From positions 23,171,754 to 23,235,753 of the forward strand of contig CAIIXF020000011.1 in assembly GCA_903813345.2 (NCBI GenBank): a DNA stretch of 64,000 bases, in the 5' to 3' direction. The notes below the pieces were generated by a model. That model was not told the DNA's origin. It made no database searches and saw nothing but the letters and a program-made list of their open reading frames with translations. The position numbers and the translations under genes were made by a program. The DNA comes from Owenia fusiformis (Eukaryota > Annelida > Polychaeta > Sabellida > Oweniidae). This document shows positions 1 to 64,000 of the stretch, piece by piece. Numbering within the stretch: position 1 is the first letter of the stretch; every line of letters starts with the position of its first letter.

Positions 1-2122
1 GAGCATTGTTAAAAGCATGAAAGAGGGCAGGAAGATTTTGTCCATATATTAGGATTATGATAGAACACTGGGCGAATTAGTTCTTCTCGATATTTTTGGA
101 TGATATTGGTAACAAAAGGACGAGACAAGAGAAAGGATCATGCCACACATGTAATCAGGAAGTTTCAAAGTTTTCGTTCAGCGCAACGCATAAAACGGGC
201 TAAGAGCTCTTAGCTAAAACCGATGGATTTACACTCGCTTGTAAAACGTTTTAACGCTAAGACGTCTTGGCTATGACTAGGGTCCTAAAACGTTTTAGCT
301 TAGAGCGCTCTTAGCCGAGAGCTCCTGAGAAAATCTGGATAATGATTTTTTCTCCGATATCTGTATGTAGGTTAAAGATATAATATTAGTCTGTACTTTT
401 CATATTTTCGTGACTTCAAATACAAATAGAACATAAAAAATGAAATACAAATTATAGTATGCCATTAAAGTCCAACGAGTGCAAAGGGTGCACGTCAAAT
501 ATTCAACAGTAAACAATGATAATAACACATAAATATACTTGTCTGAGAAATGGGAAATGGAACAAGAATACATCCTTAGTCCAAGTAGGTATTTCACTTC
601 TTTTCAGCGAGGCCCAATCTTGAAGAATATAAGAACATGTCTAAGTACAAGGCTTAAGAGGCCAATAAAAAATAAATTCACGCTAAAGGAGATCCAGTAA
701 CAAAATAATTCGAAGATGTTAACAACTGAATTAGAATTGTATGTATAGGTTCCTACTTCATAAAGTACCCTCATATTCCTCATATTTCTGTATTAAACAC
801 TCTGTATTTTAACCTTTGTTTGCAAATCATAATTTATGAGGTACACCCATTGTCTTCAATAATATCCACTAACAAGTGTTTACTTGCACCGTATTCCGAT
901 GAATCAACTTTGTTAGACCTCTTGAGAGAAGCACCAGTTTGGGCAAGAAAGGGATAGTCAGGACTGTTTACATTTAAAAATCGCATATAAAGTACTTGAT
1001 GCGCTCCTAGATTATGTAAACTCGCATTGGAATGCTGAATACTCAAATGGGAACTTGGGAAAATATTACAATCAAACTCATGGAAATTTGAATAAACAGC
1101 ACAGGGAAAAAGTTGGGTTTGTACTTGCAGTTCAAATAAAACTTTATTAAATGTTTACATATTTGGAAATATAACCTGGATTTGGAATGATTTACTATTT
1201 ACATTTTGGTCTTAACAACGCCGAGGTCCCGTACAATATAAATCAATCATATTATTGTAATTGCACGGGATTCAATCCAGAGTTAATAACTTATAAAGAG
1301 TTTCAATTTAGTTTGTTTGATAAAAGGTCTGGAGACCCAATAGAACGTTTATAGAAGATCAAGACTTTCAATTGATAAAAAGTACAACTGATTTGCAGCA
1401 TCGAGTATCTTAACCTTATAACTAAATAAAACAAAAGTATCACCCATAACAAAATTGACACTAGTTCCATGATCAAGTAACACGACGGAGGTCTTTGGCA
1501 TGATATAAAACATTAAGAAACCATTGAGGACAATTTGACCAAATCTCCTGAAAAAGTTCACAAGGACAGTTTTACAAAAAGCTGGAACTGTGTTTTGCTT
1601 GTCTTTCTGAAATTATCAAGGATATTTGAGCGTTGGTAAAACTGCTGGATACTTTTTTTCGGAACACAAGTCCGTCTGTTTAAAAATAGGCGTGGATTTT
1701 GGGGAAATAAATCAAAATACCATTTGATATTTAGAGAATTTGTACCGAATTGTTGGATCGTTGAATTAACACGATTGCAAATTAAAGCAATTAAAAGTAT
1801 TGTTAAGATAGCTTGAGAATTACAAAGATTGTTTCGGCAATTGCTGGAGAATTACAAAGATTATTCAAGACAATACACACGAATCACCTAGATGAAAGAA
1901 TTCTAGAGAATTACAAAGATAGTTCCGGACATTGCTTGAGAATTACAAAGATCACCCCAGGCCCAATACTACAGTAATTAAGAATTACATAGATACTAGT
2001 AGCTGAAGACATTGCTTGAGAATTACAAAGTTTATTCCAGACAAAGCTTAAAACAATTACAACGGTTACTTTGGAATTCAAAAACTGCTTCAAAAACGAA
2101 CAATAGGTCAGGTTTTGTCAAC
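1..2122. other. 5' flank of the GST gene, no gene seen
   Basis: No open frame here looks conserved. At 196-335 there is a GC-richer patch with several self-complementary words (CTAAGAGCTCTTAG, AAAACGTTTT twice, AGAGCGCTCT). At about 1810-2045 a degenerate repeat of GAGAATTACAAAGAT recurs about six times, immediately upstream of the GST start codon and probably within its promoter or 5' UTR. Confidence 0.6.
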
Positions 2123-5100
2123 ATGTCTGATCATGAGTCAGATGATGAACCCATGGAGCCACCGGTGTGGTTCAAGTCTGCAGCCATGAATAGGAGAAAA
2201 TCAAGTTTTATGGATAGGTAAATTCACAAAGATCTATAGCATTTTCAAAACGATTCCCTTTTATCGCACTTTGAGAAAGTTTTATGTTGTCGTCGTCGTT
2301 ACCTTGTGCTGCTGGGCTGGCGGGTGTATGGTCCGGTGGACGGCATATAAATCTTGTCATCAAAATTCCAAGAAAATCGCAAATCCGCTAATTTTTTACA
2401 TATACCACAAGGGCAGACTGGTGCCAAGATATTATTATTCCGTGAAGGTCTTGCTTTCCAAAATTTGCAAGAGATGCGCAGCATTAAGTGTTAACTCAAG
2501 GAAACAATGCCTGAAAGGAATGGTCATTTCACATTTGCACCGAGTCTTGGGCTTAAATTATTTTGACACATTGCAAAATATTCGGTGATTTGTGATATAA
2601 TGCACTGCAGTTATATGAAATACTGTGTTCGGATTGGCTGGAATCGGACACACCAGTTGCCTAGCTATGTGTGAATTCAATTCATTTACCTCATGCAAAA
2701 TCAAAAGAATGGTATAGCCTGTTACAATCTCCAGTCAGCCAAGTATTTACCTTTAAAGTGGTTCTGAAAATTGTGGCAAAACAGTGATTTACGATACAAG
2801 ATAAAATTATTTCTATTCAATTACAATACTCCCTCTTTCACCACTTAAAGCGGAACCGTTTAATATAATTATTAACGTGTATTAATAACGTGTATTAATA
2901 AAATCCTGAAAATTCTATCTATTGATGATGAACCCATGGAGCCACCGGTGTGGTTCAAGTCTGCAGCCATGAATAGGAGAAAATCAAGTTTTATGGATAG
3001 GTAAATTCACAAAGATCTATAGCATTTTCAAAACGATTCCCTTTTATCGCACTTTGAGAAAGTTTTATGTTGTCGTCGTCGTTACCTTGTGCTGCTGGGC
3101 TGGCGGGTGTATGGTCCGGTGGACGGCATATAAATCTTGTCATCAAAATTCCAAGAAAATCGCAAATCCGCTAATTTTTTACATATACCACAAGGGCAGA
3201 CTGGTGCCAAGATATTATTATTCCGTGAAGGTCTTGCTTTCCAAAATTTGCAAGAGATGCGCAGCATTAAGTGTTAACTCAAGGAAACAATGCCTGAAAG
3301 GAATGGTCATTTCACATTTGCACCGAGTCTTGGGCTTAAATTATTTTGACACATTGCAAAATATTCGGTGATTTGTGATATAATGCACTGCAGTTATATG
3401 AAATACTGTGTTCGGATTGGCTGGAATCGGACACACCAGTTGCCTAGCTATGTGTGAATTCAATTCATTTACCTCATGCAAAATCAAAAGAATGGTGTAG
3501 CCTGTTACAATCTCCAGTCAGCCAAGTATTTACCTTTAAAGTGGTTCTGAAAATTGTGGCAAAACAGTGATTTATGATACAAGATAAAATTATTTCTATT
3601 CAATTACAATACTCCCTCTTTCACCACTTAAAGCGGAACCGTTTAATATAATTATTAACGTGTATTAATAACGTGTATTAATAAAATCCTGAAAATTCTA
3701 TTGTTTTAGGGTAACGTTGGAGGCTGCGATACAAAGACGTCGCTCCAGTGCCCTCATTCCTCCAAGGCGGGAAGACTTAGAGATTAAGGCGAACTGTCCT
3801 GTCTTGTACCTCAGCAAACGCAATCCACAATGTAGGATAGTATGGCTGTATCTTTTACAGGTAAGTAACGTTTATGTCAAAACATGGAATTCAATATTTT
3901 TCTATTTTTGAAAATGGAAGAATAAAATGGTTCATGATTGGGAACATTGGAAGAAGTAGAGGTTATACATTTAATGTTGGGAGTTTTGTTTCCCTCTTTT
4001 TATTTTCTGAAAAAAAAGAAATCTAAATAAGTATGCTAAAGTAACTAAAGGAGGAGGTAGATTGCATCAATATGTTGTGTTTTGACACACAGATAATCCC
4101 TTTAAAGGAATAAGTGATTCCTTTAGTTTAAGTCGAAAACAATATTTCCCATTTTATTTTTCCATAGGGAAAACTCATGCAATCCATTGCTTTCAGTTAA
4201 TTTTGGTCACCCATAATGGATATCTTTAAAACCTCCGAAGGAATCACTTATTCCTTTAATGGGGTTAACTTTGTGTCAAAACACAACATATTGATGCAAG
4301 AAAAATTGGTTGGGTGGAAGGGGTGGAATTTCAGGGGTGGAAGGGTTTGAAAATCAGGAAAACATTTCAGAAGAAACATGTGGGTGGATTGTTTGCATCT
4401 TCCCTGTCTCAAAGTCGAAATTATTTTATCATCTCTAGGAGTGCTTTTCCTGGAGGTAATGCATTGGTCTAACATATGCACCTGTTTAAATCCTCAGAAA
4501 ATAGCCAAAATTCAACATATGACTGTCCAAAATCTGTTGCGATACTTTCCCTCCTCCTTTATTAAAAGTGGGATATCATATCCCGTTTTCTTTTTGTGCT
4601 TGATAACGTTAAAATCGAAGGATTATCCTAACATGAAGTCTGAACTGATGGACTATTTTTGATAAGTGAAATACCTCATCCTCATCCCATTTAGTTGCTT
4701 TTGTTAATAAACAAATTAGGGAAATAATTAAAGTGCATAAACTTATCTTGAATCTCGGCTAGTTCAGAGAAAAATAGTTTGAAACACGATCATTTACTAC
4801 TTCTGTTCAGAATTCAGATACCAGAAGTGTCATAAACATCAATAGTTCAAACTATTCGACCATAATTTCTTTGTTTGTTAATATTAATGATGAGATAATC
4901 TCCATGGCAATGGTAATTTACGCCAATTGATCTGTGGACTGGACACTTCAAACAGCGACAGTTCAATCCTGTAGCAGAGATTAGATTTACCCGAACACAA
5001 TGAATTAAATGATGACTTGCCAACTACATTATAATCGAATAACGTTAATTTATTGACATTAGTTTTCAAAGGAAATAACAGAGAAATAAGGACATGACAA

Positions 5101-8100
5101 TTTCAAATTAATTATGTATTTTAAACCTACATATTTATTGTATCATATACCTGAGATATTTAAACGATAACACATTTTTCAATTTAAAGAAAACTTCAGT
5201 AACTTAAGAGCGAGGTCTGATTTCTCGTTATACATTTATAAGGTCCTGAACATCTCTTGAATGAAAAAATTGGTTATTTTTGTTTTCCTTCTCAAAATGT
5301 CACAAATGAAAATGGGTATTCATACATGTCACAACATTTTTCCTAGATTTTGATGGGGTTTGTTGGTTTTTGTTCATTAAAGGTATCCTTAATCATTGTG
5401 AGCACGAAATCAAGAGGCTTCAAGGACGACACTATATATTCCGTATTCCTATATATTTCCCATACATGCATTGTAGAATAATATAACACACGAGATAGTT
5501 GATGTTGATGACGGAGCAGCTGAAACAACAGCATCTCTGCATTCCTGCAATCCCCATGGCTCAACCCCAACATTGTCTGACAGCGATGTAGTAGTCTTTG
5601 AAAAGTAGGTCAACTTTCATTAATAACACCTCACAAAACAACGGCATCTCTGCATTCCTGCAATCCCCATGGCTCAACCCCAACATTGTCTGACGGCGAT
5701 GTTGTAGTCTTTGAAAGTAGGTCAACTTTCATTAATAACACCTCACAAAACAACGGCATCTCTGCATTCCTGCAATCCCCATGGCTCAACCCCAACATTG
5801 TCTGACAGCGATGTAGTAGTCTTTGAAAAGTAGGTCAACTTTCATTAATAACACCTCACAAAACAACGGCATCTCTGCATTCCTGCAATCCCCATGGCTC
5901 AACCCCAACATTGTCTGACAGCGATGTATTAGTCTTTGAAAAGTAGGTCAACTTTCATTAATAACACCTCACAAAACAACGGCATCTCTGCATTCCTGCA
6001 ATCCCCATGGCTCAACCCCAACATTGTCTGACGGCGATGTTGTAGTCTTTGAAAAGTAGGTCAACTTTCATTAATAACACCTCACAAAACAATGGCATCT
6101 CTGCATTCCTGCAATCCCCATGGCTCAACCCCAACATTGTCTGACGGCGATGTTGTAGTCTTTGAAAAGTAGGTCAAATTTCATTAATAACATCTCACAA
6201 AACAATGGCATCTCTGCATTCCTGCAATCCCCATGGCTCAACCCCAACATTGTCTGACGGCGATGTTGTAGTCTTTGAAAAAAAGGTCAACTTTCATTAA
6301 TAACACCTCACAAAGCAACGGCATCTCTGCATTCCTGCAATCCCCATGGCTCAACCCCAACATTGTCTGACAACGATGTTGTAGTCTTTGAAGAGTAGGT
6401 CAAATTTCATTAAAGTCCCCGTCTAAAGTTTGAAAATATTTTTTTATCATTCATTTACTATTTGTCAGGACTTAAAAAGTGATTTTAGAGATTTTTGAAC
6501 AAAAAAAATTTTTTGAAAAAAAAGTTGTGAGCATTTCATTTCTCAAATATTCAAATTTCCCGCCATTTTTCCAAAAAAGTTGAAATTTCTTAATCATCAA
6601 ATATTTCTTAATGCATTTCAAAAAAGATTATCTTTTTAACACAAATGCAAAGGTTGAACAAAGGACACACTATTTCAATAATAAAATGCCATATTTAATG
6701 GGCCACTTCAATGTTTTAGCATATAAAAAATATTTTGAAACATTAGTGATGTCACTAAGGTACCAAAAACTTTTTGAAAAAAATTGAACTTTTTTTTTCT
6801 ATGTCAATCTTTTCTAAATATGTTAGACTTTCATAAAAACCAATGTTGATTGTCTAACCAGGTTAAAAGGAAGAATAAATTATGTTTTAGATATCATTGT
6901 ACCATTGGTTTCTATGAGAACTAAAATTTTGAAATGCATTTTTCTCAGAACCATTTTCATGCACTGATAAGTTCATTTCTCGCTTATTTATGAACCGATT
7001 TTCTTAATTTTTTCGGCAAAAAACACGGGAGGATAAATGCTATGCATTGGTATGAATTTTGGCTAATTAGAAGATATGAGTGACCTTTTAAAGTTGGTTT
7101 TAAATAAATTCACAAATTTTGGAACAAAAAGTCTATCAAAAACCACTTTTTGAAATTTAAAAAAAAAGTTTCACATATCACACTTTGATAACATTGGGTA
7201 AGACTACAATATAAGCCAAAGTGGTTTAAACTTTATATGGGGCCTTTAATAACACCTCACAAAACAACAGCATCTCTGCATTCCTGCAATCCCCATGGCT
7301 CAACCCCAACAATGTCTGACGGCGATGTTGTAGTCTTTGAAAAGTAGGTCAACTTTCATTAATAACACCTCACAAAACAACGGCATCTTTGCATTCCTGC
7401 AATCCCCATGGCTCAACCCCAACATTGTCTGACGGCGATGTTGTAGTCTTTGAAAAGTAGGTCAACTTTCATTAATAACACCTCACAAAACAACAGCATC
7501 TCTGCATTCCTGCAATCCCCATGGATCAACCCCAACATTGTCTGATGGCGATGTTGTAGTCTTTGAAAAGTAGGTCAACTTCATTAATAACACCTCACAA
7601 AACAACGGCATCTCTGCATTCCTGCAATCCCCATGGCTCAACCCCAACATTGTCTGACGGCTATGTTGTAGTCTTTGAAAAGTAGGTCAACTTTCATTAA
7701 TAACACCTCACAAAACAACGGCATCTCTGCATTCCTGCAATCCCTGCAACAAGGTATATTTTTAAAATGACTTTGAACTGATTTACCAGTATGTGAACTT
7801 AATAACTCACAACTGCCACAAACCATTGAACCAAACAAAATGAGAAATTATTGTAATGAATTTGAACAAACTACACGAAGAGAAATCTCCATGTATTTGT
7901 TCTCTGAAAATAATCTTGTTTGTTTATTTGTGCAGCCCTGCAGTGTTGTACTATCTATCAGAGAGGTACACCAATGGTCATGGTATGGGAGCCAATAACA
8001 AGGTGAAATATAAGGCGGAGTCGATAATGAACTGGGCTGCTGCATCACTTTACAGGTAATAACAATTAATATTCACAGTAAAACTTAAAAGTCTTAGTTA

Positions 8101-9018
8101 ACACCTCTTTCTTGGGAACACCTGTCTCAAGTGGACATATTTCCTCCGTATATACTGTACTGACTTCTGTATTAGCCTTCTGTAGACTAGTGAACACCTA
8201 CACACGCCGAACGTTTTTTCTTGGCAAAGAAATTTCAATTTACACAGGTTTTACTGTATTGAGACTTATTGATCAACCCTCGTATTATACAATTGTAAAA
8301 AACATCCATGAAGTGAAAAATTACATTTCGATTCTTAACATGTCTCATGAAATCTTAAATCGTTGGTTTATCTTATAATGAGGACATAAATTAATTAATA
8401 CCAAAATTTTCAGGAGTGTGATCACCAATTACGTTAACCCTAAAGTAGCTCGCCAGGAATTTGAAGATTTGTTGACCAATAAGGAGCTTTCTCACCTGGC
8501 TAAGACGGAAGTACGTGAGCATCTCAATGCCATGGAGACGCAGTATCTACAGAACCATAAATACATCACAGGAAATGAGCGTAGGTGTTCAAAATTAACT
8601 TGAAAAAACGATCAGCTGCTATTGTCTCTCCTCGAACTAGTTGATGATAAACTGAGTGGGCAGAATAACTCTTTTATTTTTGGATATTATTTCCTGTCTA
8701 TTTAACTCAAAATTTCGTTTAAAATTGGTTACATGGAAATACATGTTTTTCTAACATTTGTTTATAATCATTATTGCACGTAAGACTGCATAAAATAATT
8801 CTATATTTTCTTGTATTGCAGCATTGTTTGTAGACCACTACGTTGCAATGATTGTAACAATGTTGGACTTGGTCAGCTATGACTTTAAACAATTCCCTAA
8901 AGTTAAGGCCTGGTTACAAAATGTGAAACTTCTTGATAAGCAACATTGGGAGCTAGTTAATGAAACACATAACTTACAAGTAATACAACGGGGAAGTAGA
9001 CGAGCTAGTTACCTCTAA
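2123..9018 (+). CDS. Glutathione S-transferase homologue (theta-like), 6 exons
   Basis: Exons inferred from GT-AG sites and frame: 2123-2217, 3710-3860, 5477-5604, 7936-8055, 8414-8580, 8822-9018 (stop TAA); they sum to 858 nt, 285 aa. Residues about 62-137 look like the GST thioredoxin-like domain: VLYLSKRNPQCR at 63-74, NPHGSTPTL with the cis-Pro at about 113, then DVVVFENPAVLYYLSERY. Residues about 150-265 look like the all-helical C-terminal domain (DFKQFPKVKAWLQNVK). The family conjugates glutathione to electrophiles in the cytosol. Oddities: the theta catalytic Ser aligns with Asn69, the usual G-site Glu-Ser is Glu-Asn, and an N-terminal tail of about 60 residues carries RRKSS and RRRSS, which match basic-directed kinase sites. 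It may be a divergent or non-catalytic GST. Start chosen as the first ATG (2123, A at -3); the same frame upstream has only TTG. Exon 3 is joined by frame logic, so transcript support is lacking. Confidence 0.82.
2141..3701 (+). repeat. Recent 778-bp direct tandem duplication over GST exon 1
   Basis: Units 2141-2918 and 2924-3701 are separated by the 5 nt CTATT. I see only two substitutions between them by eye (A/G near 2715 and C/T near 2792), about 99.7% identity. The unit carries 77 nt of coding exon 1 and most of intron 1. The second exon-1 copy keeps its 5' splice site (ATGGATAG|GTAAAT) but has no AG acceptor in front of it, so it should stay intronic. Confidence 0.95.
4063..4298. mobile_element. 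Palindromic MITE in GST intron 2
   Basis: A 236-bp element with inverted arms of about 65 bp. It opens with TGCATCAATATGTTGTGTTT and closes with the reverse complement. The arms continue through a shared AAAGGAATAAGTGATTCCTT block, itself a partial palindrome. No coding potential and no convincing TSD were seen. Confidence 0.75.
5532..7770 (+). repeat. 113-bp tandem array derived from GST exon 3
   Basis: Thirteen copies start at about 5532, 5645, 5757, 5870, 5983, 6096, 6209, 6322, then 7271, 7384, 7497, 7609 and 7722 (the last partial). The period is 113 bp (112 where one base is lost). Copy 1 is the 3' part of functional exon 3 (5532-5604) plus the first 40 nt of intron 3. Each unit therefore contains 73 nt of coding sequence, the GTAGGT 5' splice site in most copies, and a short intron tail. 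The period is not a multiple of three, and the coding frame meets TAG just after the donor. Copies differ by only a few bases. The array is split by an insertion at 6414-7245. Confidence 0.95.
6414..7245. mobile_element. TTAA-flanked non-autonomous element (piggyBac-like MITE)
   Basis: An 832-bp AT-rich insertion that interrupts the repeat unit exactly, with the target TTAA present on both sides (6410-6413 and 7246-7249). The ends are imperfect inverted repeats: AGTCCCCGTCTAAAGTTTG on the left and AGGCCCCATATAAAGTTTA reading in from the right. TTAA duplication is the hallmark of piggyBac-type transposition. No transposase reading frame is present. Confidence 0.7.
8075..8257. mobile_element. 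Mariner-like MITE in GST intron 4
   Basis: Ends ACAGTAAAAC and GTTTTACTGT are inverted repeats with TA at the right border. The interior GAACACCTGT and GTGAACACCT motifs recall the copies at 31229-31410 and 60246-60432. It lies wholly within the intron between exons 4 and 5. Confidence 0.55.
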
Positions 9019-9972
9019 GGATTGTATATTTTGAGTATATATGTATCTCAAAAGCAATCAAACAAGTATAACAAACAACCCTCATAAGTAATCTGAAGGA
9101 GGAACATGGGGAATTTTGAAGGATATACTGAAAGTACCTTGAGGAAATGAATAACCAGTTTAGGCAAGCTAATATGAAAAAGCAAGCCTTGGCTTAAGAG
9201 TAAGCTGTGTTAAAGAGTTTGGCAGGAGGGAACCAAGTTATCTTTATGAGGGCAAGATACCTGAAGGAGACGAGCTGGTTGTATTATACAATATTGTATA
9301 TTGTTGTATTGTAAAAAGAGACATTGTAAATTGAGAGCTGACAGCTGTGAACACCAGATGTATATTATGTAGATATTATCGATTTATAGGCGAAAACGAT
9401 ATAAATATAACCGAGAAGTATTGAAAAGAAAGAACCCTTCCTAATCTTCGCTTGATTGAGGAGGACTAATAATAAATTTGTAATGATATTACTGTTCCAT
9501 GCCAGTCAAAAGAAGAACGTGAATTTAGAATGCTGGGAGCTAATCCTCCTACCGATTTATGGATTTAATAAACATTAATTTAATTTGTACTCCATATGAA
9601 CATTATCATACTGTATATTTTATTTCATCAAAATACATTCCATATATTTTCACTTATTTTTTATTCATTTTGTGTGTGGAACTGCCACTGTATTGATTTT
9701 AGCACTTCATGTCCCAGTCAAAGACACAGTTGGAATATTGATGAATATGTCATTTCCCCTATTTATGTAGCTCCGATGAACATTTTATGTCGACTTTGCA
9801 TATTTTGAACATTAATTCATCAAAATATTAAAACAATTTTCTGTAATTTCAAATATCACTCGTCCAAAAAGTCATCACACAGCAAATAATTCACATTCTC
9901 ATATCACTTGGCTTATTAGTCTCACATCACTTGGCTAATAATTCTCAAGTTACTTGGCTAATAATTCTCACG
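9019..9972. other. Intergenic, convergent 3' ends of GST and PDSS2
   Basis: Holds the GST 3' UTR, with an AATAAA at 9567-9572 on the + strand, and the PDSS2 3' flank. A 23-bp repeat (core CACTTGGCTAATAATTCT) occurs at about 9905, 9928 and 9951, and a weaker version runs into the last PDSS2 codons at about 9974. No gene is visible. Confidence 0.6.
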
Positions 9973-12900
9973 TCACCTTGAGTTATTTGTTACTGCATTT
10001 ATCATATTCTCTAGAGCAGTTTTTGCCTCAGAAGAAGGAAAACTTTCAATCGCATTTATGGCAATTTTTCCATTCTCCTTACAATGTCTCTTTGTTTCTT
10101 CAACAGCAGTTCCTGATAGTATAGTATCTCGTAACTGAAATAAAGATCCTGAGAATATAACTAAAGTAGACACTCAAAATGCTCAATCCAATGCTAGGAA
10201 TCAAATAAATTTGAGATAGTAAAATCTTAACTTTGTAATATTTGAATATGACGACATCATATAAACACATTGTGACAAACAAATATAATAGCACTAGCAC
10301 ATCTCTGCGTTTGTTTGTACATTGCATAAGGCAAAACGATATTTAGTCAATTATTTTGCAAAGTATGCCTTTCAGTCAGACTGGCATTACTTAATTACAT
10401 GTGCCTCATTTCCAAATATATGTTACCAAATTGAGATTAGTTGGGTGAAAATTTACTATTCAATTCAGCCTCAAACTGTCAAATGACACACAATAAAACA
10501 ACTCTAAATACACTATACACGACACTTTACCTTTTTCTGGTCAACATGGCTGTCTAGTAGTCTATTAAGGTGGGGTTTATTCTCTGGTTTGCTGTAATGT
10601 AGAATGACAGGGGCTGAGCCGAGGCTAATCTGGTCTCCGTTTTCATCAGTGGGATGTGTGAATGGTTGCAAGTCTTCATGTAACTGAAATCAAAATGACA
10701 ATTTAATTGAAATAAATATTTTTAGAAAGTAAAAAACCTCCCATTTCCTCTTGGTTTACAGGACACTGGTATGCATTATTGCCCTTTAAAATTTCAATGA
10801 TTCTTTCCTGATATGTTACTTCCTAAAAGGAAAAATCAAACTTTTCGAAGTAAAAATAACATATTGATAGGCCTATTGAATGCTTGAATAAATTGACAAT
10901 CGATAATTAATGATTTTCTGAGTCGTAACATACTCTTGTTTCAAAAAAGTCCAGATTGACCTTCATCTATGTATGTCTAATAACCGGTTGCTTATTAGTC
11001 TGTATTTATAACATAACAGTAATGTACTTGTCATTAGGTGCTTCATTGTGAAAGACATGAGTGACATCTTTTAAAGCATAGGCTTACCTGATGAGCAAAA
11101 GCTAAATGTTTCCCATACTGAAATGCCTTATCTTGCATCTCTTTACAGTGCCCTGCTAATTCCAACGTGGACTGACAACACTTTGCCAAGAGACTCCCTG
11201 AGGACAAAAATGTCTGGGTTTCCCAGTCCTGGTAAGTTGTTGATGAGGTAAGGGAAGGGGTACCTCGAGGGCTACATAATTCAGTGAATTCTGCTCGCAT
11301 CAAATCACCAATGGCACCAGATACGATTTCAACAACCTAAAATAATCACAAATTAAATTATTTCATAATATATTGACACTTGGATAGTGACAAAATTGTT
11401 GTTATTACAGCCAAATAACGTAAAATTAGTGGATTTTACAAGCAAAAAGAAATATTGACATGTACATATTGTATCTAGAAAACTAAGAATTCAAGAAAGA
11501 TAAAATTCATTGTCTATGAATTTGGTTATGTAAATTCATGAATTAACTTATATTTAAACAGATATTGTCACTTTATAAAAGATAATTTCAGAAAAAAGAA
11601 CATTTAGTCATTCTTGAACAAGATAGCTCTTGAGTTTTAAAGCCCCTCTTGAATAAAAATTAATGTGTGCATGATATTAAGCCAACCCTGAATTGCCATT
11701 TACTTCAAAGTAGAACTTCAAATTCTGAATACAATTCACCTTTGTATTATGGAGCTCAGCTAGTCCCATACTAGCACTAGCCAATAGGAAATCACCACTG
11801 AGTACAGCCATCTTGTTTCCAAATTCCAAATCCTTTTGGCAGCCGTCTTCTGCGGACATATCACTGACATCTATAACTCCTTTATGGATTAAATTAGCAG
11901 TGTAGATCATCTCAGAGATTTCAGCTAGTTGTCTTTGCCTACAACAATTTGAGTAGAGTAACAATGTGAGTAGAGTAACAATTTGAGTAGAGTAACAATG
12001 CGAGTAGAGTAGCAATGTGAGTACAGTAAAAATGAGAGTAGTCGGAGTGACAATTTGAGTAGAGTAACGATGTGAGAAGAGCCTTTGAATAGACATATAG
12101 ACAATATAATTCAAAGCACAACTTAGACTAGAGGGTATTGTTTGAGATATTGTATTGAATGACATGACATATGCTAAAGTAGCAGCAAGTAAAATAGAGT
12201 GTTACAGAAATAATACTGCCATACATATGATACAAGGCTCTTTTTTAAATGGTTTTATGTAAGACATTCATTGTCAGTGGATGACCATAATTTAAGAAGG
12301 ATAGGGTTTAGGGAGGGAGGCCTGTACCAAATACTAACCAAAATTTATGAGAGAGGCCATCAATGTAACTTACTTGGGATGTATTCCTGCAATTAGTTCC
12401 TGTTCACTGGGAACTTCTGTGCCAACTGCTGCTTTAGAAATTAACAAAACAACTAGGCCCCTGGTCTGCATTGTGTGTTTACCATCATATACAAAACCCC
12501 TGTTAAAGTAAACATAACTTGATAAAATGCACAATTTAACATTGATTTAACAGTGATTATAACTATTCACATTTTGAATTCTGAATTGTTTAATACAATT
12601 ATTAGTGTATATTGATTTCTATATTCAAAGCATTGGCTGGATTGAGTTTTTGAAGGAAGGTCATGGAAGGCTTTGTCCCATCCGAAGGGGGATAGCCTGC
12701 CTCTTTCTCAACCCTCTCAGGATCCGCTAGTGCCCATAACAACAAGATCATTATATAAGAGCACTACACATCTTACCTCGCTGTTTTTAGGAGAGGGTGT
12801 TTTGTTCCCACTAATTTTCTCATCTGAACAGCTATATTTGATAGTTCGTCACTGAGCAGACATCTTAAACTCATAAATGATGTTGGATAACCGACAATTT

Positions 12901-13138
12901 TCTCAGCATCTGAGATAGCTTTAGACCAGTCATTTGCAGTAGAGGCTCCCCAAAAACTAATTAGTCGCTGGTTATTGGTAGACAATCTGAGATGAAATAA
13001 ACTCTTTTTATGTTTCTGATTTGTCAATTCTTGAGATGAATATGATCCAGGGTTGTGGTAAAGTCTCTCGATGCCAATGTTTTTTAGACATCTATTGCAG
13101 ATATTGGTCCGAATTCTAATGCCTATATTTCGTAACAT
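9973..13138 (-). CDS. PDSS2: Decaprenyl diphosphate synthase subunit 2
   Basis: Exons on the - strand: 13138-12777, 12499-12374, 11938-11740, 11336-11088, 10683-10531, 10134-9973; 1251 nt, 416 aa (human about 399). The segment [20 protein letters not shown] followed by LSNIA and [11 protein letters not shown] is nearly identical to vertebrate PDSS2. [29 protein letters not shown] and [15 protein letters not shown] are further family blocks. The product is the partner of PDSS1 in the mitochondrial trans-prenyltransferase that builds the polyprenyl tail of ubiquinone. As known for PDSS2, the Asp-rich catalytic motif is missing: the first DDxxD region reads [11 protein letters not shown]. Residues 1-60 are rich in Arg, Lys, Asn and Ser and poor in acids, fitting a mitochondrial presequence. 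All introns are GT-AG and phases match. Confidence 0.96.
11942..12080 (-). repeat. 17-bp minisatellite abutting the PDSS2 exon 3 acceptor
   Basis: About eight units of ACAATTTGAGTAGAGTA (+ strand) lie immediately upstream, in gene orientation, of the AG at 11940-11939. On the gene strand each unit reads as pyrimidine-rich TACTCTACTCAAATTGT, so the repeat itself supplies the polypyrimidine tract and branch-point-like CTCAAAT/CTCACAT words for this 3' splice site. Confidence 0.85.
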
Positions 13139-14282
13139 TATGGTAACTAAATGAACTTTTTCGAAAATTCTTTTTTTGCCTAGCTTAATTCCATAAGACG
13201 AGATTGGTCAGTTTGATCATGAAAATGCGATATTCTCCCAATCGTCAATAGCTGAATCAATTCGAGTGGGCCAAATCTGAAAACAAATGAAGAGCAACAT
13301 TTGACCCATCGACCTGAATACAGAAAAAACATTGGTGATGAAATTTATAACATTCACTAAAGCAAAGTTATACAATTACAGTACATTATATTTACTGATC
13401 ATTTATCTTCATAAAATTAAAAACTTGAGCGATAATAAGTGAACAGTGTGACTTAATTTGTTTAATAGGTTAGATAAGCGATACATGTATAGTGATGGTC
13501 CATAGAAACACTTTCTACTACTCTACCTTATCTCCGCCTTTTAACATACGTGTATTTTGGACTTTAATGCTTCTAAAATAGGCAAAACTGGAGAAAATTT
13601 TCAGGAACTTTTTATTACAAATTATTTTGATGCACCTGTCAAAGTATAATGTGGAACTGGATACATAAATGACCGAGGGACAAAATTAGAGCACTACGCG
13701 ATAATTTGAATAAGAAATAACATCAAAAAATCTTTTTCAATGAGTCTTGATATGTATCTAGATATTTGTAATAAATGAATGGTAAAATGGATTATTGGGA
13801 GAATAACAAAATGATTCGGGGATCAGATGAGCAGGTGCCCTAGTCTCGTCATCCTAAATTGTAAAATGAATTATATGACATTAAATCCATCTTTTAACAA
13901 TAGTTTATATTCATAAATATACAAAACGTTTAATATGATATGTTGGAAACTTTTTTCTTGTGAAATATTTCTGATTTTGTCAAATGAGTTAGGAATTTTG
14001 TCGATCTGAGACTACTTAGCCTCCCTTTCGCCGCCATCTTGGAATCGAGGTTGAGAGTTTGATTTCGAGGTTTGTGACTCGTTTTCATTAAATTTAGCCA
14101 CTTTCAAAACATTTTTGACATTCTCACAGATTCCTTACATATATTTGTGATGCCTTTTATCATAATGTTCCTTAGGAAGCTGCATAGAAGTAAGATTATC
14201 ACCCATAATACTTCCTCTGTTTTGATCATTTTTCCTTACTTCCTGCGAAAGCTATTTGGATTTTGATATAATAGCTTTCCCA
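13139..14282. other. PDSS2 5' flank, no further gene
   Basis: AT-rich flank. The one clear element is AAGATGGCGGCGAAAGG on the - strand (about 14025-14042), a perfect YY1-type core. It lies about 0.9 kb upstream of the PDSS2 start codon and in its orientation, so it could mark a promoter with a 5' UTR intron. No reading frame here is convincing. Confidence 0.4.
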
Positions 14283-15412
14283 CGGAGCATTTGGACAGCT
14301 CAATGATCGTGACCTTTGAAATCGAATTAAGTCGATCCGCGGCTTACTTTTGGTCTCTAACTGTGTCTTACATCAGTATCATCAATCCGTGTAAGTATTG
14401 GAGCGCTGGAGTACTTCTTTTTCGATCAAGACTTGTAATTGTTAGTCGACGGAATCGTTTTACTGCCAAATTCCAATATGGCGGTTTCTGCTCGGACATT
14501 TTCGTAAATCTCCGGAGGTTGTCCGAACCTAACTAATTCTCAAAATTCATTTCGTTCGTTGCGTATCTCGTAGTGGTGGGACTCGTGTGAATTATCCTAC
14601 TCGAGTAGAGGCTCTTGAACACTCGATTTATTCGCGATTAAAATGAATGATTTTGGAAAAAAGTTCAGAAAAACTTTCTTCGGAAAGTTACAAACTTTCA
14701 CTTCCGGTAGCAATGTTTTCAAGTGTTCTCGGCTCAACCTACCTTGAATAACTCCAACATACCCATCAAATTATTCAAATAGAATAACTCAATACACTTT
14801 ATATGTTCTTGTTTTGCATTGAAAAGTAAATAATTTAGCAATTTACGCTAATTGGTTTGACCTCGTTAAATATTGCATTGCACATGCGCAACCGGATGTA
14901 ATCAATAAATAAAAACAAACACGAGAAAGCCTATCGTATTTGATTTATTATTTCAGTTAAGGTATCAAACTACAATGCTATATAGTAAGGAAGGCATCAT
15001 TGTTAAACATTGTACAGAAATGTTGTACATTGGATGTGTTTTTTTTACGTAAATTGCGGTTGAAAGGTGGGTAAATCACATTTTCTTCATCATTTTTTCA
15101 TTTTTTTTTCAATTCGAGTCAGAATTTACCAATCGATGAATCGTATTTACAGGGTTTGGCGAGTAGTATTCGAGTCCACGAGTCAATCGTTGCTCCACTA
15201 GTATCTCGCACCGCCATATTGGAAATAGGTCTGTAAAACTTTAACTCGATGAACAATTTACAAGTCTTGATCGAAAAAGAAGTACTCCAGCGCTCCAATA
15301 CTTACACGGATTGATGATACTGATGTAAGACACAGTTAGAGACCAAAAGTAAGCCGCGGATCGACTTAATTCAATTTCAAAGGTCACTATTGATCAGCTG
15401 TTCACTTCTCCG
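14283..15412. repeat. Fold-back element with 203-bp inverted arms
   Basis: The left arm (14283-14485) and right arm (15210-15412) are inverted copies, nearly identical over about 130 bp (from GACCTTTGAAAT to ATCAAGACTTG) and diverged at both ends. Without the hAT-like insertion at 14571-15200 the spacer is only about 86 bp. No TSD was found outside the arms. Confidence 0.88.
14571..15200. mobile_element. hAT-like non-autonomous element in the fold-back loop
   Basis: It begins TAGTGGTGGGACTCG and ends with CTCCACTA. Flanking 8-bp direct repeats GTATCTCG (14563-14570 and 15201-15208) are exact, and 8 bp is the hAT TSD size. The TIR is short and imperfect (TAGTGG, then a displaced GACTCGTG). 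No transposase frame. Confidence 0.6.
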
Positions 15413-15493
15413 TTTGAGAGCCATAAGTTCCAAAATCTAACATGGCTCTCGAAGTGAGTAAATTTTTCCTTGATTTTGAAGAAGTTCCGCAAC

Positions 15494-15660
15494 ATGAATG
15501 ATACAGATTTGAACATAAATAAATGACACGACAGGTGGATTTGCTGAAGTGGGGATTTCCCATGTAAAAATAAGAGAATTTTCAAGAGGCCATACATCAG
15601 TGGATGGGATTATACAAAATGTAAAATATACACATTTTAGGAGACCCTATCTACTGCAAG
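15494..15660 (+). mobile_element. Partial copy of the 240-bp TA-flanked MITE
   Basis: Contains GAACATAAATAAATGACA, GTGGATTTGCTGAAGT, GGATTTCCCATG and GAGAATTTTCAAGAGG in the same order as the full copy at 56541-56780. The right end is missing. Confidence 0.7.
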
Positions 15661-15719
15661 ACTTATGCCTTGCGTAACCGTCACCATGTTATCCAGTGTT
15701 TTTAAGTAGCGCAAGGATC

Positions 15720-15900
15720 CTGCCATGAGCGTGGTAGTGTTATCGTGTAAGCCTGGTATAACCGTGACAACGTTGTATTATATTGCAATGCCTGCCATGA
15801 CTGTGGTAGTGTTATCGTGTAGCCTGGTATAACCGTGGCAACGTTGTATTATATTGCAAGGCCTGTCATGACCGTGGTAATGTTAAAGCCTGATATGACC
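15720..15900 (+). repeat. About 71-bp minisatellite, 2.5 copies
   Basis: Units start at about 15722, 15794 and 15865 with the form GCCATGA(C/G)(C/T)GTGGTAGTG, and contain CCTGGTATAACCGTG and ACGTTGTATTATATTGC. The third unit is truncated. Confidence 0.8.
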
Positions 15901-15979
15901 ATCATTCAAAGATTTGGGAAAAAATCGAACTTATTCGATTAATCGTCGTCAGTTTGCTCCCGATTATCTCGTAGGAAAA

Positions 15980-16001
15980 TTTGGGCGAGTCCCACCACTA
16001 G
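15980..16001. mobile_element. Orphan hAT-like terminus
   Basis: CGAGTCCCACCACTA here is the exact reverse complement of the 15-bp left end at 14571. The right flank GTAGATCA does not match the left flank GTATCTCG, so it is more likely the remnant of a second copy than the true partner of that end. Confidence 0.45.
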
Positions 16002-16510
16002 TAGATCATTGTGGCAACTGCCAAGTCATCCAATGATGTGATTCGAAGATATAGCGTATCACATAAATTATGATGTCAGTCACATATTTACCCCATCAAG
16101 CAACTATAGACAAACACATAATAATAACATCACATATCACTGTTGATTGTCAATTAATATCTGACGTCATTAACATGTTAACTAGAGTCCATTTCACTGT
16201 TTAACTGCATCAGTAAAAACTAAAAAATAAGAAATCAAAATATCATTTTGCAATAATATATGGAAAAATATATTCCTATTGTACATGAATGACATTTGTA
16301 TATCTTGGATTGCTTCTAGTTTGGCTTATAAAGTGTGTGGCCTCTTATATTTGGATGCTTCTCTGCCATGTTATTTTCAATAAGATTAACATTGCTGAAA
16401 TTCTTCAAATTATAAGAGAGGTGACAGGTTTAATGCACAAAAAACTAAAAAATCTGAAATATACAAATGTCATTCATGTACATTATGAATATACTTTTCC
16501 ATGTATTATT

Positions 16511-18473
16511 AGCTCACATGGTGAGCTTTTGCAATCACTCACTTGTCCGTCTGTCCGTCCGTCCGTCTGTCCGTCCGTCTGTCCGTCAACAATAGTGGCA
16601 CGTTTTAAAACCTCTGTCGATAGGATTCCTGTTTTAAGTTATTTCTGTTCAACATCAATACAGAAAACCCCCCTATGACTCCTGGTATAAAAGCTCGCCT
16701 ATTTTCAAAATGGCTGTCACTTTTGTCTCGCGAAATTCACTTTTAGCCCATTTCCTAGCTAACCTCTGTCGATAGGATTCCTGTTTTAAATTATTTCTGT
16801 TCAACATCAATACAGAAAACCCCCCTATGACTCCTGGTTCAAAAGCTCGCCTATTTTCAAAATGGCCGTCACTTTTGTCTCGCAAAATTCACTTTTGGCC
16901 CATTTCCTAGCTTTACAAATAATTTCAGGTGTCCTACATTGTAAAAATCCATGTCAATGTAAAGATTAGATATATGAAATAATTTTGTTACAAAAAATCA
17001 GCGAAAAATTGTATCCATTTTTTTATTTTCAGCCATTTTAGTTAACATTGATTTGTCTATCTGACTCGCGAAATCCACTTTCTGTCAATAACAGTGGCAT
17101 GTTTTAAAACCTCTGTCGATAGGATTCCTGTTTTAAGTTATTTCTGTTCAACATGAATTCAGAAAACTCCCCTATGACTCCTGGTTCAAAAGCTCGCCTA
17201 TTTTCAAAATGGCCGCCATTTTTGTCTCGCGAAATTCACTATTGACCATTTCCATTTCCTAGCTTTACAAATAATTTCAAGTGTCCTACATTGTAGAAAT
17301 CCATTGCAAAGTAAAGAGTAGAAGTATGAAATAATTTTGTTACGAAAAATCAGCGAAAAATTATATCCATTTATTTATTTTCTGCCATTTTAGTTAACAT
17401 TGATTTGTCCATCTGTCTCGCAAAATTCACTTTTGGACCATTTACCTTAAACCCTCTGTCGATAGGATTCCCATTTTAAGTTATTTTTGTTCAACATCAA
17501 TACAAAAAACTCTCCTATGACTCTTGGTTCAAAAGCTCGGCTATTTTCAAAATGGCCGTCACTTTTGTCTCGCGAAATTCACTTTTGACCCATTTCCTAG
17601 CTTTACAAATAATTTCAGGTGTCCTACATTGTAAAAATCCATGTCAATGTAAAGGGTAGATATATGAAATAATTTTGTTACAAAAAATCAGCGAAAAATT
17701 GTATCCATTTTTTATTTTCAGCCATTTTAGTTAACATTGATTTGTCTATCTGACTCGCGAAATCCACTTTCTGTGGCACGTTTTAAAACCTCTGTTGATA
17801 GGATTCCTGTTTTAAGTTATTTCTGTTCAACATCAATTCAGAAAACTCCCATATGACTCCTGGTTCAAAAGCTCGCCTATTTTCAAAATGGCCGCCATTT
17901 TTGTCTCGCGAAATTCACTTTTGACCCATTTCCTAGCTTTACAAATAATATCAAGTGTCCTACATTGTAAAAATCCATGTCAATGTAAAGAGTAGATGTA
18001 TGAAATAATTTTGTTACAAAAAATCAGCGAAAAATTATATCCATTTATTTATTTTCAGCCATTTTAGTTAACATTGATTTGTCCGTCTGTCTCGCAAAAT
18101 CCACTTTTGGACCATTTACCTTAAACCCTCTGTCGATAGGATTCCAGTTTCAAGTTATTTTTGTTCAACATCAATACAAAAAACTCCCCTATGACTCCTG
18201 GTTCAAAAGCTTGCCTGATTTCAAAATGGTCGCCATTTTTGTCTCGCGAAATTCAATTTTGGCCCATTTCCTAGCTTTACAAATAATTTCAGGTGTCTTG
18301 CATTGCAAAAAGCCATGTCACTGTAAAGAGTAGTTGTATGAAATAATTTTGTTACAAATTATTGGCAAAAAATTATATCCATTTTTTTTTCAGCCATTTT
18401 AATTGACTGAGAGACAGATGGCTTGAAATAATTTTGAAACAAAAAATCAGCAAAAAATTATACCATGTGAGCC
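16511..18473 (+). mobile_element. Repeat-cored element with about 340-bp tandem units
   Basis: Opens AGCTCACATGGTGAGC, a small hairpin followed by a TCCGTCTG microsatellite, and closes ACCATGTGAGCC, complementary to the start. The core has tandem units beginning CCTCTGTCGATAGGATTCC at about 16612 (short), 16765, 17110, 17455, 17791 and 18129. Each includes CTCGCCTATTTTCAAAATGG and TTTGTCTCGCGAAATTCACT. Layout resembles the tandem-core elements widespread in bivalve genomes, which some authors link to Helitrons; that classification is inference. Confidence 0.7.
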
Positions 18474-18914
18474 AAGTACCCACGGTACTAATTTTTGCAC
18501 AATGGTCTCCCAATTTCTTATTTTTGCCGTTCTACTGACAAAATGAAGCAGTGAAATGGACTTTAACCAACATCAAAACAAGCATTTATTATATTCTAGT
18601 AGTTTGTTCATTGTTATTGTTCTCCATGGTCTAATCATATAAAGTGGATCAGTTTTCTCTTTTTGTGCGAGTCCCCCCCCCCACCCCGGACGAATATTCT
18701 ATCAAATGCATGCAGTTTGTCATTTAAGAATTTTTCAAGTGTTTTTGACCTTTTTTGGGGAACCCCCACTGGAAATTTTTCAAAAGTGAACCCCCTTGCC
18801 AAAAGCTAGCTACGGGCCTGAAAGTCTCTTGTTCATATGCAGACCACATGAATTATTTGACTAATTAATTGTCTTACCTTCATCTTCAGTTATTGGTGCA
18901 AAACTTGCAGAAAC
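18474..18914. other. CARF 5' flank and UTR
   Basis: Contains an acceptor-like CTTACCTTCATCTTCAG ending at 18889 and then 25 nt to the CARF ATG, which suggests a non-coding exon further upstream. That exon and the promoter could not be placed. Poly-C tracts near 18670 are low complexity. Confidence 0.45.
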
Positions 18915-21900
18915 ATGTCGGAGGAAGAAACTACATCACTTCAAAATATGGAGTTTGGTTCTATGGATGAAACTGGACCCCCTAGAGAAGGAAGCTCTAC
19001 GATGACTGAGGCACTTGATGATAAAGGGAATACTCTAACAGGAGGTAAGTGCCGTTTTTAAGGCCATGGTGCATGTTCAGAATTTTTCTGCATTCCTCAA
19101 TTGAGTCACATGTTATTTTTCAACCAGGAATCACTCCTTCCCCACATTGTCTACATCTTCCAGTTTTGCACAAAGAGTGCACTTATGTGCCTAGAAAAGA
19201 CTGGTGAGAAGATTTGTTTTGTAAAATGTATAAAAAACGAGAAAATTCAGTGAAAAAATTCAGAAAATTTGTTCACTGAATTTTCTTGTTTTTATACATT
19301 TATCAAAATATTCTTCTTTACATTCTTTTCTAGGTACATTAGTGCACTCGTTGTGCAAAAGTGAGAGATGTAGACATTGTGGGGAAGGAGTGTTTCAAAT
19401 TTGAAAAATAACATGTGACCCTGTTGAGGGTTGCAGCAAAATTCCGAAAATGCACCCTGACCTTAAAGGTTATTTTGTTTTCCTCAACAATATGCTAAAT
19501 TCTAATTTTACCTGTTCTAGCTAATATATATCTACTGTAAATAAATGATTAGTGGATTTGCTGAAATGAGGATTTCCCATGTTTAAAATAAGAGAATTTT
19601 CAAGAGGCCATACGAGAGTAGACAAAATGTAAAATATACAAATTTTAGGGAAAATGTACATGTATTTAGACAGTATCTGAGACTGGGCTTTCACCACCAA
19701 GGTTTGGAAGTGGTGATGGAAAATCGACTTCTGATTTATTTACTATAGTTAATACAACTATAAGTGACATTTTAAAGCAATAGCTTTATTTTTTTCAGTG
19801 ACAATTCTATTGGATGATGGAACTGAGCTGACTGGAGACATGGGGTCATGTGCAGGGGTCATAGGGCAACCAGTGACAATAGAATCTGAAGAAACAAGTA
19901 AGGCATCGAGCTGCATAACACTGTTAAATTTAGTTTACTGTACGCCCGGTATTATTCGCGTGCGATTAACTTTCGCGCTTTTCGCGATGGTGTTAAAATC
20001 GCGAAAAATTATCGTCGCGAAATTGCCAATTAAATCCCCGGGAATTTGTTTTTACCCGGGGCTCTGATGCATTTCGTCAACTTCTGATCCCTCCATTCCT
20101 ACATCTGTAAGAAGAACTACAAAATGCATTTCGTTTTGTGTAAAACGTTTCGTCTAGTGTTATTGGGCGATAATTGGATGATTTCCACCAACATGTCTAT
20201 TTTACGTTGGCTAGTCAGGCCAACTACTACCAATGGGCCTAGGCTCAATAATGACATCGACGATATTATAGAAACTGAAGTTCAAATTGCTAAAAATGAC
20301 ATGAAGTCCAAGCGTGGAACATATAAAGTGTACAACGACGCAGAAAGGGCAAACATAGCCCGGCACGCACTTCTGAACTTGTGAAATTCGCGAAATTTAA
20401 TAGCCGCGAAACCGTGTTTTCGCAAAATTCGCGAAATTAAAGCTCGCGAATAATACCGGGCGTACAGTATTGAAAGCATGATTAACTAATCATATTCGTA
20501 TTAATCATTTTGCCAGGCTATAGTCAGATTCAGAATCACTCTTTTACGAATTGATGAATTTATATTCTGAATTGTTTTGTGATTACAGGCCAAACACAGA
20601 GTGAAAACCAAACATTGCAAAGTCTACTGGCGCGCAGCTCTAATGTGATAGCAGTTAACCAGGAGGCAGGAGGTCTTGACCAGTTGGAATACCAGATCAT
20701 CACTGTTCCAAGCTCTGAGCTCCTTACTGCAGATGGTAGGCTTTATCTAAACAGTTTATGTGTCTATATGTATAACTTTTTGTGTTTTTTATCGCACCCT
20801 AAGGTGCTATATTGTAATCAGTTTGCCGTGCAGGCGGGCGGGTGGGCATCCCGAATAATCTTGTCTACAGGTTTCCAGCCAAACCATTTGAGGGATTCAT
20901 TTGAAATTCTTAGGGATGTTTCTACCTATGAAAGTTAAGAACGGATTAGTTTTTCGGCATTCTGGGTAAATGTTAAGGTGGCCATTTTGGATTTTCCTTC
21001 CTAAAATCTTGTCTGTCAAGGCTTGTCTACAGGTTTCCAGCCAAACCGTTTGAGGGATTCATTTGAAATTCTCAGGGATGTTTTTACCTATGAAAGTTTA
21101 GAACTGATTAGTTTTTCGGCATTCTGGGTAAATGTTAAGGCGGCCATTTTGGATTTTCAATCCTAAAATCTTGTCTGTCAAGGCTTGTCTACAGGTTTCC
21201 AGCCAAACCGTTTGAGGGATTCATTTGAAATTCTCAGGGATGTTTCTTCCTATGAAAGTTTAGAACTGATTAGTTTTTCGGCATTCATTTAATAAACATT
21301 ACCAAACATTACACAGTATTAAATTGAATTATTGTTTTTATTATTTTCATGTTTTAAACTTATCACTTTTACATTTATATCTGAGCAGGAGGGAAGGTGT
21401 GGCAGGTATTGGCCAATAACGGTTCAACAGAGGGAGCCACTATAGTTGCACTAAGTCAAGATGGCACTCAGAAATTACAAACAGGTAATAAATTATTATT
21501 ATCTAGCTTGTCTATTAACTGATAAGTTATTTCTGTTCTTCAACCATATTGACATCCAGCATTCAGAGTTCGGCACATGTGACAAATGGCAGGTGGAATC
21601 ATTTTGCATGCTATTGATTAATTATCTGATCATCCCTTTCCTTCATTCATTTTACATATATATTTGTTTAATAAGGGTATAATTGAAAGTGGGGGAAAGG
21701 TTACAAAATTCAAAAATTGCTTTATCCAAGATTACATTCTGACCTGATGACTGCAGAAATACATTTGAAATTTGGTATACCTTTATTTGTAGAAGATACA
21801 AATAGGTGACACACACTTTACAGGATTTTCCTGTATATTTCTCGACAGGGAGTTTGCAATTGAAAATGATATTTTACACAATTTTTCTGTTTTTTCAGAT

Positions 21901-24900
21901 GATAAGATTCGGAGTGTAACTGTTGACAGTAGTCAGTTCATGCCCCCTCCTGCAATACCACAGTCCTTACCCCCTAACTGTCCCCCCTGGGCCACAAGGC
22001 TACGTGATTGTGAGGTAATGTAAATTCATAATCTGTCGTCAGTATTTCAGATCTTTAGATCCAATTTAATGTCCCAATGCAATCAATTGCATGTCTATTA
22101 TTGTTTACTAAAGGAATAAATTTATGTATATAAAAAAAAATTTAGTGTCCCATAATGGAATAGAATACATAACTCTGTATCAGTATGCATGTACTTCCTG
22201 CAGAAATTTTTATGCTGTGTTTGACTCTTGAAAGGTTGCTGCTAGTTTAAACAAAGAAACAAGACACAAATGTTCATCAATTACTGTTTATTTCCTGTTA
22301 TCTGTTTTATTAAGATGCCACTCAAATATTTAGTACTAAACTGTCCAAATAATCACTTTTGTAATAGAGAATGTCTGTTGCAGTAGCAGGATGGTATTGG
22401 TAGGTGGCCTGTTACATTTAACAAAATGATTCATATATGCAGAATTTAGTGCAAAACTTCTGAGGTATCCCCTTATTATCACTTTAATGTCTTTCCATTT
22501 ATCATCTCCACTAGCAACAACAAAATGTTTTATTTAAGGCAATTGGAGATTCATATAGAGGATGGGTGGAGAGTGAGGTAGAACTGGACTTACTGTTGAC
22601 TTACCACAAACAGCAAACAATGAGCTTCTGGGGCACCAGGCAGTCTCCTAGCCCAGCTAAGCCTTCTACCCGTCTCATGTGGAAGTCTCAATATGTACCC
22701 TTTGATGGTGTACCATTCATTAATGCTGGTAAACTTTTAAATTTTATTATGTTTTTAATTATAAAGTATTGTTTAATGATTTAACATGTTGTAGTGCTAG
22801 AAATAACAGTTGCAATTTACTTGTATTGGTGCAGTTTATAAGATAATTAATTAGATATTTTGAAAATAAAAGAAGGAAATAATTACTGGTACAATTCAAA
22901 TTTGAAATTACATAAGGAAGAAATAAATAAATCTACAGTATTTTATTTTACATTTACTTGTTCATTGTGTATTTTATTTGTTAGGTAGCAGAGCAGTAGT
23001 AATGGAATGTCAGTTTGGACCCAGGCGGAAGGGGGTGCAAGCAAAAAAACTTGGATGTACCATTATTAGGGATGGTTTCAAGAAAACCTGTCCAGCAAGG
23101 TAAAGCTATCTGGCGTATTTGTGTGTCTGTCCATCTGTCTGTCAACGGCGTACTTGTGTGTCTGTCCATCTGTCTGTCAACAATTTTTTGATAAATGAAA
23201 ACTGCTTTCTGCTGAACATAATATGCTCTTATCCACATTACGGGAGCCCATCATGGAATCTTTACACTGTTAAATGTCTCACCATTCTTTGGCCTGGTTT
23301 TTGTAATGGTGCATTTCCACTATAAAGGTTGTGAAACATCAACACATATCAAAACTAATTGTTTGAGGCCTCAAAGCTTTTTGGGCCTCTATGTCTTACC
23401 CAGTGCCTTAAATTAAATCGGGAAAGGGCAGTGTTTTTTTTATTTAGACTAATTGAATAAAATGTTGATGCAGAATTGAATTATTTTGTATATGTGAATT
23501 GAAGTTCTATGAACCTTGTAACAACAGAAATGGAATATACAAACAGGTTTATACATATATTCTTTCAGAATATATATTAAAAAGGCACGTAAGTTTCCTG
23601 AATTTGCTGTTAACATCAACATTGACAAGAAAGCATTGAAGTATGCAATGGACAAAGCATTCATGGAGTTGAAACAGAATGGTATAACTGAAAGCATGGG
23701 AGAAGATAGGTAAGGGCCATCTCTTATTATGTTACCACTACGAGTTGATGTACTGTCTCCAACTTTTTTTGTGGACATTGTCTCCAACTTTTTTGTAGAC
23801 AGTGTTCGGTGGTTGGCATTCAGAGTTCCATAACAAATGTCAGGTGGTGGCATTTTGCATGTTCTAAAATAGTTTTTTTGCCTTGTACTAAAATACTAGA
23901 ATCTGACGAAACACTAAAATATTGAATTCTTCACATAAACAAGGTCATCTACCACAACCCATCTACCTTTCTTCTTGAAATGTGAATTTTCAAGTTGAAT
24001 TGATAATGTACATTGGAATAACAGCTCCTTGATTGAACTTTCTCGATTTGTGTCAGACTTGTCACATTGTTCAAAAGTTTCACAGAACAAAAGTGTCTAA
24101 TGAATCTCATAACACACAATTGTAATCTCCCCAAAGGTTCTATGTACAGCTGCCAACTGAGAAGGCCCATGATTACCATTCTAACAAAGTATCGGAGGAA
24201 CCAGTTGAAGAGGAAGAACCAAGTAACAGAATCAACCCTAAGGTTCTTGAGAAATTGAGGGAAATGGTGGCAGCGGGGGAAACAAGACTATATGCCATAA
24301 GAAAACAATTAAGGTATGTCCCTAAGGATAGCTGAATGGCTTTTCAGATGACCTTGCACTTTAGAAAGTAATTTTATTTAGGAAATTTCTAATGACCCCT
24401 TTAGTTCATCTTATTGTTTCCATCAGAGAATGAAGCAAACCTCCAAGGGTTATTGCTCAGTGTTGTTACAAAGCAGTTGTAAGTCTATTAAATAACATAT
24501 TCATTGAAGCAAACTTAACATATCAAAGTGTGAAACCTTTAAAACTAAGATTGACCATGTACAAGTGATAAAGCCTTAGAAAGAGAGATTTTGCACAATA
24601 TTTTTAGGTCAACCCATCTAAAATTCCTAACACGTTCACCAGATTTATGGTTAGCTGTTCAATTGAAATAAGAGGCGGTTGCTGATCATCTTTAGCTATA
24701 ACAAATTATGCGAAATCTTTCTAATATCTTGCACATTCTAAATCATTGATTATATTTCAGGCGATATGTTGACAGAGACCTTTATGATGGCAGTGGGGAG
24801 GTGTATGAAAAACACAATCTCTCCTATTATCCCTCTGTGAATGATTTGCAGAATCACATACACCAGGCCCTGAAAGACATAGAGACTGGGAAGCTTCCAG

Positions 24901-27535
24901 TAACTGCTCAAACTGTAAGTCAATACTGGAGTGTATTTTCTGTATGAGATGTCCAAATGTCCTATTTTTGTAGATATCTGATCGGATCTGTGTAAACTGC
25001 AACCAGACTCATATCGTTGCTACAAATAATTAGCTACACTATAATGAAATCTAACCAATTAGAGTCAGAGTCAATCGGAGTCACTCACTTCGTATCTAAT
25101 CTTGGGTAGATTCCATTTCAAGCAGAGCCATGTAGATCAGAGGTGCACTTCCTCCAACATTATGTTGTATAAGTCAATTATTATTCAAATACTCTGACAC
25201 ATGAAGAACACAAAATTGATTTTCGGATCTGTAATTAATCTAGCTGTTTTATTATTAATTGGAACATGACTGTATTCACGCCCTCTATAAACTGTAAACA
25301 AGGGTATATTCGCAAATGATAACCCTGGTAATTAGGGGTGAGACGAGTCGAAAAAATCCGATTCGAGTCGAATCCGATTCGAGTCAGAAAATGACGATTC
25401 GACTTTTGAATCCGTTTCGAGTCGCGCGAAGTGCGAACAACATCGCTTTTGACCGTTCGTATTTTTAATGCGTCAATGGTGGAAAGCCGGAAATATAAAC
25501 AAACACAATTCGTCGTAAGTTTATTCTGATTTTATTATATATATTCTTTCATTAATGTGTACATACAATATAATAATTTAATACAAGCATATCCAAGTCA
25601 TTGAAACTTATATATTCAACACAATATCGAGTAAAAACATGCATATTGACAGTATTTTTCTGAATTTTTTTATTTTTTCGAATTTTTTTCTCAACTCGAA
25701 AATGATTCGATTCATCAACTTCGACTCAATTTGACTCGACTCGAAGCCCCAAACCCGCGAGTCCTCGACTCATCGGGTTGTCGTCTCACCCCTACTGGTA
25801 ATACATGTAATGTGTGACGTCATAACAGCGGGCCGTAGTAATGGCGGAGCATAATGAAAATTCGAAACATTTTGGTGAGTTTTCATGTTCGAATCGTAAT
25901 ATAGACCTCAGAGCAGGTGTAATATCGTCGAATACACCCCTTAGGACCAGGCACAAAAGCTTTCGAACCCCTCACTCCCTTTGGTCGTTCAGGGTACAGA
26001 AAACATTTGTGCCTAGCCCTGCGGGGTGTATTCGACAATATTACCCCTGCTCTTCGGTCTATATATTTCTTAATTCTCGGCCCAATAAATTGATAAAGCC
26101 TATCGTGCTTGAATTCGAGGCTTTGGCACTATTTAAATGAGACATTTTTACTTTCAAGGTAAATGTAGAAGTTGTAACTGGAGGACCAATAATAGATGGC
26201 GCTAATGGTCAAGACATTGCGGCAATGTGGCAGCCTGATATGACGCAACCTCATGCTGAGACTGTCACTGTCACGCTTACTCAAACACCCGGAGAAGGTA
26301 AACAAAGATTCATCATTAAAATATTGTATCGTTTGGTTCATTTGATCTCTTAATTTTTTCTTCATGTTTTCCTGAAAATAAAAAAAAGTTTCAAAATTCC
26401 ACTTACTTTTTCTATGTATTTGAGCGATTTTCTGGAAGATATTTTATTTGTAAATTGTGATTATGGCTCATAAGGTTGTCAGAGTAGAATGAAAATTCTT
26501 GATATTTTACATGGACCATTAATTTAAATGTATGGGCATAAACATGACCAACATATAACCTGGATCACAATCTTTCATATTTTTGACATCAGTAAAATAC
26601 TGGAATAAGCATAACAAATCATATTTTTGTTTGAATTTCAGATGGTCAACATACAATTTCCAGAGTCGAGACGCACTTGAGTGATGGAACCACTCAAATC
26701 ACCAACCAACTGACCCCAGAGACAGCTCAACTACTGTCAAGGCTGCATCCCAACATGTTCCCCAACACAAGCCAGGTAAGCATACTGATATAGGCTTAAA
26801 TGATCCTCTTTTGAAGAAATTTGATTGAGGCTTTAATATAGGGCTTGGAAATCTCATTGAAAACTTATTTTACTTGATGACATATTTGAACTCTCTGTGC
26901 AATTTTTACGAGAGGAACATTGATTTTCACATTTATTTTTTTCTCATTTTCAATTTCCAATGATTTAAAATTTAGGTCTGGCTAAATTCCTTTTGAAGCA
27001 ATGTTCTGATTTTAATAAGAGTGATTTTTATGTTGCTACCACAAGTGGTGACAGTGTTTGATGGTCAGTATCTGTAACTAATGGCAGGTGGTGAAATTCT
27101 GCATTTTAATGCCTTGTTATGTAATCATATTTTTATCTATTGTAAAAAGGTTGTATTTTTCTAATCTTTATATCAATAAAGTAAATATTTTGCTTTCAGG
27201 AAGGGGATACGAATAGTTTAACCCAACCGCAGATACAACTTCAAATGGCCAATATGGAATCCCAGCAGGTGGCGCTGGAAGCAGAGCAATTAATCGCGGA
27301 GGAGAGTATATTAAAACCAGATAGTGATTCTCAAAATGACAATATTATTTCTCAACCACACACAGAGACAGTTATACACCAGTCAGAAAATGAAGCCTTG
27401 CTAATCCAAAATGAAAATGATGTGAAATTAGTTGTTTCAACCGATGTTACAAGCTCAGAGACTGGACTTTTAATGCATGTGGAATCTGAAGAACCAGAAG
27501 AGCATCAAGTGACTTTATCATTAGGGACAATTTAG
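18915..27535 (+). CDS. CARF: Calcium-responsive transcription factor
   Basis: Thirteen coding exons, all GT-AG and in phase: 18915-19044, 19799-19897, 20589-20735, 21389-21484, 21899-22014, 22539-22728, 22985-23099, 23569-23709, 24137-24313, 24761-24914, 26159-26297, 26642-26775, 27200-27535; 1974 nt, 657 aa (human CARF about 725). Residues about 185-455 carry the ALS2CR8/CARF domain: [73 protein letters not shown] and [17 protein letters not shown], all near-identical to vertebrate CARF. The vertebrate protein is nuclear and binds calcium-response element 1 of Bdnf. The flanks are Gln/Ser/Thr-rich and the C terminus is acidic, as for activation regions. Introns are loaded with transposable elements. 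Confidence 0.95.
19062..19462. mobile_element. Near-perfect palindromic MITE with TTAA borders, CARF intron 1
   Basis: A 401-bp element whose two halves fold back on each other almost end to end, with very little loop (centre near 19260). Examples: ACTCCTTCCCCACATTGTCT on the left and its complement on the right. TTAA lies at both borders (19058-19061 and 19463-19466), as for piggyBac-type insertion. Confidence 0.75.
19533..19748 (+). mobile_element. Second copy of the 240-bp TA-flanked MITE
   Basis: Ends TACTGTAAATAAATGA and TATTTACTATA. It shares GTGGATTTGCTGAAAT, AGAATTTTCAAGAGGCCATA and TGGTGATGGAAAAT with the copies near 15500 and 56541. Located in CARF intron 1. Confidence 0.75.
19936..20469. 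mobile_element. Mariner-like MITE with perfect 25-bp TIRs, CARF intron 2
   Basis: Starts TACTGTACGCCCGGTATTAT and ends with the exact inverse; the 25-bp TIRs are perfect and run into TTCGCG words. TA at each end fits Tc1/mariner. The interior holds an 86-residue open frame (20124-20384) whose tail, [20 protein letters not shown], resembles N-terminal DNA-binding regions of animal transposases. It is therefore probably a deleted derivative of an autonomous element. Confidence 0.8.
20786..21300 (+). repeat. 162-bp tandem repeat element, CARF intron 3
   Basis: Begins with the hairpin CACCCTAAGGTGC and carries three tandem units starting at CTTGTCTACAGGTTTCCAGC (about 20861, 21024 and 21186). 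Units include TTTGAGGGATTCATTTGAAA and TAGTTTTTCGGCATTCTGGG. Layout matches the element at 16511-18473 but the sequence is unrelated. Confidence 0.8.
23725..23870 (+). mobile_element. Copy of a hairpin-headed GTCACCAC repeat family
   Basis: Diverged head GTTACCACTACGAGTTGATG, then GTCTCCAACTTTTTTTGTGG (partly duplicated), GTGTTCGGTGGTTGGCATTC and ACAAATGTCAGGTGGTGGCA. The same word order is seen at 58914-59060. Fragments also occur at about 21548-21615 and 27033-27115. Confidence 0.65.
25333..25794. mobile_element. hAT MITE, CARF intron 10
   Basis: Perfect 14-bp TIRs TAGGGGTGAGACGA / TCGTCTCACCCCTA and a perfect 8-bp TSD CTGGTAAT (25325-25332 and 25795-25802). Subterminal regions repeat GATTCGAGTCGA. 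At 462 bp it has no transposase, so it is non-autonomous. Confidence 0.92.
25815..25822. promoter_or_regulatory. Perfect CRE palindrome in CARF intron 10
   Basis: TGACGTCA sits in the roughly 100 bp between the hAT MITE and a fold-back element, 20 bp before GTAGTAATGGCGG. CREB/ATF binding would be interesting in a calcium-responsive gene, but one 8-mer is weak evidence. Confidence 0.25.
25899..26066. mobile_element. Small fold-back MITE, CARF intron 10
   Basis: ATATAGACC and GGTCTATAT bound inverted arms with AGAGCAGG, TCGAATACACCCC and their complements. The loop is about 80 bp. No coding capacity. Confidence 0.75.
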
Positions 27536-30500
27536 TTTACAGAATATAGACTAGTGTTAGAGATTGATTGAGTGATATTCAACTTCAGTCTCGAATCTTG
27601 TCAAGCAAGCCAATGCAAATTTCCCTGGCTGAGTTGGTGGCTTCAAGCAGAGTTGGAACTAATCAGGTCATTGGCTGTGAGCTTAACCAAGAGATTGGGC
27701 AGTCCATATTAATCAAGACCTGGAAGTTGATTTAATGAAATGTAATTATTTATTCTTTTAATAAAATATTAATAACAACAAACCTGGGAAGAGAAACTTT
27801 GGAACCAACATGAATTAACCTGACTTGCCTGACTTGGATCTGTTCTTGCATGTTTAAAAAGAGATTTCAAGTTAAAGGATGTGTCTGGGTATATGCCCTT
27901 TTGGTCCCTCAGTCAAATGTATGTGAAATATGGTTTTTATTACTGACCTAGTTATATTTGATAAGTATATTTACTTTTTCACAAGTTTTGATGCATAATT
28001 AACCCCCTACTGAGAGTCAGAATAAGTATCTTAACAAACAAAAAAATAGTCATTATCATAGAAAAAAACACCAATGGCAACATGTATGACATACAAAGAA
28101 GAAATAACTTAAGACCCATGAAGAATTAAAGAGAAAATCATATTTTTGAAAAATATATTTAAGGATTAAAATTTTTTCAAATTTTTGAATTTCCCGCCAG
28201 TTTAATTTGAAGGGTGAAAAACAAGATGGTTGCCATTTGATATGAGAAATATCAGAAAAAAAGTTGCTTCACTTTTAGTTTTCACAATGAGCACAGTTTT
28301 CCGGTTTAGGTTTTTTGACTGATTCTGACTCTTCATCACCAGGGTCACGAATAGAGATTATAAAATTGAAACCGGAATGTTGTGCTCAGCATGAATTTGA
28401 CTGGAATATGTGTAACTTCACCAACACAATTGAAGTCTCAAAACTGGATGCTCAGTAACTTTGAGTGACTATAATCCCTTGATTACCCAGATAAACACCA
28501 ATTCACTTATCCAGAAATACCATTCAATGTCTATACAAAGAAAGTAACCAATGTTTTGGAAGATAAGTTTCAAACTTTTTGCATAATTAATTCATTTAAT
28601 TTTTGCCATTGATTTTTTTCAATTCTGACAAAGTGATATGCACTGTCTTTGATGCCAATATTCTTCATCAATTGTGATACAAATTAATATTTTTGTAATC
28701 TCAGAAGAAGGATAAGATATTGAAGTTTAATAATATGTGTAATTGAGTTGGTTTTTCAGACATTACAATTTTCAATATTTTCTAAGTCGATACCCAGACT
28801 CATCCTTTAACTGTCTTCTTGCTATCTTGATTCGAGGTTTCTTATTACGTGTACACAAGCATCAACACAAAATGACAACATTTAGAGCACTTTTGAGCCA
28901 CAATCAAAAGAAGTGCTTAAGGCTGCTAGGCAACTGTTAAATATGTTTTTTTTAAACAATCCCTGAAATAAAGGTCGAAGAGAATTCTTGTATCTTGTCA
29001 TGCCCCCTATCAAAGGAGAAAGCTCAAATTTAGTGGAAAACTTATTTTTGAGATGAAAACAGTTCTGGTAACTCAATTTATGGGGAAAAGGTCCAAATAA
29101 CTCGCCTTAAGCACTTTGTTTTAAATTAGTAGTAAATAGAGGCGACTTATATTGCAGGGTGGAAACACAGATCTGTTCATTACAATTGTAGCATTAGATC
29201 CCTGAGAGCTTCCAATACATTCTGTAGAGAACAAATACAGTGAAAACTGTATATTCGATCACCTAATCCAAACATTGCCAATATTGCAGGTTGATGCATC
29301 AAAACATTGCAGGGGTTATGGAAGTTTTTGTATGTTAATTATCCAGGAGTTATGATTTTATCTTACGACAAAAGTGTCTACTGTTGATGCAATGCTTTTA
29401 AAGAATGGTGTCAAATTGTCAATAGTTGTGGAACAATAAAGTTAATTTTACGGTTAGGGAGAAACATGAGAGATTTGATTTGGAAACTACATTTCACTGA
29501 CATTAAGCGCATAGTCTATTTTGTCTGTAATAGCCAGATATATATAAAATAAAGATTTCAATATTTCAACTGAAATCTGCTCTGCTAAGACAAAATGTAC
29601 ATTGCTGTACATTACTTGTGGTGAAGAACCATCTGAATGAATTATGTATGAAATAAATTATATTTAAATTTGATTATTTTTACAAACTGTTTAGTGTTGT
29701 TACTGTCGTGATTTGGAAGTGGTCGAAAGTTGGCTTCTTTCTGTGTATAAAGGGACGTGTGATGTGTCTGGAGTAATAGGAATGTCAGCCCTTTTACAGT
29801 TGTGTAGTTAAATGACAAGAGAATATGGTGTCCATGATATGATGTATCCAACATAACATGCATAACAGGGAATATGTCTAAATCAGACAGGATTGCTTAG
29901 TATAAACAAAAAAACAGATGGACAAAGATGTGATGGCTAGTCTATGAGAATGATTTTCAACGTTTGTGTATCATTTACAACATCATTGTTTTATTTTAAA
30001 TAATATTCAATTTATTATATTGCCATCTTCCCTTCAAATCAATTTCCATAAATTCATTATAAACACCAGTACTATTTTACACTTCCAATATACAATAAGC
30101 AATCCATTATTTTATGATACAAATGCAGATATTGTTTCCAAAGCCCAGTTGTTAAGAAATGTTTTCTGCATAATATATATTATAATTTGCACCAAGCCTT
30201 TATAAATACAAATGTACAGGTATACTACATCCATGCATCTGGCTTTTAAATCATCTAAATATTTATTCTAAACCTTAACCATATATTTACAAGAATATGC
30301 AGAGAATATTTTATGATAAGCTCTTCAACCCATTATGCTATGGTCCATTTTACTATTATATGTGTATTACTATTAATTTCCCTATTCTTGTGCTGATATA
30401 ATTTAATGTAACTTAATATTATATAACACTAAGTTTATAGCATTTTACATGAGATTTTAAACTAAGATACAGTATTTTAAATGTATATTGCTTATCACAT

Positions 30501-31228
30501 GAAAGTAAAATGTACATATATTACACATGAATGAATTCCGAGTCTGCAATGTGAACTGTGCAATATATCACTTATCAACTGGTCATGTGACATGATTTGA
30601 CCAATCCAAACACATCATTCTAAATAGAAAATATGATTTATTAGATAATAGAAAACTAGTGATATTCATGTTGTGCCACACATATGAAATGAACACAGTA
30701 TTACATAATGAAATAAAATACAAAGGCCCAACCACCTCAGAGATAGCCTTTTTAGAAATGATAAGCATCCCTTGAGAAAAGATAAACAATACATTGCACA
30801 TCTTGAGAAAGTTCCACTGCAGATAGAAAGTCCTCAACTATAACTAATAATAATGAAAAATAGTACATTTGAACAGATGACTAACTTGAGTTTCAACTCA
30901 TCTCAATTGGAAGCCATTTCCTCAATGGTTTTATGCATTCCATGATTTTATGAACTAAGATCCCTCAGTTTTGTGATGTTGACGAGAAACTAAAATAAAA
31001 ATATTAAAAAAGTGACCATTTTGCATAAGCATCTGCCAAGCATACAATTACAAATATATACAAAAACATCACTTGAAATAAATGCATTTAGACATTTACA
31101 TTACATATGGCATCATAAAATATACATACATTAAACATTGACAATCTCTAAGCCAGTGTTGTGGCAAAACTGGAGTCACAGTGCAATATACTATGTATCA
31201 AGATAACAGCTAGTTATTTTGTCAATAT

Positions 31229-31410
31229 GGTAAAACCTGTCTAATCCGAACACCACTGGGACCAGATATGTGTTAAGAATAATAAGTGTTCACATTTAAA
31301 GATTTCTTTAATGAGGGAGTCTATGGGAGATACCAAAGTTGGGACTAAGAGGGTGTTCATAGGTTGGAGGTGTTTGGATTACAGAAATGTTCAGATCAAT
31401 AGGTTTTGTA
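31229..31410. mobile_element. Mariner-like MITE, degraded copy
   Basis: GGTAAAACCTGTCTAATCCG on the left and GATCAATAGGTTTTGTA on the right are decayed inverted ends. Interior words GAACACCACTGG and TAAGTGTTCA match the copy at 60246-60432. Confidence 0.55.
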
Positions 31411-31814
31411 TTTCTATATCATTTTACATCAAACCTTTGCCCCTATAAAATTCTGAAATATAGGGGGTAGAGTATATAATGACTGCACATTTTTTATAGT
31501 AATATTTGGTACAAGTACATCTTTTAACAAATCAAAGATTTTCCTACTATTAGGCAATCTATTATATGGTCACCTCACCACATCAAATGCATATGCAATT
31601 TACATATATGGTTGGTTGCCTGACAACATCAAACGTATGTTTACCTTTATTGTCTCATCACATCAATGATTTAAGGCAATAATACATGTAATAGGCAATT
31701 TATAAAATCTAATAACTTATCCAGACATTTTACAAACTGACTGCTTACATTATGCAGAAACAAGTCCAAAAGTTGTACCAATAATCTGCCTTAAAATGCA
31801 GTATCAGGCAAACA

Positions 31815-32175
31815 GACAGTGTCTGGTAATCTTACAGTTTGCGGTAATCTGATAGTGTCCGGTAATCTTACAGTTTGTGGTAATCTGATTGTGTCTGGTA
31901 ATCAGACAGTGTCTGGTAATCTTACAGTGTCTGGTAATCTGATAGTGTCTGGTAATCTGACAGTTTGTGGTAATCTGATTGTGTCTGGTAATCAGACAGT
32001 GTCTGGTAATCTTACAGTTTGTGGTAATCTGATAGTGTCTGGTAATCAGACAGTGTCTGGTAATCTTACAGTTTGCGGTAATCTGATAGTGTCTGGTAAT
32101 CAGAGAGTGTCTGGTAATCTGACGGTTTCTTATAATCTGACAGTTTCTAGTAATCTGACAGTTTCTGGTTTAAGT
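31815..32175 (+). repeat. 18-bp minisatellite, about 20 copies
   Basis: Units of the form GTCTGGTAATCTGACAGT alternate between variants (GTCTGG or GTTTG(C/T)GG; CTGAT, CTTAC or CAGAC). The period is a multiple of three, so a 120-residue open frame of SGNLTV-type repeats appears on the + strand. It lies only 72 bp downstream of the GOLGB1 stop codon, on the opposite strand. Confidence 0.92.
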
Positions 32176-32246
32176 TCCTGACAGTACTTGGTAACATGAC
32201 AGCTTTCAATTCACATAATTACACTATTCTTTTCTATAATCAGCAG

Positions 32247-35200
32247 TTAGAACAACAGCCCAGCAAAACAGCTTAGGACCAACACATGTAGTAGAGCAAA
32301 GTAGAGAATAATCATCAGTCTCATTCTTGGTACACCAGGTCTATATGCCCCTTGTAGACATTGAGAATCTCTGTAATAATATAATCACATATTAATTCTC
32401 ATGCAGTTAATCATACACTGACTTGACCTGAAAAAATCGTCAACTCTGAAAAAGTACAGAAATTAATTGGTTGAATCAAACGTTTTATTTAACCTTTAAA
32501 AGGGTTTAATTATTGCTTATATATACTACATGTATGTAAATTGATCATTGTATTCAGATATATATGTATCAAGTATAAAAGAAATCTCCAACTGAATACA
32601 AATATCATACAGCAGTATGCTTATATTCAACAATACCATTGTGAACGCTTACAAGTAGTAACTGGAGATTCATGAATACAACTGATTAACACTTACATTC
32701 AATCTGCAACAAAACTACAATTCCACAATTAAATAGTACACAAATCAGAATATTCTCTTTTTGTATGGTAATACAATGTTATATGATTGAAACACCTGGC
32801 CCTTTTGCGAAACTATGAATATGAACTAACTAGAGCTTAGTCAATACCATAGAACTATAGCGTATCATACCTGCGTAGGAACATCCACTGTTGGAGCCTC
32901 CTGCAGTAGCTCTTTACCTGGCGACCTGAAATAACAAGTAAAGTGAAACTTACATATATCCCTGAACAACTATCTAATTTGAAAAGCTAACAATGTGAAC
33001 ACTTTATGTTGGTCTTGGTCTTATTATATACAGAGTCGTTTGAAATACCTGGAGGTAAAGGAGATGAGTAATGTCAACAGATTTATGTGAGAAGTTGATC
33101 CAGGGTTTTAGTTTGAAAATGAAGTATTTGAAATAAATGGAATGATTTTTACTAATGTCTAAGCTAGTTTAATATAACTTACTCAGTCGAGGAGAAGTCT
33201 CTCTGAAGCGAGTCACCAAACTTATTTTCTCATCAGACTCTACTTGGAGGTGGACCTAAAATAAAATAATAAACAAGTAACACCCTAGAAAGTTATTGCA
33301 AATGGTTACAAAAGTGTAACAATTTTTTACAGATATCAACTGCCGATGGCAACCAGAAATCACAAATAATGGTCCATGACATCCAATAGGTTATTGGGTT
33401 ATTAGGTTTGTTTGTTATTTTTATGGTTTCTTCTAATTTTAATATTCAAAATAGTCACAATACAAAATATCACTCTGAAAATAGTATCTCAGCTCACCTC
33501 TTTTGGTTTGATTCTGTTAAGCTGCTGTTCACTTTCTTGGAGAGCTTGTTGTGACTTCAGTAAATTATCCTCTAACTCAAGTCTTCTATCCCTCTCTTCA
33601 GTTATAGTATCTTCTAGTCTACTATTTAGTTCTCTTACATCCTGTTCTGTTCTTTCTAGCTCTTCAATCCTGTGGATAGATTTCAATTTTAATGAAGTCT
33701 TAATTGTGAAATAACTGATACCATTTAGGCTAGGGTAAATATTAAAGTGTTTACCATTTCCTCCCCATGCATTACAAAATTAAATTTCCTTCCATCTTAT
33801 TCAGTTCACCCTAAGCATTACATTCCTTTACAAAAGATCTAAATACCTTGCATACATATGTCCTTGTTCTTCTTTTAGTTTTTCAAGTTGATGGTCTGTT
33901 GTTTGTACCTCCCGATGTGCAACTGGTTTTGGAGGTGGATCCTTCTTGGCATAGCGTGATCCAGGACGTGCCATCTGTGATCTGAGATGGTTTCTTTCTT
34001 CTGTCAGTTGACCAATCTGAAATAGTTAATAATATGCAAGTTCCTGAATTTGTGTACTTTTGAAGGTCATTTAGGATGTTTTTATCCTTAATATGAAAAA
34101 ATGATACGTGACGTCATACTAGCTAGAACAATTGATTTACTGGTCTATATTGGAGTATGTATGACCAATAAAATTCATAAATGCAACAAATCGTGTTTCT
34201 TGTCTGTTTATCATATTGGAATCGTAACAAAGACCTCGATTTTATGATTTATGTCAAATATATGACCTCAAGATTTTCGGTCATATATTACGCAATAAAT
34301 CATAAAATCTCGGTCTTTATTCCTTAAGTAATATTAAAAAAAAATAATAATTCAATACACAAGTATGTCATTGATGGATCTAAAATGACAATATCAATCA
34401 TAAATTAATTCGATGGCAGTTTACATCTGTTCACAGCATGTATTATGAGATTTATACTAGTTACCTGCATTGCTAGGTCCTGGTTGCGTAGATCTCTTTG
34501 ATGAATATTCTCCATAGCTTCTTGCAGCTCTTGCTGGACTTCCTTTCTGGCTTCTGCTAGTGAACCACCCTGGTAACTGGTATCTATGCTGGCTTGTTGT
34601 TGACGGGCTAGCACCACATTGTTCCTTTTCACATTTTCAAGTTCTAATTTCAATCCTTGATTTTCCATGGCAAGAGTCGTATTATCAGAAGATATATTTT
34701 GAATATGTTCATTGAGTTCATTTAATTTTGCTCTGTATTGTTCATTCTCTGATGTTAATAGATTTCTTGTCTGCACACTCTCATTCAAACTTTCATCTAA
34801 CTGTTCTTTCATTGATGTTTCCAACTGTTTGAGTTGTTCAGCAAGATTCTCAGCATCTTTCGCAGATTTTTCTTTTTCTATTTCAGTATCTGATAATTTA
34901 GATTTTATATGCTCCAGCTCTTCCAAAGTACTCATATTTTCTTTTTGTATTTCGCTCATAGATTGGTTAAGCTGTTCTGAATTTTTGAAGTTTTCTTGTG
35001 CAGTAGTTTCCATGTCAGTGAACTCACTTTGCAGGTTCTCTAATGTAGAATTCAAATCTTTCATTTGTTTTTTCATTCCTCCATTTTCACTTTGTATCTG
35101 GAATAGTTTGTTTCTAGTTTCCTCTAATTCACTATCCATTTCACTGCATTCCTCCACTTTCCAATTCAAGCCTTCAATCTCTTCAACATATTTGGCATTC

Positions 35201-38200
35201 TGTTCCTCCAAAGCATTTACATCATCTTTATATTGCTCAATTACATTCATTAACTCTTTCTTATCATCTTCAGCAGTTGATTTGAGAACTTCCACTTGTT
35301 GGGTCATTGTCTGAACTTCATGCATCAAAGTCTCTTTTTCAGCTTCAAGTTCCATCAACTTGACCTCTGTATCTTGTTTGGACTGCAATCTTGTAGTAAG
35401 CTTTCCATTTTCCTCCTTAAGATCATCTGCAACTAGTTCAAGATTTTTAATATCATCTGTGAGTTTTTCATTGATGGATAAAATCTCCTGAACTTCAGCT
35501 TTGCTGTGAGTTTCAGTGTCCTTAAGATTCTGGAGTTCACTTTGTAATTTTTCCACAAGATCTTGATAGTTTTGGTTATCACTGTCAAGGTTGTCATACT
35601 GTTGTTGTAGTTCTGACTTCTGCCTCTCAAAGTCATTACTGATTGTTTTATATTGTTCAACAGCTGCTTCTAAATCAGATTTATGAGTACTTGCATCTTG
35701 TATTTGAGAGTCAAAGATCTGTTGTTGGTAATCCATCTCTTTCTTAATATTTTCACTCTGCTGAAGCAGCTGCTCAATTTCTGATTCAAACGTTGCTTTA
35801 CTTGTAGTGTATTCTTCAGTTAACTCTTGTATTTTTGCATTCAATACATCTTTTTCTTGTTTCACATTCTTCAACTCTTGTTTTAGAGTTTTGTTTTCTG
35901 ATTCCAACTCTCCACTTTGGTTTTCAAAAGACATGTACAGACTTTCATTCTTTGAACATTCATTATCCAGCTCAACTTTCAGTTCCTTAATCTTTTCATC
36001 ACTTTTAATGTGATTGGAAATTTCTGATTGAAGCCTACTTTCAAGAATTTCGATTTCTTCTTCATACCGACTAGCATCACTTTTGTACTTTGTGAGTGTT
36101 GGTTGCATCTCTGATATTTCTGACTTCAATTTAGTAATACGTTCATCATAGTGGCTATTTTCCTCCGATAAGCTTGCCATCTCTTGCATCATAAGTTCAC
36201 GGTCTCTTTGCAATTGAGCAACTTTGGCATCCAATATTTCTTTATCATGCATTAACTCAGAAAGCTGGTTTTCTTTTGCAGCATTTATTGTCCTCAACTC
36301 ATCCAGATCGTTTCTTGTTTGTTGAAGCTGGTTCACAAGGTCATTATTTGACCTTGTCAGTCCATCAATCTGATCATTTTGTGAGTCCATTGCTCTTGCT
36401 TTACTTTCCTCTGCCTGTTTAGTCATATCCTTCAACTGAGTGTTTATGTTATCATTCTTCTCTTTGAAGGCCTTGAGTTTTACCAACATTTTTTCCATTT
36501 TTGTCTCAGAAGCATCAGCTTTACGCTTAAGGTTTTCACATTCATTCAATGTTTCGTTATACTTCTCTTGAAGAGTTGACAAGTGTGAATCCTTCTCAGA
36601 GAAACTCTCATCATATGATTTTCTTAATGTCTCAACCTCAATCTGCATCCTTGATTCAAAGTCATGTTGTTCTTTGTTTTGAATAGTGCGCTCTAATTGG
36701 CTTTGAATTTCAGTCTTCTCATGGGAAAGCACATCAACCTGTTGAATTAACTCCTCACTCTTGATTTTAAGTGCAATTGCATCAGATGAGACCTTTTCAA
36801 AATCAACCATTAGTTCTTGGTATTTTGCAGTAACTATTTGATGTTCTTCAATTAAAGAACTCATAGATTGGTTCAGCTCATTTATAACTGTGGATTTCTC
36901 AGTGACCTCCTTTTGCAAAACTTCTTTTTCAATAGATATCTGGCTAAATTTCTCAGAAAGCAGACCAACTTCAACATCCTCATCAGCTTTACTGTTTTGT
37001 AAAACTCTTAGTTCTGTTTCCAACTGCTCAACTTGAGTTTTTGACATTTCAAGTTCGGCCATCAATTTGGTTCTCGATTCTTCAGCTGTAGCAAATTGTT
37101 TAACAAGTTTGCTATTCTCCAGTTTAATGGCTTCATCGCTACTTATCTGACCTTCAAGTAATCGTAAATGCTCTTGGCTCATTTCTGCATGTTGCTGTTT
37201 TAAAGATTCTAATTCAGAATCCTTCACATTTAGTTTTTCAAGAAGGCTTTTGTTTTCTTCTTGTAGTGTAGAGCTTTCCTCAACTACTTTGGCAAAAGTG
37301 GTCTTCTCGGCATCATGCGACTGTATTTTAAAACTTTCATATTCAGTTTGTAAAGAACTCAGTTTCATCTTCAAGTTTTCATTGTCTATTTCTGCTTTTA
37401 GTTTAGCTTGGTCCAACTCAGTAAACTTCTGGTCAAATTCTTCCTTTAAACTCTGATCTTGAGCTGTTAGTGTCTCATATGCTGCCATCAATGGTTCTAG
37501 TTTTTCGTTAGCATCTTTAAGTGAGGATTCAAGTTGCTTGATTGTTTCATCATCTTGCTTGGACTTTTCTTGTTTCTTTTTCAGAGCAATTTTATATTTT
37601 TGTGACAGCTCAGCACTTTTCTTGGATGTCACATTAACTTCCTCAATTGTTGAATTCAAGGAATCAACTTCCCGTGTATGCTGTTCAGCTTGATTTTTCA
37701 ACTGATCATTCAGTGATTCAATTTGTTGAAGAAGTTCTGCACTCTCAGCATCATTTCTAGTCTGATTTTGAACTTGTTCATTTAATTGTTGAATTGTATT
37801 CCTCATTTGAGATTGTGCACATTCAGAAGTTTCTAAATCTGATTTTAATTGGGTTATTACATCAGTTTGCTGTTCTAATTGGATTTTCATTGCATTAAGC
37901 TTTTCTAATGATTCCTCAAGTTGAGTTTGAAGATTTTGTGCATATTCTGTATAGGAATTTAACTGATCAGACATATCCTTTAGATTTTGGTCCTTCTCTC
38001 GAATTTGTTCACAAATGGAAGCATTTTCTTCCTTCAATCTCATTTTCTCATCAGAAACTGCATGAATTTCTTCTCCAGTACTCTGAGATTGCATTTTCAT
38101 ACTTTCATATTCAGTTTGCAGAGAACTCAGTTTCATCTTTAAATTTTCATTGTCTATTTCTGCTTTCAGTTTAGCTTGGTCCAACTCAGTAAACTTCTGG

Positions 38201-41200
38201 TCAAATTCTTCCTTTAAACTCTGATCTTGAGCTGTAAGTTTCTCCAAAGCTGCTGTCAATGGTTCTAATTTCGCATTGGCATCTTGAAGTGAAGATTCAA
38301 GTTGCTTGATTGTTTCATTATCTTGCTTGGACTTTTCTTGCTTCTTTTTAAGGGCAATTTTATATTTTTGTGACAACTCAGCACTTTTGTTAGCTGTCAC
38401 ATTGAATTCCTCAATTGTCTTATTAAGGCCATCAACTTCCTGTGTGTGTTGCTCAGCTTGTTGTCTCAATTGAGCATTAAGTGAATCGATTTGTTGTAAA
38501 AGTTCATCACTTCTGTTTGCATCATCACTTGTTAACATCTGCATTTGATCACTTGACCGCTGAACATTTTCAATTTGAGCCATTTGTGGTAATGCTTCAT
38601 TTAGTTGACTTTGCAGTTTTTCTGTATGTTCTTTATGAGTTTCAACCTGATTCAATAGATCATTAACATGCAAATCCTTTTCAGATATCTGTTCTTTCAA
38701 AGCACCAATCTCCAGATTTAAATCAGTATTTTCCTTTTGAATGATTTGAAGGTTATTCAATGTTTCACCAAGATCAGCTTCTTTGCTTTGAAGTGACTCT
38801 TCAAGAATTGCAAAGCTTCTATTTTGAGATGAGCTGTCAGAAGTAGAAGTTTCAAGCGCTAAACTCAACTCTTTTATTTCACTTTCCCTCATTTCAAGTT
38901 TAGATTTTAGTGTCTCCAATTCCACATTCATTTCAAGCAGCTTCGGAGATTCCTGGTCACTCTGATCTTTCCTTTGTTTTTCTTGAAGTTTCAGTTTCTT
39001 TATGAGAGTTAAATATTTTTTGATTTGAGTTTCTTTCTCTACTAATGTTTTTTCTATTTTGGTAATCTCACTGTCCTTTTTGTTTATGGATACATTCAAT
39101 TCATTCACAGTTTCTTCAACCGATTTGAGTTCATCTTTGTATCCTACTGATTCATTAAGTACCTTTTCAGATTCTGTCATTGTAGTTTGCAGTTGAGATT
39201 CCATTTCTGTCATATTATCCATTAATGATCTTATCTTTTCATCCTTACTTTCTACCTTAGAGACCAATTCTTGGATTGTCTTGTTATGGGCATCTACTTG
39301 CTGATGAAGACCACTTGAGGTATTGGTAATCCTTTGAAGGTTCTCAGTGAGATTTATAATCATTTCCTCTTTTGCACTATAATTTGTTGTTATTTCTTCC
39401 AAATGGCGCTTAGCTTCCTCTGCTTGTTTCTTAAAAGCTATTGCCTCTTTAGCCTTTTCTTGATATTTTGACTTCAGCTTTTCAAACTTGAGAGTAAGTT
39501 CACTCAGCTTTTTACCTTTTTCTTCTGCTGTGGTTTCCCGAGTAGAAGCTTCATTCATAGAAGAATTTAGTTTTTCTCTCAATGTTTCTAATTCCTCCGT
39601 GTGGGATTGGAATGTTGCTTGTTGAGTTTTCTCATACGTCAATGTCTGCTGTTTGGCCTGCTCAAGTTCTGTATGACTAGAATTTAACTGAGACTGCATT
39701 TCCTCTACATTATGAACATATTGTTGGAGTTGGTCACTCAATTGTGCATTTGTTTCTTTTACCCTTTGAATCTCACTGTCCTTCTCTAAACAAAGTGTTC
39801 TCAGTTCACTATCTTCTTTGCTAGAGCTATTCAAGTTTGCTTGTAATTTTTCAATCTCCAAAGTTGACGAGGACAATTCTTGTTTAGTTTTTGTTAGTGA
39901 TTCTGATAAATCATGAATTTGTGCATCCTTTTGTGATAGTGTAACAACCATTTCTTCCAGGGCAACATCTTTCTTAGAAACCAGATCTTCTAATGAGGTT
40001 TCCTTCTCATGGAATGTCTTTTGAGCATTATCAGCCTCCGTTCTGACAGTGGCCAACTCTGTGCTTATTGTTTCAAGTTGTTGTGTATAGGTCTGCGTGA
40101 TCTCTGTAAGGGATACAATTTTCATACTCTGTTCTTCATTGAGAGTTTGTAACTCTGCATTCCTTTGCTTGGCAGATTCAAGTTCAATCTCAACCTTTCC
40201 AAGCTCCTGAACATATGTTTTTATCTGGCTATTAAGTGTAGAAATGCTTTCATTCAGTCCTTCAATTTGTTGGTCTTTTTCATTTATAATGCTCAATGAC
40301 CTCGTTTCTATACTTTCAAAGTTATTCCTCTCATCCATTGCAGTATCACACTTGGCTTGTAGACTCAGAATGTTTTCTCTCAATGTCGTAATCTCTCCAT
40401 CTTTGTCAAATATTGCATCTTGCTGTTGCTGAATTGTATCTTTAAGGTGTTTAACTTCCTCACTGATCCCACTTTGGGCATTGAGGCTCAGAGTAAGTCC
40501 TTCAATCTCTTTGTGTTTGTTTTCTAATTCTATCTGTAAGGTGTTGAATGTTTCAACATTTTCAGCTATATTATTAGACAGCTGAGATATTTCCTCCTCC
40601 TTTCCACGAAGCATTTGTGAAGAGTTCTCCTGTTTTAATTTCAGCTCCTCCAACTCTCTTAGAGCATCCTTAAGTTTCTCACCAAGCTCAGATAAATTTC
40701 CATCCTTTGCAGTTATTAACTCACTTTGATCCTTCAGTTGAACATTCGCATTTTCCAACATAGTAGAGAGTTTATCAATTTCTTCCTTTGAAGTGGTGGT
40801 GTTTTGAGTTTCAATTATCAGCTTCTGAGCTAACTCCTCATTTTCTTTAGTTAGGGCTTTAAATTGTGTATCTAATACCTGGTATCCTTGAAGTGACTCT
40901 TGCAATCTAGTCTGCAACTCTTCAGCATCCTGTGCTAGCTTTCTTATATGTTCATCTTTATCACTTGTCCCACTGCTCAAAGCATTCAATTCTTGCTCCT
41001 TTTGGCTGATAGTGTTTTTGAGTCCCTCAATTTCTATCACAGTTTTACTCTCACTTGACTTCATGGTTGTAATTTCCTGGTCTTTCACTTGAATAATGTC
41101 TTCCAGTGATTTACACTTGTCCTCAATGGAAGTTAGTTTGTTTTCTTGTTCTTCAATTTTAGTGTTGAATTCATGAGACTTTACTTCAGAATCAGAAAGA

Positions 41201-44200
41201 ACTTTTTTCAATTTGTTAAGATCTTCAATATACTTCTCAATGGTTGATTCTTTCTCATCTATGCTTGCTTTCATGTTTGCCAATTGTTCATCCTTCTCAT
41301 GTTTCAGGTTCCTCTCCTCTTCCAGATACCCTGCTGTGTTTTCAAGTTCTGTTTGTAATGCTTTCATTTGTGAATCCTTCTCTTGGCTAATGTCAGAGAG
41401 TTCTTTCATTTGAACATTTAGAGTTGATATGACTTCCTCCTTTGCTTTCAATTCCTCATGTAGTCTTTCAGCAGTCTTATTAGATTTATTAAGGTCTTCT
41501 TTCAGAGTAGAGATTGTTTCTTTATTTGTATCAATACTTAGATTCAACTCTTTAATGTCTACATTAAGCTTTTGAATCAGTTCTTCCTTTGTTTGAACGC
41601 TATCCTTAAGATCTTTGTTAGATGATAGTTGCTCATCCAATTCGCTGTTCAAGTTTTCAATTTGGGTATTCTGTGCTTCTATCTGGCTTGTGTACTGTTG
41701 CATCTGCTCATTCATCTCTTGTAGGTTGTCCATCAATGATGACATCTTGACGCTCGTCTCCTCATTCGATCTTTGCACTTTAACATCAGCCTCAGTCACA
41801 CTTGCATTCAGCTCATGTAAAGCTTGCTCCTTTTCTTGTATCACAGATTTACTTTCATCAAGTTTTAATCTTGCATCTTGAAGGTCTTTCTCTTTCTCAA
41901 CAAGCTCCTCAGATAACTTGTTAACATTTTCCTGATATGAGCTCAAACTTGTGTTCTTGGTACTGATCTCATTTTGAAATGTATCATTTTCAGCACGCAA
42001 TTTACTTAATTCTGATCTTAAGGTTTCTGCATGTTTGTCAAACTGTTCTTTATCACAAGCGTATTTTGCTTCCAAATCAGAGAATTGTTTTTGTATTGTT
42101 TGAGCTGACTGCTCATATTGATCCTTAATGGTTGAAATCTGTTGGTCCTTCTCATTAATTTGTGTAACAAGGCTTTCACACTTTGATGAATATTCACTGA
42201 CCACTTTATCAAGTTCATTTGATTTACTATTGAGGGTTTCTTCTAATTTATGACACTGAGTTTTCAAATCATTGCACTGGGATTCAAATACCGAAGCACG
42301 TTGCTGTTGTGATGAAACTTCAGCTTCCATTTCATTCAGTTGATCTAATAAAGACCTAACTTTGGCTTCAACCTTCTTGCCTTCCTCTGATTGACTGTCC
42401 TTGGCAACATCTAGTTCCCTGTTGATCTTATTCACTTCTAGCTCTAACTCTGATACCTTGTGATCTTTTTCATGTACAGTTTCTTTAAGTGTTTTCACAC
42501 TCTCGATATGTTCCTCAATCTCATGCTTGAGGTTATCAATAGTATTGTCCTTTGATGCACAATCCTGCGAGAGCTTTTCTAAAGCCTCCGAATTTTCTTT
42601 AAAAGCAGCATTAAGTTGGTCTTTTTCTGCTTTATAATCAGTAGTTATGTTCTCAATTTGTACATTTGCTTGGTCCAAATCTGCTTGAAGCATTTCAATG
42701 GCAACCACCTGCCTTTCAGATTCACTCAGATTTTGCTGTAATGTTTCCTCTCGCTGATTCAACTGAACCTGTAGTTCAGCTAAAGTTGTCTCTCGACTCG
42801 CAAACTTGGAACAAAACGACACAACTTCTTCCTCTTTCTGCACCAATTTGGTTTCAGTAACTTTCAATTCACTTTCCTTCTCCATCATTGTGTTCATGAT
42901 TTTCTGGAACTCGTGTTTTTGGTGAGTGAGTTGTTCATTGACAATATAGAATTCCTCTTCAAGTTTATCTTTAGCAGCCATTGTATTAGTATGCTCCTGA
43001 CGAATATTACTATATTGTTCTTCTAATTGGACAAGTTTTTCCTGAAAACAAAGTTTTGATTCCTTAATTTTGATTCAATATATTGATTGGTATATATTGA
43101 TTTTTACTAATTAATATAATATTTATAATGCTACATTTATGACAACAGTTTTATGTATTTTGTTCAATGCCTTGTTACATTATATTTTTAACTTTGGCAG
43201 TCATTAAATGTGTATTTTGTATGTTCTAAAATTGAATAAAGAAGAATAAAAAAAATAAAAATAAATTATATTCATATTTCATTTCATGTGTGATATCAAA
43301 ATTTGTTCTACAGAGAAGTGTGTTTGCCTTTGTGATTTTTTTTTTCATTGAAAGATTTGATAAAATCTGAAATATCTTGAATTTTGCATTGATCAGGTGA
43401 GAAAATCACTTGGGTTATTTGATTTAATAAATACCTGTGTGAGAGTTAGGCTCTCAAGTTCTGATGTCTTTGCCTGAATGTCTTTAGTTTGTGCCTCAAT
43501 CACTGCTTGGAGCTCTTCAATTTTGGAGGATTGGGCAGAACCATCTTCACGACTTTGTGCTAATTCAGCAGTTGTTGCATCCAAGGAGCTTGTCAAATGC
43601 TCCAGCTAAAAAACATTTGACTGATATGAAAAGAATGTTAACATATAGGTTAATATGTGTTTTAACTGAATGGCAATAAAGCAACTAATCATTCTGCCAG
43701 AAATGTGCATAAAAAAGTGTTCCTCAAATGTGATTTTATATTAAATCCATGGATATTTTCTAATAATTGATTAATGTTTTAAGAATATTTCAAGAGTTGG
43801 GTGTCTTGAAGTGAGATTTTTCTCATGGCACTTGTATCATAAGGATATAGCAATTTAAGTTGGAATTTTATTAAAGGGTTGTCAGAATAATTGATTAAAA
43901 TATTGATTGTTATGCAGCTGTACTAGAACTGATGTTGAGCAAAACCAATAATTGATTTTTCAGTTAAATAGGTTAAAAGGCCAGAAGGCAACTCATGTTT
44001 TTTACTATTACATAGTAGCTGAGTACCTAAACAATATATTGAATATAATTTTGCGAATTATAAATTTATGGCTTATTAATACATATATATAATAGTTCTC
44101 AACAGTGATTCTCAAAACATATTGTGCAATGTGCCATTGTCTGTGCAAGGCACCTCAGTAGTTTATAGCTCTAGTAAGTTAGCCCTTACTTAATATAATT

Positions 44201-47200
44201 TGTACTAACAATACAATGAAAGACTGATACACATTTGGCTGACTATCTTAAAGTGACATTCCTGCACTACAAACTGAACTACAATCTATATTTTCACAGC
44301 TTTTTCATTTTAAGGCAACCTCTGGCATCAACATCCATATACTGTACCTTCTTTCTGAGTTCTTCATTCTCATTTTGGAATGCTATGTCAGGTTGATGGA
44401 GTCTATCAATCTCATCATTCAGATCTGATTTCTCTTGAAGAAGACCTGTTATCAAATAACATAACAGTTATTAGTTATCAGATTCAATACTCCTTTAATT
44501 CTTTGATCATTCTACAATAAATGTACATCTACAGCGATCTCCCTATGATTCTTTTCTTAACACACCTATATAGTCCTAGTGTCACTTGTTTTGGTTAAAA
44601 TGTCTCAAGAAATCAATATTCTATGTCTAAATAGATTTTCAACTGGGGGCATGTTGTTTTCAATTTTTTAACAGGATGCAGCATAAGGTTGCCCTAATGC
44701 TGGGGAGATTACCAATCTATATTGGTAAAGCTTGCACATTGCTACGGCAGCTGATATAGAGAATTTATAGCTGTATACATGATATAAGCATATGTTCATG
44801 TACATGTACATGCATGGGTATTTAGATCTCGGAAATAATAATTTGCTTTAACTGAGTGGCAGATGTTTAAAATATAATTAAAGCAAACATATTGTGATAA
44901 AAAGGGATGAATTATGATAAACAGAGGTGTAGTAATGAAGTTCTGAATCAACATAAAGTCCCATTAATGCCAGTTGTTCATTTCTCATTTTCATTTGAGT
45001 CACATATCTCACACAGACACCATAGGGCATATACGTGTGGGAGGATAATGTAACTAATTGATATCCAAAGGTAGAAACAGCTCCCCGTATTAATCTGACA
45101 GGAACTGGTATCTTTATCCTAGCTAGGACCAAGCCAGCACGGGCCTTTTATAGAGTTAGTATGACTCTAGTGATCAACTTCTTTGGTGTACTAGTTAGCA
45201 TAAGCTGGCTCCTGTCGCCACAAGCTGGGATTGAACCCAGGATCTTGGCATCAGGAGTCCAGAGTGCTAACCTTTTTACCACAGAACCGAAGACAGTTAG
45301 ATCTAATCTAATTTTTAGAGTTAACCACTCTATTTGTCAAGTTGTTTCACTCTCAACTTGATATGCGAAGCAGCAGATATACACTTTTTTCACATAGTAA
45401 ACAAATTAAATGCTATGATTTTCTCAATACAAAGATATGACTGCTGGTGATGAAACAAATGGCTGATGAGTATCTCTGATCACTTTGTTTTTGGGAAGAT
45501 ATTCTCAATTGACATTGTTGTATGAATCCAAGTCAAAAATGGCTTACAATTAGGGCGACTGTTTTGTGGCCTTAAAATACTTGTATATCTATTTTTAAGA
45601 ATGAAAACTAAATTGATTGTTAAGAGAACTCACTTTTGTTTTCCTGCTCCAAATTGTTGAATCTTGCCTCTATGTTAACCTTCTCTTCATGCAGAGAGTC
45701 CCATTTCTCCACTGCCTCAACTGCACCATCTCTCAGTGCACCAAGTTCTTTCTCACGTTCCTCGAGTTGTGTTGTCATGGTTACCTGTAAACATATGAAC
45801 ATATCTAGTATGTAACATTTCCAATTAAAGAGAAGTTTTGATTATTAACCATTAATATTTCCCCAATGCAACTTCACCATGAGAATAACCAAAATTGCAC
45901 CAAACTGTATTGTACAGTGCAGTATATTGTGACTATTAAGTACTATGATCTCAGAGTGCAGATTTGAGGGTACAATATACCTTTCAGCTTAGTTTCAGCC
46001 TTCATTATTGAAAGTCTTTACCTTTAATTGTTTAAAGTATATATTTCATTTCAGAGAAGACTTACAATGTTCTGCTCTGCCTGTTTCTTAAACTCCTCAA
46101 GTTCAACAATTTTCATCTCAAAAGTAACTCGATTCTTCTTCTCCCCATCCTTCTCAGACTGAATCTGTTCAGTTAGGACTTTCTTTTCTTCCAACTTGGA
46201 CTCTAATTCTTGGAGATATTTGTCCTGCTTCTCATTATGCTCAACTTGGTTCTGTAAACAAGACACACAATGATAAATATTGCACTTTGAAGTGGAGCAG
46301 AATGGCCACCAAATGACTTACTCAGCATGCCCAATACTTATTCAGATCCTGGCACTAATCTGCTCTTGCATCCGTAAAAATTTATGTGGTGCCTGCCCAC
46401 ACATCCAGCAGCACAAGGTGATGGCAATATTGCACATATTGTAATGTTATTGCTTTAAATCGGCAGACCCATTCAGAAGATGACTATAATGTTCAATTCG
46501 GGATAAATGTGTACATTCAAAAAAAGAAAACGTATGACCATTGATGTTGTGAATGTGAGTTTATATTGAATTGATTTTTACATGACCTAAAAAAACAACT
46601 GCACATACATGTATACTAAAAATACATACATGTTTCACTTGCTCCTGCAGTGACACAACTTCTTGACTAAGAGCTTCAAATTCAAGTTTCCCGGCATCAA
46701 GTAATTGCACAATGTTGGACTTCTCCTCTATCGTCTTCTCAAGTTGTTCTTTCACACTCTTCAATTCTTCTTCAATAGTTCCTGAGCAACAAAAGGAAAA
46801 TATTTAATCAACTGTGAATATTAATTAATTGATACAGTGTCGACGAACATGGTAATAACTGCATGATATCCACCCTCTTAAAATCACATGGATGGCTGAA
46901 ACTGACCAAAGGCATTACTTAAAGTTTGTCACATTAAAAAAAAATCAAAGCCAAACAGTGCAGAATATGCTGCCTATGAATCATGATGACTGTTATTGTT
47001 AATTGTCAAAAAATTATTAATGATAATAAAAACAATGGTAATAACATGGGGGTCATTGAGCTATCAATCTATTTGGACAGTAAAATATGATCTCATTTTC
47101 AAAAGCACACGTTAGGTGTCCACAAAGGATTTGACTCTTCAATAATGTCTTAGTACACGAATGGTACAATCAACTGCTAAATAATCACAACCAACATTGC

Positions 47201-50200
47201 TTACACTGAGCATTCAATAACATGCTGACAACAACAAACTGACTAGAAAATTCAAGACATAATGTCTGATCTGATCCGGTTTTCTGATGGTCAAAATCAA
47301 AATCATGTAGGCCTAAAAAACTGAAATTCTTCGTACAAATCCTCACAAACACTTATCAACAAGAACTGAACCTAATGACACAATGTTGCATGTACAAAAT
47401 AACTAAACTACCATTAAGCTAGGACAATATATAACTTGACTGTGTAAAGACACCAAATGGCTTTGACCTTCACCTTTCTGTGCTATAACGTCCTCGTATT
47501 CAACTAGTTTAAGTTGCAGCGTACCTTTCTCCTCTTCTAACTCAGCTACATGGTTTTGAAGGGAAACAACATCATCTGCTAGATTAGAGCTCTGGAATAA
47601 AAGGAGTTGGGTAATTATTTATGGGTCATAATTTTTATAGAATTTTACTCTTTATCAGTTGAATTTTTTAACTAGGCTTTAAAGTGATGAGACTGACTTA
47701 AAGTGAGAGTGTGATTGGTGGTAACAAGCTAGTTTTATTTGCTAAATAAGCTGTTGCAAAATACATAGTTGACAGGTTCAGTCACAATTTATTAATCAAG
47801 TGAGTGAGTAAATAAATACTGTATCTGCATTAGATTAACCAACCTATGGTGAAGGGATATCATTTCTGTTTGAATGAGTCAGAAAAATTATGAGAGTTCC
47901 TATCCTTGGGTTAAGAATCTATGATGCACCATTGAAAGAATTTAAGACAAAACTGAACCAAAAACGTACAAATCATTCATATCAATGATTTAAATGAAAT
48001 GAAACATGTAGGAATGCAAATAGATAATACCTTAATGAGTAGATCGATGAAGAGTAGCATCAATCATGATTTTACCTTTTTTAGCTCCTCTAACTGTTTC
48101 TCCAGGTTCTTCACCTTTGATGTTGCCTGCGCTTTAATTTTCAGGAACTTAGTCTCTGCTTTTGCTTTACTCTCCTTCATCTCATTCTTTAACTGGGATA
48201 TTTGTGTTTCTTTTTCATTTAGTTCTGTTTTGAGAGTCTCAGCACCTTTTTCAGATTCAGCCTCATTTGAGGGTTCAGTTACTGATTTCTCAGATTTAAG
48301 TTTTTCATTTTCGACTTGAATTAATTGATACTGTTCAGTTAATGTTGAAAACTGGGTAGCAGCTTGATTGTAAGCACTTTCAAATTGATTCAAATTTGAC
48401 TGCAGAGTTTGAATCTGTGTTCCCTTTTCATTTAACTCAAGTTCATGTTTTTCAAACAGTTCCTTCTTCTCAACTTCTAGAACATTTTTCTCATCTTTCC
48501 ATGTTGTTTCTAAAGTTACAAAATTTTCCTGCATGAGTTTCATTTGTTCTGACATCATTTCTGATTTTTCTGTTAATGTTTTTATGGCGGTGTCTTTTTC
48601 TAAAAGATGGCGTTCTTTTTCACCAACTTCCTTTTGGATGACCTCAATGACCTTGACCTTGCTATCAAGAGACTCTTGCATGTCCCGAACCTTCTGCTCC
48701 AACATCTGTAGCACCTAAAGAACAGATAAACAAAATTTTATTTGAAAGGAAATTTCAATTTTCTTCATGTTTATTTTACACAGGGTCAGACAATTTGACA
48801 CAATTTTTGAAAAACTTCCTCAAATATGATAGAATCTTCTTGAAATTACATGTGTAGATCTGAGAATAAACACGAGACATAATATGAAACATGTGTGTTT
48901 TTCAGAAATCCCTAACCTGATCTTGTACATCCACCTCTCCTTTACTCATCAACTTCTTCATTTCTTCTTCTTGACGATTAATCAAGTCTTTAATGTCATT
49001 ATCTCTGGCGAATAGCTCCTCCTCTTTCTCACGGAATGCTTGCTTCAAGATGGCGAGTTCATTTTCTCTTTCCTGCAGAGTTTCCTCAAAATATTTCTGA
49101 CTTTCTAAAAGTTTAGCACCAAAGTTTTCCGCTGAGGAAGCAGAGGTTGATTCTGATTGGTCCACTTTCTCAGTAAGAATGCTGATTTTTTCCTCGTATG
49201 TTTCGATTTTGGAAGTGAGTTTTTGGATGAGTGTCATCTGACTCTGGCTGTCTGCGTCCTTGTTTGAAAGTTCTCCTTGTATAAGCTGAAATAAAAATTA
49301 TTCAAGATGATTTTGACTTTTACCAATTAAACATTCATCAAATCATTCAGCTAATGTTGTAGATATGTTAGAAAGGAAGTCGAACAATAGAATGCGACAG
49401 ATTTCAAAGAATGGATACGTCCAGGATACGTTCATTCACAAGGAAGAACCATCAGATAATGAATTGATTGTGGACATAAAAAGGTTTCCAATCCATTATG
49501 AAATTCCAGTATGAATGTCAATTGAGATAGATGCAAATCTGTAGGAGCTGGAGTAATGAGGTCATGTTTCTTTTAAAATAGACAAACAGACAGACGGCTT
49601 ATCTAAATCCCTCTCAAACTTTGTTGGGTGGGATAATTACCTGTATAGCTTGATCACGACCTCTGATCACCTCAGCTTTTTCATTCACAAGCTCTTGAAT
49701 ATCAATCACTTTCTGGTCCTGCTGAAGAATCTTGTCGTTAAGTTCTAGAATCTTCTTGTCCTTGTAGACCATGGCAGCATACATCTCTTCCAACCTGGTC
49801 TGAAATGTCACAGAGGTGATGTTTTAATAAGGTACACAGAATAAAGAATGGTGGAATAAGCAAGGAATAAAGTAAATTATCAGCATTCTCAATTGACAAT
49901 GTATAGAATATAGATTCATAAGATTTATCAGAAAATCAAGCTGTTAATAAAACATGGAAGAGAAATAGTTTGCTTTTTACATACTGACTCTGTCTTATTG
50001 ACTAAGGAAGATCAACAAATGCTTATATGATGGATGCATATTAAATAAAAACATACGCATTTATTGCAGTGCAGTACATGGTGGTAAAAATTGTTCCCAA
50101 ACTTAATCAATTTTATGAGCAAATCAAGCGTTGCCACTTACCTTAATTTCTTCAGCATCAACAGCACCCTCTGCAGACTTGAGAGTTTCAATCATGTGGT

Positions 50201-52105
50201 CACGTTCTGAGACTTGTGTCTCGAGGACTTTTACCACTTCATCTCTCTCTGCTATCACCTAGACGAGACATGTAAGAAATTTACTTTAGTTTCTCAACCT
50301 TTCATGTTGATTTTTAAACTATGTGTTTCAATTTCAGTTTGCTATTTTTTACAATACTACACTCACACATATAATTTTACAGTGAATTGGACATTCCACA
50401 GTGCAAGAATACAACAGATTCATCAAGGAGCTTAAAACAATTGCAAAATAACTAGCTGGATCCTCTATATGTACACATATTTACATTTTATAACAACATA
50501 TAAAGTGATTCATCTACCTTTTCTTTTGATAAGACCTCAAGATTTTTAGATTTTAATTCCTTCTCTCGCTCCGACACATTCTGTCGACTCTCTGAGAGCT
50601 TTTTCTTCATCACCATTAACTTTGCACGGAACTTCTGCTCACTTATTTCCCCATCATCAGAAAAATTGGAATCCTATAAACAGAGAAAATTTACAAATCA
50701 TTTTTTAAAACGAAGCCAACCAATTGAAACTGTATATTGTTGTTTAATCAAAATAAGTTGCAAAAGTTAATTCCTGGTCAAATGAAATAAAGGAACATGA
50801 AGATATTGATTATCTCTCTTTGGATAACAATTATATCTATCTATATTTGTACTGCATTTTACAATCTATATTCAAGAAAATCATTAATAACCTTCAAATG
50901 CCTAATAAAATATTATACAGAGTGATACAAAAAATGTTAATTGAAAAATTCAAAAAGGTTCCATCATAATTGAGAAAGTTATTATAAAGTTAAGGGGTTG
51001 TATTTTTTCACCCTGTGAAATTATCCACAATCCTAGTTTTTTACAGTTTGATGTTGATTTTGGCATATATAAAAAATTAATACCATGTCACTAGTATCTG
51101 ACAGTCCTTTCTTTAGTTCCTCCATTTCACGAGTGAGGCTAGCTATCTTTGCCTTTGACTGTAGTTTCATCTTTGAAAGCTTTGCATTTGTATCCTATAA
51201 GATAAAAACAATTAATCATTGCAAGAACATGAGAGTCAATTTGAGAGTACATGACTAGTCATTGATTGAAGACATATGTTATTGCAACTTGTAACACGTA
51301 TCGATAGTAAGTTACTGTTATTTTTGAAGTCATAATTGTTGATTTCTCAAAAAACAAGAGAACTTGGGAAATGGTAATGAAACAGACAGACACAAAATGA
51401 GTGATCTAAATGAGAGCATGTTTAATTAGTACCACTAATGTTGACAGATAGAGGAACTAATGGCCAAATGCCTAGTCCATCCAACAGATTCACACTGTGA
51501 GCCAAAAAATACCTGGACTTCTTTGTTCTTTGCCTTGATGGTATTTTCATTCTCCCTGATGAGATCTTTAAGCTGTAGTATAAGCTTCTGCTGCTGGTCT
51601 GTCTGGGCTGATAAATCACCAACACTGGGTCCATCTCCTTCCTCACCCTGTGGAGAAAACATAAAAAGGGCATTAACATGAGAAGGGTCAACATCTGTAA
51701 ATTACACCTCACCACCTCAGGAAATAGTGGAGGTTTTGACAAAGTGCAAATTAAGCTGTCAATTTCTTTACACTGTCTAGTGAGTCAATTATCCAATCCT
51801 GGGAGCAATAATACTGTAGCTGGTCAAACAAAGTCAAATCCCTATTACAATTAGGAAGATGCATTTTAGAAATCCCTAGTCCTAAGACGCCAAAATCTCT
51901 CCTCTTGAAACAATAGTACATATATAACCCGCCTAGAATTAGGGGCCCTTACACAAACCTTGATATAGTGCATTACTGCTAGATCTTGTCTACATATAAA
52001 AAATGTTATCTTTACCCCAGCTGCTTGAGGGTCATCATCTGGCCCCAGGGACTCATCCAGCTTCTCCTGAACCGTTTGTGCTATTCCTGATATCCTGCTC
52101 CACAT
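32247..52105 (-). CDS. GOLGB1: Giantin, Golgi coiled-coil tether
   Basis: Twenty coding exons on the - strand, GT-AG and in phase: 52105-52016, 51647-51513, 51194-51084, 50673-50518, 50258-50142, 49799-49641, 49285-48917, 48714-48076, 47591-47474, 46781-46630, 46251-46066, 45784-45634, 44445-44348, 43605-43435, 43041-34465, 34016-33847, 33669-33498, 33255-33183, 32925-32871, 32370-32247; 11823 nt, 3940 aa (human about 3259). The N terminus MWSRISGIAQTV, then LKDLIRENE and KLQSKAKIASLTREMEELKK, matches giantin. The body is almost continuous coiled coil. The last exon gives a membrane anchor, MRLMIILYFALLHVLVLSCF at about 3916-3935, five residues before the end, as in giantin. Giantin is anchored in cis/medial Golgi membranes and tethers COPI vesicles. 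A 138-residue block is repeated inside the largest exon. Confidence 0.94.
34229..34319. mobile_element. Small fold-back MITE in a GOLGB1 intron
   Basis: AAAGACCTCGATTTTATGAT is answered by ATCATAAAATCTCGGTCTTT about 40 bp later, and TATATGACC by GGTCATATA inside it. The TSD is unclear. Confidence 0.65.
37310..38513 (-). repeat. Intra-exonic duplication in GOLGB1
   Basis: Two blocks of about 138 codons, near 38513-38080 and 37745-37310, are 768 bp (256 codons) apart, so frame is kept. Shared runs include AELSQKYKIALKKKQEKSKQ and KLKAEIDNENLKMKLSSLQT, identical in both. Between the blocks the copies are no longer alike. Coiled-coil heptads alone do not explain this level of identity. Confidence 0.9.
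45215..45290 (-). repeat. tRNA-derived sequence (degenerate tRNA or SINE head)
   Basis: On the - strand it carries an A-box-like TGTGGTAAAAAGGTTAGC, then ACTCTGGACTC, then a B box GGTTCAATCCC. The middle resembles tRNA-Gln. The acceptor stem does not pair, so a working tRNA is unlikely. It lies in a GOLGB1 intron (45633-44446). Confidence 0.5.
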
Positions 52106-52312
52106 TTTAGCGCTTCACAACTGAAGAAGAAACACAAAATTAGGATGCAATTTGGTAAAAATTAAATCAAATAAAAAACCAAAAAATGGTGTAAAAATAA
52201 AACAAAAACAACACTTTATACTCCGATTTGGGGTCGTTTTAAAGAGTAATACATGATAATCACGAGTCATATATGAAGGAGTGACAGTGATCTTTGTTAA
52301 TACATACCTTTA

Positions 52313-52440
52313 ACGTCGAATTTATGATTTTGAAGCGTTTTTATACCATTTTTACTCAATATTACGAAGTCCAAGAAAAGTTTCAACCATCTTGATACGT
52401 ATTCGGTGACGTCATCATCGGGCACAGTCCTAAACAATAC
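52313..52440 (-). promoter_or_regulatory. GOLGB1 5' UTR exon end and promoter region with CRE
   Basis: On the - strand ACGTTAAAG|GTATGT gives a donor ending the exon at about 52313. The matching acceptor TTTCTTCTTCAG lies just before 52120, 15 nt upstream of the ATG at 52105, so a non-coding first exon is likely. A perfect TGACGTCA (52407-52414) and an AAGATGG word (about 52386-52392, - strand) lie around the probable start. ATF/CREB-type control is a guess. Confidence 0.5.
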
Positions 52441-52916
52441 TGCATTGCCCCACCGTGTTGGGTAAAGCATTAATGTAATAAAAATTTAGTGAAATTAAAT
52501 TATCAATGAATTAATGAAGTACAACTGTTTTCATACAATTCTTTGAATGTCTTAGAATTATTTTTTTTATCTTTATTTTTACCAATTTATTTCGTGATAG
52601 ATAACACGCAATCATTTCAATGCGACCGCGGAAACTTTAAATTTTTTAAATTTGTTTATTTTTCAGCTATATTATGGCTACTTAGCAGATTTATGACGAA
52701 AAAAGTCAATACACATAATCAATGTATAGGTAATGACAACTTAGAAAACACTTTTTGATACTCAACGGTTGAATAATGCTGAAAATTAAACAAATTACCT
52801 ATTATCGCCCACTGTTTGTTAAATAATTCTAGCCTAGGCTACATGTGAGGGTCAATACAACCTACTTGACATTTGTTTCGTTCATGGTATAGGAAAAGTA
52901 GTACTTACTCTTTGGG

Positions 52917-53015
52917 GTTGTCAAGTTGGCCGAAAGGGGTTGGGCGCCAGCCCGTTCAGGCTAGGACATAGGGCGCCATAACCACGATGTTGAGAGTTTG
53001 ATACGTGTGTGCTCC
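52917..53015 (+). repeat. tRNA-Leu/Ser-like sequence, probable SINE fragment
   Basis: GTTGTCAAGTTGGCCGAAAG and GGTTGGGCGCCAG resemble the 5' half of tRNAs with a long variable arm, and GAGTTTGATAC is a weak B box. It is too diverged for a functional tRNA. It lies between GOLGB1 and PRIMPOL. Confidence 0.35.
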
Positions 53016-53505
53016 TTGTGCTTATTTGTTTATACATTTATAAGTTTATATATGTTTATAAGCAATTTTCCATCTTAGACAGACCTATATGACAGTTCTC
53101 ATACTATTTTGAATCTAATGTAGCTTGGGGGCTACTTGTACACCAGCAATTTCGTAGTTGAATTTTAAAGGATAACATGGTTAACATGGACTGACTGCAC
53201 CACGTACTCTGGGAGACAATTCCAATTGTTTGTTACCCTTCGGCTGATTGTATTTTGTCTCATTGAGGTTTTGCAGTGTTCCAGAGTAGTTTGGAATTTC
53301 TTCTTCTATTATGTGTATCTCTTGCTCGGAAATTGGGTAATGTTGCTGTTGTGTTGACATCCTAGTAGGAGTTAATGTATTTGAAAGTCTCTATCATTTC
53401 TCCATGTAGTCGTCTATAAGCAAATGTTGTAAGGTCTAGTGCCTTTAGTAATATATACATGTATATGCAAAGTTTATATACAGTGTATAAATTATTATTT
53501 TGTAG
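53016..53505. other. PRIMPOL 5' flank
   Basis: AT-rich. ATTATTATTTTGTAG ends exactly before the PRIMPOL ATG (53506) and is a plausible 3' splice site, so transcription may begin upstream, possibly sharing the roughly 1.1-kb interval with the divergent GOLGB1 promoter. No other gene seen. Confidence 0.4.
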
Positions 53506-55272
53506 ATGATGCATATGATGGCAGAAAATTCATCAGTATTGATCAGTGGCCTGTCATTCTACAGCACTAAAAACAAGAAACAAGTTGAACAGCGGAATTC
53601 CGTTAAAAGAAAATTAGAGGAGCGAGAAACAAATTTGAAGAAACATGTCGTCCCGACCCCTTATAAGTGTGGAATGTTTGGGGAATCTCCAGTTTGGGAA
53701 TCATTTTACAGTCAAGAAGAGGCATTCAAAAGAGCAAGACAATATTCAAAAAGTCTTCATGTATTCGCGAATGAAAGCAAAACATTCGTAGAAAGCACTG
53801 GAAAAAGAACTTATTTTGTGACAAGTTATGATCAATTTTGGCATGTCTACAAACAGCTAGCGTTGAATCAACGATGTTATTATGAGATCATTCCGCACGA
53901 AGCTGTTTGTAAGCTTTATTTTGACCTTGAGTTTAATAGAGCGCTGAATCCAACTGTAAACGATGTTAAAATGATGGACACTTTTCTCAAGTTGATTTCT
54001 GAACAACTTAAGCATGTCTTTAACATTGATTGTAATCCAGAAGACATCATTGATTTGGATGCGAGCACTGATGCAAAGTTTAGCAGACATTTGATATATG
54101 TGCTGAAAGATGTTGCATTCCAGAATAACATCGAAGCTGGTAAGTTTGTGAAATATGTCTGCCAATCCCTCTTGGATACCATTAGGAATCAGATTCAGGA
54201 CAAATGTGATACAAGTGCAGGCACAAGTTTTCAAACTGAATTATCCATCAGTGATCTGGAGGGACTTTTAGTGAATGACAAACATGGTCACTCAAATTTG
54301 TTTTGCGATACTGGTGTTTATACAAAAAATCGTAACTTTAGATTGTATCTTTCTTCCAAGCGTGGCAAGAACAATCATTTGAGACTTTCCAAGTGGAACA
54401 AATACTCTCCTAAGCCAACAAAAACCACGAGAGACATTGAAAAAAGAATATTTCTTGACTCATTGATTGCAAATGTAAAATACACTCCGAATCTGAAACT
54501 ACTAACATTCAATGGTCCTGGACTTTCTGTAGCAACAGTCGTCAAAGACAACAACTCTAGTATAGGTGACCATTCAACCTTGAACAATATAATAGGATAC
54601 AAATCATCTCCTTACCCTGAGATAGACACGTATGTGGGTTCTATTATCAATAAAGGTGGTGTCCAAGGGCAGATAAGAAGATGGACTTATTTTTCTTCTG
54701 GGGAGCTAATTGTGTACGACATCATCAAAAACCGATATTGCGAAAACATCAATCGAGCACACAAAAGCAATAACATTATTATAGTTGCAGATCTCAAGGC
54801 AGGTGTCATTTATCAAAAATGCCATGATCCAGAATGTCGAGATTCTGGGTTCAAATCACAGAATTATCCTATTCCTCCAGAATATTTACCTGCTAATTAT
54901 TTCCTCGGAAATGACAGTGATTTTTTTGATGACATCGAGGATGATATGGAAATTTCTGATGCAGATCTTGTAGAAGCTGTTGCTCAAATTGAACACCTCT
55001 CTTCTAGTGATGTTACTAATAAAATTGGTGACATAAACAATACACAGATCAATGTTTCAGAGCACAATTCAAAATGTTTGGTAACCACCCACATGCCAAC
55101 AGCCTCTTCTGTTAATCAGAATCAGTCAGTTGAATCAACAGATACTACCAAAGTTAATAATGGCACTAAAGCTGAGTCTGATGACATTACAGAGATTGAG
55201 TTTGATGACGATATTAATGATGTAGATCTTCTCACATGTCTTGATGCCGTCGAAGCTTCTAAAATGAGTTAG
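53506..55272 (+). CDS. PRIMPOL: PrimPol, primase and DNA-directed polymerase
   Basis: One uninterrupted 588-aa frame (human 560), closely like vertebrate PrimPol. It is an archaeo-eukaryotic primase superfamily enzyme that re-primes stalled replication forks in nucleus and mitochondria. Motif I is CKLYFDLEF with metal ligands Asp140 and Glu142. Motif II is SRH at 193-195, in STDAKFSRHLIY. Motif III is FCDTGVYTKNRNFR with Asp268. The zinc finger ligands Cys412, His419, Cys439 and Cys444 keep the human 7- and 5-residue spacing around the 19-residue gap. Acidic blocks at 474-496 and 559-583 correspond to RPA-binding motifs A and B. All catalytic residues are intact. Methionines at 1, 2, 4 and 5 leave the exact start open. 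The stop TAG is directly followed by GTATGT, a possible 3' UTR donor. AATAAA occurs at 55642 and 55704. Confidence 0.96.
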   Translation: MMHMMAENSSVLISGLSFYSTKNKKQVEQRNSVKRKLEERETNLKKHVVPTPYKCGMFGESPVWESFYSQEEAFKRARQYSKSLHVFANESKTFVESTGKRTYFVTSYDQFWHVYKQLALNQRCYYEIIPHEAVCKLYFDLEFNRALNPTVNDVKMMDTFLKLISEQLKHVFNIDCNPEDIIDLDASTDAKFSRHLIYVLKDVAFQNNIEAGKFVKYVCQSLLDTIRNQIQDKCDTSAGTSFQTELSISDLEGLLVNDKHGHSNLFCDTGVYTKNRNFRLYLSSKRGKNNHLRLSKWNKYSPKPTKTTRDIEKRIFLDSLIANVKYTPNLKLLTFNGPGLSVATVVKDNNSSIGDHSTLNNIIGYKSSPYPEIDTYVGSIINKGGVQGQIRRWTYFSSGELIVYDIIKNRYCENINRAHKSNNIIIVADLKAGVIYQKCHDPECRDSGFKSQNYPIPPEYLPANYFLGNDSDFFDDIEDDMEISDADLVEAVAQIEHLSSSDVTNKIGDINNTQINVSEHNSKCLVTTHMPTASSVNQNQSVESTDTTKVNNGTKAESDDITEIEFDDDINDVDLLTCLDAVEASKMS

Positions 55273-56540
55273 GTATGTGCAGACAAGCAACACAATTGCC
55301 ATTTATTTCAGAAGCCATTTTTTGATTATCTTTTATACTAAATTCTTTCTATAAATTATGAAGACAATGTAGTAGGCCTATTGATCTTAAGTAAAGTCTG
55401 TCATTCCATGAAAGTTCCGTAAGATAAAAGTAAGACATGAAAAAAAGTTGTGCAGTAGTGATACATCATGTGACAAAAACCTATTTTTAACATTAATCAT
55501 GATGGTGTGTGACATCATAAAAAGACATCTTTGATATTTTTTATTACATCATCAATTGTTCGTTGTCATGAATACAAAATGCTTTTTGTTGTTGTAGAAA
55601 TTGAAACCCCATACTGTGCTTGCCCAGGAGTAAAAATCTATAATAAAGGTAAGGATTAAGTTTACATTTACTCAAAAAGTTAGCATGAATAAAAAATGAA
55701 GCTAATAAAGGAGTTACATAGCTGAATAAAGCTGAAAGAATAGATTGATGTCAGCACTTGTTTTTATTTGTTTTGGTTAGGCCAGATTGTCATAGGCTTC
55801 AATGGTAAAAACGTGCAATACTCATTTTCAAAGGTGTTAGTTGAATCTGTCTGAAACTATTTATTTAGATAAGAAATAACTGTACAAATCGAAGTTATTA
55901 TTGAGCTGGAAAACTTTTCACTGAATTTAAATATGCTTTAAAAAAGAAAGAAAAGTAAGTCATTAGAGGTTTATATACAAATATCTTAAAATTCCACGAA
56001 AAAAAACGAGATTTATCGAAAAGTTAGAAAGCCATGGAAAATGATTTAAATAACATTAAAGTTAAAGTTATTATTTTATTAAGGAAAACTTTTCACTATA
56101 TTCAAATATGCCATTTAAAACTTTAAGGAAAAGTAAGTCATTAGAGGTTTAATATGAAAACCTCTTAAAATCCCACAAAACGAGATTTAAAAGTTATAGA
56201 TATATAGAAATTCCTATATCTTTTCTCATTCTCAACATTGAAAGATATGATAAGTTTTTGTAAAGATGTCACTATAGTTTCCAATAATCAGGAAACACTA
56301 AATCAGGAAACCTCTGGGGAATCCCCAAAGTCACATGACTTTTAATCATATGATGTCATAATGACCTTTAACCGCAATCAGCTGTGCGAGCTTATCATTT
56401 GACAGAGAAACTTCACAATAACCACATGCAGTACATCAACTAAAACATTTAATTCATGAAATATTTTGGAACGTTCAATTGTTAAAGTTGAGGTAAGTAG
56501 AAAGTTAAAAACCGAATCATAATCTTAATGTCATAAAATG

Positions 56541-56780
56541 TACAGTTTTGAACATAAATAAATGACAGGTGGATTTGCTGAAGTGATGATTTCCCATGTT
56601 AAAAATAAAAGAATTTTCAAGAGCCCATACATCAGTGGATGAGATGATACAAAATGTAAAATAAACTAATTTTAGGGGATATATATCTAGACAATTTGGA
56701 AACTGTGGGCTTTCAGATGACCATGGTTAGGAAATGGTGATAGAAAATCCAACTGTCATTTATTTATGTTTCAAACTGTA
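56541..56780. mobile_element. Complete 240-bp TA-flanked MITE
   Basis: TIRs of 28 bp: TACAGTTTTGAACATAAATA at the left and TACAGTTTGAAACATAAATA reading in from the right, both continuing AATGACAG. TA at each border suggests mariner-type insertion. Incomplete or diverged copies lie near 15494 and 19533. Confidence 0.85.
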
Positions 56781-57433
56781 TGAAAATATATAGAATGTAT
56801 TTTAAATTAAAATAAGAAATAACTATTGTTCTGCAATTCATTCATTTGATGAGCTGTAATGTGACTTTTTCATGTACATTAGTTAATATTACTAAAAATT
56901 CTCTGAATCAATTATACATCTTTATGTGTGGGGCTATTACCTAGAGCCAATGCCTTTAAGCATGGCCTCATATTACAAACTATTCATTTCTTGTAGCCTC
57001 ATATTACTGATCTTGTTATAGGAACCCACATATTCACATGTGTTTCATTAATTATTAACAGGCAATATGTGGGATTTGGCAGATCTTCTAAGCTCATTAT
57101 GTGTATCTTTCATGCTAAATATAGTTTGCATCACTTCAATGTAAAATGCTGATGAATTCATTAACCCCTTGAATGCCCAGAGTGATAGATATATCAGTTA
57201 AAGAATTTTTCACTAAAATGGCTCTACCTTTGAAAAATGTTGTTTAACTCACACAAAATATGCATTGAACTGTGTGCAATTTATCTATGTTCAATGATGT
57301 TACCAAAAATGAACTCCAAACATTGTATAAAATAAAAATACATGGCAAAAGCAAGCAAAAATGAAAAAAAACTCTGGTATTCAAGAGAATGAAATTTGAA
57401 ATTTGCCAAACAAGGTTGAATGGGTAAATAAAT

Positions 57434-57453
57434 GGGGGGGGGGGGGGGGGGGG
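57434..57453 (+). repeat. Poly-G tract
   Basis: An uninterrupted run of about 20 guanines in AT-rich DNA, following AATAAAT. Such a tract can form a G-quadruplex, is prone to length error in assembly, and makes transcription through it difficult. Confidence 0.9.
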
Positions 57454-60245
57454 TGATTACAATCTCAAGTTTTCAATATGATTTACAAGTACCTAATATT
57501 AATTCAAAGTGTTCTAAATTTTTTGTTTTCGAGTTAATATATTTTTATGTATTTATGAGAATATGGTATAAACTGAGATGCTGATAGGTTAAAGTGGTAC
57601 ATTGTATAATTTATATCAGATGGCATTTTTTTTTCAAAAACAGCTGGCGGATATAATAACACTTGACAAAATTATTATCCAAGTTACAGGAATTTAGTGT
57701 TTATGGTTCATACCTTTGGCTTACCTTTGTTGGAAAAGTTACTGTAATCTTATTTGCAGAAATGTGCTTGTTCATTGGCTCTCATATGCAGATTGTTGTT
57801 GTTTAGAATTGAATGTGATAAACAAAATAAATATGTGTGCAGCATTTGTAACAATAACACCCAGCTAAAATAAGCAAGCATTTCTGTTTGTTGTATTTGG
57901 CTTCAAACACAAATATCTTCTTGTGGTATTCAAATATTTCTGAGTATGGAGAGATATTTAGGGATTATTATTGAATTCTTGTTCAGTCAACAATGCAGAA
58001 CTTGGTTGTTAGTATATTTAGTTGTTTGCCATTTTACTCAATTTTTCTTTAGGAATAAAGAGAAGATGATTGTTTGTCCTTTTGTCTGGTCTCTTTGTGT
58101 GTCCATATTGCCACAACTGAAATTCTGACTGTAAAGTTTTTCACATATTTTTTATGCATTATGGGATCAGATTTATCAAAAAGCTGCGAATTTAAAAATG
58201 TTTCATTTTGTTTTATGATTAGAATACCAATTTGATTTAATTTGTTTTGAAAATGGTTATGCTTCATGAATTAGAACAGCTTTTTCAAAATGACCTGAAA
58301 TTCAAGGTAACCCATTTCTTTTGTATTTAACATCTTATAGACATGAAAAAGTATAACATGATGATGCTTTTGTGATGTTTTGAGTGTAGTTTTGCCAAAG
58401 GGTTTATAATTGATGCCTTATATTCTTTCTTTGAGAACATTATTCGTTCAGTGGAATTTGAAATTCCATTGACTTTCCTTTTTCTAGATATACATTTACT
58501 TTATAATAACTCAAGTAAACAAGTTCAGTTCCTGCATGATATCAGTGTATTTAAGCTAATATACAGTAGTATGAAATACATGAATATGGTTCAAGCTGAG
58601 GACACCTGATACTGCCAATCCTATCTTAATCTGAAGAAAATGAGCTTCCAACCCAGATTTAGGAGAACAAGGGAGTAGAAAGTGGAATTCAGGCTAGAGT
58701 CTTAAATCCATGCATATTTATTTTTTGTTTTGTCGAAGCATTGATATAAATGTGTTTTTTGTAATTTTTTTATTTCATCATCAAATTGTGACTTATTTTG
58801 TTCATTATCTGTTATTTGTTTGTTCTTGTTTGTTTTCGTGAAGTGGTACTTGAAGATTTGTTTCAATATTAGTTTAAAATAACTAAATGGGGAGGATATG
58901 ACAACCATTTTTTGTCACCACCAGAAGTGGTGACATATTGTTATAGTCTCCATCTTTTTTGTGGACTAGTGTTAGGCGGTTGGTGTCTGTACTAAATTGT
59001 ACTGTATTCGATGGTTAGCATTTTTAACAAATGGCAGATGATTTTTTGCATGTTAATGCCTTGTATTAATTTACACTAGTCTTAGTGACAACATTATAAT
59101 ATCACTAATATGTAACTCAAGCTCAAGTAAAATGTCTAATTGACTTGTTTTTGTAAGACAATACTTATAATTATGTATCACTCCCAATGGCCAGAAATTA
59201 TTTAATGCACATCTGTGAAACAATAAGAACGGGAATTAAGAGAATTAAGAGATCATATGCCAAAGCTAAATGTAATAATATTTTCTTGCTAAATTACTTC
59301 AACCGTCTGACCATTATATCTGTTTTCTTTTTATTATAATAAATGTACATTATATGTCATAGTTTAATAGGTCTTTCCATTATTATTGTTTTTCAGTTTT
59401 TCCATTTGTTTAAAGTTTAGTCAGTATGCAAATTTTGTAGATAATTCGAGGTATGGCATAAAAGAATCCCCTTTTTGTGTAGCATGTGACATGTGTATAT
59501 TTATGTCATGTTGCTATATCCCAAAATATAACATTACCCTAATGGAAATAACAACATGTAACAATGTGCTTGGTGGCTCAGCTTGTTCATATTAATTTTT
59601 CACAAATAACAAAATTGTATGTATATATTACATAAGTATAGGCTATTATGTAACATTAATATGAATCACCACATGTGTAAATGAACACCTTGTTATATTA
59701 ACCAGCAAAGCAGCAGGTGCATAGAGGTATTTTACTTTCAAAATAATACAAGTAAATGCAAGAGATAAAATATAAAGTAGGCAATCTGCAAAGCAAAGCA
59801 TTTCAACTGTTTATAGTTTTGAAACATCTATATGTATGCTTCATTCTGTCATTAACACATTAACGGCAAATATCATTATCAATAATTTTGATATCTTTTT
59901 TCATTTCACACAACCCTTTATCACCATCAGCTGTCACACTATACTCTGATTTCTACAAACTTGTGGCTTCATTGCTAATACCTTTCTGATTTATCAGAGT
60001 TCCCCTTTAACTATTGCTTGAGAGGGTACTCCAAGGGAAAGAACAGGCTTTGGATCCCACATTGTTGGAATGCTAATTTTATGAAAGTTTGAAAGTGAAA
60101 ATGAATATGCTACTTCTGGAGAGATGAAATAATTGTCTTTTATTTTAAGAGTGGGGATTGAATTTAGCATTTGCAAAGTGTACTCTGCCTCTTCCTCTTA
60201 ATTTCTTCTCAGGAAGAAGAACTGTAATCAAAAACAAATTACATG

Positions 60246-60432
60246 CAGTAAAACCTGTCTAATCTGAACACCACTAGAGTACTGGTGAAAAGTGTTCTGA
60301 TCAGCAGATGTTTGTATTTCAAGGTTTTTAACAATGCTTGTCTATGGATTAAAAAATGAGACCGAAAAACTGTTCACTTTGAAATGTGTTCAGATAAGGG
60401 AGATTTCAGATACAGATATACAGGTTTCACTG
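60246..60432. mobile_element. Mariner-like MITE
   Basis: TIRs CAGTAAAACCTGT / ACAGGTTTCACTG, interior CTAATCTGAACACCACTAG and AAAGTGTTCTGAT. Best copy of the family also seen at 8075 and 31229. Confidence 0.7.
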
Positions 60433-60964
60433 TATGTTTTTAAAGATCTATTGCTACATAATGATACCTCATTCACATTCCCCTCCATTACCTCACCTTA
60501 GGTATCTACATAAAATGAATTAGTAGCATAGAAATAAGGGCAATGATCACTTTAAATAAAATGTAATAGGTACCAGAAGTATTTGCCTAATGTACCAATC
60601 AGAGATTAATTAGTGTATCTAGATTTTAACATTTTATCTAAGATGTATTTTTATCTTAAGGAGGAAATGATTTGATAAATGTGGAGCTAAGAGAATATAT
60701 AGAAATCTGAATAAATGTGTTTAGAATTTGAGTGGGAGTTAACTCAAGAGACGTTTCATTCTCAGACTGAATATTCCATATTTTTATTAGAATTTAACAG
60801 TCTTGTTCTTTACTTTGTTTTAATCTGTAAATCTTTCTGAATGTCATTAATTTAACCTCCTCCCTACAATATAAGACCTTGCATTCTATTGATCAAGCAA
60901 ATGCAATAAAATAAACACATGCAAATAATTACTTTAAATCACCAGGTGCTGAACATGCTTATTA

Positions 60965-61521
60965 CCCCCCTATCACACCAAACTAGTTCTTAGCCGTTCT
61001 TGCCAGTCGTACGAAAACGTCGTAAAACGGGCTCAATCTGGCTGTGGTCGGGAAACATGTCTAAAATAATTAGCTACTTCGTTCATAAACAGTCTTCAAT
61101 ACGTCCATCTCATTCGCAGTTTGTTCAGGTCGCACCACGTCGGTGTGCAACGTCGTATAATGCGTCCATTAGTCTAGAAGGTCATCATGACCTGATTACA
61201 GAACGGTATGGCCGCCATCGAATTTTGAATCGATTCAAAATTCTAAATCACATTCACCGTCCGGGAAAGTCCATGAAGTTTGTAAACAGACCGTAGAACA
61301 TTGTAGCTACGTTCATTCCGTTCACACACAGTTTAAAACCAGTTTTGAAGAACGCAGTGGCAACTTGCTTGGTGTCAATCTAGATGACCTACCCATTCGA
61401 GTATGTTCTATGAAGTTTGTAAATAGACCCCAACCGGTTCTAAGTACGTCCAGTCCGTTTGTATACAGTTGAAGCCCATTTTCGAGAATGTAGTGAGAAC
61501 TAGTTTGCTGTGATAGTAGGG
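60965..61521. mobile_element. PIF/Harbinger-like MITE with TTA duplication
   Basis: TIRs of about 26 bp: left CCCCCCTATCACACCAAACT, right (inward) CCCTACTATCACAGCAAACT, both followed by AGTTCT. The 3-bp direct repeat TTA flanks it (60962-60964 and 61522-61524), as for PIF/Harbinger. Interior GC content is higher than its surroundings, and GAAGTTTGTAAA(C/T)AGACC recurs twice. Confidence 0.75.
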
Positions 61522-64000
61522 TTAGATAATATTAAAAGTTACCATTTTTAGATGTGGAAAATGTAAATTGAGAATTGGAGAACCAATCAGTGAAATCTGA
61601 TGGAGAAAACAGTGGTCTAATCAACGGAAAAGTCTTTTTTAGTAGGCATCAAAAGTTTAATGTCTGTTTAAAAACTTAACAAATTGAGTTTGACCTCTGA
61701 ATCCCCCTCTCTTAAAACTCAAGTCTTAAGATGTTGAAAATAAGAAATAAAAAAGTAAAACTAATATATGATGGAAATCAGTAAGTTTCAGCAACATTTT
61801 TACAAGAATGATGGTTAGCATCTAAATTGTTGGTCATTCAGTTTATGTCACTTTACTATATCTTTGACAGTTTGAAGGTAGTAAAGCTCAGATTTTATGA
61901 AATTTCAGTTGAATTCAATTGAACCCCCCCCCCCATCCAAAACTTGATTTGTTAAGCTCTAAACCGACATCGATCTTTGGCTATATGCACACTGACCTAA
62001 AGAGTACTGCACCAACCGATAAATTCCCTGATATTGTAATGCACTGGGTCAAATACCCTGGATTATTCACAAAATCAGCTGATAGGCGCTATATAGCCTT
62101 GCAGTATATCAAATGAATTTGTTTACTTTCACATTCTATTAAACTAATATTATGGGCTCATTTCAAGTATAGTCCTGAACTTTAACTGTTGTGTTGTAAA
62201 TCAGCTGTTTTCAAGTTGTTGGTGAAAAAATTGTTATTTATTGCTAACTCTTAAAACAGGATATAGTTTTGGATCAGTTTACTTGTAAATGTTATTTTTT
62301 GATATAGATAAAGGATATGATTAATTTTAATAAAAAAATACTCTTCGCAAAAGTTTGACTCCCAAAACTCCAAAAGAGAGCTTCATCTGAATCCTTCAAA
62401 TGAGAAATAATCATTAGTTTGTCTTGCTCTCCTATCAGGATTAAAAGTAACTGTAAATTTATTCAAGAGGCTGGAGGTACTAATTACTATGTTAAACAGA
62501 TATGGTAACTTTTAGTTACTAGCACCGGACTAATAAAGCCGGCAAGGGGTCAGATTGTTTGACAGTTTCAATTGTGACAAGATGTAGCCCTCTAACCTCT
62601 TGCCTGTTTATATCTAAAAAATATATTGTTTGCAATTACTTAACCTGACTCAACAGAAGGTTTCTGACCCAGTTCAGAACATGTAGTTTGACAGCTGTCT
62701 TGTTTTGCAACCTCATAGACATGTGATTGGCGAGTCACATGTTTTAAGTCAAATTGGTTAGGATGACTTCTCATATCAATACCTTTCATTGCACAATTTA
62801 GCAGTAACACTTATTCATTATTCTTGTACATCTTAATTATCTGTTGGACATGCATACAAAATTGCAGATGGTTATTGAAGTACTGTAGTTTCAACTAATT
62901 AAAAAAAGTCTAAAACTGGTCACTGGTCCAATTGAGGCTGAATCCTAAATGGCATTGAAAGTCAAATTTTTAATGATTTTAAAGGTGCATTATAATTTGC
63001 ATTTAAAATTTTGTTCTATGCTCATTTGATGACATGAACTGTCTACTAGAAGGACTTGATTTTCATAATTATTTTGTATTCATTTTCCATCGAATTTTAA
63101 TGTTATAAGAAAGCTTGGGTTAAATCCCCATTGATAAAGTTAGAAATAAAGTAACTTTTGTGACTAATTGTGTTCAAGCCCAGCCAAAGTTGAACTAATA
63201 CCAAGTATTTATCCAAATAGCAATTTTTCAATATGGTATAGTTGCAGCGTCAAGTTTCTAATGATAGTTCCTGCTAACAGGCACTAAGTAATGTCAAAAG
63301 ACATTCTTTCACAGTGTAAAATAATTGTGTTTTCATTAACCAGTATCACAAGGTCCTCGTCAATGAACAGTTATGTATTTTGTTTTTATTTGCTTATTGT
63401 TTGTATTGCTTTAGCATTTTGACAGAATTGTGTCAAGAATTTGTTCACATCCCTGAGGTTTGACACGCGAGACGAGCCTGACAAAAATGACCTCAGACAG
63501 ACCTCAGTTGTCAATCTCAAGACTCAAGGGCTCTTGACATTTTAAATCTTTTTTTAAGACAAGTTGTTGTATCAGGAGGAGGTGAACTTATGGAACTGAT
63601 TTTTGAAAATCAATATCACAGAATAACTCAATCAACTTTATGAGCCAATAGTAAAGCTAAAAATTGAAGTCTGTCTAAACAGTATTTGTTAAGTTATTGG
63701 AAGTTATAAGAATTTGTTACAGACGCTAACAGCCACCCACTGATCACGAATAACCAACCGCTGATCCCTGTCAGAAAAAAGGAGACCATAACAATATGTC
63801 ACCACTTTTTGTGGTGACATAAAATTGGAAATAGTTAGAACATTGTTAAAGGTAAAAGTAAAAATCCAATATGCCCATATTATTCTTTAAACCAAAAGGG
63901 CCACCAGTCTACTTTACATTTTAGCTTGTCACACCCCGTTAGACCTGGCATATGGTCGACTCTTATTTTTGAATATAAAATGGAATATTTATTATGGTTA
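61522..64000. other. AT-rich end of window, no gene seen
   Basis: Apart from the right hairpin end at about 63780-63818 and a C run at about 61924, I see no features. Open frames are under 70 codons and unrecognised. Confidence 0.5.

Follow-up and report, generated by a model that had tools for sequence, protein, structure and literature searches.

A minisatellite built from an exon end and its donor splice site in a GST gene of the annelid Owenia fusiformis

The window analyzed here, a stretch of 64,000 nucleotides from Owenia fusiformis, carries on its forward strand a GST gene (GST-A) whose six exons, joined at GT donors and AG acceptors, form a spliced open frame of 858 nt (285 codons plus stop). 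These are exon 1 (coding part, 2123–2217; donor TAG|GTAAAT), exon 2 (3710–3860), exon 3 (NNITHEIVDVDDGAAETTASLHSCNPHGSTPTLSDSDVVVFE; 5477–5604), exon 4 (7936–8055), exon 5 (8414–8580), and exon 6 with the stop codon (8822–9018). The encoded protein matches Pfam PF13409 (27.8 bits), PF02798 (24.5 bits), and PF00043 (28.6 bits), all above the curated cut-offs, with GST_N and GST_C domains in one reading frame, which identifies the host gene as a GST. GSTs in the PDB align with the protein across the joint between exons 3 and 4 (best E 9.7e-11). Exon 3, placed by the spliced frame, Pfam, and the PDB alignments, ends at a phase-2 donor at 5605 (AAA|GTAGGT), for which exon 4 is the putative partner.

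The 3′ end of exon 3 is the first copy of a head-to-tail minisatellite with a 113-bp unit, detected by TRF in two stretches (5523–6413 and 7246–7744) with 96% matches; the unit is slightly longer than the 15–100 bp range given for minisatellites in one source (PMC3618361). With unit boundaries set from the first base common to the exon and the copies, each unit comprises 82 nt of exon 3 end (5523–5604 in the exon itself) and 31 nt of intron 3 start (5605–5635), and thus holds an exon end, a donor, and an intron start, as produced by duplication across a single exon–intron junction. The first-pass annotation had traced the unit to the end of this GST exon plus intron, which is borne out, although its division into 73 and 40 nt is not. 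It had also placed 13 repeats downstream of the exon; that number includes exon 3 as copy 1 (5523–5635), leaving 12 downstream copies, of which the last is a 30-nt stub without a donor. In the copy alignment, which needs few gaps, the copies start at 5525, 5638, 5750, 5863, 5976, 6089, 6202, 6315, 7264, 7377, 7490, 7602, and 7715, all on the forward strand, and the 12 longer copies have a mean pairwise difference of 3.8%.

Copies 2–8 (5636–6409, where copy 8 is split by a mobile element) have GTAGGT donors at 5717, 5830, 5943, 6056, 6169, and 6395, and the rest of copy 8, copies 9–12, and the stub copy 13 (7246–7744) have donors at 7344, 7457, 7570, and 7682. Of the 11 downstream copies long enough to include the donor, 10 therefore retain GTAGGT, nine of them with a 9-mer identical to that of the real donor; the exception, the copy starting at 6202, reads AAAGGT. 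Retention of the donor in most copies, as first proposed, is confirmed, and the proposed dozen or so decoy donors come down to ten. A whole-assembly search with one unit (skipping very common words) returned 13 matches, all at the GST-A locus, and detected no copies outside it, which argues against a dispersed satellite with no relation to GST. Together, the assembly search, gene model, domains, copy alignment, and donors support the original proposal that an exon fragment with its 5′ splice site was amplified into a 113-bp array.

The two stretches of the array are separated by a mobile element of ~0.83 kb (6410–7249, no strand assigned) inserted in copy 8, which is missing from the first-pass description. 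The element is bounded by TTAA on both sides, its short inverted ends are recognizable by eye, and removal of the element with one TTAA restores a normal copy 8 in the copy alignment. Using an 840-base query that begins and ends with the two TTAA, the best 40 of 2794 candidates scored include 39 other places at 96–98% identity, of which 36 align along the full 840 nt; the TTAA at both ends and the many full-length copies make the element MITE-like by sequence. The presence of array copies on either side is most simply explained if the element inserted after the array had formed. Another copy of this abundant element is located at C3:33303862–33304701, between exons 2 and 3 of a paralogous gene (GST-B).

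Exon 1 of GST-A is also affected by a duplication across its donor. Two tandem copies of a 783-bp unit occupy 2141–3701 of the forward strand (2141–2918 vs. 2924–3701; 2 mismatches in 778 aligned nt), and the unit starts 77 nt before the end of exon 1, takes in the donor there, and runs ~700 nt into intron 1. Use of the second exon 1 donor, at 3001, is predicted to lead to a stop after 32 residues. The full-length 783-bp unit was not found elsewhere in the genome; part of its intron (about 2431–2683) matches a dispersed repeat.

As the first-pass annotation had anticipated for the downstream donors, use of any of the ten decoys in the 113-bp array is predicted to introduce an in-frame stop, at the TAG overlapping the real donor, so that the protein would end at residue 125; this stop would lie 395 to 2360 nt upstream of the last junction. 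Early stops trigger decay. The AACAG reported at 7271 and 7497 and put forward as a possible acceptor is indeed present in copies 9 and 11 (starts 7264 and 7490), although it makes a weak acceptor. It is preceded by 11 pyrimidines in 23 positions, compared with 12, 14, 15, 16, and 16 for the real acceptors of GST-A, and so falls short of the weakest of these by a small margin only; its use would give a 73-nt pseudo-exon, a frameshift, and a predicted stop after residue 140. The AACAG, which is the AG scored in the unit, occurs in 2 of the 12 downstream copies, and the donor in 10 of 11. Moreover, AACAG is the base that exon 3 itself has at this position, and we reject it as a newly acquired acceptor on this ground and on its few pyrimidines and frameshift. 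Given that AACAG is pyrimidine-poor and that its use shifts the frame, the downstream copies appear to be essentially donor-only fragments. Under exon definition, fragments that have a donor but lack a good acceptor are not defined as exons. The array copies would therefore be expected to be mostly ignored in splicing and to stay in the intron, and most GST-A transcripts should join 5604 to 7936.

Variation among the downstream copies is similar in the exon-derived part (14 of 80 sites variable) and the intron-derived part (5 of 33; P = 1.0), and non-synonymous changes account for 7 of the 12 coding-frame variants, where 71% would be expected, although with so few variants the power of this comparison is low. 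Since the exon part varies like the intron part and the non-synonymous share is near expectation, nothing in these low-power comparisons points to selection keeping the GST-A copies. The copy closest in sequence to exon 3 is copy 3, with a difference at one of 113 sites, and not the adjacent copy 2, with four, as exchange between exon and array could produce. Sites 6 and 66 occur in all four combinations among exon 3 and the copies, which implies either exchange or repeated mutation. At one codon, exon 3 reads AGC (Ser), whereas GGC (Gly) is found in 8 of the 11 copies downstream; GST-B likewise encodes Gly, and in the five PDB alignments shown this site is Gly in three (all GST E14) and Asp in two (delta). 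Exchange could have run in either direction, as AGC may be ancestral and GGC the state of the array.

GST-B, on C3, is the nearest paralog found and the only other place that matched GST-A exon 3 when the genome was searched with GST-A at E values of up to 10; the last exons were matched 7.5 kb further on. Its exon 3 (L032 1531–1661) ends at the same phase-2 junction as that of GST-A; exon 2, exon 4, and a fused last exon were also located. GST-B has its own array here, comprising 9.3 copies of a 45-bp unit (C3:33308375–33308792, equivalent to L032 1619–2036; TRF, 86% matches) made of its own exon end and donor, with the intact exon first and a TAA in frame right at the donor; GTAAGT is present at six of the eight downstream donor positions. 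A query of four units (180 bases) from this array had no match outside the GST-B locus, and no exon copies were identified in the other 11 GST_N loci, each taken as about 3 kb. The GST-A and GST-B units (113 vs. 45 bp) share only chance-level matches of 6–8 nt, and the arrays differ in extent as well. Because period, extent, and sequence all differ, the two arrays are most simply separate events, and we reject their common descent as units on period and sequence, although each may have been re-seeded repeatedly from its own exon.

We surveyed the best-scoring candidates of five other families, with the tables read by eye: myosin (94 matches), AMP-binding (PF00501; 14, all long), kinesin (131, being 148 rows less 17 decoy rows), p450 (108), and ABC (PF00005; 25). 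Among these 372 profile matches, which are not one-to-one with exons (12 myosin rows are one exon cluster, and many p450 matches are long exons), one array was found, in a kinesin gene; the survey covers arrays that hold a scorable piece of the profile, and GST-B, chosen as a paralog, stands outside the count. No arrays of this kind were seen among the myosin, p450, ABC, and AMP-binding matches. The myosin cluster (C9:37986009–37994334; L058 in part) gives 12 profile matches to nearly the same stretch of the myosin head; in the five members examined, visual inspection suggests complete alternative exons, each with a splice site at either end.

The kinesin gene, on C2, shows 18 copies of profile stretch 290–327 at 158–159-bp spacing among the 148 kinesin matches, and profile search and sequence reading place the array of this 159-bp unit at C2:23266345–23269188 (equivalent to L047 446–3289). 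Here, the unit consists of an intron 3′ end, an acceptor, and ~120 nt of exon start, with ccatag|ATTCACTAGG in each copy; the intact exon closes the array, and each of the 17 copies before it runs into a TAA. Two of the 10 variants in this array are non-synonymous compared with 76% expected (P = 0.0003), and two of eight when variants private to the intact exon are left aside (P = 0.004). The kinesin copies carry early stops, and their translation is not expected; the synonymous bias would be expected if the copies had been taken from a coding exon at various times, hinting at exchange between exon and array. The same test was run on three arrays, of which kinesin is the one with a bias (14 of 20 variants are non-synonymous in the GST-B array, and neither GST-A nor GST-B has a synonymous bias of the kinesin type). 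As the GST arrays show no such bias, the case for exchange would rest mostly on one array of the three tested.

Tandem arrays with a period of at least 40 and at least four copies make up 13.1% of the 100 kb of the genome sampled, all of it in 4 of 10 pieces. In the 10-kb stretches L050, L051, and L056, arrays of 145-bp, 99-bp, and mostly 48–49-bp units occupy 61%, 32%, and 35%, respectively. Six-frame reading of the seven other tandem repeats of the window, by eye, gave no convincing edge exons. A 338-bp array (16724–18401, 4.9 copies) and a 162-bp array (20860–21286, 2.6 copies) have no edge exons recognized by eye; an 18-bp repeat (31815–32169, ~20 copies) has one frame open throughout, as a six-residue repeat.

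The most probable explanation of the GST-A array, in which we place good though not full confidence, is that it is a splice-junction minisatellite that arose by tandem duplication across one junction, then grew, and has been nearly silent in its effect. The initial duplication would have captured exactly one exon–intron junction, namely the 3′ end of exon 3 with its donor, and would then have expanded to 13 copies, probably by unequal exchange. The copy at the outer edge would keep the whole exon and the real donor, and the other copies would leave with the intron. Such a duplication could survive almost silently because one intact exon stays at the edge of the array and the rest is buried in the intron; the inner copies would be removed with the intron, since their donor is not paired with an acceptor good enough to define an exon. 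Exon 3 would meanwhile stay within reach of exchange with its own array. A single process, working from either side of an exon, would account for the 45-bp array of GST-B, the 783-bp duplication of exon 1, and the 159-bp array of the kinesin gene, with the intact exon expected as the first copy if the unit contains the donor and as the last copy if it contains the acceptor. An intact exon at the expected edge is found in all three multi-copy arrays (GST-A, GST-B, and kinesin), and the kinesin acceptor array is the mirror case that the splice-junction idea predicts. The genome is rich in tandem arrays, and therefore such junction duplications need no special purpose.

Nevertheless, if placement were blind, arrays at the same junction of two paralogs would be an unlikely coincidence (about 1 in 372), so that selection, or a local weakness common to both genes, may have played a part, and the GST-B donor array at the homologous junction is a hint of function. 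The decoy donors could be imagined to have a job, in line with the first-pass suggestion that the array might tune splicing or trigger decay, although we regard this as unlikely: the array would draw U1 snRNP or pair unproductively with the exon 4 acceptor, and destruction of the pre-mRNA that retains the intron or carries a premature stop would set the level of GST. Consistent with such a role, the ten intact decoys match the real donor exactly or almost so and each is predicted to bring in a stop at least 395 nt upstream of the last junction, a separate donor array is present at the corresponding junction of GST-B, and decoy-mediated intron retention is a described mechanism (PMC8706089). 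However, the known decoy exons are noncoding exons with splice sites, whereas the acceptor of the GST-A copies is weak at best, with the tested AG in 2 of 12; the copies are without sign of constraint (at low power), and the donor has already been lost in 1 of 11 copies in GST-A and 2 of 8 in GST-B.

The other explanations are far less probable. An assembly error that multiplied one copy is very improbable: the array is known here from the assembled sequence, yet 9 of the 11 longer downstream copies have a private variant, the mobile element is present in one copy only, and two more arrays of the kind stand elsewhere (GST-B and kinesin). Even less credible is that the copies are cassette or mutually exclusive exons that offer alternative versions of the exon end. 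An AG does precede the fragment in two copies, and the myosin gene of this genome has a cluster of apparent whole alternative exons; the 113-bp unit, however, lacks the 5′ end and acceptor of the exon, and the GST-A copies are almost identical (3.8%), in contrast to the diverged myosin exons. The cassette reading is rejected on frame, which the 73-nt pseudo-exon shifts. Least plausible of all is a pre-existing satellite later taken into the gene as coding sequence, which we reject because, common as tandem repeats are in this genome, no other copy of the unit was found in the assembly search, and the unit codes for a segment of the GST fold whose alignment to known GSTs continues through the splice junction.

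If the GST-A array is a splice-junction minisatellite, a wider proposal may be entertained, for now only tentatively and with considerable doubt: that splice-junction minisatellites are recurrent in this genome, form on both sides of exons, and exchange with the living exon, and that the parallel GST donor arrays are an example under selection. Were this so, the evolution of coding ends and splice sites would be concerted in part with that of an intronic reservoir, which would also supply spare splice sites for new introns or regulated donors. Arrays in which an exon end plus splice site is repeated ~9 to 18 times constitute a natural series of near-identical competing splice sites; they could, with RNA data, inform on the choice among equal donors or acceptors, on intron gain, and on the rewriting of exon ends by exchange. 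How new introns and alternative splice sites originate has long been asked, and the source has been identified in few cases, according to the account in PMC4974935.

In the literature searched, mostly outside subscription journals, we found no earlier report of a minisatellite made of an exon end plus a splice site. Like the GST-A array, the intron 1 repeat of an earthworm metallothionein gene is a minisatellite in an intron of an animal gene, but the part of that report available to us describes its repeat unit without mention of an exon or donor (PMC12783039). Decoy exons in intron retention likewise place extra intronic splice sites in competition with the real ones; those described are exons with their own splice sites (PMC8706089), whereas the GST-A copies offer a donor and at best a weak acceptor. 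The tandem copies of a 24-bp AGGT exon segment in fission yeast (cited in PMC4974935) are also short exon-derived repeats with a splice motif in each, but the segment, as cited, is purely exonic and became an intron, whereas the unit here crosses an existing junction. For duplication of a junction itself, a two-copy case is known, that of the potato RdRp gene (PMC4974935), and it is for the multi-copy form, the junction minisatellite, that no earlier report was found. The potato segment resembles the arrays described here in that it crosses a single splice junction and carries the parental splice signals; it differs in being present in two copies, on the 3′ splice side, with a new intron evident from RNA, whereas the arrays of O. 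fusiformis have ~9–18 copies, occur on either side of the exon, and are described at the DNA level.
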